A stretch of DNA of 64,000 nt, taken from contig JAEVLN010000029.1 of assembly GCA_018350325.1 (NCBI GenBank), forward strand, positions 124,001 through 188,000, in the 5' to 3' direction. Of the stretch, positions 1-64,000 are shown in pieces; positions within the stretch are counted from its first letter, which is position 1, and each line of letters starts with the position of its first letter. The DNA comes from Globodera rostochiensis (Eukaryota; Nematoda; Chromadorea; Rhabditida; Heteroderidae). A program made the translations under genes and the position numbers. The notes under the pieces were generated by a model. It saw only the letters and a program-made list of their open reading frames with translations. It was not told the origin of the DNA and searched no databases.

Positions 1-342
1 TGTTTCTTTTCTTGATAAAAAACAAATTTCTTTAATCATGTTCAATTTCAATTGTTTCTTAATTTAAAGGTTTTCGAGTAAACCATTTGAATAGTGGCTT
101 TATTTGTCTTCTCATGACTATAATATAATAATATTCTGCGTCGGAATTTTTTATAAATATTAACTTAAAATTATTTTAAATCTTATTTTGTGTAAGTTTT
201 GAAATTGATTTTTATGTGAGGTGATCTCTTGAAAAACTTGTAAAAATGGTGGGAATGGATTTTTTAGTGTCAGCTCGGATTCTATGCCTCAAAAAGATTT
301 TCTATTCTCAGAATAAAAGATCCATTCTTTTTTTTTGGGTCA

Positions 343-480
<138 letters not shown>

Positions 481-778
481 TTAACAAAGTTAAGAACCGG
501 GTCCGAATTGATCGGGCTAAACCGAAAAATACCGGGAAATATCAAAAACTACCTAAGGACAAAATGGACGGACTTTCACCAAACTGCACTTTGGTAAATA
601 TGGATCTGAGGGCCCCAGGCTCAAAATCACTCAAAACCCTCTTAAAGAGGGTTTCTTAGGGGCTGAACCGATAGAACAATCAAAAATTTTATTGGAACGA
701 GTATTTAAACCGGGGTTTGAACCGGTTCATTTTTTTAAAAACCATAGGGGGACCCTACAATTAACCCATGCAAAAATG

Positions 779-856
779 TTGTTCACTCATGATGCGTTCA
801 TACAATGCCATCCTGTCCGGCAGTTCAAATATTCTTTTGGAAATAGTATTTATTAA
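779..856 (+). other. Candidate exon island
   Basis: A GC-richer island with 25 open codons before TAA (encodes DAFIQCHPVRQFKY) inside very AT-rich DNA. No splice pair was fixed. Chance open frames in such short islands are common. Confidence 0.2.
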
Positions 857-2331
857 ATAGTTATTCAAATATAAATTTTAGAACTTTAATTTTGGCATTT
901 GAAGTTAACAATGATAATTACATTCTTTTTGAACAATAATAATAAAATATAATTTTATTTTAACTTTATTTTATTTTAAATCAAATAATAGTCGCATTAT
1001 TTATAGTAAATTTTTTTTACTTGAAAGTCCGGTCATAAATGATTTTTATAAACTAACGTTATAATTATATTTATTAGTATTTTGTTTGTTAATTGATGTA
1101 TAGGGTTTTGATTTAAATTTAATAACGTATTTATTGTATAACAATCCAAATGCACTTAAATGCTGTGAAACGAAGTTGTTTGCAGTCTCCCGCACCACTA
1201 ATAGTGTTGAGTTTATGCTGTTCATTCGATAGTCTAATTTAGCAAGGATTAAATTAATTTATTTTCTGAATAAAATTTTAATTTTTTATTTATATTCTTT
1301 TTATTTGCCTCGTGTCTCACCATAACGAAACAGGCTCGCCTGCCCGACGCTGTTGGGGAAGCGACAGATGCTTCCGCAAGTCTTCGGCCAGGAGAAGAGT
1401 GATCTAAGTTTCCTCTTTGCTTTTCATTTGATAATTATTTATTGATTGCAGCTTCTGTTAATTTCAATAATAAATCGCTACTAATTCTTCTTTGGCCCCT
1501 ATGTCTACTGTTTTATGTCTTTTGCACCAGTCAATTAATATTTGTAAGTTTTAGATATATTTATTTGAAAATAAAAGGCAATAATGGTAGGGTTCCCAAT
1601 TTTCTTTGTTTTCGTTTTCGTCGAGTAGTACATGCGGCGCCTTAAAATGTTTAACTTTTAAAAAAGGCCAAAAAGGCGCTTGGCCTTTTATTCCCGCTTA
1701 TGACAATTAGAATTTATGTCATCCTGTCCTTCGGAATAACAATTTGGTTTTGCCGCGACTTGCGCATTTATTTTGTATTGTTTTTCTATCCTCATTATAC
1801 TTTGTCCGTTTTCTTTTATTATTAAGGTTTTCTTCATTTATTATCAACACAAATAATAAAAAATGTTATAAATAGTATTAACCCCGAGGTTCCAACCCTA
1901 TAATATAGAAGGACAAATATATTTGATTATATAGTATTTTTTACAACATTAGTATTTAGGCGCTCTAGATTTAATGATAATATGTTTTTTCATACAATTT
2001 CAAGTAAATGTAAAAGTTTTTATATTTATTAAGTATTAATAAACGAATTTTATTTTTTGTATTTTTACAAAATATTAGTGTTTAATTTGATTTTTTTAAT
2101 TACAAAAGTTTATGAAACTTTAGGTTTTTAATGCTCTAAATATACTTTTTTGTTTTAATGTTTAATATAGCTTTAAATTAAATGTGCCATGCGCTAAATC
2201 TTGTTTGGAACGGATCAAAAAGCTTGTCATTATAGTTTTGAAAGTTAAAACCGCCGGTGTTAATATTTTAAATTTTTTTTATTTTCATCATCTTAATGTG
2301 TATTTTTTTAACATAAATTATTTTCCTGTTT

Positions 2332-2400
2332 TTCATTACAACCATTGATCGTGGCCAAATAGCCGATGTACTGGTTGTGACGCGGATTTATAAATTATAA
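2332..2400 (+). other. Candidate exon island
   Basis: 22 open codons (TTIDRGQIADVLVVTR) then TAA, in contrast to stop-rich flanks. Orientation agrees with the local T>A skew. Unconfirmed. Confidence 0.2.
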
Positions 2401-3235
2401 TAATTGTATTTTAATGTTTTCTATAGTAAAAATTGCCAATATAATATTTATATATTACTAATTATTCTTAATTACTTTTGTTTTTTATTTAATCACTGTC
2501 AAAGGCAGGTTTTTTATCGTTCATTAAAAATATGCGTAACTGTTGTTTTTATTTTTGCTTAATCAATTTTAATTATCTAATTTTATTTGGAAAATTAAAA
2601 TTTTTTTTACTAATTTATTTTTTTGCATATATTCAAATTTATATGTAAGATGAATAATGAGTATTTTTTTAATTATTTTGATTACTTTTACTTAATTTTT
2701 TTAACGCCGCTGAATTGACTTTTTTATGAAGTAATTGCTCCGTTTTATTTTCCTTGAAGAGTTAGGTTCATACTTTTTATTAATATATGAAAATCGTTTA
2801 TCAAGTACAAACAATTTTTTTCATGTAGATTTTTTTTAAGTATATATATCCAATCATATTTTTATCAAATAAAATAGAAGAAAACGACACCACATTTTAT
2901 TCTCCTTCCAATCGTGATGAAGTATGTACAATAAAAGAATGTTGGGTGTTATTTAATAAACGGCTTTAATTTAATTTGGCCGCATTGATTTTTTTCAATA
3001 ATTGCTGAAAGCTAAAAGTACCTAATTTTTAATCATATAATGCCAATCTAACCTCTTAAATAATATATCTTTATTCAACACGTTCATGTATTTCATAATT
3101 TATAAGGACTTCGTTCACAATTTGAGTCGGGTAAAAAGATGCTTTTAGGTTTCACTGAATAAATTATTCGGCTTTCAATAATGTAACTGTGCTCCCATTC
3201 TCTCTCCCCCCCTCCCCCCCCCCCTCGCAAGAACG

Positions 3236-3410
3236 GCCAAGAAATCATCGAGATCTCTCTGAGCTTCATCGGGCGCAGCGTAGCTCAGTCGGGAGAGCAC
3301 CCAACCGAACATTGGAAGCCGCCGGATCGTTCCCGGGCGTTGTTTGCCTTTTTCGAACGGGAATAGGGTAAAAGCCAAAGGCAAGGAGAAAATCGAGAGG
3401 ATTTCTTGGC
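3236..3410. repeat. Small inverted-repeat element around a tRNA-like core
   Basis: GCCAAGAAATC at 3236-3246 is inverted at 3400-3410, enclosing a tRNA-like segment and an inner TTGCCTTT/AAAGGCAA inverted pair (about 3344 and 3377). The left edge abuts a C-rich run (3204-3224). It may be a tRNA-derived SINE or MITE fragment. Confidence 0.4.
3274..3345 (+). tRNA. tRNA-like relic (GAA in anticodon position)
   Basis: A perfect A box (TAGCTCAGTCGG, 3281-3292) and a B-box variant (GGATCGTTCCC) lie at tRNA spacing. The D, anticodon and T arms can be drawn, with GAA at anticodon position (Phe-like). But C replaces the invariant U33, the T stem has a mismatch and the acceptor stem is weak. Likely a pseudogene or SINE head, not a working tRNA. 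Confidence 0.45.
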
Positions 3411-5903
3411 AACGGGCGCAACGCGTTCACTGAGCGATTGAAAAAATATGTAAAAATTTTTTAGTTTTAGTAACATACATTTAATTTTTAATCTGGTTAT
3501 TAAAAGGCACTGTTTTTATTGTTATATGCATTATAATAAATTTCCAGTATTATCGGTTTAATTCAATGTTTTCATTCAAAAAATACACCATACCTTTAAT
3601 AAAGTGTTTTTTTAAATAAATAACCATGCCACACAGTTAGTTAGTTAATGGTTAATTATTATTTTACATTTTCAGTCCTATTATATTTTTTCGTGTGACT
3701 TTATGTTGAATGCATTTGTGATAATATGTTTTGTCAATTGCGTCCTTATTTTTATAATACTTTTCATTACACAAACGGCCACAAATTAGATTATTGCATT
3801 GATTTCTCTTTTATTTTTTTGTTCACAGCGTCAAGGAAAGCGCTCATCTCCCGACGTTTAATTTTTTCCAAAGCGCGTCATTTATAACAACAGACAAGTT
3901 TTAAGCCGTACTTTAAACTTATGATTTAGCACTATGTGATAAATTAGTTTAGGCTGTAAAACTAAATTATATACCATATTCTTTGTTGTATAATAAATTT
4001 TTATAAACAATAGGCATTATAAAGATGGGCAAAACGCTGGCGATGATTTAATTTATGTGAAGTGCGACGATCTGAAAGTACCCATCTTCAATGGATCCAA
4101 CGAGATACGGACAGTTCTATAAACAATGACATAAATACATTTTACCATTTTAGAGTTTTTCTTTTAATCGTTACTTTTTTAATGTTAATTAAATTGCCAT
4201 TATCAGTTGCAAAGGTTTTTTCTGAATCAAAACATATTTTTAAATAATAATTTTTACAAAGAATTTAGAGCGTGTCCAGGGACTACACGTACATTTCATG
4301 TATTACTAAAGTATGGTGATAAGTTTTCATTGAATATTGTTAATATTTGTTTATCGTAGAACTTTTATAATTATCATTGGATCTTTGATCTTGAATTCAA
4401 AATTAATAAGTATTTTTTATTTAAGGTAAAAAATTTTAATTATTGTATGGGCGATTTCAGAGACGCAAACAATCTTTTTGCAAAGTGTTAGTGTTTCTGA
4501 ACATATATTTATTTTATACCGAAAAAATAATTTCATTGAATTTTTTTTTATGAAAAAACAGAATTGGATCCTTATTCCATCAGTTAATTTTGTCTTTAAA
4601 AAATCACATTTGAATTGATGTGCAAATTAATTATTAGTTCTAAATTATAAGATCTTTTTTATTTATATATATATATATATTAATATCACACCAGCAGTCA
4701 CCGATAATTTCCCCTCTGGCAGTAATCACATAATTAATTTATAAATGAAATTTTTTATAATGAAAATTTGTTGATTCTACTGTGTCTTTTTTAATATTTG
4801 CAATCACTTTGTTCGAAGTTGATAATTTTAATTAATTTTGCTGAATAAACTTGTTCAAAATAGATTGGAAACGAATAATCACAGTTATAAATTATTTTCA
4901 GATCATCTAATAATAAATCTTTAATATAAGTTTTAAAAAAAAAGGTTTTTCAAAAAATTTTAACCATTCCTATATCCATAAGATTTTGAATTAAGTGTAG
5001 ACCGAGGAACATTTTGCAAAACATTTTTATTTTTATTTTTCATGACAACTGTTGTTTCGCCAGGTCACGCAAGCCTTCGCTGCTTCTTCAAGTGATGCGA
5101 TGCAAATACTTTACTTTTAGCTGTTTAGTTATTTTTGCAATAGTTGTCGATATATTGATGTCCTCTTAATTAGCATCTCGTTTGCATGGTCAGTCGAATG
5201 CAATTACACTTAATTTTATTGTTGATGTTTTTAAAAAACCAAATTGGGTTAAAAAGTGCTTTTTTACGTCTTTATTTATATTTTATTATTGGTATATAAT
5301 TCGATACAAAAAGTATTTTTTTTTCAATGCTTTTATTTGTTGACTGGTTTGTTTTTATGGCAATTTTTAGATACACATTGGTTTTTTTGTGCAAGAAGCT
5401 GCTTTTTTAGGGTTCAAAAATTAAAACACAATCTATACAATTGCGATCTCGCCAGGATAATTGATCGATTGAACTTTAACTCAATTCAACATATTTGAAG
5501 AAGCTGGCAAATCAATACAGTTCACTCCCTCTTTAAATGCGGAATAAAGCTTGTTTATATTGTCTTCATTTAAACAAGAGCCAGATCAAAGTAATTTTGC
5601 TGCGTTTCTTTTAATAAAATAGCTGTCTTTATGTTTTCATCCTCTAACTTTTCTTTGGCATTTTTTATTGCTACAGAGCAATTCATCATAACTTTTTTGT
5701 CTTTTTGGATTGCTTCCGTGTTCTAAAATTTTTTTTTTCTCAAGAGTAATTTTTATGACTATGTTCATTAATAATTTTCTTATCATGTATTGCTCAGTAT
5801 CGCAGTTTGTAAATAGGTAAACGGAATAAATTGTTGAAACATTTTGACCTAAAATTTTGATTGGAGTTGATTCTAAAAAAAAGGAAAAAAGTGATGACAC
5901 GCA
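3411..5903. other. AT-rich DNA, no clear gene
   Basis: Apart from the island at 4014-4122 I see a (AT)8 run at about 4665-4680 and short GC-richer spots at ~3828-3860, 4686-4735 and 5060-5110 that could be small exons. Nothing else is supported. Confidence 0.35.
4014..4122 (+). other. Candidate exon island
   Basis: 35 open codons after an AATAG acceptor-like site, ending in TAA, encoding a segment that includes DDLIYVKCDDLKVPIFNG. A weak donor (ACA|GTTCTA, 4113/4114) is possible. Plus-strand orientation matches the regional skew. Protein family not recognised. Confidence 0.3.
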
Positions 5904-5908
5904 TTGTC
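5904..5908. repeat. Target-site duplication, left copy (TTGTC)
   Basis: TTGTC immediately abuts the left LTR start and is repeated at 18973-18977. Five base pairs is typical for BEL/Pao integration. Confidence 0.9.
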
Positions 5909-6114
5909 TGTCGCCTTCGGACAAATTTAGCTCTTTTGGGTGGAGGGAAGCTGAGGAAGACTGCTAATTTAACAGCGGATGAGTCGAGAGGACGAAAGGG
6001 GATTGGGGTGGTTTGGAGGGCCCTCTGTTTCACGGGGGAAGCCAGTGGCAGTTGTCAGAGGGGATGTGTCGCGTTTAATTTTTGATGACCCGAAGAGGCG
6101 ATAATTTGAGACAA

Positions 6115-6120
6115 TTTATT
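6115..6120 (-). terminator. Polyadenylation signal AATAAA in 3' LTR
   Basis: Minus strand reads AATAAA, downstream of SL1 and upstream of U5. It is the likely signal for the genomic RNA 3' end. The same hexamer lies at 18088-18093. Confidence 0.55.
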
Positions 6121-6134
6121 CTTTTTGGGGGTAC

Positions 6135-6156
6135 CTCAAACTTGGGTAATTAAACC
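6135..6156 (-). promoter_or_regulatory. SL1 spliced-leader sequence with donor, in 3' LTR
   Basis: Second exact copy of the 22-base SL1 leader, again followed by GTACC on the minus strand. It is 15 nt upstream of AATAAA (6120-6115). If R begins at SL1, R would be only about 50-70 nt. Confidence 0.93.
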
Positions 6157-6922
6157 GCTCGGACGATGGGGATGAAATGGGACATGCGCGAAAAGGAGGA
6201 CGGCACAAAATGGGGGGGGGGAGGGGAGTTGAACAATGGGGTAAATGAGTGAAAATGTGGGGGGTAAATGGGGGGGGGAGGGGAATTTAGGGAAAATGTG
6301 ATGGGGACAAATGGGGTGGGGAAGGAGGAGGTAACAACGGCACTTGGACGAGGGCGGATGAGCGGGCACGTCCGAGGGGCACGTCCGAGAATGGGGCCGG
6401 CGGACGGTGTACACGAGCGGGGCCAATGGCGGGTAGGGCACGAGCGGGGCCAATGGCGGGCAGGGCACATGAGCGGGGCCAATGGCGGGTGGCGAACAAA
6501 TGTGTTCCAGTTGAAATGTGGTGTGAAGGTGATTTGGCTGGGCTTTTATAGCCTCTTTTCTACGGTGCCAACGTTTTTGTTTACTATTAAAATTGGTTTG
6601 TCCTAATTTTGATTCACACTTTTTGCCCATTTTGCCCGTTTTATTTCCATAACATTTCATTTCTTTCCGTAACCTTTCTCAAATTTTGTTTTGTTCCTTC
6701 CTTTTTGCCACTTTAGATTATTCATTTCAATAAATTTTAATATCATTTTTTTTGTCCGACATTTGTCGGCCCACTTTTTGTTATTTTCCTATTGTTGTTT
6801 TGCACTTTTTGTGCACAATTTATTTTACATGAATGCTTATTCATTTTTTCTCGCCCTTTCCATTCATTCATTTATTTCTTTCATTCATTTATCTTATTTA
6901 TTTCATTTCAATTTTTATTAAT

Positions 6923-9900
6923 TTATAATTTTTTATTATTTTTATTTTTACTCTTTAAGTTTTTAATTAATTTAGTCGAATTTCGCGTGCTCGCGACACT
7001 CCCGAAACGGAGAGCTTTTGGTCGTGTTTGACGCCTTTTACGAGAGCAACATATGGAGTAAATAAATGGGAGTATGAAAGGGATGAATAAAATTAGAAAA
7101 GTTAAAAACAGTATTGCTATAAGAATTTGGAGCCAATTAAACTGTAAAAATGAACTTATGAATTTTAGTATTTCGCTGACTTGGTCAAAGGTTGTACCGG
7201 TTATCGGTTCTTCAATACTATTGTTAGTTACTACCGATTTTTTGTCTTGTTGAACAATATAGATTAACTTGGCTTCCAATGTTATCGTTGTAGTGCCGTC
7301 GGGGCACGTAACCGAACAACTTTCTTTTATTGTTTCATTGTGGTAATTAAGTTGAATCTGTTGGGGGTTTCCTTTGGTGTCACAATGTACTTGGATTTTT
7401 TGAGACGGACACTGGATATTGGCTAATGCTGTTCCGAAGTTAGTTTGACACGATAATGTCCAATTTGCACCATTCGCGCAGGAGTAACAACCTTCTAATG
7501 ATTTAGTGGTGATAGTACAAGTATTCTTGTCGTAGATAGCTTTAACTTTGTGGCCTTTGAGCGTGATTTGCATTTGAAGAGCGCTGGTTTGTCGGATTTT
7601 AGCCTTTAATTGGGATTCAAAATAAACATGAGCGCCTTGGGTATCAAGAGGCAGAAGGTTTTCCGATTTTTGAAACATTTTCGGTAATGGATTTTCTTCA
7701 CATTCACAGTGCACGATGGAATCTCCTCCATGGCATTGACAAGCTTCGGGTGGGAAGGTACATTGAAAATTGGTGGCCTTTGCCTTGTTTTCACATCGTA
7801 AACTGTTAGTTAATAAGTGATCATTGTCCACAATGATTATTTTGTCGTTGGTTCGGTCAATTATAAATTTCGACCCAAAGAGTGGAGTGGGGGGAATAGA
7901 AGTAGAAGTTAAGGTGACTGATATGGATTTGTCATTTGGATTTCCATGATGGGTAAGAATACCAGGTTTTAATTCCATCAGGAATGCCTGTTTGTTGTCA
8001 AAGGACAGCTTAGTCGATGCAAGTATTGTCCAACTGGGGCATTTTATAACTTCATAGAGGTTATTATCTTTTGGTTCTGCGTAAGTTCGATAAAATAGAC
8101 ATCCGTCAACGGCAAGAAAGCATTCACAGTGCCATCCTCCGCAAGATGGAACACAGTATGAATAACCGGGTTGATCATTGACATACTTACTGACGCCTGG
8201 ATTTCTCTGGCTCATTGTCAGTTTTTGGCAAAATTGTCCAGTACAGTCGCCCGAACCTGAGCATCTTTTTTGGGATGATGATGAAAGTTGATAGTTCCTC
8301 ATGAAGTATTCTGACTTTTCGTCACAGACTATCGCGAGGTTATCAATCAAAATTTGAAGAGTTTCCATTGTTTTGTTTGTTTTCGTGTTTTGAAGTTTTA
8401 AACAAGTCATGTGCTCGGGTGTGACTGAAATTTGGGTTGTTTGGTCATAGGTACACTCGATGTGACCGTCTTGGCTAACAGCACAATCATTGGTTCCGGC
8501 GACGAGATTTGTTGTTTCGTCACAAGCAGTTATTTCTGGAATATTAAGAAGAGGAATAAAGGCAGAAATAAATAATGTCAAAAGAATGAGTGGTTTTCTT
8601 TTTGATTTAATAATTTTCATTTTCTTTTGTTTTCCTCTACAACAGTTATGAAGACATTGAAATATCCGGTGTATAATCGAAAAAATTAGTTTGATAATTT
8701 TTAAACTTAAGGTGATGATATAGAGTGTAAGTAGGAGGGTAGCCAGAATTAAGGCCCAATGAACTTGGCCTATACATTGTGGGTTTCGGATATATTCCAT
8801 ACAGAGTTGGCACGTTATTAATTCACAGACTGGTGAGGCTTGACAAGAAATATATTTGTTCTCAGATGGACCTTTGGTTTTGACGAATTGGAGGGTTATA
8901 TTATAGACTTTTGCTATGATTGAGACAGGAAAAGAAACAATTTCTTTTTCCTGAAGCAAATTTTTAATAACAACGCTGTAGTCTCCGGTAAAAAGTCGCA
9001 GTTCTTTGACGTCAGTGATAGAATAAATCATAACTCCGCCAGTAACGCATTTAATTAAATTTTCAAATTTTGAGTCGTTCGCCGCTCTTTTGTTTCTTGA
9101 TTGTGAGTGTTCAGAGTGTGCAAATGTATAATATTTAAGTTTAACGTTTCCCCATGCTTTGATTAATATTTTTTCATTCTCAGATTTTATATAATAAGTT
9201 TTTTCGTATGGCTCGTAATAGCAAAATTTTGTTCCATAGGTTTGTTTGATGCAGGGGTATTTCTGGCAGTATATGGGAGTACCAATCGTAAGATTGCCCT
9301 CCCCCAGACAGCGGAAGTCGTCTTTGGAGTTTGTTTGCGAATGAATTAGATTTAGGTTGTGTACAAAAAAAATAGAATGGTTAATAAGCATTATTGTATT
9401 AAAAAATTTTCTGTAGGCTTTCGAACAAGAATTTGTACGTATAAATGAACAAACAGTTGAAAAAAGAGGGGGAAGAAATGAATGGGGTGGAATAGAGTGT
9501 TCGAATTTAATGGGTATTGTATTTGAAGAAGCAAAACTGCAATCATGTGACCACGAGGGGCAAGCACAACGCGGACCACAATAAGGGGGATAATTGAAAC
9601 GAATATGGCCAGAGACACAGGATAAGTGTCGAAAGCAAAATTCGCTAGTTCTTTTATTTTGTTTTATAATGAAACCGGTATTTGAACAATAAGTAGTGAA
9701 TTTTGTTTCCCATAACTTCGAAGTTTCATTATCAGGGCATTTATATGGGTGGCTAAGGCAAGCGGTGATAAGGCTAAGAAGAGTTATGATTGTTAGAGAA
9801 GTTGAAGGAATGTCGAATAAAATTGATGGTTTAGTAGGATTATTTACAACAAACTGGCTTGGAGCAGATTTGTCGGGAGAGCATTCTGCAATTTCTGGTT

Positions 9901-12900
9901 TCCGTTTTCTAAGGTTGGGAGGGTTTTTGATAGATTTTGGTGTTGACAAACGGGTAAGTGCCACCAAAGTTTCTTCGAAATCAGAATCATTGGGAGTTAT
10001 TTCTAAGGGATAAATTAATTTTAGAGGACGATTGATTGTATGTTTATTTGCCAGTTCAATAGACGCGCCGCGAGTAAGACCGTCCGAACCATTAAATAGA
10101 GATTTGATTATGCCTGTTTTCCAAAGTGCTCGGGGGGTGTCTTCATGGATTAAAACAACATCATTAATTGCGGGAAGGGATTTATTGCATAATTTTGGAT
10201 TTTTATTTTCAGTTTTATAGCGTTCTCTTAAGCTCGGAATATATTCTTCAGTCCAGATTTTCCAATAACCGTCTAAGAGGGTTGTTGATTTCTTCCATAA
10301 TTCGAGTTTTTGATCATAAGAGGTTGGTTGGAAAACGAAATTGGGATCTTTGGCTTCATTCTCTTCTAAGATTGGAGGAATGCAGATGTTTTTATGGGGG
10401 AGAATGAAATCGATTGGTCGCAGAATTTTGTAAGAGTCAATATCGTCGTAAATAAAAGTGAGAGGACGTGAATTTACTAAAGCTTCAATTTCGCATAGAA
10501 GTGTATGAAAAGAATCAAAATTAATGAGTTTCCTTCCGATCAGTTTTTTCATCGCACTTTTTACATTAAGATTCAATCTTTCAATAGCGCCGTTTTGCCA
10601 TGGGGCCAATTCGATTGAAAAATGCCAATTAATTTTTTCCGATAAAAAATAATGTTTGATTGTCGGATCGTTTAGGACTTCTTTTAATTTCAAGGTTTCT
10701 GGTAAAATTTTAGACGCGAGTTTTAATTGAGCCGCGTTATCACTCCAAACATTCTTTGGGGTACCTTTTCGAGAAATGAAGCGCCGAAAGGCATTAAGAA
10801 ATTGGTCGACAGATAGGGAGGTTACTAATTCCAAATGTATCGCTCTTGTCGTAAAACAGGTGAGAAGAAGAATCCAACATTTGTCAGTGAAAGCTTTTAG
10901 TTGTATTGGACCCATATAGTCGAGACCGACGTTTTGAAAAGGTCCACTCATTTGAACGCGTGATTTTGGTAAAGGAGGCATTTCTGGTTGCTTGAAAGGT
11001 TGTGCATTATAACGTCTGCAGTATACGCAGGTCTTTCTAATTTGGTCAATAATACGGCGAGCCTTTGGAATCCAAAAGATTTTACGTAATTCAGCTAGGA
11101 TTGTCATTGTGCCAGAGTGCAAATTGTGCTCATGATAGTCCATAATCAACAAGTGGGTTCCTTTGTGTTTCCGTGGCAAGAAAATTGGGTGAATCCCTTG
11201 TATTTGTGCATTTTTTAGTCTTCCTCCGCATTTATAAATATCGTCTGAGCTTTGGTAAATACCAAGTTGTCTCTGTTCCTCAGGAGTAGGCTTCATCTCC
11301 TTTTGGATAAATCGAATGAGTAATTTTTCAGCCATTAGTTTTACAATTAATTGATTTTTGAAGGTATTTTGATCAAACTTTTCATTAAATTTATTAGAGT
11401 TTTTAAATTTGAAGTGAACGAATTGGAGAAAAACTTTAGCATACTGTATTAATTTTTGCCACGAATTGAATTTACTCCATTCTATGAAAAGAACGGGGGT
11501 TGAATTGAGCGTCAAATTTATTTGGGTAGTTTCAATTTCATCATCGAAACTGAAGAAGGATGAATTTTCTTGTTCTGGGTTAAAATTTTCAAAACTGTGG
11601 GGAGGCCAATTTTCTTTATCCATTTTTAACCATTTCGGACCATGCCACCATAACGCGGAATTTTTTAATTCAGTAATAGTCATGCCTCTCGAGGCTAAGT
11701 CAGCCGGATTGTCCGAGGATTTTACATAATAAAAATTCAAATTAATTTCAGTCATGATTTGTCGGATTTCAGATACACGGTTTTTGATGAAAGTAGGCAA
11801 TTCCTTTTTACTTTTTACCCAACTCAAAACACATTTAGAGTCAGACCAGACAAGAATGTTGTCGATAGTCAATTTTGATTCTTTCACGAGGAATTTTGCG
11901 GCACGAGCTGCGATTAGAAGGCCCAATAATTCGAGTTTAGGAATTGTTAAGCCCTTTAAAGGGGTGAGTCTCGTTTTAGAAAAGACAAGATTTACTTTAT
12001 CATAAGTTTGTAGGTAGACTGCTGTTGCAAAAGCTAATTCAGAAGCATCTGAGAAAACGTGTAATTGAGTGAAATTTTGATGTGGTTTGATGAAAGGGGA
12101 GCGAATGATTAGGATTTCGTCGGATTTAGCAATTGAATTCCATTCTGATATTTCTTCTTCATTGAGTTTGTCATCCCATGTTTTATTAGCTTTCCAAAGT
12201 CTTTGAAAGAAAAGTTTAAATTGTAGTACAGCAGGGGAAATCCAGCCCATGGGGTCGAAATTTCTGGCGATTAAAGTTAATATTTGTCTTTTCGTTGTGT
12301 CTGTATTAATTGGTGGAATATTTAAAGTCATTTTTAGCTCGTCTGTGTTCACGTCCCATTTTATTCCAAGCATCTTTGTTACTTTGGGGATTTCTGCTCC
12401 TTCTAATCTTTGAATTTCTTTGTTGCTTTGATCATGGTTTGACACAAATTCTCGGAGGTTCATTGAGGCTAATTTAAATATTTCTTTACTCCAATAATGT
12501 TTAAATTTAATTTCTTTTTCATCATCACACATCATCATAAAGTTATCGACATAGGCATTTTCTTTTAACTCTTCACACAATTGTTCGAATTCTTTCCTTT
12601 TGGAGGATATGTTGAGTTCTGTACTTAATTGACGGTTTTTAAAGGAGTCAAAGTGTTCATTGATTTTTGATAAATGCAAGTTTACGACTGAGGTGAGTAG
12701 AAAGGGTGAAGCATTGACGCCGAAAGGAATCCGTTTAAAGCGTCTGATTTCTAAGTCTCTAATTTCGAGTTCACGGGGTCTTCGTTGAATTTCTTTGAAT
12801 GAATTTTCTTTTAACCATAGGAAACGAGTAGTGTCTCGATCTGACTCATTTAAGCCGACTCTTAAGAAGGCCTTCTCCAGATCTCCGAGGAGAACAAAGT

Positions 12901-15592
12901 TTTTTAGGCGAAAACGAAGAATCATCCCGCATAAGTCAGGTAAAAGTTTTGGACCTTGGAAAATTTGATCATTGAGTGAATTGTGGCCTCTTAATTTCGC
13001 AGATGCGTCAAAGACGGGTCTTACTTTTGTCGTGTTAGAAGTTTCTTTAATGACAGGATGGTGTGGGAGGTAATGAATGATGTGATCAGATTTGAAACCA
13101 ACGAGCTCGTTAACATCCGTAACCATTTGTTCTTGGAGAATGTGATTATAAGTACTCAATTGATTAGTTTTAATTAGTTGTTTGACGACATTACGTAATC
13201 TGCCAAAACATAAGCCAAAATTAGTGGGGAGGTCTGGATTTTCCTTTTTATATGGCCAACGAACAAAATATCGGCCCTTTTCAAAACTGACATTTTTATT
13301 GAAGTGAATAACAGCGGCGTCATCATCGCTGAGGTGGGGTGAGTCGGTTATGCCGATTGTTTCGAGTTCCCAGAATTTTTGTAAAAGTTTGTTGATGTCT
13401 TCCATTTTTTGCTTTTTTACGGCATGATAAATTTGTGTTTGCTCGATGGTTCCTTTGCCAGAAAAGATTTTTCCCAATTTTGTGTTAATTGAGTGAAAAC
13501 CCGATGGGAGTGATTCGACGTGAGAGTGAGGGAGCATAAAGTTCCAATAATGGTCAATACCAATCAATAATTCAGGTCTAGTCTGTTCGACGGGTATTTT
13601 AATTCCATAGACATCGGTGAATTCTTTGGGTACAATTTTTGTAATATCGGTAATTTTTTCCACAGTTTGAAGATTCACTATTTCCAATTTTTCATCTGTG
13701 GTTTTAATACCAACTTGCACAATTCTGGAGGGGGTTAACTTTGCTTTATCATGGTTAAAAGTGGAAATCAGCAGGGTTTTGTGCTCGATGGTGGGTAATT
13801 CAAGTTTATTTGCCAAATCTTCTGTAATATAACTTTTTTGTGATCCGTTATCAAAGAGGATGGCGGTGGTTTGACCAAATTTTTTGTTTAAATTGACGAT
13901 CGGAGCTTCGATGGTCATCAATAATTCTTCGTCGTTTGGTATTTGGGTTCCTGAATCATGATCCATGGACATGAAAGATTGTGTTTCTTCGACTTGATCA
14001 GCAGTTTGGACGATATTTGTTTTAGTTCTTTGCCATGTTGGTTTATCTTCTCTGGCCTTTTGAAAGCAGAGTAAGGTGTTATGTTTCTTTTTGCAATTAA
14101 AACATAAATAAGTAGATTTACAATCTTCGATTCTGTGGCCTTTTCGCAAACAATTCATGCACAATTTTAATTCTTTTGCTCGGTCTGATCGGTGTTTTAC
14201 ATCCGCGAATGTTTTACAATTTTTTGATATATGATTATCCTTTTCGCAAAAACGGCAAAAAATTGTTTGACCAGAGTCTCTGTTCGTAAATTGATTGGAT
14301 TGGATTTGAGCCAAGGGCAAAGGCCTTGCTTTAGTACTGAATGCCGATGTTGGAGTTGGTCGGTTTGGTGGATTATCCAATGTCGGAGAGAATGGTCGTT
14401 GTGAGTTAGAGGCAAATTTTTGTATAAAAAGTTTAGGTCCATGATTTTGTGTTGGTCGATTAAATGGAGGAGGACGGGACGGACGGTCCGAAGGTCGGTC
14501 CGAATCTTCTACTCTTTCGAGCTCTTCACGAGCTTGAGTGTGGTTATCGAGGAACTTCATTAACTGATTTGTCGAGAAAATTTTGAATTTTTCGCGAATT
14601 TTTATTCGTAAGTTGGTTGGGAGTTTGGTTTCTATACTTTGTTTAATTTGGGGATGGTTGATGTCTTCTCCATGTGATTGCAACTGCAAGATTATACGAT
14701 TAACGACAAGTATGAAATTTCGGAGTTCTCTTACGGATTCTGATGATTTTTTAATATTTCTTAATTCATTGTGCAGGTTTTCACGGATAAGGTTTTTGTT
14801 ACCGTAACGAGATTTTAACAATTTTAAAACTGTTGGATAATTTGCATGGTTTAACGGGTAAGGATTGACCATATTGTAAGGTTCCCCGTGGAGGAGTCCT
14901 TTTAAGTACTTGAATTTTTGAATATTTGACAAATCGGGACTGATATGGACCGACGACGAAAAGTCGTCCCAGAACGATGACCAGTCCGAGAATTTTCCAT
15001 TAAAATGCGTGAGAGTCTGGGCGGGGAGTTTAATGTTTATTCGGTTCCTGGAGAAATTAACAGAGTCACGTGAATTGAACTCGGAAGATCTCAGTTCATC
15101 TGTAAATTCATCTTCTCCTGAGTCTTCTTCCTCGGGTTCAGGAGCTTCTTCTTCATCTTCATCCGCTTCAACTTCGTCGTCAGAATCTGTATGGGATTTT
15201 TGGGATTCAGTGTTAAGTGTCTTTAACTTTCTTTTTACCTCAAGGTTAATATCCTTAAAGGTGTCCAACAAATCATCAGCTTGTCCGAGTGTGCTTAGAT
15301 AGTCATGTTTTTCTTGGAAAATTCTTTGGACTTTTTGTTCAACCCTTTTTTCATCACCTTTTAATTGACTTAGCGATTTTTCCCATTTCTTATGTAATAT
15401 CTTTAATTTTTCAAAATTAGGCTCCAAGTTTTTGATTTCCTTTTGAGTTTTTAAATAAATTTTCTCGCATTCTTTTGGATTTTTTTCATCATACTCGTAG
15501 GTCCCGGATTCAAAATCCGTTTGAATTTTTTCGATATATTTTTTCAGGGTTCTGTTGAGGAGAGGAATCGCTGTTCGTATTTTGCCTGACAT
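6923..15592 (-). CDS. Gag-Pol-Env polyprotein, 2,889 residues
   Basis: Starts at the first sense ATG after the SL1 copy; the next upstream in-frame codons end in TAA (15599). Order by residue: coiled-coil-rich N terminus (1-130), acidic stretch (135-165), BEL-type DUF1759 Gag core (~195-360), three CCHC knuckles (446-509), retropepsin-like protease (~560-720, motif DNG at 581-583), reverse transcriptase (~850-1080, catalytic D904, YVDN 1014-1017), RNase H (D1182, E1221, D1251, D1298), integrase zinc finger (H1487, H1492, C1522, C1525), DDE core (D1558, D1618, E1671), DUF5641-like domain (~1770-1865), then a two-part envelope (~1925-2889). No internal stop. How Pol and Env are separated (protease, signal peptidase, furin, splicing) is inferred, not visible. 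Confidence 0.97.
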   Translation of the reverse strand: MSGKIRTAIPLLNRTLKKYIEKIQTDFESGTYEYDEKNPKECEKIYLKTQKEIKNLEPNFEKLKILHKKWEKSLSQLKGDEKRVEQKVQRIFQEKHDYLSTLGQADDLLDTFKDINLEVKRKLKTLNTESQKSHTDSDDEVEADEDEEEAPEPEEEDSGEDEFTDELRSSEFNSRDSVNFSRNRINIKLPAQTLTHFNGKFSDWSSFWDDFSSSVHISPDLSNIQKFKYLKGLLHGEPYNMVNPYPLNHANYPTVLKLLKSRYGNKNLIRENLHNELRNIKKSSESVRELRNFILVVNRIILQLQSHGEDINHPQIKQSIETKLPTNLRIKIREKFKIFSTNQLMKFLDNHTQAREELERVEDSDRPSDRPSRPPPFNRPTQNHGPKLFIQKFASNSQRPFSPTLDNPPNRPTPTSAFSTKARPLPLAQIQSNQFTNRDSGQTIFCRFCEKDNHISKNCKTFADVKHRSDRAKELKLCMNCLRKGHRIEDCKSTYLCFNCKKKHNTLLCFQKAREDKPTWQRTKTNIVQTADQVEETQSFMSMDHDSGTQIPNDEELLMTIEAPIVNLNKKFGQTTAILFDNGSQKSYITEDLANKLELPTIEHKTLLISTFNHDKAKLTPSRIVQVGIKTTDEKLEIVNLQTVEKITDITKIVPKEFTDVYGIKIPVEQTRPELLIGIDHYWNFMLPHSHVESLPSGFHSINTKLGKIFSGKGTIEQTQIYHAVKKQKMEDINKLLQKFWELETIGITDSPHLSDDDAAVIHFNKNVSFEKGRYFVRWPYKKENPDLPTNFGLCFGRLRNVVKQLIKTNQLSTYNHILQEQMVTDVNELVGFKSDHIIHYLPHHPVIKETSNTTKVRPVFDASAKLRGHNSLNDQIFQGPKLLPDLCGMILRFRLKNFVLLGDLEKAFLRVGLNESDRDTTRFLWLKENSFKEIQRRPRELEIRDLEIRRFKRIPFGVNASPFLLTSVVNLHLSKINEHFDSFKNRQLSTELNISSKRKEFEQLCEELKENAYVDNFMMMCDDEKEIKFKHYWSKEIFKLASMNLREFVSNHDQSNKEIQRLEGAEIPKVTKMLGIKWDVNTDELKMTLNIPPINTDTTKRQILTLIARNFDPMGWISPAVLQFKLFFQRLWKANKTWDDKLNEEEISEWNSIAKSDEILIIRSPFIKPHQNFTQLHVFSDASELAFATAVYLQTYDKVNLVFSKTRLTPLKGLTIPKLELLGLLIAARAAKFLVKESKLTIDNILVWSDSKCVLSWVKSKKELPTFIKNRVSEIRQIMTEINLNFYYVKSSDNPADLASRGMTITELKNSALWWHGPKWLKMDKENWPPHSFENFNPEQENSSFFSFDDEIETTQINLTLNSTPVLFIEWSKFNSWQKLIQYAKVFLQFVHFKFKNSNKFNEKFDQNTFKNQLIVKLMAEKLLIRFIQKEMKPTPEEQRQLGIYQSSDDIYKCGGRLKNAQIQGIHPIFLPRKHKGTHLLIMDYHEHNLHSGTMTILAELRKIFWIPKARRIIDQIRKTCVYCRRYNAQPFKQPEMPPLPKSRVQMSGPFQNVGLDYMGPIQLKAFTDKCWILLLTCFTTRAIHLELVTSLSVDQFLNAFRRFISRKGTPKNVWSDNAAQLKLASKILPETLKLKEVLNDPTIKHYFLSEKINWHFSIELAPWQNGAIERLNLNVKSAMKKLIGRKLINFDSFHTLLCEIEALVNSRPLTFIYDDIDSYKILRPIDFILPHKNICIPPILEENEAKDPNFVFQPTSYDQKLELWKKSTTLLDGYWKIWTEEYIPSLRERYKTENKNPKLCNKSLPAINDVVLIHEDTPRALWKTGIIKSLFNGSDGLTRGASIELANKHTINRPLKLIYPLEITPNDSDFEETLVALTRLSTPKSIKNPPNLRKRKPEIAECSPDKSAPSQFVVNNPTKPSILFDIPSTSLTIITLLSLITACLSHPYKCPDNETSKLWETKFTTYCSNTGFIIKQNKRTSEFCFRHLSCVSGHIRFNYPPYCGPRCACPSWSHDCSFASSNTIPIKFEHSIPPHSFLPPLFSTVCSFIRTNSCSKAYRKFFNTIMLINHSIFFVHNLNLIHSQTNSKDDFRCLGEGNLTIGTPIYCQKYPCIKQTYGTKFCYYEPYEKTYYIKSENEKILIKAWGNVKLKYYTFAHSEHSQSRNKRAANDSKFENLIKCVTGGVMIYSITDVKELRLFTGDYSVVIKNLLQEKEIVSFPVSIIAKVYNITLQFVKTKGPSENKYISCQASPVCELITCQLCMEYIRNPQCIGQVHWALILATLLLTLYIITLSLKIIKLIFSIIHRIFQCLHNCCRGKQKKMKIIKSKRKPLILLTLFISAFIPLLNIPEITACDETTNLVAGTNDCAVSQDGHIECTYDQTTQISVTPEHMTCLKLQNTKTNKTMETLQILIDNLAIVCDEKSEYFMRNYQLSSSSQKRCSGSGDCTGQFCQKLTMSQRNPGVSKYVNDQPGYSYCVPSCGGWHCECFLAVDGCLFYRTYAEPKDNNLYEVIKCPSWTILASTKLSFDNKQAFLMELKPGILTHHGNPNDKSISVTLTSTSIPPTPLFGSKFIIDRTNDKIIIVDNDHLLTNSLRCENKAKATNFQCTFPPEACQCHGGDSIVHCECEENPLPKMFQKSENLLPLDTQGAHVYFESQLKAKIRQTSALQMQITLKGHKVKAIYDKNTCTITTKSLEGCYSCANGANWTLSCQTNFGTALANIQCPSQKIQVHCDTKGNPQQIQLNYHNETIKESCSVTCPDGTTTITLEAKLIYIVQQDKKSVVTNNSIEEPITGTTFDQVSEILKFISSFLQFNWLQILIAILFLTFLILFIPFILPFIYSICCSRKRRQTRPKALRFGSVASTRNSTKLIKNLKSKNKNNKKL
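6926..9823 (-). other. Envelope portion: phlebovirus-type Gn/Gc-like glycoproteins
   Basis: Residues ~1924-2889. An internal hydrophobic signal (~1931-1947), a Cys-rich Gn-like ectodomain with a furin-type RNKR site (2166-2169), a transmembrane segment (~2277-2307), a basic Cys-containing loop, a second signal-like segment (~2335-2351), a Cys-rich Gc-like ectodomain whose C2484-C2498 block (CGGWHCECF) resembles the phlebovirus fusion-loop region, a final transmembrane segment (~2818-2848) and a basic tail with RKRR (2851-2854). Several N-X-S/T sites are present. Phlebovirus-like class II fusion proteins are known in nematode BEL/Pao envelopes. The first methionine is at about residue 2068, so separate initiation is unlikely without splicing. 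Confidence 0.88.
9983..13915 (-). other. Pol portion: protease, RT-RNase H, integrase
   Basis: Residues ~560-1870. Protease carries DNG instead of the usual D-S/T-G. RT has the FGVNASPF and YVDN blocks; the second catalytic aspartate of YVDD is Asn. RNase H shows its acidic residues. Integrase shows the HHCC finger, a D-D-E triad and the DUF5641-like C-terminal domain typical of BEL/Pao. The frame has no breaks. Confidence 0.93.
13958..15592 (-). other. Gag portion of the polyprotein
   Basis: Residues 1-545. The conserved BEL Gag block (FNGKFSDWSSFWDDF at ~197-211, then a KYLKGLLHG motif) is followed by a Pro/Arg/Ser-rich linker and three zinc knuckles: C446-C449-H454-C459, C478-C481-H486-C491 and C497-C500-H504-C509. 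The third has CX2CX3HX4C spacing. It would package RNA and build particles. Confidence 0.9.
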
Positions 15593-15598
15593 TTTAAT

Positions 15599-16000
15599 TT
15601 AAAAAATGTACTTGTGTTTGGAGAGAACTAAGATTGGATGTGAAGTAAAAGGAGTCCAAGGAAATTTGATTTGTTTTTTCAAATAAGTCTCTATTCGTGA
15701 AAGGAAATTGGAGACTTTGATTTTTCGTTCTTCGGTAGAGACGGCTTGCGAATGTACTACGTCGTGTATTAGCGAACCTAGGATTGTGCTAGTAATTTCT
15801 TCCGCGATAATTTCAGAAAATAATTTTATTTTACTTGATGAGATATTTCTTTTAGGTATTACAGTAAGAGCAATAGTGATGGAGAGGCGGATCTTTGATG
15901 AGTTAAATTTGAAAGGTTTTATTTTAATTCTGTTATCTTGGTTGAGTGAAAAGGAAGTGTGCAGTGGTTCAAAAGAGTGATCACCGTAAAAGTTTGGTAC
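15599..16000 (-). CDS. Accessory ORF3, methionine-free, abutting gag
   Basis: 133 open codons with no ATG, overlapping the end of ORF2b by 82 nt in another frame and ending in TAA at 15599-15601. It is in the gag frame: stop, two codons, then the gag ATG. Composition is ordinary for a folded protein, with a helical-looking middle (SEIIAEEITSTILG region) and a Trp-containing C-terminal part. No family recognised. A spliced or readthrough product fused to Gag is conceivable. Confidence 0.35.
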   Translation of the reverse strand, partial: VPNFYGDHSFEPLHTSFSLNQDNRIKIKPFKFNSSKIRLSITIALTVIPKRNISSSKIKLFSEIIAEEITSTILGSLIHDVVHSQAVSTEERKIKVSNFLSRIETYLKKQIKFPWTPFTSHPILVLSKHKYIF

Positions 16001-16308
16001 TCAATTTGATTATTTTCTTCTAAATTAGGATCAAAAAATGGTAGGGTGAAGGTTGGTCGGGGTTCAAAATTTGGTGGCAATTCCGTATTATCAAATGCAC
16101 TATCTAGTTCGTTAAATTCAGTGCCTTCAAGTTCGATTATGTTTCCTTGGAATACAAAATCCTCTTCGGGGATAATTATTGGGTCTTCAAATTCGGCGAA
16201 AAATTCGTCTTCTTGGTCGAAATTTATAAGATTAAATCGGGGGTTTGAGTTTTCAGGAGTGTCGTTGGGGTGTTTTCGGCACAGTTTGACGGTTTGTTTA
16301 TTGAGTTT
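15919..16308 (-). CDS. Accessory ORF2b, acidic in-frame continuation after a stop
   Basis: Directly after the ORF2 TAA the same frame is open for 129 codons and ends in TAA at 15919-15921. It too lacks methionine. It is strikingly acidic in the middle (E/D-rich, motifs such as DQEDEFF and PEEDF), opposite in charge to ORF2. Either the TAA is a recent nonsense mutation or readthrough site in one ~260-residue basic-then-acidic protein, or the two are separate spliced exons. Sequence alone does not decide. Confidence 0.35.
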   Translation of the reverse strand, partial: KLNKQTVKLCRKHPNDTPENSNPRFNLINFDQEDEFFAEFEDPIIIPEEDFVFQGNIIELEGTEFNELDSAFDNTELPPNFEPRPTFTLPFFDPNLEENNQIEYQTFTVITLLNHCTLPFHSTKITELK

Positions 16309-16701
16309 TTAAGGATTAGTACGAGAGATTTCTCGTTGGATTTCTTCAGCACAACGTCTCAAACGGTCTGATTCAATTTTTAAGTCTACGGCGTAACTTT
16401 GGGATATGCTGGGGGTCAATAATTTAATTTTAGTGTACTCGAGCTGGTCTTTGATTCTTAGAAGGACAGGGTTTGGTTTGACCGATATCTCTTTAATTGA
16501 TGGGGAAACGTTAAGGGTTGGTTTTAAAGGGTTAATTTTGAGTTTAAATTTTACTCCACTTTGAGTTATAAACTTTAAGTTTTGGTTTGGTTTTATCCCA
16601 ATTTTTGTTTTCTTCACCTTTGGTTTCAACTCAATTATTTTTCCCAATTTCTTTTGAATTCTGCTTCGCAATAAAAAGGTTGGTTTTAACAATTTATATC
16701 T
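16309..16701 (-). CDS. Accessory ORF2, methionine-free basic segment
   Basis: About 130 open codons in a different frame from ORF1, with no ATG. Composition is basic in the first two thirds (runs such as KPKVKKTK), with many K-P and I-K pairs. A 64-bp tandem duplication containing GAATTCTGCTTCGCA lies at its upstream edge (16663 and 16727). It ends in TAA (16309-16311), but the same frame stays open for another 129 codons. With no ATG it must be reached by splicing, readthrough from another exon or a non-AUG start, or be non-coding. Function unknown. Confidence 0.4.
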   Translation of the reverse strand, partial: RYKLLKPTFLLRSRIQKKLGKIIELKPKVKKTKIGIKPNQNLKFITQSGVKFKLKINPLKPTLNVSPSIKEISVKPNPVLLRIKDQLEYTKIKLLTPSISQSYAVDLKIESDRLRRCAEEIQREISRTNP

Positions 16702-16762
16702 TCAACAGTTTGTCAACACGGCAATGAATTCTGCTTCGCAAAAATAAAGAATGAAAAATTGG

Positions 16763-17584
16763 TCACAGATCACAAGATGATAATTCAGTTGATTTCGACA
16801 CACTTTCTTCGTCTTCTTCAACGGGTAAGTCGAACAGTTTGTTGAGAAATTTTGATGTATTTAATTGGGCCTCCAGAAAACGATTGTGGTGCTCAATGTT
16901 TTGTTGCAGCTGTTCAAAAAGGATGGTCAACTTGTCTTTTCCACTCTTCGTATTGTAGACTGGGCTTGTGAGGATTTTTTTGATTTCAGTCAACACTCGG
17001 GAGTTGTAATGGGAAGCCCTTTTGGCCTTAGTAATAGCCGTACGAATTCGTTGGGTTTGGCGGGATAGGACGGTGAGTTTTTTGTTGTGTTGTTCAGCGA
17101 TCTCTCGCTTTGTGGCGTCGATGAGTTTTTGTTGATTGTCTCGGATTTCTTCAATTTTATCAAGAGTTTCAAAATTGGAGTTTGGTGGCTCAAATGTGCT
17201 AAAAAAGTCAGGTGGATCAAGTTCAATAATTGGAATAGTCGAAGATTTTTCCAGGGATTTGGTTGTTTGAATCAAATCCTTTTCGTTGTTTTGCTTAACG
17301 GTAGTTTTAACGGTCTCAATAATCCGTTTTAATCTCTTAGCCTGCACTTGATTTTCTCGTTCAATAGTGTTTAATAGAGTAGAAGATTTGTTAGCCGGAG
17401 TAGTGGGTTTATCGGTTAATAGAGTAGAGGATTTGTTGGTCGGAGTAGTGGGTTTGTCGGTTAATAGAGTAGTGGGTTTATCGGTTAATAGAGTAGTGGG
17501 TTTATCGGTGGGTTTGTCAATTTTGGGTGGGTCAGCTTCAATATCAATTGCAGGACGTGATGCGCTTCTTGTGGATCGTTTCAC
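16763..17584 (-). CDS. Accessory ORF1, 273 residues, start created by splicing
   Basis: An open frame between the leader intron and ORF2. The genomic first codon is GTG and no ATG occurs anywhere in it. The predicted leader splice changes GTG to ATG in the same frame, giving a protein starting M-K-R-S. Residues ~20-70 are tandem TDKPTT/NKSST-type repeats encoded by a short minisatellite (about 17375-17520). Residues ~75-110 are basic (KRLKR). Residues ~140-250 are Lys/Gln/Glu-rich and look coiled-coil. The tail is acidic (EEDEES). No known domain is recognised. Position between PBS and gag is that of an accessory or leader protein. A phospho- or RNA-binding regulator is possible but unsupported. 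Confidence 0.6.
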   Translation of the reverse strand: MKRSTRSASRPAIDIEADPPKIDKPTDKPTTLLTDKPTTLLTDKPTTPTNKSSTLLTDKPTTPANKSSTLLNTIERENQVQAKRLKRIIETVKTTVKQNNEKDLIQTTKSLEKSSTIPIIELDPPDFFSTFEPPNSNFETLDKIEEIRDNQQKLIDATKREIAEQHNKKLTVLSRQTQRIRTAITKAKRASHYNSRVLTEIKKILTSPVYNTKSGKDKLTILFEQLQQNIEHHNRFLEAQLNTSKFLNKLFDLPVEEDEESVSKSTELSSCDL

Positions 17585-17702
17585 TGAACAAGGAATAGGG
17601 TTATTTTAGTTGTTAGGTTTTTGTTATTTATTTAAAAAAAAAAAATTTTTTTTTTTTTTTTTTTCCCCTTTCTTGAGGTAGTTGACCCTCAGGAAAGCTC
17701 AC
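17584..17702 (-). other. Predicted 119-nt leader intron that creates a start codon
   Basis: Donor AAAA|GTGAGC (last exon base 17703) and acceptor CCTTGTTCAG|TGAAACG (first exon base 17583) both fit nematode splice consensus. The intron holds a long A-run followed by a T-run (about 17632-17664 on the plus strand). Joining gives A|TG, that is, an ATG in an AAAATGAAA context, in frame with the 273-codon ORF below. The unspliced leader has no ATG. RT-PCR evidence is not available here. Confidence 0.6.
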
Positions 17703-18006
17703 TTTTGATGATGGTTTTTGAATGGACAGAAGATTGGTCTCGTGCCGCTCGGAGTTCAGCGGGAGTCAGTGGCTTTTTTTGCAGATGACCGCTTCTTCGC
17801 AGCTTCTCACACAGTTGTTGTTGGACAGAAGACCGGCTTTTATTTGGAAGTTCAGTCGTCCCGGGTCGCGTTGCACCACTTTGTCGCCTTCGGACAAATT
17901 TAGCTCTTTTGGGTGGAGGGAAGCTGAGGAAGACTGCTAATTTAACAGCGGATGAGTCGAGAGGACGAAAGGGGATTGGGGTGGTTTGGAGGGCCCTCTG
18001 TTTCAC
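17689..18006 (-). other. Open frame across LTR/PBS leader, probably non-coding
   Basis: 105 open codons run from U5 through the primer-binding site to 17689. The first codon is GTG and there is no ATG. It spans the predicted donor at 17703/17702. It is most simply a by-product of the ATG-free, moderately GC-rich leader. Confidence 0.15.
17861..17878 (-). other. Primer-binding site
   Basis: Three bases inside the 5' LTR the minus strand begins TGGTGCAACGCG, complementary to a tRNA 3' end CGCGTTGCACCA. The plus strand here reads like the T-arm and acceptor of a tRNA ending in CCA. The implied acceptor 5' strand is GCAACGC; I could not assign the tRNA. Confidence 0.85.
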
Positions 18007-18107
18007 GGGGGAAGCCAGTGGCAGTTGTCAGAGGGGATGTGTCGCGTTTAATTTTTGATGACCCGAAGAGGCGATAATTTGAGACAATTTATTCTTTTTG
18101 GGGGTAC

Positions 18108-18129
18108 CTCAAACTTGGGTAATTAAACC
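18108..18129 (-). promoter_or_regulatory. SL1 spliced-leader sequence with donor, in 5' LTR
   Basis: Read on the minus strand from 18129, the 22 bases equal the canonical nematode SL1 leader at every position (GGTTTAATTA at the start, AAGTTTGAG at the end). They are followed at once by GTACC, so the GAG|GT exon-donor boundary of an SL RNA and the TACC/GGTA pairing of its first stem are kept. The orientation is the element's sense. SL1 is normally supplied in trans by SL RNA and joined to mRNA 5' ends. Here it is encoded in cis. Its role (RNA 5' end, cis-donor, or mimic) is not shown by sequence alone. Confidence 0.93.
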
Positions 18130-18384
18130 GCTCGGACGATGGGGATGAAATGGGACATGCGCGAAAAGGAGGACGGCACAAAATGGGGGGGGGGAGGGGA
18201 GTTGAACAATGGGGTAAATGAGTGAAAATGTGGGGGGTAAATGGGGGGGGGAGGGGAATTTAGGGAAAATGTGATGGGGACAAATGGGGTGGGGAAGGAG
18301 GAGGTAACAACGGCACTTGGACGAGGGCGGATGAGCGGGCACGTCCGAGGGGCACGTCCGAGAATGGGGCCGGCGGACGGTGTA

Positions 18385-18463
18385 CACGAGCGGGGCCAAT
18401 GGCGGGTAGGGCACGAGCGGGGCCAATGGCGGGCAGGGCACATGAGCGGGGCCAATGGCGGGT
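18385..18463 (-). repeat. Three tandem CCAAT/GC-box-like repeats in LTR
   Basis: Three near-copies of a ~26-bp unit with core GAGCGGGGCCAATGGCGGG on the plus strand. Each has a CCAAT pentamer beside GC-box-like sequence. Duplicated enhancer units are common in retroviral U3 regions. The same array is at about 6412-6490. Its position downstream of the TATA-like box but upstream of SL1 fits an upstream element for a start at SL1. Confidence 0.5.
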
Positions 18464-18515
18464 GGCGAACAAATGTGTTCCAGTTGAAAGGTGGTGTGAA
18501 GGTGATTTGGCTGGG

Positions 18516-18524
18516 CTTTTATAG
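18516..18524 (-). promoter_or_regulatory. TATA-like box in 5' LTR
   Basis: Minus strand reads CTATAAAAG. A TATA-driven start would fall near 18490, about 360 nt upstream of SL1, and would put two ATGs (18156 and about 18441) ahead of the ATG-free leader. It may therefore serve another transcript. The same box is at 6543-6551. Confidence 0.45.
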
Positions 18525-18972
18525 CCTCTTTTCTACGGTGCCAACGTTTTTGTTTACTATTAAAATTGGTTTGTCCTAATTTTGATTCACACTTTTTGCC
18601 CATTTTGCCCGTTTTATTTCCATAACATTTCATTTCTTTCCGTAACCTTTCTCAAATTTTGTTTTGTTCCTTCCTTTTTGCCACTTTAGATTATTCATTT
18701 CAATAAATTTTAATATCATTTTTTTTTGTCCGACATTTGTCGGCCCACTTTTTGTTATTTTCCTATTGTTGTTTTGCACTTTTTGTGCACAATTTATTTT
18801 ACATGAATGCTTATTCATTTTTTCTCGCCCTTTCCATTCATTCATTTATTTCTTTCATTCATTTATCTTATTTATTTCATTTCAATTTTTATTAATTTAT
18901 AATTTTTTATTATTTTTATTTTTATTCTTTAAATTTTTAACTAATTTAGTCAAATTTCGCGTGCTCGCGACA

Positions 18973-18977
18973 TTGTC
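18973..18977. repeat. Target-site duplication, right copy (TTGTC)
   Basis: TTGTC immediately follows the terminal CA of the right LTR and matches 5904-5908. Confidence 0.9.
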
Positions 18978-19624
18978 ATCAAACCATTCGTTAGTTTAGC
19001 AAAAACGACCCCACAATGGTCGACAAATATTCAAAATCTTTTATAAAACGAATTTGTTTTGATTTAAATATTTGTATTTGTTATTTGTTTATTTAATTTA
19101 TTGCTTTCATTCAGATTTTTTCTATCCAAAAGATTTATGGAAAATAAATCAAATAGAATTGGATTATTTCCAAGTGCTGAATAATCGTTCCGATACTGCA
19201 TTTTTCGTAGCACTCCGTGTAGAGATTCCAAAAAACTTTAGGATTTTATTTTCATTAGTTAAATTGATTTTTAGTTTCTTTATTATTTTTCCGAATCTAA
19301 TTTTTATATAAAACGTTAATTAACTAAATGCCAATTTTGCTTTATGAAGGAAGCGAACTTTTTTATTACAACAAATTAATGTTATATATATATATATATA
19401 ATGTTGTTTGGGGTTGATTTGCTATGATGATAAAACAATTTATCTGGTATCAAATCCGTTTCAATTTTTCATTTAAATTTTGTTGATTAATAGTGTTTAT
19501 TGATAGTTTTATCTTTCTTTCAGAGGCATTTAAATTTTATATTTAATAATGTAACTAAACTAACTTAGTTTGGTATAAAAGTGTAATTTAATTTCAAAAT
19601 AGTTTCTTTTTTAACCTTAACCAG

Positions 19625-19690
19625 ATCGGAAGGCTGTTTACGATGAACTCTCGACGACAGGCACCAGTCATCGGCTTTGACAGAATTGTA
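19625..19690 (+). pseudogene. Candidate exon, frame-shifted copy
   Basis: Paralogue of 20125-20189 with a 1-bp deletion that brings TGA into frame. It reads as a decayed duplicate exon. Confidence 0.3.
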
Positions 19691-20124
19691 TACTTGACTA
19701 AATCGTTACTTTCCCATTATTATCTTCATGGCATGCTGCTTTAATCGCATATTTAGTTTGATATTTTAAACTTTTAATTTAAATTTACTTTTTTAACCTC
19801 TACTCTGTATCATTTTTTAAATACTTTAATTTTTTGCGTAGATTTTATGGAAGTTGAACTTTGCTGATTGATTTATATGCTTCTTATATGTTTGAAGTTG
19901 AGTAAAATTTGGTTTACTTAAAGGATAAAATTTAGCAGGATTATTGTATATTTTTTTTTGTAGTGTTTATTGATGGTTTTATCTTTCTTTCAGAGGCATT
20001 TAAATTTTATATTTAATAATGTAACTAAACTAACTTAATTTGATATTTAAGCATTTTTTTTGGTAAAAAGGTGTAATTTAATTTCAAAAATATTTTCTTT
20101 TTTAACCTTTTACAATAAAACCAG

Positions 20125-20189
20125 ATCGGGAGGCTGTTTACGATGAACTCTTCGACGACAAGCACCAGTCATCGGCTTTGATGAATTGT
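20125..20189 (+). other. Candidate exon, intact copy
   Basis: After AACCAG-like acceptor context (AAAACCAG) the frame reads REAVYDELFDDKHQSSALM. The copy in unit 1 (19625-19690) has lost one base (CTCTTCG to CTCTCG), shifting it to a TGA. Conservation of this island between units while flanks drift suggests former coding value. Confidence 0.3.
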
Positions 20190-21076
20190 ATATTTGACTT
20201 TTTTAAATTCATTAATTTTTTGCGTAGTTTTTATGGAAGTTGAACTTTGCTGATTGATGATTTATATGCGTCTTATATGTTTGAAGTTGAGTAAAATTTG
20301 GTTTACTTAAAGATTTAGCAGGATTATTGTATATTTTTTGTTGAGTTTTTGGTTATGCATAATAATTTATGTTAACAAGGATGTCTGTCTACGCGCGATG
20401 CGGATTATTTTATAAGGTATTTATTAAACAATTCCTCCCTTTATTTTCAAGCCTAGTTGTGGTTTTCGCTGCCAGACTCTTTCAAATAGAACCATATTTA
20501 ATGAGATTAAAGTTAAATCAAACAAAGTATTGGTACTTTATGTAAGGGTTTAAATTATAATTTTTGATAATGGCACACAAATTTTTAGTTAGTGAATTAC
20601 ATAAATTTGTTTTACTTTTTTTATGGAAATCAACAAATTCTTTATAATAATCTCATTTATGATCTACAAATATCTAATTTGAATTTTATTTGTTCAAATT
20701 ATCTATATGGAAATATTAAATTTGTTAATTTTTTTTTATAATTAATTTTTTTTATCTATTAAAAATTATTTTACATTTGTCGAATATTTAAATAATTCTA
20801 ACTCCATTTTTTAAATAAATTTTAGTTAAATGCTTACTTCATAGAGGGATAATAAATATTTTATTTATTATTAGATTCGTTTTTACTTTTATTGTGCCGA
20901 ATTGCACCTTTCATGTTTACGTAGATAAAAAATGACAAAAATTAAACTTTTATACATTAATATTAATTTTTTATCATTAGTTATTTTTAACAAAATATTT
21001 TTCTAAAATAACTTTCTTTTAATTTGAACCTTTATGCAATATTACATTAAAATTTTAATAAATATCATATTGTATT

Positions 21077-21361
21077 TCAATCACCTGCAATGTACAACCA
21101 CTTACCAACAGGCGCGTCCTGGGAGTTCATTGATAATATTTTATATATATAGAAAATTTCGATCTCATTTCGTCCAATACTTCCGTATTGCACATAAATA
21201 AATAAATAATTATTTAAAGTAAAAAGGCCATTTTTTAATAATATTCTTAAGATATTTAAATAGATAATTTTTAATTGATTAAAAAATTTGCAATTTAATT
21301 TTCGTTGTGCCGTTTCAATCCGCACGCAAACATCGCCCTTTAAAACATAATTCCAGTTCAC
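21077..21361 (-). other. Minus-strand open frame of 94 codons
   Basis: Unusually long for such AT-rich DNA. It includes a GC-richer segment reading GDVCVRIETAQRK and, near the end, MNSQDAPVG directly before GTAAGT, a good donor. No family recognised. It opposes the plus-strand trend of the region. Confidence 0.2.
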
Positions 21362-22070
21362 TTATAAATTGAATAAAATAATTCATGAGGATTTTAAATT
21401 TATCCACACTTATCAATCAGATTTATATGTTTTTGATAATCAGGTCACGATATACAAATTACGGTAATTACATTAACTATAAATATATATTTTGTATTCT
21501 TTAATAAATAATGTATTATTTAGTTTTCAAGCTCACATTTTTATAGCTTGAACATTTTATTAAGTATAGATGGCATTACCCAAACTTAGGTTTGTTTTCT
21601 ATTATATTGCTCATTTAATATTTCGCCAAACAATAATTACAAGTCATAATACGCCTCTGCCGTGACGGTGGTGTAGCGTCCCCAAATTTCTTTTTTCCTG
21701 TTGCTACCAATTTGTAGGTCACCAGTCTTTTCCCGGTTCTAGCTTTTCGTAGCTCCTCAGTCTATGCGCTCCTCACCTATATTAGGCCAAAAGCTTTGTG
21801 CTAACAAATACATTTCTACCTCCTTTTATTTTAACAACAGATACTAAAGGTTATATTTTTTTAATATTTTGGTTACGTTTTTTGAATAAAAAATTTTTAA
21901 CTAAGTAATATATTTTTAACAGAGCTTAGATCTCGTTTGTCGAAATCCGCTTACACGTCCCTTTAATGCAATTACTTTGGTTTTGCTAAAAAGTTTTTAC
22001 TTTAAATAAAAAGCATTGTTAAATTGTTTATTTGTTAATTGTTCTTTTATGTTTTATTGTTATTTTTTAG

Positions 22071-22140
22071 TCTTGTCTCAGTCCATCTGCTCCGGAATTT
22101 GAAGATATCCAGAGGGCGCTTGTTGTGGGCAAATTTAAAA
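22071..22140 (+). other. Candidate exon after a TTTTTTAG acceptor
   Basis: Opens right after TTATTTTTTAG with the frame SCLSPSAPEFEDIQRALVVGKF. The donor is unclear. Among the better islands because the acceptor is textbook nematode. Confidence 0.33.
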
Positions 22141-25100
22141 TAAATATGATTTTTTTTAAATATTAATGTATTTTTGAATTTGTTATTCTTAACTATAAAA
22201 CGTCGCAGTTCTCAGGGATATGTCCGCGCTGGTTACATGTGACGCAGGATTTGTTCAAAATTAACTTTTTGAGCCAAGTTGGCTCGGCTCCAGGCCGTAG
22301 ACCTGAGTTTTGGCCATGCCCTTGTCCATAGGGCAAGAAAATACCGTGTGAAAGTAAACAATTTTTCACTTTGGTTTTAAATTGGAATGCATTATTTTGT
22401 TGTTTCTTATTTAGAATTTTTTGCTTGTAATTGAATAAAAATTTGAACTAATTTATTTTAAATAATCAAGAGCAATATTCGTTATTATTTCGGTTATTTT
22501 CCTTCTATAAGGTTTTATAGCTATTTATTTATTTTTATTTGTTAGGTATTTAAATTTTTATTAACAAGGCTTATTCTTGCATGCATCTATTTTTTAAATT
22601 TGTCATTCTATTCAGTGATATTTTAAAGCAGACTGTTTTAATACAATTATATTGAGTTGAATTTATTAAGAAAATTTATCTATTTTTATTTTTTTCTGAC
22701 TTTTAATTTAAGTCTGTGCATTTATTTTTGGACACGCTTTTGAATTCTGTGACTCAGGTTTAACAATGAAATTTTTGTTAAGCTTTTTTTATTATCTTAA
22801 GTATTATTTTATTATTAAATCAATTTTCATTTTAGGGTCAAATAAATATTTAAAGTTATTTAAAGAGCCTTTTATGCCAAAATGTTTAACTGCCGATAAT
22901 CATAAGTTCTCTCAAAGAACAGACTCATCTAGGAAGATTACCTTATTTGTTTAAGAATTAAGAATAAGAACATTTTTTATATTCAATAAGTAGTTATTAT
23001 TTTATAAAATTAAACGCTTTTGGTTTTAGTTTAGTTTAACAAATTGTTTTAATTGCTCTCTGTAAGCTGCTTTTAATTGATTAACATTCTCAGCATTTAG
23101 GATTTATTTACACTAATTATCATTATTTTGTTTTTTATAATTGTTTTTTTGCGCTTGGCCAGAATAATGTACTTTCTTCTTTAAAAGGTCAATAACATTT
23201 TTGCAAGAGTATAATCTGTATCCGGTGTGCCAATCGTTCGCCGCCAAATGGTATAAAATAAAAAACTCTACACCAAAACAACTCAATAAAATTACCGGCA
23301 TACGCTTCCCCCTTTAATAAACTTTTTAAAAATAATTTTCAAATAGTTTAATTAAAATGCGCGCAAAAATTTTTGAAAAAAATTCATCATATCTTTTTGA
23401 TATTTTGCCTTAATTTTCTTAACAAAGATTGCCAATTTTTGTAAAAATTCTGGGCGGCGCCAGTCGGTACCGCCGGACAGACTCCATTCCTAAATAAAAC
23501 ATTTCCGTATTTTAAAAATTTTGGTTGCACATCTTGATCCAAAATTTGAAACAAAAATTTTCGGACTGCACTAAAAGCCTAAAGTTGGCTAATTTTTGCA
23601 GTTTTTGAACAAATTCTATAAAAATTTAAAAAATGTTTCCCCGACGGCGCTATTGACACCGCCGACCTCATGAATAATTTTTTTACGGTTTTAATTTTTT
23701 GTTAATTGCCATTCAAAATTTATTATTTTTATTCAGCAGTGTTTATCACTTTTCTAATATTGTATTGATTGATTTGTTTAAAATATATGAAAATAAATGA
23801 ATGGTATTTGGCCATGGCATTTGAATAAACCATGCGCAGGACCTGGTAAATGTATTCGTTGTAACAGCTTTGAATTAAAATATATCCTAAATTTTAATTT
23901 ATGTGAAGATAAAACATTTATAAACTTTATTTTTTGTTACTGGATGGGATTTGGAATTAAATTCACAATGTGCAAAATTTTTTAATTGGATGACATTATA
24001 AGGAATGTTTTAACCTTAAAACAATGTAATCCTTGTAATAAAGTAATTTGCAATGCTTTCTTTTTTGTAAAAATACTAATTAAATTATTCACATCAATTA
24101 AAAAATTGTACTTTTATCTTATTTTTGCTTTTAAGTATGAAATTTTGCTATATTTGTAATTAAGAATTAAAAATGTTTTCAACGACAATTTGAATAGAGT
24201 ATTGATAGTGTTTAATATTACTAATTTAATAAAGATTTTATTACATTAATGTCTATTAATATTTTTAATTTGTAAGAAATAATTTTACTTTTTTTGCCAA
24301 TAGGCCCGAGTGGAAAATAGTTGTGTTTGAGGCTGAATATTTATTAAATATTGTGGTCGGGGAATTCTTCTGAAAGTTGATTAAATACACAACTTTTCCA
24401 CAAAATTATATTTTTTATATTTTAAATTCATTACTGCACAAAATATAAGTAAGATTTTTAAATAGCAAATTATACTTGTAATTTAAAAAAGGTAAAGCCA
24501 TATTTTATTCGACGAATAATAAACGATAAGTTTTTTAATTTTATTAAAATAAACTTGATTTTTAGATTAAATGGTTTTTTTCTGTAAGTTCGTTTATACT
24601 CTTTTAAGGCTAAAGTTGCTTTTATTGTGTGTCGATTGGACACTCTAAATTATTGATCCATATAATTAATTAAATAATTATATGCTTTTTATTGTTGGTG
24701 CATTTAGAATTGTTGATTAATATATTAATGGCGTTATAAATTTAATGTTCGAATTTTTTATTCGGTAAAGAAATAATCATTTTTTAATTTTATCATTTAA
24801 CTTATTTGTAATATTTTCTTATTTGCTTTTAAAAATAATTTGTTTTCATTTTTATTATTTTATCTTTAAAAATTAAAAATTTCCAAATATTCATTTATAC
24901 TTAATTTTTTTAATGCTGTTTATTGGCTAGGATCTAACTTTTTTAAATTGTTGTTATTAATTTTTAAGGATTAAAATTAACTTGTGTAACCTTTTATTTC
25001 TCTTGTTTGCGCACCTTTTATATAGACAGAGTGCCTGGGCGCTGCTGGGTACACGCAGTCTAGACTCTCCATAAATATTGTTTTTTTAGGTTTTATTACC

Positions 25101-25275
25101 TTTTTTTGTCTTTAATGTAAAATTTAATACTTTCTGCTAGTCTATCATTTTTGCTTCTATGCATTTATATTAAAATATTTTGTGTAAAGCTTAGGTCGTG
25201 ATTAAACATTTTTGTTTTATTTAATATCTTACTGAATTTTAATTAAGTCCCAATTCAATATTTTATCACAAACAG

Positions 25276-25300
25276 TGGGCACGACGAAGATCAGTCTTCG
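25276..25300 (+). CDS. Candidate 25-nt microexon, copy 1
   Basis: Flanked by AAACAG and GTAAAC. The 25 bases encode GHDEDQSS in one frame and also contain a GAAGA-TCAG-TCTTC hairpin. An identical 25-mer with the same splice-like flanks lies 195 bp downstream. Could be alternative microexons or a small structured RNA element. Confidence 0.3.
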
Positions 25301-25470
25301 GTAAACACGATTTTCAAAAAGTGCTCTTCATTTTCATTTCTCTTAAATTAAATACACATTTATGAAATTTAATATTTTTATAATATTCCGGTTTCTTTGA
25401 ACTTGCCCTATTATTCCTATTTTTTTAGATTTACGTTCCGGTTTCCTTCAACTTGCGCTAAAATAAACAG

Positions 25471-25495
25471 TGGGCACGACGAAGATCAGTCTTCG
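25471..25495 (+). CDS. Candidate 25-nt microexon, copy 2
   Basis: Identical to 25276-25300, preceded by AAACAG and followed by GTAAAT. The ~40 bp downstream also match (AGTGCTCTT), and a short CCGGTTTC motif is repeated upstream (25388, 25438). Confidence 0.3.
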
Positions 25496-26442
25496 GTAAA
25501 TACGATTTTAAAAAGTGCTCTTTAATCATAAAATTATAAATTGTATTTTAATTTCATATTTTATATGTTATTAAATACTTTTATTTTTCTTGAAAAGTTT
25601 GTTTTTTTAATTTATTATTTTTAAAATTTAAATGCGCGTAGATATACTTCTTTTTAATATTAATAGTTGAATGTGTTTTAGAAATTAATTTTTTTGACTT
25701 ATTTTTTCGTAATTTTACTTTGACATTTTTATTAGAATGCAAAGCATAGTTTATAATTTTAAACAATACTAAGCGATACTTTTTTCCTTTTTACATTTGT
25801 AATGCATTAATTTAGCGTATTTATATTGAATTTTTTTAAATCGTTAAATAAAAAAAACAATTTATATGTATGCTTGTTCCAGAGGTTATTTCATCGTTTA
25901 TTAACCAAAAACCGGTACCCAACCCGGCAGTTTAAACACCCCTAGTTATTGGACTTTTTAATGAAATGTGTGAAAAAAACTATAGAACCGACCCTGTTGT
26001 TTAGTAATTTAATAATCCTAACAAATTTTCCTAAAAAATATCGTTAAAATCTTCAAAAATTGTACTGCATGAAAATTCGAAAAGATTCATTTTAAATTTA
26101 GGAAATATTTACATTAAGTTAGATTATTTTATATTTTAAGCTTATGGGATATAAGGTTTTTTAAAACCAACCACTATATTTCTTAATGAATTTTATTTTC
26201 TAATTTGTTTCATTTCTAATTTTAAACCTAAAGAATTTGGAATTTACTATCTTTTAAATTTTTATTACTTTATTATTTACTGTAATAGTTATTAATTTTA
26301 AATATAAATTTTTATTTGTTCAGTTGGATACTTTTATTATAATCGCACAAAACAGCAATCTTATTACGTTTTTTTTTATTTTTAAAAAATTATTCCATTT
26401 TATTATTTATTTCTAAGTTTTACGCCTCATTTTTATTGGTTT

Positions 26443-26450
26443 ATTGTTAC
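26443..26450. repeat. hAT target-site duplication, left (ATTGTTAC)
   Basis: Directly abuts the CAGTG terminus and is repeated at 27546-27553. Confidence 0.85.
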
Positions 26451-26879
26451 CAGTGTTTTCCTGTTCCAACAATTTTGAACCTGTTCCTGTTCCTGTTCTG
26501 TTCTAAAATCTTAGAACAGCCTGTCTGTTCTGTTCCTGTTCTGTTCCGACCTCGGGAACAGAACAGGAACAGGAACAGAACAGGAACAGAACAGAGTTAA
26601 CTGTTCTTAGACTGTTCCAAAATAAAAATTTTCCGAGTGAAATTCAGTCTGAAATTTTAATTGATGATGCATTGGACAAAGTGTTCAATCACTTCCTAGT
26701 GATGCTCGAGACCTAACCTTACCAAGACTTTACCCCGAGACTCGAGATTGACCCTCAAAAACACGAGACTTAAAGGAGGTTGGGGTTGGTCATGTCGAAG
26801 GTCGGGGGCGACCCAATTTTGAGAATGGGGAGCAACTCAAATTCAAATTGAGAATTCTGCTTTACATCAGGGGGGGGGG

Positions 26880-26905
26880 TCGGCGGTGCCGATAGGCGCC
26901 GCCGA
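26880..26905. repeat. Dispersed GC palindrome (type copy)
   Basis: Arms GGCGGTGCC and GGCGCCGCC around GATA, next to a G-run, then an AAAATTTTGAATTTTT arm. Related copies: 357-375, 23452-23477, 23641-23666, 29379-29404, 40773-40799, 41038-41060, 61124-61142 and 63416-63441 (inverted). It is the recognisable centre of a dispersed repeat family. Confidence 0.75.
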
Positions 26906-27146
26906 GAAAATTTTGAATTTTTGACTTAATTTGTTAAGGGATTTGCAACCATTTTTTGAAGATTTTGATGGAATTGTTAAAAAAATTGGTCTTGATTTTT
27001 AAAAACAAAACAAAAGGGTCCCTCTATGATTTTTTTCTCAAGTTTAATGAAACAAATAAAAAATTTATATGTCTTCAAAAAATATTAAATCTAAAATATT
27101 TTTAATTACCATCAAAGTTCATAAAAAGAGAGAAAAAAAAATCATT

Positions 27147-27215
27147 TACAAAGTCGGGGGTTCGAACCCACAGCCCCAGGCATCAAATATCACTCACCAT
27201 TACACCACACCAGGG
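27147..27215 (-). tRNA. tRNA-like segment (SINE-like), not functional
   Basis: Minus strand has an A-box-like TGGTGTAATGGTGAGTG (27207-27191) and a B box GGGTTCGAACCCC (27169-27157). The acceptor stem does not pair. Likely a tRNA-derived SINE head. Confidence 0.45.
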
Positions 27216-27243
27216 AGTAAAATAAAAAGAATAAAAAAGATTT

Positions 27244-27314
27244 TCACTAGGGAAAGTTGAACCTTAGCCAAAATTGAATCACGTCACACAGTTTAACCAC
27301 TACGCCACCTGAGA
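27244..27314 (-). tRNA. Second tRNA-like segment, not functional
   Basis: Minus strand TGGCGTAGTGGTTAAA (27307-27292) fits an A box, and GGTTCAACTTTCC (27263-27251) is a B-box variant, at near-normal spacing. It lies just beyond the previous one in the same orientation. Confidence 0.4.
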
Positions 27315-27545
27315 TCATACTGAATAGTTGGAAAATTTCAACTATATTACTCAATAAAAGTTCAATTCTTCAATTTTTACCCTGTTCTAGCTTGGCCTGT
27401 TCTGTTCCTGTTCTGTTCCTGTTCCAAGGATTTTGAATCTGTTCCTGTTCCTGTGCTGTTCTAAATTCTAGAATAGAACAGGAACAGGAACAGAACAGGA
27501 ACAGAACAGGAACAGAACAGGCCAAGCTGGAACAGGAAAACACTG

Positions 27546-27553
27546 ATTGTTAC
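27546..27553. repeat. hAT target-site duplication, right (ATTGTTAC)
   Basis: Directly follows the CACTG terminus and matches 26443-26450. Confidence 0.85.
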
Positions 27554-28086
27554 ACATTTTTGGCAGTGGGTTTTTTCCCCTTTTCTCTCACACTTTTTTA
27601 TTGAAATTTTGTTTATTCTTTTTAAATTATTTTTTAACGTTTTATTTAGATTATGTTTAACTTTAAATTTTATTCTTTACCTAAACTCATAATTTTTATT
27701 CTTTTTTATTTATTCACATTATTTATATAGTTTTTTAACACTTCTTTATTTGGGTATTTTTTTTTGTAATTTTACGTAGCTTTTGATGACCGTTTTTAAT
27801 GAATTTGTATACGTTTACAAAAAACAAATCACTTCAACTCCAATATGGATTAAATAATAAATCGAATGATTTCAAGATTCTCTAATTTAAAAGCCACTCT
27901 GCCACACGTGGCATTATTTAAACCGTATATAATTTAAATTTTTTGAATTATATTTTATTCTGTTTTTTTTTATTTCATCAATCGCAAACTCTTATCGATT
28001 TTGTATTTAAACTATTTGTATTTAGTCTCACTCGCATGCCCTCATTGGTCTACCCTCCCAACGATTTTTTTAAAATTACAAAACAA

Positions 28087-28242
28087 GGGTACTATGTTTT
28101 TTTTGTTGCTTCTTTTGTGTTGACGTGGTGCTGACTCGGCTACGGACAAATTCAAAATTCTACAAAAAAGTGGCAAATGCTGTCCTTGATGTGTGTTTCT
28201 TCTATTCCGATTTAGAAGCACTTCCGCACGAGATGATGTAGT
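28087..28242 (+). other. Candidate exon island, 51 open codons
   Basis: The frame from 28123 reads LTRLRTNSKFYKKVANAVLD and ends at TAG 28240-28242. Balanced codon use and length make it one of the most protein-like islands of the left half. No family recognised. Confidence 0.35.
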
Positions 28243-28589
28243 CGTTTTGCCAATATATTATTTTTAAAATTTTTATATTTTTGTTTAAAACTTTACTTTT
28301 AAATGTTACATTTTGTCTTACATATTTTATTTAATAAATAATTATTTTGAATTTAGTTTATTTTAATTTTTTATCTAGTTATGTGCTGATCTCCGATGTT
28401 TCTTAATTGCTAGATGTGCTTTATTGATTCATATATAAATTAGACATAATTTAAAATGTCCCAACTCGTCAACTCTCATTACGCCTATGAATTATGAGAG
28501 TTCAAATTATTTAAGTAATTTTATAGGCCTTACAGATTTTAACCTTATTTCAATAGATTTTATTTGGTAAATATTTTTATTTTTTGTAG

Positions 28590-28659
28590 CGTTTCGCAAT
28601 TACGGGTTTCTCCCTTTACGGAATGGAATTAATGAATTGTTCTCATCTACTCATTAACG
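28590..28659 (+). CDS. Candidate 70-nt internal exon
   Basis: Bounded by TTATTTTTTGTAG| and AACG|GTGTAT. The frame is open through all 70 nt and reads RFAITGFSLYGMELMNCSH. Both splice sites fit nematode consensus and composition contrasts with the flanks. This is the best supported host exon candidate on the plus strand. Gene identity unknown. Confidence 0.42.
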
Positions 28660-28988
28660 GTGTATCTTAAAATTTAGTTTTAATAAAATTTTGTATTATG
28701 AGTTTTAATTTAAATTTAATTCATTTCTATTATCCCAATATTGTATGGAATATGCCTTTTTTATTTATTCAATATTATTACAATTTTTTTTTAAAAGTAT
28801 TGATGCTTAGTATTTGAAACTTTTTATTTAAATACATTATATGTTTTTTCAATTAAATAATTTTATACTAAATCGATGTTGTTATTCCCACCTTTTGCGT
28901 GGGCTAAGATTCTAGCTAACATTAGATTGATAAATATTGTCTAAACCAGTATATTTAGAATTGCATATAGATGTTTCTTAGAAATAAT

Positions 28989-29928
28989 TAGTGATGCACG
29001 AGACCCATAATTTACCGAGACTCGAGACCGAGACCGAGACTTGACCTCGAGACCGAGACTTGACCCCGAGACTCGAGACCGAGACCCAAAAAACCCGAGA
29101 CTTTTCTCAAGTCGAGACTCGATACTCAAGACTTTTTTGAAAAATTTTTGCATTTCACTGAAAATGTTTTTTTAGCTCCTAAAATTTTCAATTTATAAAA
29201 ATCGTTAATAAACCCCCAAAATGCCGGTTTTCTGTTTCGGTTTGGGCCAAAAAAGTCGGTTTTCGATTTCGGTTCGGTTAACCGACAGCCAACAACCCTT
29301 TTAAGAAATATTCAAAAAATTCAAAATTTTTTCTTGCGGATTCTGCTTTACTTTTGCGGGGGGGGGGGGGGGGGGGGGTCGGCGGGGCCAATAGGCGCGA
29401 ACGAAAAAATTTTGAATTTTTTTACTCAATTTGTTAATAGATTTGCACCATTAAAAATGTGGTAATTTTTTTTGAAGCTTTTAGGAAGAGGAATGGTCCG
29501 ACGGCGCCGCCGGGGAAAAATGAAAGTTTTATTGAATCGTTTTATGAGAAATTATTTTTGTTTTCCGTCTAAGAATCAGGAAAAAGAGTAATTGTAAAAT
29601 TAAAGAACAAAATGGATTTTTACTCGGGGACTAGAAGTCCGATATCTAAGATATCGGCACAGAATTTAACCACTGAGCCATATAAACACTGATTTAAAAA
29701 GATGTGCAAAAGATATTGAATTAAGGATTTCTAAATTGATTTGTCATTATGTTTTTCAAATCTTTTAAGCTTAGAATTCTAAACAAATTCTTAGCAAAAA
29801 TGCCATCTTTAGGGGTGTAAAAAAGTCTCGGTTTTCGAGACCAAGTACCCGAGACTCGAGACCGAGACCCAAAAAACCCGAGATTTTCTCGGGTCGAGAC
29901 TCGAGACCGAGATTCTCGTGCATCACTA
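28989..29928. mobile_element. Second inverted-repeat element (hAT-like)
   Basis: TAGTGATGCACGAGA at 28989-29003 is inverted at 29914-29928. Both ends continue into GAGACCGAGACTCGAG-type tandem words. The 8 bp outside (GAAATAAT, GAGGCAAC) agree only with four transitions, so the TSD is doubtful. Inside are a >20-bp G-run (about 29357-29378), a degenerate dispersed palindrome and one tRNA-like segment, the same parts as in 26451-27545. A fragment of related GAGAC-rich sequence lies at ~26695-26775. Confidence 0.65.
29621..29687 (-). tRNA. tRNA-like segment, not functional
   Basis: Minus strand TGGCTCAGTGGTTAAA (29680-29665) is a perfect A-box match, with a degenerate B box GGACTTCTAGTCCCC near 29640-29626. 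SINE-like, inside the inverted-repeat element. Confidence 0.4.
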
Positions 29929-30285
29929 GAGGCAACTGAAGTTTAAAACAATGAGGAAGATTTTTAATAATAACAAAAATATTTACTTTTACCATTGACC
30001 ATTACAAAAAAATCTCTTAACAGAAACATAGAATACTGTGTATAAATAAATTTAATGAAGTTTTTAACATTGAACCATTTAAAGTTTTACGACTCAAATT
30101 ATTGTGTTATTTAATTTTAATTTTTGATCTATTAAAATGAAATTGATTTTAATATTTTCCAAATTTTGATTTGATTTTTATTCAATTTTGTAAATTAAGA
30201 TTTTCCTATTAATTTTTGCTTCATCTGTTTTTCCATTTGTAATAATATTAATGGATAAATTTCGGAATTTTTAAACCTTTTTTAT

Positions 30286-30372
30286 GGCGTTCTCTGCGAT
30301 AAAAAGTTGCATTCTTCTCCGGCGACTGTAGGGCACAAAACATTAATCAATTTCACTTTGATTCGGTATTGA
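30286..30372 (+). other. Candidate exon island
   Basis: 28 open codons to TGA, reading GVLCDKKLHSSPATVGHKT, in an AT-rich background. Splice sites not fixed. Confidence 0.25.
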
Positions 30373-30666
30373 CTGCGAGTTTTAACTCATTTTATTTTGC
30401 ACTTTTCTTTTAACATCATAATTTTGCATGGATTCATGGTGATCGATTTTTAATACAAAGAATTTATTTACTATGAATCAATTTGTATACTAATTGATTT
30501 TTTTGATTACATTCTTTAATTGTTTTTAATATTTAATTTTTGAAGGTTTACAATGTTTATGCCAAACAGGTAATCAAAAAACAGGTTGGAAGGTTTAAAA
30601 TTCTAAATGCATTTTTTTTAAATATAAAATTTTATTATTTATGTTTTGCGAGGTTTACGCGAGTGC

Positions 30667-30900
30667 TTAATTATTCATTACTTTGGTGGTAATATATAGT
30701 TTTAATATCTTTAAATAGGTAATTTCGCAATATAAAATTATCAAATTTGATGCAAGAAAACTGTTATAATCATAAAGAATATTATCCCATTGCTCCGGTA
30801 TGTCCGATTTCGGAGCCCAAGTAGCAGTATCCAATATAAAGCTCGGCTTCTTTCTTGGCAGCGGATTTATACAAAGATAGACCGGCTCGCTGGAAAGCAC
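30667..30900 (-). other. Minus-strand open frame, 77 codons
   Basis: Contains INPLPRKKPSFILDTATWAP and a second Trp-bearing stretch, so it is protein-like. The plus strand is also partly open here. Possibly a coding relic; no family recognised. Confidence 0.25.
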
Positions 30901-31458
30901 ATTAATAATAACGAATTTAAGATATTTAATTTATTATATTAATTTTATAATCAGAAAAATACACAGCCAATCAACGTAATACGCTACACGCCTGTTGTTT
31001 TGGTGCGTATATACGGCAATAATTGAGTGCGCTTTAAATTTTTTTCGTTCTCGGGTGTATGTGGGCTTTTTTGATACATATTTACCGACGCCTTGACGCT
31101 GCTCTTTCAAATAAGTTTTACATTATTATTATTATTTATCATTTATTGGTCATGTTTTGTAAATTTTTGAAATTTTACTGATATTCCTTCCGATTGTTTT
31201 TTTGTTCGGTCACATATTAATCATTTGATCAACCTCATAGTTTTGTGTTTGAATCATTGTTTTATTTAAACTAAAAATTGAATACAAATTAAGTTTAACA
31301 ATTTTTTTTTTTGATGTTCACTGTCACATTTAATATTAATTAATAATATTTTTATTTCTTAAATATAGAAGTTTTATTTATTCTTTATAAATAAAATAGA
31401 TTGAAACTCTTAATTGGATATTAAATTAAAAATTTTGTCAAACAGTGCGGCTTTTGAC

Positions 31459-31543
31459 TAGTGTTCGGCACGGTGAAAACAGGTAAAAATCAGTAAAAAC
31501 GGTTCACCGACCGTTACCGGAAAACGCCATTTGCCGAACACTA
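31459..31543. mobile_element. 85-bp miniature inverted-repeat element
   Basis: TAGTGTTCGGCA (31459-31470) is inverted as TGCCGAACACTA (31532-31543). The inner sequence is also partly palindromic (CGGTGAA / TTCACCG). No clear TSD. Termini resemble hAT MITEs. Confidence 0.55.
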
Positions 31544-31692
31544 ATTATTATGTCCGTAGAAAAAGGTCGTTTTTTCTTAATTTTTAAAATTGTTAACCAA
31601 TTCAAAAATCGCTTTTTATAATTAAAATACTTCTTCACTTTCTATAGCACTGAGATTAATTCAACCGAATAAATTTACTCTTTTTTGGTGTA

Positions 31693-31809
31693 AAGAATCG
31701 GACAGAGCTAATACGGGATTTGGTGGTCTACGTCGTTCCCAGCGGTCGCAAGCTAGGAGGTTTTGAAAAAGTACGAATCATTTATTATTTGCTTTGCTAC
31801 GTTTTCTGA
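31693..31809 (+). other. Candidate exon island
   Basis: 38 open codons reading TELIRDLVVYVVPSGRKLGG. Possible acceptor TGTAAAG| (31695) and donor GAAAAA|GTACGA (31770/31771). Among the stronger plus-strand islands. Confidence 0.33.
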
Positions 31810-34590
31810 CAAAAAGAAATAGGCCAACGAAGGTAATGAACCAAAACTTCATTATTCTATAAATCCATTAAAAACTAATAGCAACAAATATGATGAATTA
31901 TTATAAATAGTCTTTTAATCAGAATAAATGTAAGCTTTTAATCAATCAAATATTTTTTTTTATTAATTATTACTTGATTAATTTTAAATAGCGTCACGTT
32001 GTAGGAATATTATTTTAATTGTAACGATACGCCATATCCCTGTAAAACTGTAATTAACTAAACGCTCAAGCGATGATTCAAAAATTGTAAATATTCATCG
32101 ATCCATAATTAATTAAAATTTTTGTTTGTAAATTGAAATTGCTGTTAAATTTTTAAAATCGTTTGGAACTCATAATTTTCTCGTTTTTATTTATTTAAAA
32201 TATTAAGTTATTTAACAAATTTTCATATAAGACTTTGAAATCAGTGTTTTGTTCCGTTTTCTTTCAATAAATGTAATCATATTATCCGGTAAGTTTTGGT
32301 GGTTAATATGGAATATCTGAATTTAAATGTCTTTATGATTTGGCGCAATGCATTTTTGCACTCCTTTGTTGTGTATCATTAAAATACCTTCGAAAAGATA
32401 GATATTTATATGTAATTTGATTAATAGTTTGGAATTAATTTTTGGTTAAAAAAACTGATTTTTTTATTTGTGATTTTGTTTATTTCGCTTTGTTTTCTCC
32501 AAATAAATTACTTTTTTGTTTTGTTTTTTTGAATTTGACTTGATATTTTGCAATTAGTAAAATTTTTATTGAATATTTTTAAAATAAAATATAGATAACT
32601 CTTTTTAATAATTATTTAGGTAAATAAATATTTTATTTGCATTACGCACATTCGACGGACCAAAACTGTTTGGTGTGTTGCAAAAAATTTTAATTATTCG
32701 ATGAAACAGCCTTTTGTTGTTGGGTTGCTTGAGTGTTAAACTTGCTTTAAGATGACTGTCAAAAAATGTACGAGAATAAGCAAAAAAAATAACACGACTG
32801 AAGAATGGCAGTTTTTCAGTAAATTTGAAATGTGTGAGGATTGTGCGCGTTCAAACATTTTAAATATTTGATTAATTATTTCAATTCGTACTTTCTGAAG
32901 CTTTGATGTATTTTTATAATTAATTTTGTTGAGTCTGATTGCGTTACACCGCATAATCTACAGTTTCGTCACGTAGGTAGTTGAACGAAAGTTTCCGCAT
33001 CTTCGTTTAATTTTATTTTGTTATAAGTAACTTTTAATATTTATTTTGTTGATAGCTTTTTCCATTTAATTTTTATTCTGCTTAGCGGCGAATTAGTGTC
33101 CTCCCTTTTAAGCCGATCACTCATTTATTATTAGATGTACCATGATATCAATTCATTTATTTTGTATAATTATTGAAGTTAATTCCATTTCCAAAAAAAA
33201 TGTCGTGCTCTCGATACAGCCACGGTGACCCGATTTGGGTTCTTTTTAAATTTTATTTATACAGATCAAAAACCTATTTTATTAGGGGTACGTAAATTTT
33301 CACATTGTTTATTAACGACAACAAAAGTTCATAATTAGTGTTTTTCATTAAAAACTTTATTTTGTGGAACTACAAATGCACATAAATGATCGGGCAATGG
33401 TAAGCGTAATATTCAAGAATGATTTCAAAGAAGCAAATTGGATTTAATCAACTTATGTTTATCGTTTAGCTAATTGCAAGTGTTTATTATTTCTTATAAA
33501 TCTGCAATTTATGAATTGTATTTTGGTATTCAAATTCAACCCTAAGAGAAACCAGCTTTGCATGTAAAGAATAATGTAATAAATAAAAACCAGTAAAATA
33601 TGAATATAAAATTAAATTATTTGTATATGTAAAACATCTATTAAACGTGCACTTTGCCATCCGTTGAACGAAAAAGGATCCTTTCGCGACAGTTACAATC
33701 GCATGCCTATCAAGTTGTCCGGCCTTGTCCACAACTGAATTACCTAACTTCCATAACTTATGTTATATTTAATTACCGACTGCGAAATAATTCATTACGA
33801 CAAATTTTACAAATTTTCTAAGACATCACTTCACATGAGAATCAACAGGCTGCTATTTTTATATTACCGATTAAAAGAGATAAACTGGCGCTAATTTAAA
33901 GATAATAGTTTCGTAAATTATAAAATGCCTAAATAAAACACAAGTTATTTCTCGTTACTATAAAATATATTTGTGACATATTTTAATACCCTATCAAAAA
34001 GTATTAATAAAATAGGAATCAGAATGTGTTATAAATTATATCTGAATGTAAACATTGCAGTGAATGGTACCAGCTATATAGATGATTAAGAAATTTTATT
34101 ATAAAAGCCAAAGTTTAGCACGAGATTAACCTATAAAAAAAAATTTTTAAATGATATAAGTAAGCATGATGCTAATTAAGAAACCGATATTAGATTTATA
34201 AAAAATGTTATTTTGACATTATACAGTATTACTTCAAACAAAAAAAATATTCTATTATTGTTTGTATGTACGGCGTCTCACCAACCAAAAAAAATTCATA
34301 AAACTTATACAAAAATCATACGCGTACCTAAGAATGTATACATAAATCACACCAGTGTGTGTATGTGCGACCCAAAAAATTACATTAAAATCTATAAATC
34401 ATTCTATTGGTTGTGTGTAACGGTCGATCTTCAACCAAAAAATTACATCAAAACATATAATAGCCAGACAGATTGATGACATATTTTAAAATATGCATTT
34501 TAAAAACATTTTTATTAAATTTGAGGCTTCGTAAAGATACACCCCTTTCACGACGGAAATGGTCGAACCGGCCGCAGTTGATGAATATAT
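31810..34590. other. AT-rich DNA spanning the skew switch
   Basis: T exceeds A up to about 33.5 kb and A exceeds T beyond it. Small islands at ~32645-32710 and ~33085-33125 (after TTCTGCTTAG) may be plus-strand exons. The segment 34470-34590 is a dispersed repeat also seen at ~56370-56640 and ~56850-57050. Nothing else supported. Confidence 0.35.
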
Positions 34591-37500
34591 TTGTTCAAAA
34601 AATAAAATGGTTAAAAAAGTCACTAAAAAATTATTAGATGGGGTGCGTTGATGACCAAATTACTCTAGCCGTCTAACTCTCTCTTTTTAGCACACTATTT
34701 GCTCAAAAATAAAACTTCAAAAAAGTAACTAAAAAATTATTAGATGGGGTGCGTTGATGACCAAATTACTCTAGCCGTCTGAGTCTCTCTTTTTAGCACA
34801 CTATTTGTTCAAAAATAAAATGTTCAAAAAAGTCACAAAAAATTAATAGATGGGGTGCGTTGATGACCAAATTACTCTAGCCGTCTAACTCTCTCTTTTT
34901 AGCACACTATTTGTTGAAAAAATAAAATGTTCAAAAAAGTCACTAAAAAATTAATAGATGGGGTGCGTTGATGACCAAATTACTCAAGCCGTCTAACTCT
35001 CTCTTTTTAGCACACTATTTGTTCAAAAAATAAAACGTTCAAAAAAGTAACTAAAAAATTATTAGATGGGGTGCGTTGATGACCAAATTACTCTAACTGT
35101 CTGAGTCTCTCTTTTAGCACACTATTTGTTCAAAAAATAAAATGTTCAAAAAAGTCACTAAAAAATTATTAGATGGGGTGCGTTGATGACCAAATTACTC
35201 TAGCCGTCTGAGTCTCTCTTTTTAGCACACTATTTGTTCAAAAAATAAAATGTTCAAAAAACTCACTAAAAAATTATTAGATGGGGTGCGTTGATGACCA
35301 AATTACTCTAACTGTCTGAGTCTCTCTTTTAGCACACTATTTGTTCAAAAAATAAAACGTTCAAAAAAGTAACTAAAAAATTATTAGATGGGGTGCGTTG
35401 ATGACCAAATTACTCAAGCCGTCTAACTCTCTCTTTTTAGCACACTATTTGTTCAAAAAATAAAACGTTCAAAAAAGTAACTAAAAAATTATTAGATGGG
35501 GTGCGTTGATGACCAAATTACTCTAGCCGTCTAACTCTCTCTTTTTAGCACACTATTTGCTCAAAAATAAAACGTTCAAAAAAGTAACTAAAAAATTATT
35601 AGATGGGGTGCGTTGATGACCAAATTACTCTAGCCGTCTGAGTCTCTCTTTTTAGCACACTATTTGTTCAAAAATAAAATGTTCAAAAAAGTCACTAAAA
35701 AATTAATAGATGGGGTGCGTTGATGACCAAATTACTCTAGCCGTCTAACTCTCTCTTTTTAGCACACTATTTGTTGAAAAAATAAAATGTTCAAAAAAGT
35801 CACTAAAAAATTAATAGATGGGGTGCGTTGATGACCAAATTACTCAAGCCGTCTAACTCTCTCTTTTTAGCACACTATTTGTTCAAAAAATAAAACGTTC
35901 AAAAAAGTAACTAAAAAATTATTAGATGGGGTGCGTTGATGACCAAATTACTCTAACTGTCTGAGTCTCTCTTTTAGCACACTATTTGTTCAAAAAATAA
36001 AATGTTCAAAAAAGTCACTAAAAAATTATTAGATGGGGTGCGTTGATGACCAAATTACTCTAGCCGTCTGAGTCTCTCTTTTTAGCACACTATTTGTTCA
36101 AAAAATAAAATGTTCAAAAAACTCACTAAAAAATTATTAGATGGGGTGCGTTGATGACCAAATTACTCTAACTGTCTGAGTCTCTCTTTTAGCACACTAT
36201 TTGTTCAAAAAATAAAATGTTCAAAAAAGTCACTAAAAAATTAATAGATGGGGTGCGTTGATGACCAAATTACTCAAGCCGTCTAACTCTCTCTTTTTAG
36301 CACACTATTTGTTCAAAAAATAAAATGTTCAAAAAAGTAACTAAAAATATTAGATGGGGTGCGTTGATGACCAAATTACTCAAGCCGTCTAACTCTCTCT
36401 TTTTAGCACACTATTTGTTCAAAAAATAAAACGTTCAAAAAAGTAACTAAAAAATTATTAGATGGGGTGCGTTGATGACCAAATTACTCTAGCCGTCTGA
36501 GTCTCTCTTTTAGCACACTATTTGTTCAAAAAATAAAACGTTCAAAAAAGTACTAAAAAATTATTAGATGGGGTGCGTTGATGACCAAATTACTCTAGCC
36601 GTCTGAGTCTCTCTTTTAGCACACTATTTGTTCAAAAAATAAAATGTTCAAAAAAGTCACTAAAAAATTAATAGATGGGGTGCGTTGATGACCAAATTAC
36701 TCTAGCCGTCTGAGTCTCTCTTTTTAGCACACTATTTGTTCAAAAAATAAAATGTTCAAAAAAGTCACTAAAAAATTAATAGATGGGGTGCGTTGATGAC
36801 CAAATTACTCAAGCCGTCTAACTCTCTCTTTTTAGCACACTATTTGTTCAAAAAATAAAACGTTCAAAAAAGTAACTAAAAAATTATTAGATGGGGTGCG
36901 TTGATGACCAAATTACTCTAGCCGTCTGAGTCTCTCTTTTTAGCACACTATTTGTTCAAAAAATAAAATGTTCAAAAAAGTCACTAAAAAATTAATAGAT
37001 GTGGTGCGTTGATGACCAAATTACTCTAGCCGTCTGAGTCTCTCTTTTTAGCACACTATTTGTTCAAAAAATAAAATGTTCAAAAAAGTCACTAAAAAAT
37101 TAATAGATGGGGTGCGTTGATGACCAAATTACTCTAACCGTCTGACTCTCTCTTTTTGGCACACTATTCTCCAAAAAATAAAATACTCAAAAGAGTAACT
37201 AAAAAATTATTAGATGGGGTGCGTTGATGACCAAATTACTCTAACCGTCTGACTCTCTCTTTTTAGCACACTATTTCTTCAAAAAATTAAATGTTCAAAA
37301 AAGTAACTAAAAAATTATTAGATGGGGTGCGTTGATGAGCAAATTACTCTAACCGTCTGACTCTCCTCTTTTTGGAACACTATTTCTCCAAAAAATTAAA
37401 TGTTCAAAAAAGTAACTAAAAAATTAATAGATGGGGTGCGTTGATGACCAATTAGTCTAGCCGTCTGAGTCTCTCTTTTTAGCACAATATTTCTTCAAAA

Positions 37501-39924
37501 AAATAAAATGTTCAAAAAAGTAACTAAAAATATTAGATGGGGTGCGTTGATGACCAAATTACTCAAGCCGTCTAACTCTCTCTTTTTAGCACACTATTTG
37601 TTCAAAAAATAAAACGTTCAAAAAAGTAACTAAAAAATTATTAGATGGGGTGCGTTGATGACCAAATTACTCTAGCCGTCTGAGTCTCTCTTTTAGCACA
37701 CTATTTGTTCAAAAAATAAAACGTTCAAAAAAGTAACTAAAAAATTATTAGATGGGGTGCGTTGATGACCAAATTACTCTAGCCGTCTGAGTCTCTCTTT
37801 TAGCACACTATTTGTTCAAAAAATAAAATGTTCAAAAAAGTCACTAAAAAATTAATAGATGGGGTGCGTTGATGACCAAATTACTCTAGCCGTCTGAGTC
37901 TCTCTTTTTAGCACACTATTTGTTCAAAAAATAAAATGTTCAAAAAAGTCACTAAAAAATTAATAGATGGGGTGCGTTGATGACCAAATTACTCAAGCCG
38001 TCTAACTCTCTCTTTTTAGCACACTATTTGTTCAAAAAATAAAACGTTCAAAAAAGTAACTAAAAAATTATTAGATGGGGTGCGTTGATGACCAAATTAC
38101 TCTAGCTGTCTGAGTCTCTCTTTTTAGCACACTATTTGTTCAAAAAATAAAATGTTCAAAAAAGTCACTAAAAAATTAATAGATGTGGTGCGTTGATGAC
38201 CAAATTACTCTAGCCGTCTGAGTCTCTCTTTTTAGCACACTATTTGTTCAAAAAATAAAATGTTCAAAAAAGTCACTAAAAAATTAATAGATGGGGTGCG
38301 TTGATGACCAATTACTCTAGCCGTCTGAGTCTCTCTTTTTAGCACAATATTTCTTCAAAAAAATAAAATGTTCAAAAAAGTAACTAAAAAATTATTAGAT
38401 GGGGTGCGTTGATGACCAAATTACTCAAGCCGTCTAACTCTCTCTTTTAGCACACTATTTGTTCAAAAAATAAAATGTTCAAAAAAGTAACTAAAAAATT
38501 ATTAGATGGGGTGCGTTGATGACCAAATTACTCAAGCCGTCTAACTCTCTCTTTTTAGCACACTATTTGTTCAAAAAATAAAACGTTCAAAAAAGTAACT
38601 AAAAAATTAATAGATGGGGTGCGTTGATGACCAAATTACTCTAGCCGTCTGAGTCTCTCTTTTTAGCACACTATTTGTTCAAAAAATAAAATGTTCAAAA
38701 AAGTCACTAAAAAATTAATAGATGGGGTGCGTTGATGACCAAATTACTCAAGCCGTCTAACTCTCTCTTTTTAGCACACTATTTGTTCAAAAAATAAAAC
38801 GTTCAAAAAAGTAACTAAAAAATTATTAGATGGGGTGCGTTGATGACCAAATTACTCTAGCTGTCTGAGTCTCTCTTTTTAGCACACTATTTGTTCAAAA
38901 AATAAAATGTTCAAAAAAGTCACTAAAAAATTAATAGATGTGGTGCGTTGATGACCAAATTACTCTAGCCGTCTGAGTCTCTCTTTTTAGCACACTATTT
39001 GTTCAAAAAATAAAATGTTCAAAAAAGTCACTAAAAAATTAATAGATGGGGTGCGTTGATGACCAATTACTCTAGCCGTCTGAGTCTCTCTTTTTAGCAC
39101 AATATTTCTTCAAAAAAATAAAATGTTCAAAAAAGTAACTAAAAAATTATTAGATGGGGTGCGTTGATGACCAAATTACTCAAGCCGTCTAACTCTCTCT
39201 TTTAGCACACTATTTGTTCAAAAAATAAAATGTTCAAAAAAGTAACTAAAAAATTATTAGATGGGGTGCGTTGATGACCAAATTACTCAAGCCGTCTAAC
39301 TCTCTCTTTTTAGCACACTATTTGTTCAAAAAATAAAACGTTCAAAAAAGTAACTAAAAAATTAATAGATGGGGTGCGTTGATGACCAAATTACTCAAGC
39401 CGTCTAACTCTCTCTTTTTAGCACGCTATTTGTTCAAAAAATAAAATGTTCAAAAAAGTCACTAAAAAATTATTAGATGGGGTGCGTTGATGACCAAATT
39501 ACTCTAGCCGTCTGAGTCTCTCTTTTTAGCACACTATTTGTTCAAAAAATAAAATGTTCAAAAAAGTCACTAAAAAATTAATAGATGGGGTGCGTTGATG
39601 ACCAATTAGTCTAGCCGTCTGAGTCTCTCTTTTTAGCACAATATTTCTTCAAAAAAATAAAATGTTCAAAAAAGTAACTAAAAAATTATTAGATGGGGTG
39701 CGTTGATGACCAAATTACTCTAGCCGTCTAACTCTCTCTTTTTAGCACACTATTTGTTCAAAAAATAAAATGTTCAAAAAAGTAACTAAAAAATTATTAG
39801 ATGGGGTGCGTTGATGACCAAATTACTCTAGCCGTCTGAGTCTCTCTTTTTAGCACACTATTTGTTCAAAAAATAAAATGTTTCAAAAAAGTAACTAAAA
39901 AATTATTAGATGAGGTGCGTTGAT
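34591..39924. repeat. Satellite array, ~107.6-bp unit, 50 copies
   Basis: The core GATGGGGTGCGTTGATGACC recurs 50 times from 34637 to 39909, mean spacing 107.6 bp (individual spacings mostly 105-109). Each unit ends in a CTCTCTTTTTAG|CACAC block that looks like a 3' splice acceptor. Variants (GTGGTG for GGGGTG, CTCAAGCC or CTCTAGCC, TAACTCTC or TGAGTCTC) define longer repeating blocks. The least typical units are internal (37107-37430), not only at the edges. Units are non-coding. Confidence 0.97.
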
Positions 39925-41875
39925 TTCTTTTATTAAGATTTTTTAATTTCAAAACACTTGCAATTTATGGGTAATTATTTGCTAACTATAAACTCATAAA
40001 GCTTTTATTCTTTTAAATAAAATTTTTGTTATGTTATTTCGATCACCGCAAAAAACCTGGCTTTGAAATCGAAAAAAAATGTATAAGAATTTTTTAAGTT
40101 TAAACTTTAATATTATCCAAATAGTCTCCGAGTTTGGGAATCTGAACATTTTAATGGACGCCAACTTTTCAATGTAAAAAAGAATGAATGGGGGGGCGGT
40201 GATTGTGCGGAGAAAGGTCAGTGCTCAGTGCCATCGATTGACGATGAAAATTTATGGTGAGAGCAGAGAAATGTGGGGAAGAGAGCAAAATAAAACGGTG
40301 GGCAGAGAGAACTGATGAATGCAGTGAGAGGGCGGGGGAAGAGAAAGTAAAGATAAGAGCAGAGAAGGGGGAAAAAGCTGTGACAGAGGATGAGAGAAAA
40401 GAAAAAAATTACGAGAAGAGTGGGAAGAGATGCGAGATGAGAGCAGAGGAGGAGAAAAAAAAGAAAGCTTAATGATGAAACGTGTGGGCTGAGAAAGAGG
40501 GTGAAGAGAAAGCAAAATAATGAGAGCAAAGGGGGGGGGGGGAGGGAGAAACCTTTAAGCGGATCGGAAAAAATTGATTTCAAAATTTGCAGGGTTGCGA
40601 CTGGCAAAGACAAATCCCAAGTACAAAATGTTGATTTGCAAGTACATAACGGGCCACTTTTTCGAAATCCAAGTACACTCAAAAATTTTCTCCAAAATTA
40701 ATTTTAGGGCAAAATTTGGGGTTTACACGAAACCGGAGCCGTATCTGGCCTTGGATTTTGTTGTAGGTGGGTCCGACGGCTCCGTACAGACGCCGTCGGG
40801 GAATTTTTTTATAAATTTTGAAAAAAATATTTTCAACAATTGCTAATGTTTCGTTGCGCACTGCGTTTTATTGAAATGTGCCATAAAATTAATTGCATTA
40901 TTTTCAACGCTTTTCAGTGCTTCGTTATATTTTTCCCATTCGCTATTTCTCGACATAATGCAAAAAAACTTAATTTTTTTAAATTCGATGGTTTTTTCAT
41001 ATTTCCCTTGAAGCGTTATGTTCAAAAAATTTTCCCACCGGCGCCTATTGGCCCCGCCGGACGAACATCTTAAATCCACAAAGCAAGCAACACAATTACT
41101 TCTCTTTGATGTAAAAAAAATAAAATAAAGTAACTTGATGAAAATTGGATTTATAAATTGTTTCATTACAAACTCCAATAAAATTTTATCTTTGGGAGTG
41201 CATTTTTAATTTATTTTTACAACCGAAAAAACCGGAAATCGGGGGTACCGTTTTTGTTAAGCCGATTTTACGGCCATTTTACCATGAACTGGGGGTTCGT
41301 TCTTGAGATACGGACTCACGATTAAATAAGCTTGATCTCGTGGTTATTTAACTATCACCTCGTTGTTATGATTTTACCCGCGATCGATTGCAAAACAAGA
41401 CTTATTGTTGCAAATTCGCCAAATTGAATAAGGGCATTAGGGCTTTTGTGAAGAAAGTGTTCTTAAAAATTGAATTTTATTTGAATAATAAATTCAGAAT
41501 GCAACTATTGTTAACAAACCAAGAATAATTATATCAAACAATCGACATGAAAACGCTCAGCGAAATTGTTACTTTTTCATATTTTCCAAAACTAAATGCA
41601 ATAAGTTAAAAAAATTTGTTGAACAAAATATAAAACTCGTCGATTATCGGCGCCAAATTATCATCCAAATCAATGGGTGACATAAAAATTCGCTATAATA
41701 CACATCATCGGTCTAAAAAAGTTTTTTTAAACAAATGTAAAACCCATTTAAAAATCGATCTAATGCAACAAATGCCAATAAAACATTGCTAAGTAGGGAA
41801 ACAATTGTATATAAAAGACGTCTGCTGTGATGTAATCAATTCAGAGTGCGTATCTGTCCTTATTTGGAGGGTCCT
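39925..41875. other. Spacer with CT-rich family copy and palindromes
   Basis: Holds an inverted copy of the pyrimidine-rich repeat family (about 40195-40500, AG-rich on this strand), a G-run (40530-40541) and two dispersed GC palindromes (40773-40799 and 41038-41060). From 41061 it is AT-rich without recognisable genes. Confidence 0.45.
40195..40500 (-). repeat. CT-rich dispersed repeat, inverted copy
   Basis: GTGCGGAGAAAGGTCAGTGCT and the AG-rich tract that follows are the reverse complement of the family at ~58840-59190 and are related to 43200-43552 and 51790-52143. Confidence 0.6.
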
Positions 41876-41911
41876 AGTCTTATAAAATAAAAATGTCCTT
41901 ATTTGTAAGAG

Positions 41912-42272
41912 TTGCCCTTATTTGAGAACTTCGTCTTTATTTTTCAAATTTTGCGAAGATTTGCATAATATTTGCCCTTATTTGAGACCTTCGTCCTTAT
42001 TTTTCAAATTTTGCTAAGATTTGCATAATATTTGCCCTTATTTGAGACCTTCGTCCTTATTTTTCAAATTTTGCTAAGATTTGCATAATATTTGCCCTTA
42101 TTTGAGACCTTCGTCCTTATTTTTCAAATTTTGCGAAGATTTACATAATATTTGCCCTTATTTGAGACGTTCGTCCTTATTTTTCAAATTTTGCTAAAAT
42201 TTGCATAATATTTGTCCTTATTTGAGACCTTCGTCCTTATTTTTCAAATTTTGCTAAGATTTGCATAATATT
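41912..42272. repeat. 60-bp minisatellite, six copies
   Basis: Exact 60-bp period, unit beginning TTTGCCCTTATTTGAGACCT and ending TTTGCATAATA. Confidence 0.95.
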
Positions 42273-43318
42273 TTGATCCAATATTCAAAATGAGAAAATT
42301 TCAAAACGAATTGTACAAATTTTCATTACAAATTGAGTAAAAACAAAAATGAGCATCTTCAATCGTTGCGGCACGACAAAAGCATGCTGACGATCTTGAA
42401 TCAGCAGCATCTGGAGCAGTACAACGGCCATTTTCAACCAAATGCAAATTTTACTTGGGGCAAAAATCATTTTGGTGTTTGGAATTGCCATATCCGCGCA
42501 TGAGTTGTTCAAACTCTCGGCCAATTTCTTTGGAGTAATGCAGCATTTCTTGGTCCTACAGTTAACATTTTTCATTTTACTGTTGCAACAACGTTGATAT
42601 GAAAATAAATATGAAAATCATGAAAAGTCGATTATAAATAAATTTTAAGACATTTTATCAAATATTGCCTAAAACTGAAACAAACGCAGAGGTTTTTGCA
42701 AAAAAAAGTTCATAATTCTTTTATTCTCTAAATTTTTCATCAAAATATGATGCTTCGATTCAATTCGGAAAGCTCTTCAGTTTCTAGTCCATTTCCGCTG
42801 GGTTTTTGGTACTTTTCCGTTTTGCGTTGCTTATTCCAAATAAGTCTTGCCAATTCCCTCTAACAACAAAAAAGACAAATTTCTTTTCGATTATAAGTGG
42901 TTTGTGCAAGACTGTTGAAACAGAACAACAAAATTTGTACATTACAATAGAAAGGCTGTAACAGGTTTCCAAATCGATTATCGAATATTTTGTACCGGAT
43001 CGGTGAGACGCAAATTGTTTTGGTCAAAAATTAACAAAAATTAGCACTTTAAGAAAAATTTGCTACTTTTGTAATACGCTTATATAACTTAAATTTTTGT
43101 AAACAATCTAGATAAATATTTTAAAATTAATTAATTATCTTTTATTTAATTTTTGGCAAAAAAATGCAAAGAATATATAAATCTTAACTTGTGGTAATCT
43201 TTTAAAAAACACTGAACGTTGAAGTTATATTCCAACAATTTATGCGCATCACACTGAATCGATTTTGTTTTCCCTCTTTCTCTGCCCTCGGTTTCTCTCT
43301 CACTTCCTCTCTCTGCGC

Positions 43319-43552
43319 TCACCATTTGCCTCCCTCCCGCCTCCGTCGCTCGCGTTCTCTTCCAAATGTGTATGTATATGTATCCTCATCTTCGATTGGT
43401 TGGCACTGAGTGAGCACTGACCTTTCTCTGCACAACCCCACCAATTCATTCATTTTCACATCGAAAGATGGCGTCCATTCCAAAATAGACCCAAAAAAAA
43501 TGCACAAAATGGGTATATTTGTCACACGACGCAAATATTTTTGGGTTTTCAT
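43319..43552 (-). other. Open frame conserved in repeats A and B
   Basis: 77 codons that include ILEWTPSFDVKMNELVGLCR. The paralogue at 51915-52193 keeps the frame with only about two amino-acid changes, despite large indels elsewhere in the repeats. It may be a relic coding exon of the element or just young duplication. No family recognised. Confidence 0.25.
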
Positions 43553-44955
43553 TTTTTCACATCACATGTGAATTATGCCTATTTAAATTTAGGATAAAAT
43601 CATTAATTTTTTATTTTAAAAAATTCTAAAAAAACTAAAATTTAAAAAAATCAAATTTGATAACAATAAAATAAATGTTGGTTTTTGTTAAACGACGGAT
43701 TATATGGATAATAAACATAAGTAATATTACATAATTATTTAAATAAACAATATTAAAACACAAAAAATAAAGTGTAAAGAATTGAAATATTGATTTCGAA
43801 ATGTGAAATCAAATACCATTTTATAATTTAATTTTTATTGATGCACGCCCAGACAAATCACGTGGATTCTTCAGGATATAACAAAAAGAAGGATGGAGGC
43901 AAAGAAAGTAAATTTTCCGATATATTTTAAAATAAAGTAATCAAAAGGTCGTATGATCGGAATGACCCCCATTATTTAAAAGAAATAAGGTATGCATGCT
44001 AAACATTCGATAAAACCACAAAAGTTATGATTAGATAAAAATCTACATACAAATTGCAAATCTCATTTCGTTGCTGAAAGAAGAAAAAAAAATTTTTTAA
44101 AGATATTATCAATAAGTTCGCTTTCCGAAATGTTCTGTTGAACGGTACACGATCAATTTAAATGTATTAAATAAGCAAACACATTTTTTTAGGCAGATAA
44201 AAAATGAACCAACATAATTTTAGGTGACTAAGATTAATTTCTTTACATCGCAGCAATAATTTACTTATATGATTTACATATAAAAATCAATATTACATAT
44301 ATGAAAAGATTTAGGAACAATAAATCGCAACAAAATAATAACTTATCCTTGCATGATCTTATATTTGTAGAGGCTTGTATCTCAAGATTTTAATAAAATA
44401 ATTTGTAAATTCGAAATTTTTTTTAATTGAAGAAAGTATAAATTTATGAGCCCGTTAAAAAGAAAAAACGCCAAAAATTGTCAGGGCCTTGCTTACAATT
44501 AAAATATGTAATGACTATAAATTAATTTATATAAATTATATTAATAAAATTTATTATTTCGTTGAGTGCAATTTTAAAATTCTACAGTTACTCTCACAAA
44601 AAATTCTGCTATTTTGAGCTCAAAATTACAAATTAACTTAAATCACTACATCACAAATACGCACCCTGCTGCTGATGATACATGGACTGAATTGACCCTG
44701 TGCAGTTCAGAATGATTGATATAAAACATACAACGGAATACCTTTTGTATTTTTTGACCGTACTTGATTATTAACCCAACCTATTTGCTACACAGAAGAG
44801 TACAGCGAAACATTCGGAAAATTAAAACTAAACAATAAAATTAAAATTTTGTCAAGAGAATTTAAAATAATAATGAAACAAAGGAATAAACAAGTATTTT
44901 TATTTCGTTGTCTTAATTTATTCATAATAATAAATCATATTTAATCAAATATTAC

Positions 44956-45000
44956 CACAGCGTCGTAGCTACTTGGGCATTCTTGAGACACAGTAGGCAT
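44956..45000 (-). CDS. Candidate first exon (ATG to donor)
   Basis: Minus strand ATG at 45000 opens 15 codons (MPTVSQECPSSYDAV) directly before GTAATATTTG, a plausible donor. Orientation agrees with the A-rich skew. Downstream exons not linked. Confidence 0.28.
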
Positions 45001-45629
45001 AATTATACAAATAAAAAAAAAGATAATCAAAAATATTAATTAATTTAGTAACGTGTTTGTTATTAAGCAGAAAACATTATATACCAAAGATTTAAAACCC
45101 GAACCCGAATTTATTATTTGCCAGCGACAAAATTCTAGGTGTGACCCATAAGCAAGAACACTCGTCCAGCAACATTGTGCTAAATCTTTGGACTACCAGT
45201 ACTTATCGACGGTCGCGTTTTTCTTCTCGGTGTTTAGGTCGTGCCTCCCGAACCCGAAACAATTACTTTAATTCTGCTGAATTCTCTACCAATAATCAAA
45301 AACGGATATAATAATTAACTAATTTAAGTTTATGTAAAATACTTTAAATTGGAATGATAAATAAATTGATAACCTAATGTAACCCTAAAATATTTTCAAA
45401 AATTTAACGCCTTTTGGCCAAAATAAATAAAAATGCGCTACAGCTAAACAAACCTCTCGTTATAATTTTACAAATAAAAGATTTAGAAAATAAACAATGC
45501 ATATGGAATTGTTGGAAATCCTAAGTTGTGTGACATTTATGATGCGTTCGGAGAGCATGAGTTTGGCAATTAAATAGAAAAGCTTTAAGAATTTGTTAAA
45601 TTGGAAACTTGAGCAAAGACAAATTTATG

Positions 45630-45734
45630 CTATCGATAATTTAATTTGAAAACTTTTAAAAAGGCCAACAAGGCTGGCCTCCAGCGGCTTGAAGGGAAGC
45701 TGTGGATGCTACCGGGTTTTCGACCACAACTCAT
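45630..45734 (-). other. Candidate exon island with ATG
   Basis: 34 codons from ATG at 45734 to TAG, reading MSCGRKPGSIHSFPSSRWRP, in a GC-rich island within AT-rich DNA. Unconfirmed. Confidence 0.25.
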
Positions 45735-46868
45735 AACACATTTATATATTAAATAAAAACTTAAATAGCACAAAAAAATAATGAGAAATGTAGCAAATAT
45801 AAAACACTAAAATAAATATGATGGAGATTAATCACATACAAGAAAATAAAAGTAAGAAAGTAGATTTATTTAATTAGTGTTCTACGTCCCAGAAACACGA
45901 AACAATTATTCAACGTTTAGCGACCATAGTTATCTCGCAAAACATTAGAACAAATCAAATTAATTTATACTATCAAGTAGGAAAATACTTGAAAAGCCTA
46001 ATTTATAAAAAAAGACACAAAAAACAAAAGAAAGAATGGTAATCAAAATTTAAATGAATTCAGTAAAAAATTAATATCAAAACAAAAATTCCGACAAATG
46101 ATCAATGACTAATCATTGTTAGATAATATATTTTTACTATAATAACATTGGATCTTACTGAAACCCCTTTTTTAATTTTATTAAAATTTAATTTGCAGTT
46201 TTTATTTTATGGATTTTAAAAGTGCAGAAAGATGTCACGAGGTACAGAGAAGTTTACTAAATTTGGAAAGTAAAGGTCCAACGCATTATATTATTCATTA
46301 TCCAAATATACAAAAAGGTATTTAAATACTAATAAAGATAAAGCCTGTCTTCTTCCTCATCTTCTGCCTTTGAAAAGAAAAATCTCAAAGTATTTTATAC
46401 GAATACTTAAAAAAATAAAATTAAAATCAATAAATATGTACAATAAAAAATTTTAATATCCGAAATATAACCTTTGAAAGTAAAATAATTATTTAATGGA
46501 AACTTTAATCTGTGGCATAACAGCAAAATTTTAAGAATTATAATATTTATTTAAAGAAAGAAAAATTTAAATCAAGGTTGAAAGAAAGTCGGTTGCTTCT
46601 TACCGATCTTACGATCGTACAACTGTTATTAATATAAATACATTGACAACACAGTGCTTCGGCGTTATACGGCAGCACCGGTTGAAAAAAACTGATTTTA
46701 ATAAATTCTATAAAGTTAATAAAAAGAATCAGAGTAATTTGCTCTATTAATTAAAGAAAATTAAGCCAAAAATGAGTATAGAAACATTATCTAATAAAAG
46801 AAAAGCTAATAAAACTTAATTATTATTTCAGCCAAAAATAAACGCTAGAATCATATTTAAATGTTACT

Positions 46869-46946
46869 TCAATAGTCAATCAATAGATGAGTGCCAGCCA
46901 CGCAGGGACGCACTATTTCATGTAGGCGTTTATTGCCGGCCACTTC
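46869..46946 (-). other. Candidate exon island
   Basis: 25 open codons reading VAGNKRLHEIVRPCVAGTHL, ending TGA. No splice pair fixed. Confidence 0.25.
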
Positions 46947-48645
46947 AATTTATTAATTTTCCGCAATTCCCCAATTTCTTATGAAAAATTGTATGTTAGT
47001 CAGGGTTGGACACAATTGAATTTTAATTCCGGGCAATTGCAATTACGACCATCAAAAAGGCATTTTAAAATTTTTGAATATTCTTAACCCCAAAATATAA
47101 AAGCTTGAGCAAAGCCCTTTTCCGCGGGGTTTGGGTTTTAAGGTGTCTATTTTATGGGATCTAATGACTAAAAGGGATATAATTCCGAGAATTTAAACCT
47201 TCCAATACTTCGGGGAGATTCTCTTTTAGGCTCCGGGCGGCTTTTTACTAAGAAATAATGCTCCCAAAAAGCTTTTGTGATTTTATTTGATTACAATAAA
47301 AAATATGTTAAATTAAACGCAATCACAAAGTGTAAAATAGAAATAGAATTGCAGTAACATAAATTTTCATGATTAAGTTGTCTCAAGAACTCAAAAAAAT
47401 AAAAAATAAAAATTCCAAACCATTAATTTAATTAATACTATATAAACATTTTTTCAAGAAACCCTAACTGATTCGCCGAGAAGACGTTGCTTAAACTAAC
47501 ATTTTCGCTAAAGCACACATTTAGGAGAAGTCAAATTAACATAAATTGACAAAATCAAAAGTTGTATATTAAATTTTTTATGATAATTGTTCAAGTTATG
47601 CACTAAAATTTTTCAATTAACTATAAATTACTGTTTAAAAATAAATAATATTTATGTTCAAAATAAAGAGTTAGAGAATTCATATTACCTAACAAGAAAG
47701 TCGCAGCATTTAAATGCCCATACCCCTATAATTAAACCCGAAGATCAATTACTTAAGGGAAACAAAAAATCAATCAAGCAAAAATAAAAAATCTTAGAAG
47801 GTCAACCAGACTCAACAAATCTTGTGGATTTTTTCTTTTGTGAAAAATTTTTTTTGAATTTAAGACCTTCGTGTCCGGACTTGAATTTCACAAAAAGGGT
47901 CGGGTGCTAAAGTTCGAGAGTTCGCCGCAACTCGAAACGATTATAAATTTCGTATTTCAAAAATATAAATTTTAAAATTAAATAACATTAAAACCCCAAC
48001 CCAACCACTGTCGAAATACAGCGGCCAATTTAATTGTTTGATGTTAATTTATGAAAATATTAGTTTAAATGTTCTACATATTTATTTTTACTAATTAACG
48101 TTTTTAATCTAATTTTAATACAACTTCATTTAAAAAGACCAAAATTTCAGACTGAATTTCCAAAATTTTTAATTTATGCAACAAAATAATTTCAAAAAAT
48201 ACAACGAAATGTGATTTATTATGAACAAACGTGGCATTCATGGTTATTGACTATTTATAAAAAAAAATTAAAAACCAATTAAAAAATATACAATTATAAA
48301 AAGCTAAAAAAGTCATTTCTTAAGGAATAGGTGAATAAATGATGGACGATGAACGTTGCGCATAAATTAAATAACAACTAAAACTAAAAAATAAAAAATA
48401 AATCTGATGATAAATAAACAATACGAATCAGCAAACTGCTATAAATTTATGCCACAAAAATAATAAAACAAAATGTCCCAGAACAAAGTTAATAATTAAG
48501 CATAATATGTTAAATTTTATTTTAATTTTTTAATTGATGGAGGCCTTTTTGATAGAAATTTACAATTACAAAAACATAAAAAATATTAAAATTGCACGGC
48601 ACTGTCAATGTTGGTAGTAACCGAAGCCAGCAATGCAAAACTTAC

Positions 48646-48676
48646 TCGCGCACCGATGCCCATCACTTCTATAATC
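48646..48676 (-). CDS. Candidate 31-nt internal exon
   Basis: On the minus strand TTTTTCAG| precedes and |GTAAGTTTT follows, both near-ideal nematode splice sites. The 31 bases are open in more than one frame, so the reading frame is not determined. Best splice-site evidence on the right half. Confidence 0.42.
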
Positions 48677-48704
48677 CTGAAAAACTTTTAAATGAATAAC
48701 AACT

Positions 48705-48915
48705 ACACAAGAGGCTTCTTCGACCGCCTTTCTAGACATGCGGAAATAAGATTAAATTTAATTTCATATTAAAAAAACCGGCATTAATAATCAATGCTCA
48801 GCAAACTACCAACTACTCAAGAGGTTGCATTGAATGCCTTTCTAGGCATGTGAGAAATAAGATTTAATTCAATTACAGATTAAAAAAAATACCGGCATTA
48901 ATAATCAATACTCAG
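48705..48915 (-). repeat. Tandem duplication of an exon-like island
   Basis: Two ~105-bp units, each with a CCTTTCTAG.CATG block and a common tail (CCGGCATTAATAATCAAT). Minus-strand frame MSRKAVEEASC in the first becomes interrupted by TGA in the second. Confidence 0.6.
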
Positions 48916-49969
48916 AATTTAAATTATTGTGTAAATAAATAATCAAAATCAATGAACTAAATATTAACAATTAAAATCATTGAATATTTAATGGCGTATT
49001 TTAAAACAATACGCAGGCAATACGGCCTTAAAATTTAATTAATTTTCAGTTTAAAAAAAGAAACAAAGCAATACAGAAAAAATCAATACTCAGCACTGCT
49101 ATAAAAAACGTCACAAAAAAATAAAACAACATTTCTCAGAGAAAATTGAATTAAACCAAGAAGCAATTAAACGTGATGAAATTTTAAAATGAAGCACGAA
49201 CTACCAAAATATAAACACCCGTTTGAAAAGTGACTTTTCACTTTTTCCGACCGGACACCAACTGGACAGCTCCGAAAAGCACCCACGTAAGGGTAACCGG
49301 ACCTGGGGAAGCCGAATCCGGTGTCAGTTTGGCCTCATAAAGCTGCTATAAATTTTTGACAAAATTTTATTGAATTACATGTGACATTAAAAACTATACA
49401 AATATTAATCAATTTATAAAATGAGCTAATATTAATATTGTTAAATAATAATTGTACTATACGAACTATTCATGAAAATAAGAATTAATTACTGGTTAAA
49501 TATTGACACCCTAATTAAATTTGAAATATATTAGAAGGTCTAATTTTTACTTCAATCAACTAAATTAAAATATACATCCAATCATCAAATATTTGCAAAG
49601 CTAAATATTATTCGGAAGCAACAAAAAATTCAAACAACTAACAAACAAACAAATTCAAAAAATCTAAATTATTTATTCAACTAGGGACAGAAGAAGATAT
49701 TCTTAAAAATAAAAATAATAAAAAAATATGTAAATCAATATAAATTTTAAATTAATCAAAGGTATTTCTTACTCTTAATTTAAACAACTAATAAAATTAA
49801 TATTAATTTAAAATATTAAAAATAAACAAAAAAATTTTTTTGAGTAAATAAATACTCTAAATCTAAAAACTTTTAAAACATGAATAAAACTGAAAACAAA
49901 AAAACTTCAAATATTTGAACAAAAATTTCTCGGAGAATTTTCCCCTTTTGCAGAAACCGCCAACAATTG

Positions 49970-50045
49970 TTAAGCGGCCGAATTGTTCCCTTGTGTTTCA
50001 ATCTTGTTTGCCCCGACCACGATTGCAGTGAAACGGTCAACTTCC
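49970..50045 (-). other. Candidate exon after TTTTCTTAG acceptor
   Basis: Opens after TGGTTTTCTTAG|G on the minus strand and reads EVDRFTAIVVGANKIETQGN to a TAA at 49970-49972. Could be a terminal exon. Confidence 0.33.
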
Positions 50046-50059
50046 CTAAGAAAACCAAA

Positions 50060-50740
50060 AATAACTACTTTTAGGTAAATACCTATTTTTTCTGCGAGTT
50101 TGCCACGCTGAGTTAAGCACGAAAAACATATTTTTAGCTCAGTCTGAGGCTCCTAGATGGATTTTATAATAACTATTTTTACCTATTTCAGCTTTTTTCT
50201 ACCTATTACCTAGGTACCTATTTTTCTACCTATTTCGACCTTTTTGTTACCTATTTTCAGGTTTTTGAATTTTTTTAATATAATTCTGCTGAAAATGCCA
50301 AAAAAAAGCCAAAATGTGCACCAAAAATACCGAAAAATGGCAATTCCGGTAGTTTTAAACGCCAGGTCAACTCATCACTCAGGCCATTTCGGCTCCAGCG
50401 CCATTTGGGCGCGGCCTTTTCAGCGCCGAATTTGTTTCCTTATTTTTTATGCGAGTTTTATGGATTTTTTCGAAAATGACTAAAAGGCTATCGTTAAATA
50501 TGAATTATTTTTTAAAAACAGTCAGAAATCGATGAAAAATGCCAAAATATGCTCGAAACCCCAAAATATGCTTTTATTTATAATCCCTTTTTTTGTTTGG
50601 TGTTTAAAAATTTTCGGTAAAAAATTTTTTACATACCTATTTTTGTACCCTATTTCACGGTTTTTGTACCTATTTGGTACCTATTTTGGCATTTTTTCTC
50701 ACCTATTTAGGTACCTATTCTCCAATTTTTCTTACCTAAT
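50060..50740. repeat. Degenerate ACCTATTT word repeats
   Basis: Two blocks (about 50060-50260 and 50630-50740) are built from loosely repeated TACCTATTTT(T/C) words. The middle (~50330-50450) is GC-richer. It runs directly into paralogous repeat B. Confidence 0.6.
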
Positions 50741-52147
50741 CTTATAAAATAAAAATGTCCTTATTTGTAAGATTTGCCCTTATTTGAGACCTTCGTCCTT
50801 ATTTTTCAAATTTTGCGAAGATTTGCATAATATTTGCCCTTATTTGAGACCTTCGTCTTTATTTTTCAAATTTTGCGAAGATTTGCATAATATTTGCCCT
50901 TATTTGAGACCTTCGGCCTTATTTTTCAAATTTTGCTAAGATTTGCATAATATTTTGATCCAATATTCAAAATGAGAAAATTTCAAAACTAATTGTACAA
51001 ATTTAATTACAAATTGAGTAAAAACAAAAATGAGCATCTCCAATCGTTGCGGCACGACAAAAGCATGCTGACGACCTTGAATCAGCAGCATCTGGAGCAG
51101 TACAACTGCCATTTTCAAATGCAAATTTATTTGGCGGCCATAATCATTTTGGTGTTTGGAATTACCATATCCGCGCATGAGTTTGATGCTTCGATTACAA
51201 TTCGGAAAGCTCTTCATCTGGTCATTTCCGCTGGGTTTTTGGTACTTTTCCGTTTTGCATTGCTTATTCCAAATAAGTCTTGCCAATTCCCTCTAACCAC
51301 AAAAAAGGCAAATTTCTTTCCGATTATAAGTGGTTTGTGCAAGACTTTTTCTTTGTTAATAAAAAGCTTTCCATTGAATTTTGCTAATTTTACTAAAACA
51401 AATCATGTAAAATGGTCCGATTTAATTATGCCTCCCAAATAATTTTCGCGCATTTTTTAGTGTTCGCGCGCGATTTTGTTTTTAACCAAATTGCTGTGGA
51501 AACAGAACAACAAAATTTGTACATTACAATAGAAAGGCTGTAACAGATTTCCAAATTGATATATCGAATATTTTGTACCGGATCGGTGAGACGCAAATTG
51601 TTTTGGTCAAAAATTAACAAAAATTAGCAATTTAAGAAAAATTTGCTATTTTTGTAATACGCTTATATAACTTAAATTTTTGTAAAACGCTTATATAACT
51701 TAAATTTTTGTAAACAATTTAGATAAATATTTTAAAATTAATTAATTAATCTCAAAAAAATGCAAAGAATATATAAATCTTAACTTGTGGTAATCTTTTA
51801 AAAAACACTGAACGTTGAAGTTATATTCCAACAATTTATGCGCATCACAGTGAATCGATTTTGTTTTCCTTATTTCTCAGCCCTCGGTTTCTCTCTCACT
51901 CCCTCTCTCTGCGCTCACCATTTGCCTACCTCCCGCCTCCGTCGCTCGCGTTCTCTTCCAAATGTGTATGTATATGTATCCTCATCTTCGATTGGTTGGC
52001 ACTGAGTGAGCACTGACCTTTCTCTGCACAACCCCACCAATTCATTCATTTTCACATCGAAAGATGGCGTCCATTCCAAAATAGACCCAAAAAAAATGCA
52101 CAAAATGGGTATATATGTCACACGACGCAAATATTTTTGGGTTTTCA
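50741..52147. repeat. Paralogous repeat B (mobile element relic)
   Basis: Colinear with 41876-43555. It has three minisatellite copies (50773-50952), lacks the ~245-bp block present in A, and has ~140 bp that A lacks (about 51345-51500). Its CT-rich end stops exactly where sequence shared with 47498 begins (AACATTTTCGCTAAAG at 52148), so it looks inserted at that point. Confidence 0.8.
50773..50952. repeat. 60-bp minisatellite, three copies
   Basis: Same 60-bp unit as 41912-42272. Confidence 0.95.
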
Positions 52148-52630
52148 TAACATTTTCGCTAAAGCTACATTTAGGAGAATCCAAATTAAACATAAATTAA
52201 CAAAATCAAAAGTTGTGAAGGTCAACAAGACTCAACAAATCCCGTGAATTTTTTCTTTTGCGAAAAATGTTTGAATTTTAAATTTGTGCCCGGACTTGAA
52301 TTTCATTCAAACAAAAAAGGTCGGGTGTAAAAGTCGTAAGAAAAGTTGAAAGTTCTCGGTTTTTGTGCCATAGCTGTCTGACTCAGACATCTGCACAAAG
52401 AGAAGTTCTGGCCTTCGTGACTTAACTTCTTGCGATCACTAAAATAAAAACTTTCAACGTTTATAATTTCCACTAGGAAAATAAAATTTAAATTAAAATA
52501 CAAGAAGAAATATTAAATCAAAACTAAATTATAAAGTGACAAATGAAATGCTCAACATACATTAAAAACCCAACCCAACCAATGTCGAAATACAGCGGCC
52601 ACTTGAAATGCTTGATGTTAGTTTCATTTA
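52148..52630. repeat. Segment duplicated from 47498-48055
   Basis: Blocks in the same order at both places: AACATTTTCGCTAAAG, AGACTCAACAAATC, CCGGACTTGAATTTCA, GGTCGGGTG, and GTCGAAATACAGCGGCCA. Spacing differs by indels. Unclear whether coding. Confidence 0.7.
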
Positions 52631-54194
52631 AAAAAAAGATAAATGACAAATTTATAAATTTTTAATTAAAAAAACAACTCTGCGCGATTGAAAAAATTTC
52701 CCACTAAAAAATAAAAATTTATTTTTACTATTGCGACTTTTTCGTTTGCATAGCAAGACCGAAACTTGTACTCTTGACAAGTGCGCCTCTTTGGGTTTTG
52801 ATGCCGACGCTCAAATCAACTCCAGAATGACTTTCAACAATTCTTTAAAATTTTTTTCAAATAACTCATAAATTTAAAAAACTTAAACAAATATAACTTT
52901 TCATCGCAATCATCGACTATATCATTAAATATTCAAATTAATATCAATTCTTAAATACTAGTTCATTATTTGATAAGCAAGTAAAATACTAACTGCAGAA
53001 TTTCTTCATGATTGTGCTACCTCAAATTATTTTAAAATAAAAATATCACTTTTCTATTAATCATTATATTATTCAAATTCTGTTTCGGAAAGTGAGTAGA
53101 AATGAATCGTTTGTAATTCTGACATTGTCAACCATTTTTAAAAAAAGCAAACATGTAACTGAAGATAAAAATTAATTTTAAAATACTAAGGATCGACTTT
53201 TTCAAAATTTTCAAAAATATACACCCCTAAGGGTCAACTTTTTAAAAATATTCAAAAAATGCACCCCTAAAAATTGACTTTTTCGCCACTAGAATTCTGC
53301 CACCAAAAAATGAAAATTTTTAAAATTCTGCTTATTTTCAAAAAATTTTTCTGAAATGCATTTAATTGACATATAAAAATTTATATTTTTCTTATTACTT
53401 CAATTAGGAAAATCTTGCCCATTTTTTGCTATATTTGAAAAAAATTTTCTCCATATTCGTCCATATTTTGCAATTTTTGTCCAATTTGGTCCATATTTTG
53501 CAATTTTTTATCCATATTTTATGGCCATATTTCGAGATTTTTTGTCCATATAATTTGTGGTCCTAGTAATAAATAAATGACAAATATTTTTCTAACAAAT
53601 TTTAAAGTTCAACTTTTTAGCAGTGAGGCAAAAAGATCATTGTATAGGTGGAAGATTTTTATTATTAGTAATTGAAAATTAAATAAAAAAAGAATCAAAT
53701 TTAAATAACCATATTATTCAATATAAACTCCTTTAGGGGACCAAAATTTAAGAATTATTATCTTAAAAACTAAATTTAATAAAAAAATTTTTGGAGATTT
53801 TTAGTCCTTTTCAAGAGAAAAAAATGATTTAGCAAACAGATTGAGCTAAAGCTTGAAACGCAACTTGAAAGGCATTATGTTTATCCAACAAGCATTACAA
53901 AATGATATTACATTAAGCTACCGGAGCTTAACTATAAGAAAGATATTTAATAATAAAAAGATATAAAAGAAAATTTTAGAATTAATTGATCTTTAATATC
54001 GTGAATTTAAAGCAACAATAATAAGAAAGAACAACAACAATTCAGAAAATAGTTAAAATAAAACATGCATTTATAAAGCAAAATATTCCGACTATTCATG
54101 AATATAAAATATAAAGGTTAAAAATTTCTAAACCCAACTAAAATCCAAAAATTTTGAACACCAAATATATGAACTTGATTTTTTAAAAACCTAA

Positions 54195-54443
54195 TTAATG
54201 ACAATTTGTACCAATACAACGGGTTCCACTCGTATGATTTGGGTTAAATTCAACGCTTTTACTGTTCAAGAAACGCTTGTTCCCCCAGGCTGATGCTGAT
54301 GCTGCTCGCGACAAAAAAGTTGTGATCGACTGCAGACGGCAATGTGTTTCTTCTTCGCGGTTTGATGGAAGCTCAACATTGCTTACAAAGTTATGAAAAC
54401 AAAATGTCATATTCATGATTAAAAACACAATTGTCATTATCAA
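54195..54443 (-). other. Minus-strand open frame, 82 codons
   Basis: Contains EETHCRLQSITTFLSRAASA and ends in TAA at 54195. First codon is not ATG, so an exon is likelier than a free ORF. Among the longest protein-like islands. No family recognised. Confidence 0.3.
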
Positions 54444-55520
54444 GTTTTAGAAATAAACATAAAAAGAAAAAATTAAATTTTGATCTTAATATCTAGGTAG
54501 TTGAATAACTAACTAATTTAAATGATGTAATACGGTCAATATACAAAACTTTTTTTTTAGAATCAATAAAACAAATCAACAAATAAAGAAACTTGGTCGA
54601 ATTGATTTTTAATTAAAATTTATTCATAAACTAAACGTCAAAGTTTTTTGAGGCATAATCTCAGTCGTTCAAATGGGCAATTTTATTAATATAAATATAA
54701 GTAGTTTCTTGTATTTTTAAGTAACACAGACGTCACAAGTTGCTTTTTTTAAATCTAATCAATTTGGTCAACATTATTTCCGTTTTATAAAAATATGAAT
54801 GAGTCTAATTATAACTTAAAGAATTAATAAACAAAAATATAACTTTAAAACCAATAAATCATTTTAAAATGTTATCTTATAATGTAAAAATATTCTTGTG
54901 CAAATAGAGCGTTTTTGCATCGACAAAAAGATTTAAATAATAAAATGTGAATTTGTCAATTGAATAAAAGCTTAATATTATTTAATTTGTGAAATAATTA
55001 AATTGACAATAATTAATAAAAAATAAATACTTCACTTTTAAATTATAAATATTAAAATAAATTCGTTGTTTATTTTACCAAAATTATATTATTATTTCTA
55101 ATGCCTTTGAGAAACGATTGAAGTCCCAAAGGTAGAAATACCCTTTTGAAAGACCGAAAGGAATTGAAAGCAAAAACAAATTGGAAAAGGATTAAAATTC
55201 AATTCATTTCTATAATGATTTGTTAAAGGGAAGGGATAGGATGTTTAGTTGGATACGAATATTCGACAAAATATCTATTAGCAATTGAAAAAAGCTTTTA
55301 AGAAATAATTAAAACAACTCACACTTTCCGTTAAAGTTGTCTCAAGACGTCGAAATATTTAGGGCGGGTCTGTTAGAATGTTCTTTACCGTAAATAAGCA
55401 ACTAAAACTTATACTAAAAATATTTTAAATTTGATAAATCGAAATACTTCAACTTGAAATTAAAAACGTTTTCATTAGATTTATTGGTAATAAAAATAAA
55501 AGGCCTAAATAAAACTTCAC

Positions 55521-55745
55521 TTAATTAAGCAATGAAGATTCGAAACTATCTAATCTACAGATATTGACATGAAGTAAGGCGATTAGTGACTCATGTTGGG
55601 CTGTTTCGGCCGTAGTTGTTCGCTCAACAAGGCCAGAATTAATCTTCAGTTCCGTGCTTGTTAATAACAAACAACAATCCATGGAAAATAAAATTAAAGA
55701 AGAGTAAAAAAATAACAAATCAAAATGTATGCAACCCGTAGACAA
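55521..55745 (-). other. Minus-strand open frame, 74 codons
   Basis: Last 45 codons (ELKINSGLVERTTTAETAQH and on) are GC-richer and protein-like, ending in TAA. No ATG start. Candidate terminal exon. Confidence 0.27.
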
Positions 55746-56083
55746 CCCATAAAAAGTTTAATAAATTAATAAAAACGTTCCAAATAAATTCTAGAAATGT
55801 TTCTGTGTTTATTCTAAACATCAAATCGAAAAAAAACAAACCGTTTCAGTGTACAATTGAATGCCCATCCTAAATCCTTTCTTCCTAATACAACCCAATT
55901 TGTCTTCCCAACTCCTGGCCAGTCCAAACTCAACTATTCCCGTATTAAGCGTTGGACCATCCCCCAATTCTCAGGTTATTCATCAAATTTTCCAATTAAA
56001 TATTAAAATAATGAGAATTTAAAACAAATTAAAATAAAAGAATTTATTATTTGGAAAAGTAATTCACTTGCTTTAAAGCTAAA

Positions 56084-56182
56084 CTAGTAAAAGAAGTAAA
56101 TCAATAAAGCAAAGTAAACCAAAAAATAACTGCACTGAACTGTGTTTTTGTGGCCGAATGTCGAGATCTCGACTTCAAAGAC
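56084..56182 (-). other. Candidate exon island
   Basis: 32 open codons reading VFEVEISTFGHKNTVQCS then a hydrophobic run, ending TAG. Unconfirmed. Confidence 0.22.
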
Positions 56183-57689
56183 GGTTTAAATCTTTTAATC
56201 AACGCAGAAACATGTAAAATATTAAATGAATAAAAAACATACATCTAACGCGCAAATAAATTGAATTCAATAAAAAACTAATTGTAATAATTATATATAC
56301 GTTATAATTGTATGCAATAAAATTTAAATTTTATACAATTATGGCATAGTAGCCAAATATGGCCAGGCGGATTGAAGAAATATTTTAAATAAGCATTTTA
56401 AAAACTTTTTAATTAAACTTTAGGGTGTACAGAAAAAATCATCCCTGGGTACCACGCCAAAGATGAGTGCTTTATAAATAAGCACGCCGGCTCATCTATG
56501 GGATAATCTTCAAAATAAATAAATGAATGATATTCAAACCCATTTAAACACAAAAATTTTAAATACATAAAATTGCCTTTGATAAAAATACACGCTTTCC
56601 CGGATGCGAATGGTCGTAGCGCGAGAAATTGATGAATACTTTTAAATTATTAATAAAATCATTAGCTAATTACAATCTGTATAGGGAATATATTTGTATC
56701 TTAATGAAATTTTCCTTTTTCTTTTTAACATAAAAATATTTAAAATAAGTTTATCAATATGTATTGCTTCTAAAACAATTAATCTAAGCAAAAATTTTTT
56801 ACACCATAATTATAGCATTTAATTAAGAACAAATTTATTTTTTAAAAAGTATTTAAAAGATGCATTTAAAAACATTTTCATTAAATTTAAGGTTTAATAA
56901 AGAAAATTAAAGGCATAAATAAATCTTTAAAGTAAATAAATTAATAAAACACAAAAATTATGTACATAAAGTTGCCGTTCATATACATACACCCATTCCA
57001 TGACGGGAATGGTCGCGCAGCTCGCAGTTGATGAATAATATATTGAGTTTATTAATAAAAGCAAAATAATTTTAAAATAACTTTCCAATGAAAATTAACT
57101 AGTTATAAACCCAAGAAACAAAAGAGCAACAAAGAAACGAATTTAACATTCACTTTATAAATCATTTAACAATCTTATCATAAAATCACAGATGACACAT
57201 GCACTCTTGCAAACAAAAAACGATTATTTATTGGTTTGTCGCGCACCCTTTTTTAAATAAACTGCATTCTTTCTCTCAATGTAACAACATCAATGTTACT
57301 CTGAATAAAAGTAAATATGAATGCCAAAAGAGTTTTGCGGAACACGGGCTCCTGCCTCAATGTCTTAGCCAGCAATTCATTTTATGGAACCACAACAAAT
57401 CAAAAACACAAAAAAAGCAAAGCTGGATCTTAAAAAAATAAAAGAATAAGAAGTTAAATATAAAAAATAATCCTCTCTTAAATACCTGTGTAAATTTATC
57501 TTGAGCCAAAATAAGTAATGTTTGCAAAGACATACATTCTAATACGTAAATAAAATGAGTTTAATAATAAAAGCTAATTAATTATAAAATAACTTTCAAA
57601 TGAAAATTAACTAGTTATAAACCCAAGAAACAAAAGAGCAACCAAGAAAGCCCAAAGGCTTGCTTGGGCTAAATAAAATGGCGATTGAA

Positions 57690-58037
57690 TTAAATTGTCG
57701 AAATTACAAATGAAATAAATAAATGAATAAATAAAAACACGTGAACAAGCACCCTTAACATAATCGGAATAACTGCTGTTGTCGGGGGGTCGTGTATTGT
57801 AGCGGTTAGTGATCGGAATTCGACAGGTTGATTCCCATTAACTGTTTGGAAAGAATCAATATAATAATAGCATTTAAATTCCAAAAACAAACAAATTATT
57901 TGAATTCTTAAAAGCCTGAATGAAGAATTGCCAAAAATTGATGCCGAACGATGTTTATGAAAATAAAAAATCTTCATTATTTGCAACCCAACATTCGAAT
58001 TCATCGGCTGCTTTATCTTCCAAAATGAAATACACAA
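57690..58037 (-). other. Minus-strand open frame, 115 codons
   Basis: The longest stop-free minus frame in the right half, with NGNQPVEFRSLTATIHDPPT near the middle. No ATG at its start. The opposite strand at ~57810-57850 has a weak tRNA-like TAGCGGTTAGTGA...GGTTGATTCCC, so the island may instead be a SINE scrap. Confidence 0.25.
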
Positions 58038-58276
58038 TTAATATCAATTAAAAAGCCACTCCTTTCATTTTTTAGACAGATGAAAACCCCACCACAACAC
58101 GTCAAGCAGAGACGGAGGGCGGGGTCCACTATTTTTGCCTAAGTCAAGCCTAGGGTGGCTTAGGCCTAATCCGAATTAACCCCTAAGGCTATAACTTTCC
58201 CCGAGTTATTCTATCTGCCTTTTGTGTTACTTAAAAATCGGGTTTCCTTAATGTTCAAAAATTTTCTTTCAAATTA

Positions 58277-58432
58277 GTGTCGCATATTCCAGTGTCGTAT
58301 TTTCTTAATGTCTCATTTTCCAGTGTCGCATTTTCTGTCGGTGTCGCATTTTTCTCCGGTGTCTCATTTTTTGTCGGTGTAGCATTTTTCTCCGGTGTCG
58401 CATTTTCCGCTTGGTGTCGCATTTTCCGGGCG
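58277..58432. repeat. Degenerate GTGTCGCATTTT repeats
   Basis: About eight loose copies of a 19-24-bp word (GGTGTCGCATTTTTCTCC and variants) in a GC-richer block from ~58085. Confidence 0.75.
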
Positions 58433-58839
58433 CCGCCTAAGTTTAGCGGATAATGTACGTATTGAACTTGCAGCTAAGCCTGGCTCATATAATGAGATAA
58501 GTACTTGAAAATTATTTAATTAGCAAAAAAAAAATTAAGTGAATACAAAGATTAATACAAAAACTAATAAAAAAGGCTCGATACAAAACTATTTACCGAT
58601 TGAATATTAAAAATTGCCAAAAGGTTAATTAATCAACCCCCAAAGATTTAGACAATTTAAAAATATATTTTCTTTTATTAAAAATGAAACAAACGATTCA
58701 TAAAAATATTTAGATAATTTTGAATTAAAAGTGCAAACATTATGCATCCAGAAGCGAATGCGCAATGAAATACGCGAACATTCGTTGAAAATATTTTGCA
58801 TAATAAATTAATCTTTTGCAAAAGTTGGTATTAAATTCT

Positions 58840-59190
58840 TTTCACGTTGCACTTAACGTTTCTCTCTTGCTTCCTTTTTCTCTGCCCACTATTTTTCTTT
58901 CTTTCTATTTCTCTGTCTCACCTATTTTTGCTTTTTATTCCCCCTCTTTCTCTGTTTTCATCATTTTGCTTTTTCTTCCCTCCCCCTCTCCCTTCTCTGC
59001 CCTCATAATTTCTTTCTTTTCTCTCTTTCCCTGCCGACAGCTTTATTTTGCTTTTGCTTCTCCGTTTCTTGCTCTCACCATGTATCTTTCTCATCCTTCG
59101 ATTAGCACTGGCCAATGACCTTTCTCCGTACAACAACCATTCATTCATTTTTATCGAATGGTTGGCGTCTACCTATTCCAAAATGCGTTC
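58840..59190 (+). repeat. CT-rich dispersed repeat
   Basis: Long TCTCTTTCTCTGCC-type tract then CACTGGCCAATGACCTTTCTCCG and a TTGGCGTC...CCAAAATG tail. Same family as 43200-43552, 51790-52143 and, inverted, 40195-40500. Confidence 0.65.
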
Positions 59191-59793
59191 CTCAATCATC
59201 ATAAAATAATCAACTTCACAAAACTCTTATTTGGTAACAAAATTATTTACCTAATTCTGTTACCATTCGAATTTGTTTTCAAACATTTACTAAATTTTTG
59301 TAGTTGAAATTTTTGTTTTTTTATTTGGTGTAATTGAATTTAAATAATTGCGTTTTAGAATTATTCATGTTTTTCGAGCGAGTTTTTTCTTTTTATTTTA
59401 TGTAATGTCTTTTCGGCCTTTTGCACATACCTACGAAATAAAATTTAATTAATATTCTAACCCAATTCTTTACCTATATTTACTACGATTAGAGTATTAC
59501 ATAGAAATTAAAGATGCTACTTAAAATCATTTAAATTTAACAATTTTGAACAATGCTGAGAAAGCACTCGATAAAAATTAATAATGGAAACGTAAGCATT
59601 AAAATATATTTTTGTAAACAACAGATTTGCGTCACTTGAATATATTAAATATATACAGGAATTCAACCTTAAAGAATAAATAGATCCAGATTTTATTTTG
59701 ATGAATTGATATTTTTTAACCAATAGGAGTTTTCTAAAGTATTATTTAAAATTGAAATAAATTAAAAAAACAAATAACAAAGTAAAGAAAACA

Positions 59794-59994
59794 TCAGTTA
59801 TTTAAATTAACATTTGTCAGATACATTGATGTAAAAATAAATACAACGTTGCTATTCACGTTATTTTTTGACACAATCTTTTGAACGCTTGGAGAAGGCA
59901 TGACGTATGTCAAGGTGAAGCTATGGCCAGTAGCACCTCCGCCGTGCCCTGCAAGAGGGGGTGCATGGTATGCCATGCGGCGGCAATGGACCAT
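59794..59994 (-). other. Candidate exon pair with ATG
   Basis: ATG at 59994 opens 66 codons with MVHCRRMAYHAPPL and GGGATGHSFTLTYVMPSPS. A CTCTTGCAG|GG acceptor lies inside, so it may be two exons or one. GC content is far above the flanks. Gene unknown. Confidence 0.32.
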
Positions 59995-60581
59995 GTCGTA
60001 AACATTAAATATAAATTTAGATTAAGTAACAAAATTTAATTCCATTAAAAACTTCTATCATTTATAAATTTTGATTAATTTATAAAAATGCATAAATTAT
60101 ACACGATTGATTGTGATTTATTTCTGTATTAAAATATGCAAATAACAAGAAATTCATTTGCAGAAAATAAAACAAAATTAAAAACAACAAAAATTGTCTT
60201 TAACATTAAAGTTTTATTTTATATAATAACTAAGATTTTCTGAGGCACCTTTTTGGTTAGGGCAAAAGGGTTGCGTGCGGCAGCTTCTTATGGTCACTCG
60301 GCTTTATAAATTGTAGAAAAACAAACCTTATTAAAAACTATGAAATAATATTGTTACAAAAAATTAAATTTATTTATAATAAAATGACCCGATTTCATTT
60401 ATGCTGCAGTAATGTATATGTAATTATTTGAACTAAAAAAACAAATTAGCATAAAGGTGTAAAATTAACTAATCGCAAAGATAATGATTTATCATTTAAA
60501 TATGTAATTTTTTCTAACTAAAAATTTAATTAATACGTTATAATGTTTGCAAACACCCAAAAAACCATGTAAAAACTGTGC

Positions 60582-60646
60582 CTCGTGTACTCTTCTATCT
60601 CAGACTACTCTTGTGTAGTGATTCGCGTAGAAGAGTCAACCACGAG
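60582..60646. other. Hairpin-forming inverted repeat
   Basis: CTCGTG (60582-60587) and CTCTTCTA (60590-60597) pair with TAGAAGAG (60628-60635) and CACGAG (60641-60646), with an asymmetric bulge and an inner CTACTC/GTAG stem. Size fits a small structured RNA precursor or a mini-MITE. Confidence 0.4.
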
Positions 60647-61052
60647 AAGTAAAACTAAGCGATATAAATAATCAAAAATTAAAGATTAATAAAAGGGTCC
60701 TAATACATTTTCAGCTAGCTAATAATAATAATTTAAAAATCATTATCACCAAACAAATTATTTAAATTTTAAACTGTAAGTGGAATAGCTGCAGCACTGA
60801 TGGAATAATCCACTTATTGCAGTTGTCCGCCTTAATCCTATAATATAAATTTCAATGAACTTAAAAATAATGACATATAAGGCAGCTATTCGCAGGGTAC
60901 GTAAACGACGGTCACGGCGAACGTATTTATGAATCTTTTGAATATTTACCTATTCATTTATTCTGTAATCCAAAAATATGATTAGGTTAAAAATTATCAG
61001 CAATAAGGTATTTGTTCATGATTAAAATCATATTTTTTATTAAAAATATTTT

Positions 61053-61142
61053 TTATTTTCTTCCCGGGGCAACTGTTGTTCTTAAGCCGAGAATTGAAAG
61101 CTTTTTAGGAAATGAGAGATCTGGTAGCGCCAATAGGTGCCT
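61053..61142 (-). other. Candidate exon island
   Basis: 29 open codons reading LALPDLSFPKKLSILGLRTT to TAA. Orientation agrees with the skew. Confidence 0.25.
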
Positions 61143-61503
61143 TGCTAATTATTAATGATCGACGTTATTATATTTTTAATTTTTTTTAAATTTTTTGCAT
61201 GTTTTAATACACCTGTTTTCTCGTATAACTAGAAAAAACGAAAATTCACCAAATGATACGACAACCGGCTTGATATTTAAAAACAATTATTCAAATGAAG
61301 AAAACGCTTAAAAAAAATTTATAAAATCTAATTTTTAAAAAATCTACATAAAGCGACTTATATTTTATATTAAAAAAAACGGTTTATATTTTAAAAAAAT
61401 TATACGGCTAAGAAGCGGTTTGACATTTTTAATAAAATTATTCGACTAAGAATAGGCGTTCTATTAAAAATTAATAATGATTAAAAATGTGACTTAACAT
61501 TTT

Positions 61504-61734
61504 TTAAATTATATGATTAAGGAGAGTTTTATATTTTCTGATAATAAAATTATATTGATAAAAAGAAATGAATAACTTAGAACCTGATAATTCATCAACA
61601 TATCTAAGTTTACAAACGTGCTGAAATTTGTTGCAGTTTCTGAGGCGAGAAAGCTGGTTAGCGGAGGCACTTGTGCACTGCAGCACCTTACAACTGAAAC
61701 TATTAGGATCTACATTAAAAATATATTTCAACAA
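61504..61734 (-). other. Minus-strand open frame, 76 codons
   Basis: Includes DPNSFSCKVLQCTSASANQL and YVDELSG followed by a possible donor (ATCAG|GTTCTA). No ATG start. Candidate internal exon. Confidence 0.28.
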
Positions 61735-63056
61735 TGGGCATAAAATAATTATTAGAATATATTAACACAGAAAAATATAAATTTATGCAACTTCATCAGT
61801 GTCCTAACGACACAACAATAGAACTAAATTTACATACAGTAAATTACAATAACATTATTAAAAAATAAAAAAAAGATTAAAATGTTATAATTTTATATAT
61901 TTTTTTTTAAAAGATTAAAACAATGAATTTATAAATTTTGGCGAGGAAAAGACACCGCAGTGTGGGTATATTTATAGCAACTGGCAGAAATCTGTATAGC
62001 AAATTATTAAATTTTTTTATGAGAATTATAAACTGATAAGATTGCAATAATTTAATAATTAAAACTTTTGATTGGTGCATTGAGAAGGTTAGCGAAAACA
62101 AAATGATATTATAAAAAAATAGAAATTAAACATATATCCACTGAATACGCTAAACATCCAGTAATAAAAATATTATTTAAAAAAAGAATTTATTTTTAAG
62201 ACTGTTAAATAATAAACAAAATGTTAACTTTAAAAGCATAATATATAGTTACAGCTACAGAGCTACGGCCACTCAAGTGAAAATCTAATTACAAAACAGC
62301 AAATTTCGAAATCAATATTTTTCACTGTGTGAACAAAAGACAGTAGAATTTGCGCGTTACACAATGTAGGTTAGGCATTTAAAAAAATATATTAAAAAAG
62401 TCTTTTGAATTAACACATTAAAAAGTGCTAAAACAAAACAAAAAATAGGGAAAGTTCCGATTAACTCGCACATGGTAACAGCCTTAAGCATGTGTCATGG
62501 AGGATTAGACAAAAATGACTCCATTTAAAATTTAATTTAAAAATATAGAATGCTTACATTTTAATTCAGAAGCTAAAGTAAAATAAATAGAAACTATTAA
62601 TTAATTATATATTATATTATTCAAAAGTATGATGTTGTAAATTTGCATGTATCAATAAATGCTAATAAAAATAAATAAATTAAAAAAAGTATTTTATGTA
62701 ACAAACTAAAAAAAGTTTTGTTATATAAACGACACTTTGTATAGGAAGTGGCGGAATGTGAATTATTTTACAAATATTTAAAACAAAGTTTATAATTTAC
62801 TACCAACAATCTTCAAAAAAAGTAAGGATGGCGTTGGAAATCAGCCAAACCGATGACAAATAAAAGATAATGTTTAAATGATATTATCGAATCAAAAATA
62901 AAATTATGTGAAATGATTTTATCGTATCAACAAATAAAATTGTGTTACAATTACCAAAATTTTATCGATAGTTGCAGTTTCGATTAATTCGTTCTTCTTT
63001 CGAGCTGAACCGATTAAGGCGAGATGTCCATCGCGAGTTAAATGTTCAAAATATTG
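61735..63056. other. A-rich DNA, nothing supported
   Basis: AT-rich, with a minor minus-strand open stretch at 61907-62101. No repeat or gene with good support. Confidence 0.35.
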
Positions 63057-63717
63057 TTGTCACCCCGACCCCGTTCCCGACCACGCAAATTTAGGCCTTT
63101 TTCGGGGTTTTCCCCGACCCCGACACTTCTAACCCAGAAAAACCCCGACCCCGAACCCCATCCCCGACTCGGGGTCGGGTCAGCATACACCCCTAAAGAT
63201 GGCATCATTGAGTGACAAAATTCATTTTTTCTGTGGGCTTGACTGTGGTGGACGCGTCTTTTTGTCAATAAATTTAAATAATTTTCAACGCAAATATAAG
63301 ATTTTTTGGAAAAAATTCGCTTTATCTTCGGAATTTTGCTGCAATTTTTCTTAACAAAGATTGTCAATTTTGGTTGCAAATCTCTCAAAAATTGAGTAAA
63401 AAATTCAAATTTTTCTCGGCGGCGCCTATCGGCACCGCCGACCCCCCCCCCCCACTCATGAATAAAAATTCCTAAAAAACTCGTCAGACAAATTGAAAAT
63501 TATTTTCAAAACTTGAATTTTCCGGGCATTTTTGGGTCAGGAATTCCGGTTTTCGGACAGCTGTTTGGGATCCGGTTACCACTGATGCGCTTCCTTCTCT
63601 TCAAAATAAGAACAAATTTATCGGCTATGATGTCAATAAATAGACCCCGACACCGACAGTCCCGCCCCCGAAAACCCCCGACCCCGCAATTCTCAACCCC
63701 GCACGCGGAGTGACAAC
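63057..63717. mobile_element. Inverted-repeat element with (CCCCGAC)n ends
   Basis: TTGTCACCCCG (63057-63067) is mirrored by CGGAGTGACAA (63706-63716). Both ends carry CCCCGACCCCG words. Inside lie the dispersed GC palindrome with a C-run (63416-63454) and its AAAATT-rich arm. No TSD found. A second MITE is inserted at its right end. Confidence 0.5.
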
Positions 63718-63912
63718 TAGAGACCGGAAACTTGGACCCAAAACCCAAAACCCAAAACCCAAAAATTTTTTGGTCATTATTTGGGTTTTGGTTTTTTTTT
63801 GGGTTTTGCTCCCATCTGACCCAAAACCCAAAACCCAAAAATTTTTTGGTCCAATTTTTTGTACAAAAAACCCAAAAAATTTTTGGGTTTTGGGTTTTGG
63901 GTCCGGACTCTA
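63718..63912. mobile_element. 195-bp MITE with perfect 8-bp TSD
   Basis: Ends TAGAG(A/T)CCGGA inverted, body made of CCCAAAA words and their complement, flanked by GTGACAAC at 63710-63717 and 63913-63920. The 8-bp TSD indicates a hAT-type transposase acting in trans. Confidence 0.82.
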
Positions 63913-64000
63913 GTGACAACCCTAGTTCAAAAAATAAAATTGACTAAAATTTATTTTGCCTTGCAAAGGTTGCAGTAAAGTAAAAATCCAAAACAACTCG

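Follow-up and report, generated by a model that had tools for sequence, protein, structure and literature searches.

The window analyzed here, a 64,000-nucleotide stretch of the Globodera rostochiensis genome, carries on its minus strand a BEL/Pao element with an env region and an exact copy of the spliced leader SL1 in each of its long terminal repeats (LTRs) (Table 1). The two LTRs agree at 1,085 of 1,090 aligned bases, with one further 1-nt indel, and the first base of SL1 is base 844 of the 1,091-nt 5' LTR. The long open frame encodes DUF1759, DUF1758, RVT_1, Peptidase_A17, Integrase_H2C2, DUF5641, and a Phlebovirus G2-like Env. DUF1759, DUF1758, Peptidase_A17, Integrase_H2C2, and DUF5641 lie above their cut-offs, RVT_1 scores 26.9 bits, under its cut-off of 29.6, and the Phlebovirus_G2 model is matched over positions 1 to 324 of 324 with 218 bits. 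Some homologues of the reverse transcriptase (RT) piece bear the name Pao. Since Pao-type domains and a phlebovirus-G2-like Env occur in one frame, we regard this as a young env-bearing BEL/Pao element (Belpaoviridae), with paired TG...CA LTRs, a short target site duplication, a Pao-type gag-protease-RT-integrase region, and a phlebovirus-like Env. BEL/Pao elements of the Tas/Cer7 kind likewise combine gag-pol with a phlebovirus-like glycoprotein, and, to our knowledge, SL1 in the LTR is no part of their descriptions.

Table 1. Features of the BEL/Pao element, in positions of the window
Feature	Position	Strand	Remark
5' LTR	17882..18972	-	pairwise LTR alignment; TGTCGC...GCGACA ends; target site duplication outside
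3' LTR	5909..6998	-	pairwise LTR alignment
Target site duplication TTGTC, left	5904..5908	.	directly outside LTR
Target site duplication TTGTC, right	18973..18977	.	directly outside LTR
SL1 22-mer, exact, 5' LTR	18108..18129	-	putative start of the translated RNA and of the R used in strand transfer
SL1 22-mer, exact, 3' LTR	6135..6156	-	putative landing site of SL1-capped strong-stop cDNA
Open frame, 2,891 codons	6923..15598	-	first ATG at 15592; same sense as SL1
Poly(A) signal AATAAA, 5' LTR	18088..18093	-	from the 15th base after SL1
Poly(A) signal AATAAA, 3' LTR	6115..6120	-	after SL1; expected to be used
TATA box TATAAAAG	18516..18523	-	394 nt upstream of SL1; Inr-like TCAC at -370; coordinates converted from offsets
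Putative outron, predicted start to SL1	18130..18499	-	2 ATGs (18443, 18158; 4.0 expected)
ATG-free leader, SL1 to gag start codon	15593..18107	-	27.9 ± 4.0 ATGs expected

Three side observations concern the same window. By eye, TGGTGCAACGCGACC starts at the fourth base past the 5' LTR, the position of a candidate primer binding site. A 280-codon leader frame without methionine runs from 16763 to 17605 (minus strand) and shares 34.6% identity over 208 amino acids with the leader of an element on contig C21, a likeness at the protein level despite the missing ATG. A tandem repeat of about 108 nt extends over about 5 kb from 34577, with at least 47 copies in register.

A first-pass annotation of this DNA had reported an exact SL1 in element sense in both LTRs and had called a chance match negligible. 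Both statements hold, with 22 of 22 bases matching at either site, and a chance match is rejected, as no match arose in 100 shuffles of the sequence. Across the genome searched (92.6 Mb in 80 contigs), we find 122 exact copies of SL1, and none of the reversed control. By our own count, 54 of these are SL RNA-like (61 copies of SL1 followed by GTAC, minus seven window-family LTRs) and 68 are not. Among the SL RNA-like copies, 48 of 54 continue into the intron GTACTTGGTGTAT and the remaining six begin with GTACTTGAAAATG; in the stretch of C12 examined, 5S genes alternate with SL1 genes. All 48 exact matches to the intron GTACTTGGTGTAT carry an exact SL1, so that leader variants are of no use as a tracer; at the two one-mismatch sites, the exon is short of one A. 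The six GTACTTGAAAATG-type copies, at C8:1054280-1070518 and C23:5102081-5118545, consist of SL RNA upstream sequence and SL1 followed by GTACTTGAAAATG in place of the SL RNA body, and are either SL RNA pseudogenes or a repeat with an SL RNA promoter. From the way the sites are ordered, C8 seems to represent a second haplotype of the C23 region.

The 68 copies outside SL RNA-like sequence are LTRs or look like LTRs. Flanks were read for 60 of them (59 that were clustered, plus L087), while seven are placed by position only and one enters by count only. The 59 copies with flanks fall into nine whole-LTR clusters, and their upstream and downstream halves into 13 and 14 clusters, respectively; the numbers vary with the threshold, and for several single copies the LTR assignment is by analogy only. 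The 59 read copies in nine LTR clusters indicate that SL1 is a real and recurrent part of LTRs, in element sense. LTR pairs were aligned for the window element and for elements on C3 (694/694 identical), C9 (743/743, two gaps), C10 (675/675, one gap), C31 (560/560), and C14 (1,100/1,103, two gaps), so that not all 60 copies are proven LTRs. The near-identity of these pairs indicates that several families were mobile recently. For L021/L022 and L046, the compared stretches far exceed an LTR because the units are in tandem. Non-autonomous elements form identical or nearly identical tandem units at C10:1266570-1276204 and C26:502775-508405.

With respect to element type, a same-strand SL1 lies within 10 kb of 9 of the 43 BEL Peptidase_A17 sites by position, or 10 of 43 with C67:1376663 included (the 43 sites being 49 Peptidase_A17 matches with six second pieces merged). 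The corresponding figure for gypsy sites is 1 of 68 by position (71 matches less one second piece and two sub-cut-off rows), a doubtful case because the two SL1 LTRs around that site differ. SL1 is kept in both L020 and L046: L020 is a 4.8-kb U0 element with a 1,093-amino-acid frame that we read by eye as Gag plus protease, its gag piece matching DUF1759 proteins, and L046 is a 5.6-kb U2 unit with no frame over 151 amino acids. The gag piece of a second family shows 72% identity to Heterodera trifolii over 93% of the query, 86% to H. schachtii over 37%, and 90% to Globodera pallida over 16%. No exact SL1 match was found in viral_contigs.

We compared the six coding elements for which the examined sequence covers both SL1 and the gag start (the window element, L009, L018, L020, L021, and L047), and in all six, which represent five LTR types, the apparent gag start is the first ATG after SL1. 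In the window element, 2,537 nt precede this ATG, with 27.9 ± 4.0 ATGs expected there (minimum in 400 shuffles, 16); in the other five, 612 to 918 nt precede it, with 5.3 to 11.3 expected. The C14 copy L028 has no ATG in the 2,022 nt examined on its 5' LTR side, and the first ATG of the ORF-less L046 is at +210. The nearest ATGs before SL1 lie at -29 in the window element, -6 and -12 in L021, -54 in L009, and -88 in L018. In L020 and L047 they are as distant as -291 and -312, the latter outside an LTR in which SL1 lies 291 nt from the start, so these two elements do not fix a 5' end at SL1. From the ATG distribution, SL1 most likely begins the translated RNA of these elements.

In 12 of 14 downstream types, a poly(A) signal begins at base 3 to 23 past SL1 (within 30 nt; 0.38 expected), and none is present within 30 nt after SL1 in L026 and L037. 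A recognizable TATA box occurs in 6 of 21 representatives, 311 to 419 nt upstream of SL1 (-394 in the window element, -416 in L059, -419 in L020, -402 in L021, -414 in L055, and -311 in L009, which has a second match at -185). Matches to TATAA[AGT] were present in 9 of 21, those of L023, L026, and L033 being left out as AT-rich stretches. Five of the six TATA representatives also have an Inr-like motif 24 to 27 nt past the TATA box; 13 of the 21 representatives have no TATA/Inr pair, and three more have only a weak one. Between -50 and -15 before SL1, no TATA-like box was found in any of 14 representatives. The five putative outrons with a placed start contain 12 ATGs against 24.4 expected; given this partial depletion, RNA started upstream may also be translated. 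Neither GTRAG nor GTATGT occurs in the putative outron of the window element. In several families, the U3 has TGTAA motifs or short hairpins a short distance ahead of SL1, as judged by eye; these are possibly upstream polyadenylation elements.

The explanation that we favor, with a little better than even confidence, is that the encoded SL1 forms the 5' end of an R region adapted to trans-splicing in a group of BEL/Pao elements. The sequence supports three of its steps, namely, the promoter position (six representatives), the poly(A) position, and, through the ATG test, an RNA 5' end at SL1. Transcription would start at a promoter 284 to 392 nt upstream of SL1, as placed in the five representatives with both TATA and Inr motifs. 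We infer that the stretch from this start to SL1 acts as an outron and that the host SL RNA is joined by trans-splicing where the encoded SL1 ends, probably with the SL1's own terminal AG as the acceptor. The spliced RNA would then begin with SL1-R', R' starting just before the poly(A) signal, as the ATG-free leader suggests. The poly(A) signal after SL1 in the 3' LTR would end the RNA, leaving SL1-R' at its 3' end as well. With the SL1-capped RNA as template, strong-stop cDNA ending in the host-supplied SL1 could pair with SL1-R' as encoded in the 3' LTR, and strand transfer would thus work even though the 5' SL1 is supplied in trans, and SL1 would be rewritten in each cycle. Since such families share SL1, transfer between them could also exchange U3 against R'-U5 at that point.

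The trans-splicing reading is weakest at the acceptor: the encoded context is TTTGAG, with an inner AAG 6 nt earlier, a poor match that is far from the nematode acceptor consensus UUUUCAG. A broader proposal, which we put forward tentatively and with somewhat less than even confidence, is that these elements may rely on the host for one end of the terminal redundancy. The host SL RNA would provide the 5' copy for strand transfer in each cycle and the LTR would keep the match, which would make SL1 self-exact and allow U3/R-U5 exchange between families. Against the favored explanation, cyst nematodes are reported to use many leaders promiscuously (PMC6362198), yet an LTR carrying a different host leader was not encountered, and the 8-kb RNA of Cer1 (see below) is not trans-spliced (PMC3315495).

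Pol II might instead initiate directly at the encoded SL1, giving an RNA that mimics a trans-spliced mRNA. The ATG-free leader does start after SL1, SL1 and the nearby poly(A) signal together resemble an ordinary short R, and most representatives (13/21) have no recognizable upstream TATA/Inr pair. This start in cis is nevertheless unlikely given the lack of a TATA-like box at -50 to -15 in 14 of 14 representatives, the TATA boxes 311 to 419 nt upstream in six, and the Inr-like motif in five of these; by eye, we also noticed no likeness to SL RNA gene sequence upstream of SL1. The first-pass annotation had suggested that the RNA starts with SL1 in cis, and on this evidence its first half survives, the translated RNA being most likely SL1-first, but a start in cis is the less likely way of getting there.

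Elements without SL1 bear on the same choice. One is a BEL family on C12, C14, and C16 whose copies are 98 to 99% identical to each other, and the other is the C21 element, which is related to the window element through the leader frame; no exact SL1 was found in the examined stretches of either. By eye, the distance from TATA to AATAAA is 60 nt in the C12/C14/C16 family and 188 nt in the C21 element, compared with 430 nt in the window element (the LTR ends of both controls were likewise read by eye, not from pairs). Both controls are free of ATGs from the predicted start, with 0 against 7.1 expected in the C12/C14/C16 family and 0 against 27.3 in C21, where the count runs to the end of the examined stretch. 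The ATG-free zone therefore reaches back to the promoter in the controls, whereas in the window element, L009, and L021 it stops at SL1 or close to it, well short of the promoter. It is chiefly because of this contrast, drawn from few families, that we favor a trans-spliced outron over a start at SL1.

Comparisons between LTR families reveal mosaics with a boundary at SL1. The window element and L059 have 0.80 to 0.82 identity over the 200 nt before SL1 and drop to the level of shuffled sequence after it, and L037 and L050 behave in the same way (0.72 to 0.78 before SL1). L059 and L024 show the reverse pattern, alike after SL1 and unlike before, and the upstream side of L024 may be another repeat, with similar sequence seen by eye in L082. 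The L055/L021 mosaic is weak (right side 0.66 versus a null maximum of 0.64). Such mosaics could stem from template switching at the shared SL1 or from independent turnover of R'-U5.

A different division of labor would make the SL1-capped RNA an mRNA only, with a longer RNA started upstream as the genome and R composed of outron, SL1, and R'; the encoded SL1 would then be an old capture that now acts as an acceptor or as an element of the polyadenylation region. R would be complete at both ends, and there is a precedent in Cer1 of Caenorhabditis elegans, for which spliced mRNA with and without SL1 and an 8-kb RNA that is not trans-spliced are described (PMC3315495). We consider this quite unlikely, as it gives no reason for an exact SL1 in a unit without long ORFs (L046) or for LTR pairs whose likeness stops at SL1.

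Of the 561 stretches of 22 nt compared across ten U0-type LTRs, SL1 shows the highest conservation (0.991; 0.72 and 0.60 for the flanks), with nine of the ten LTRs having been chosen by exact SL1; without L055, the stretch at -345 ties with it. SL1 ranks low in U2 (472 of 551) and U7 (186 of 531), as we read it because tail duplications shift the alignment. A fairer measure comes from a whole-LTR search, in which 40 of 183 candidates were scored and which gave 17 long matches spanning SL1 (84 to 100% identity), 16 with an exact SL1 and one with 21 of 22 bases. In the U4 family, six of eight spanning copies are exact, two have five and three changes, and a ninth has a deletion. Three more sites have one mismatch (L095 to L097).

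The SL1 copies might also be passive relics, leaders that were added to expressed elements and then integrated, as has been proposed for Brugia malayi (PMC7181701). Decayed SL1 is indeed present in some copies, and an origin from trans-spliced RNA is likely whichever reading holds. As a full account it is very unlikely: SL1 is the most conserved stretch of U0-type LTRs (with the choice of nine of ten rows by exact SL1 in mind), it is internal to both LTRs and preceded by a full U3, and a poly(A) signal adjoins it in 12 of 14 downstream types.

Several altered copies deserve mention in their own right. L080 (C21:8994-9800) and L098 (C1:983200-983620) are otherwise close to their families and have a deletion spanning SL1, which might be the product of a failed strand transfer. 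Tail duplications at the 3' end of SL1 are found in L045 (6 nt), L031 (6 nt), L075 (7 nt), and L064 (2 nt), while at the 5' end no duplication was seen by eye in the 59 copies chosen by exact SL1. The extra TTTGAG after SL1 in L031 and L045 is as expected from splicing at the inner AAG, and splicing at an AG would not produce the duplications of L075 and L064. All four could be products of slippage. At C45:3945756-3945775, an LTR has GGGTTATTAACCCAAGTGAG in place of SL1, with a perfect palindrome inside and nearly unchanged flanks. We rejected this 20-mer as another host leader, for it has no other copy in the genome within two mismatches, and it was the only odd 20-mer encountered.

The first-pass annotation had also noted a GT after SL1 and had taken it as a sign of SL RNA gene sequence. 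The GT is there in the window element and directly follows SL1 in 7 of 7 full-length window-family LTRs, and it also occurs in a second LTR family. The next base is, however, not a G in 52 of the 68 non-SL-RNA copies, the families showing C, A, T, or G, so that GT is no general part of the feature and was rejected as such. The 16 copies with a G include the seven window-family LTRs, and the 15 of them that were read all have GT. L059, whose U3 is homologous to that of the window element, has CCCGTCC after SL1. The Rfam SL1 model finds no match in the window LTR at E values up to 1, neither body nor fold of a nematode SL1 RNA gene being detected, although it finds the genome's 5S-linked SL1 genes at 51 to 53 bits, below the cut-off of 75; a captured SL RNA gene was rejected on this basis. 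A captured SL RNA gene or an SL1 used as a cis 5' splice donor, for which the GT in all seven window-family LTRs and the identity of their GTAC with the first four bases of the SL RNA gene might speak, is thus refuted for most families by the missing Rfam match, the 52 of 68 copies without a G, and the CCCGTCC of the homologous L059, and a family-specific donor in the window family is conceivable only at a very low probability.

The presence of SL1 beside LTR retroelements has precedents, and the statement of the first-pass annotation that no such LTR element was described needs correcting, for SL1 has been reported next to PAO LTR elements of Brugia malayi (PMC7181701). In that species, 120 "integral" SL1 copies outside SL RNA genes are reported, 60 of them within 1 kb of PAO, and occasionally two same-strand SL1 copies flank one PAO element; the inference given is that expressed elements acquired leaders, which at some time became integrated (PMC7181701). 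The window shows the same association, with two same-strand SL1 copies at a PAO element, outside an SL RNA gene. The association itself is therefore not new. The portion of the B. malayi text available to us does not place SL1 inside an LTR or at a poly(A) signal, and contains no ATG-free leaders, upstream promoters, SL1-less controls, or mosaics (PMC7181701). The DinoSL relicts of dinoflagellates are similar in that a leader was copied into DNA via reverse-transcribed trans-spliced mRNA, but they are host retrogenes in which, as far as described in the sections available, the relict lies outside any strand-transfer repeat (PMC6050394). Cer1, a Ty3/gypsy element of C. elegans, is likewise an LTR element whose mRNA gains SL1 by trans-splicing; its description, in the part available, mentions no LTR-encoded SL1, and trans-splicing at that site does not occur in its 8-kb RNA (PMC3315495). 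Among the open-licence literature, we found no paper describing SL1 as the start of R in LTRs. Within the literature searched, what is new is the placement of SL1 at the putative start of R, together with the evidence from ATGs and promoters, the controls lacking SL1, and the mosaics.

For genome annotation, these copies are a caution that genomic SL1 22-mers are not always SL RNA genes. If the favored explanation is right, SL trans-splicing would be built into the replication of a retroelement, beyond its role in mRNA maturation, and these elements would have a new way of defining R. It would give a reason for the long, ATG-containing stretch between promoter and poly(A) signal in these BEL/Pao families, and the encoded SL1 would mark RNA 5' ends in a way that can be tested by ordinary 5'-end sequencing.
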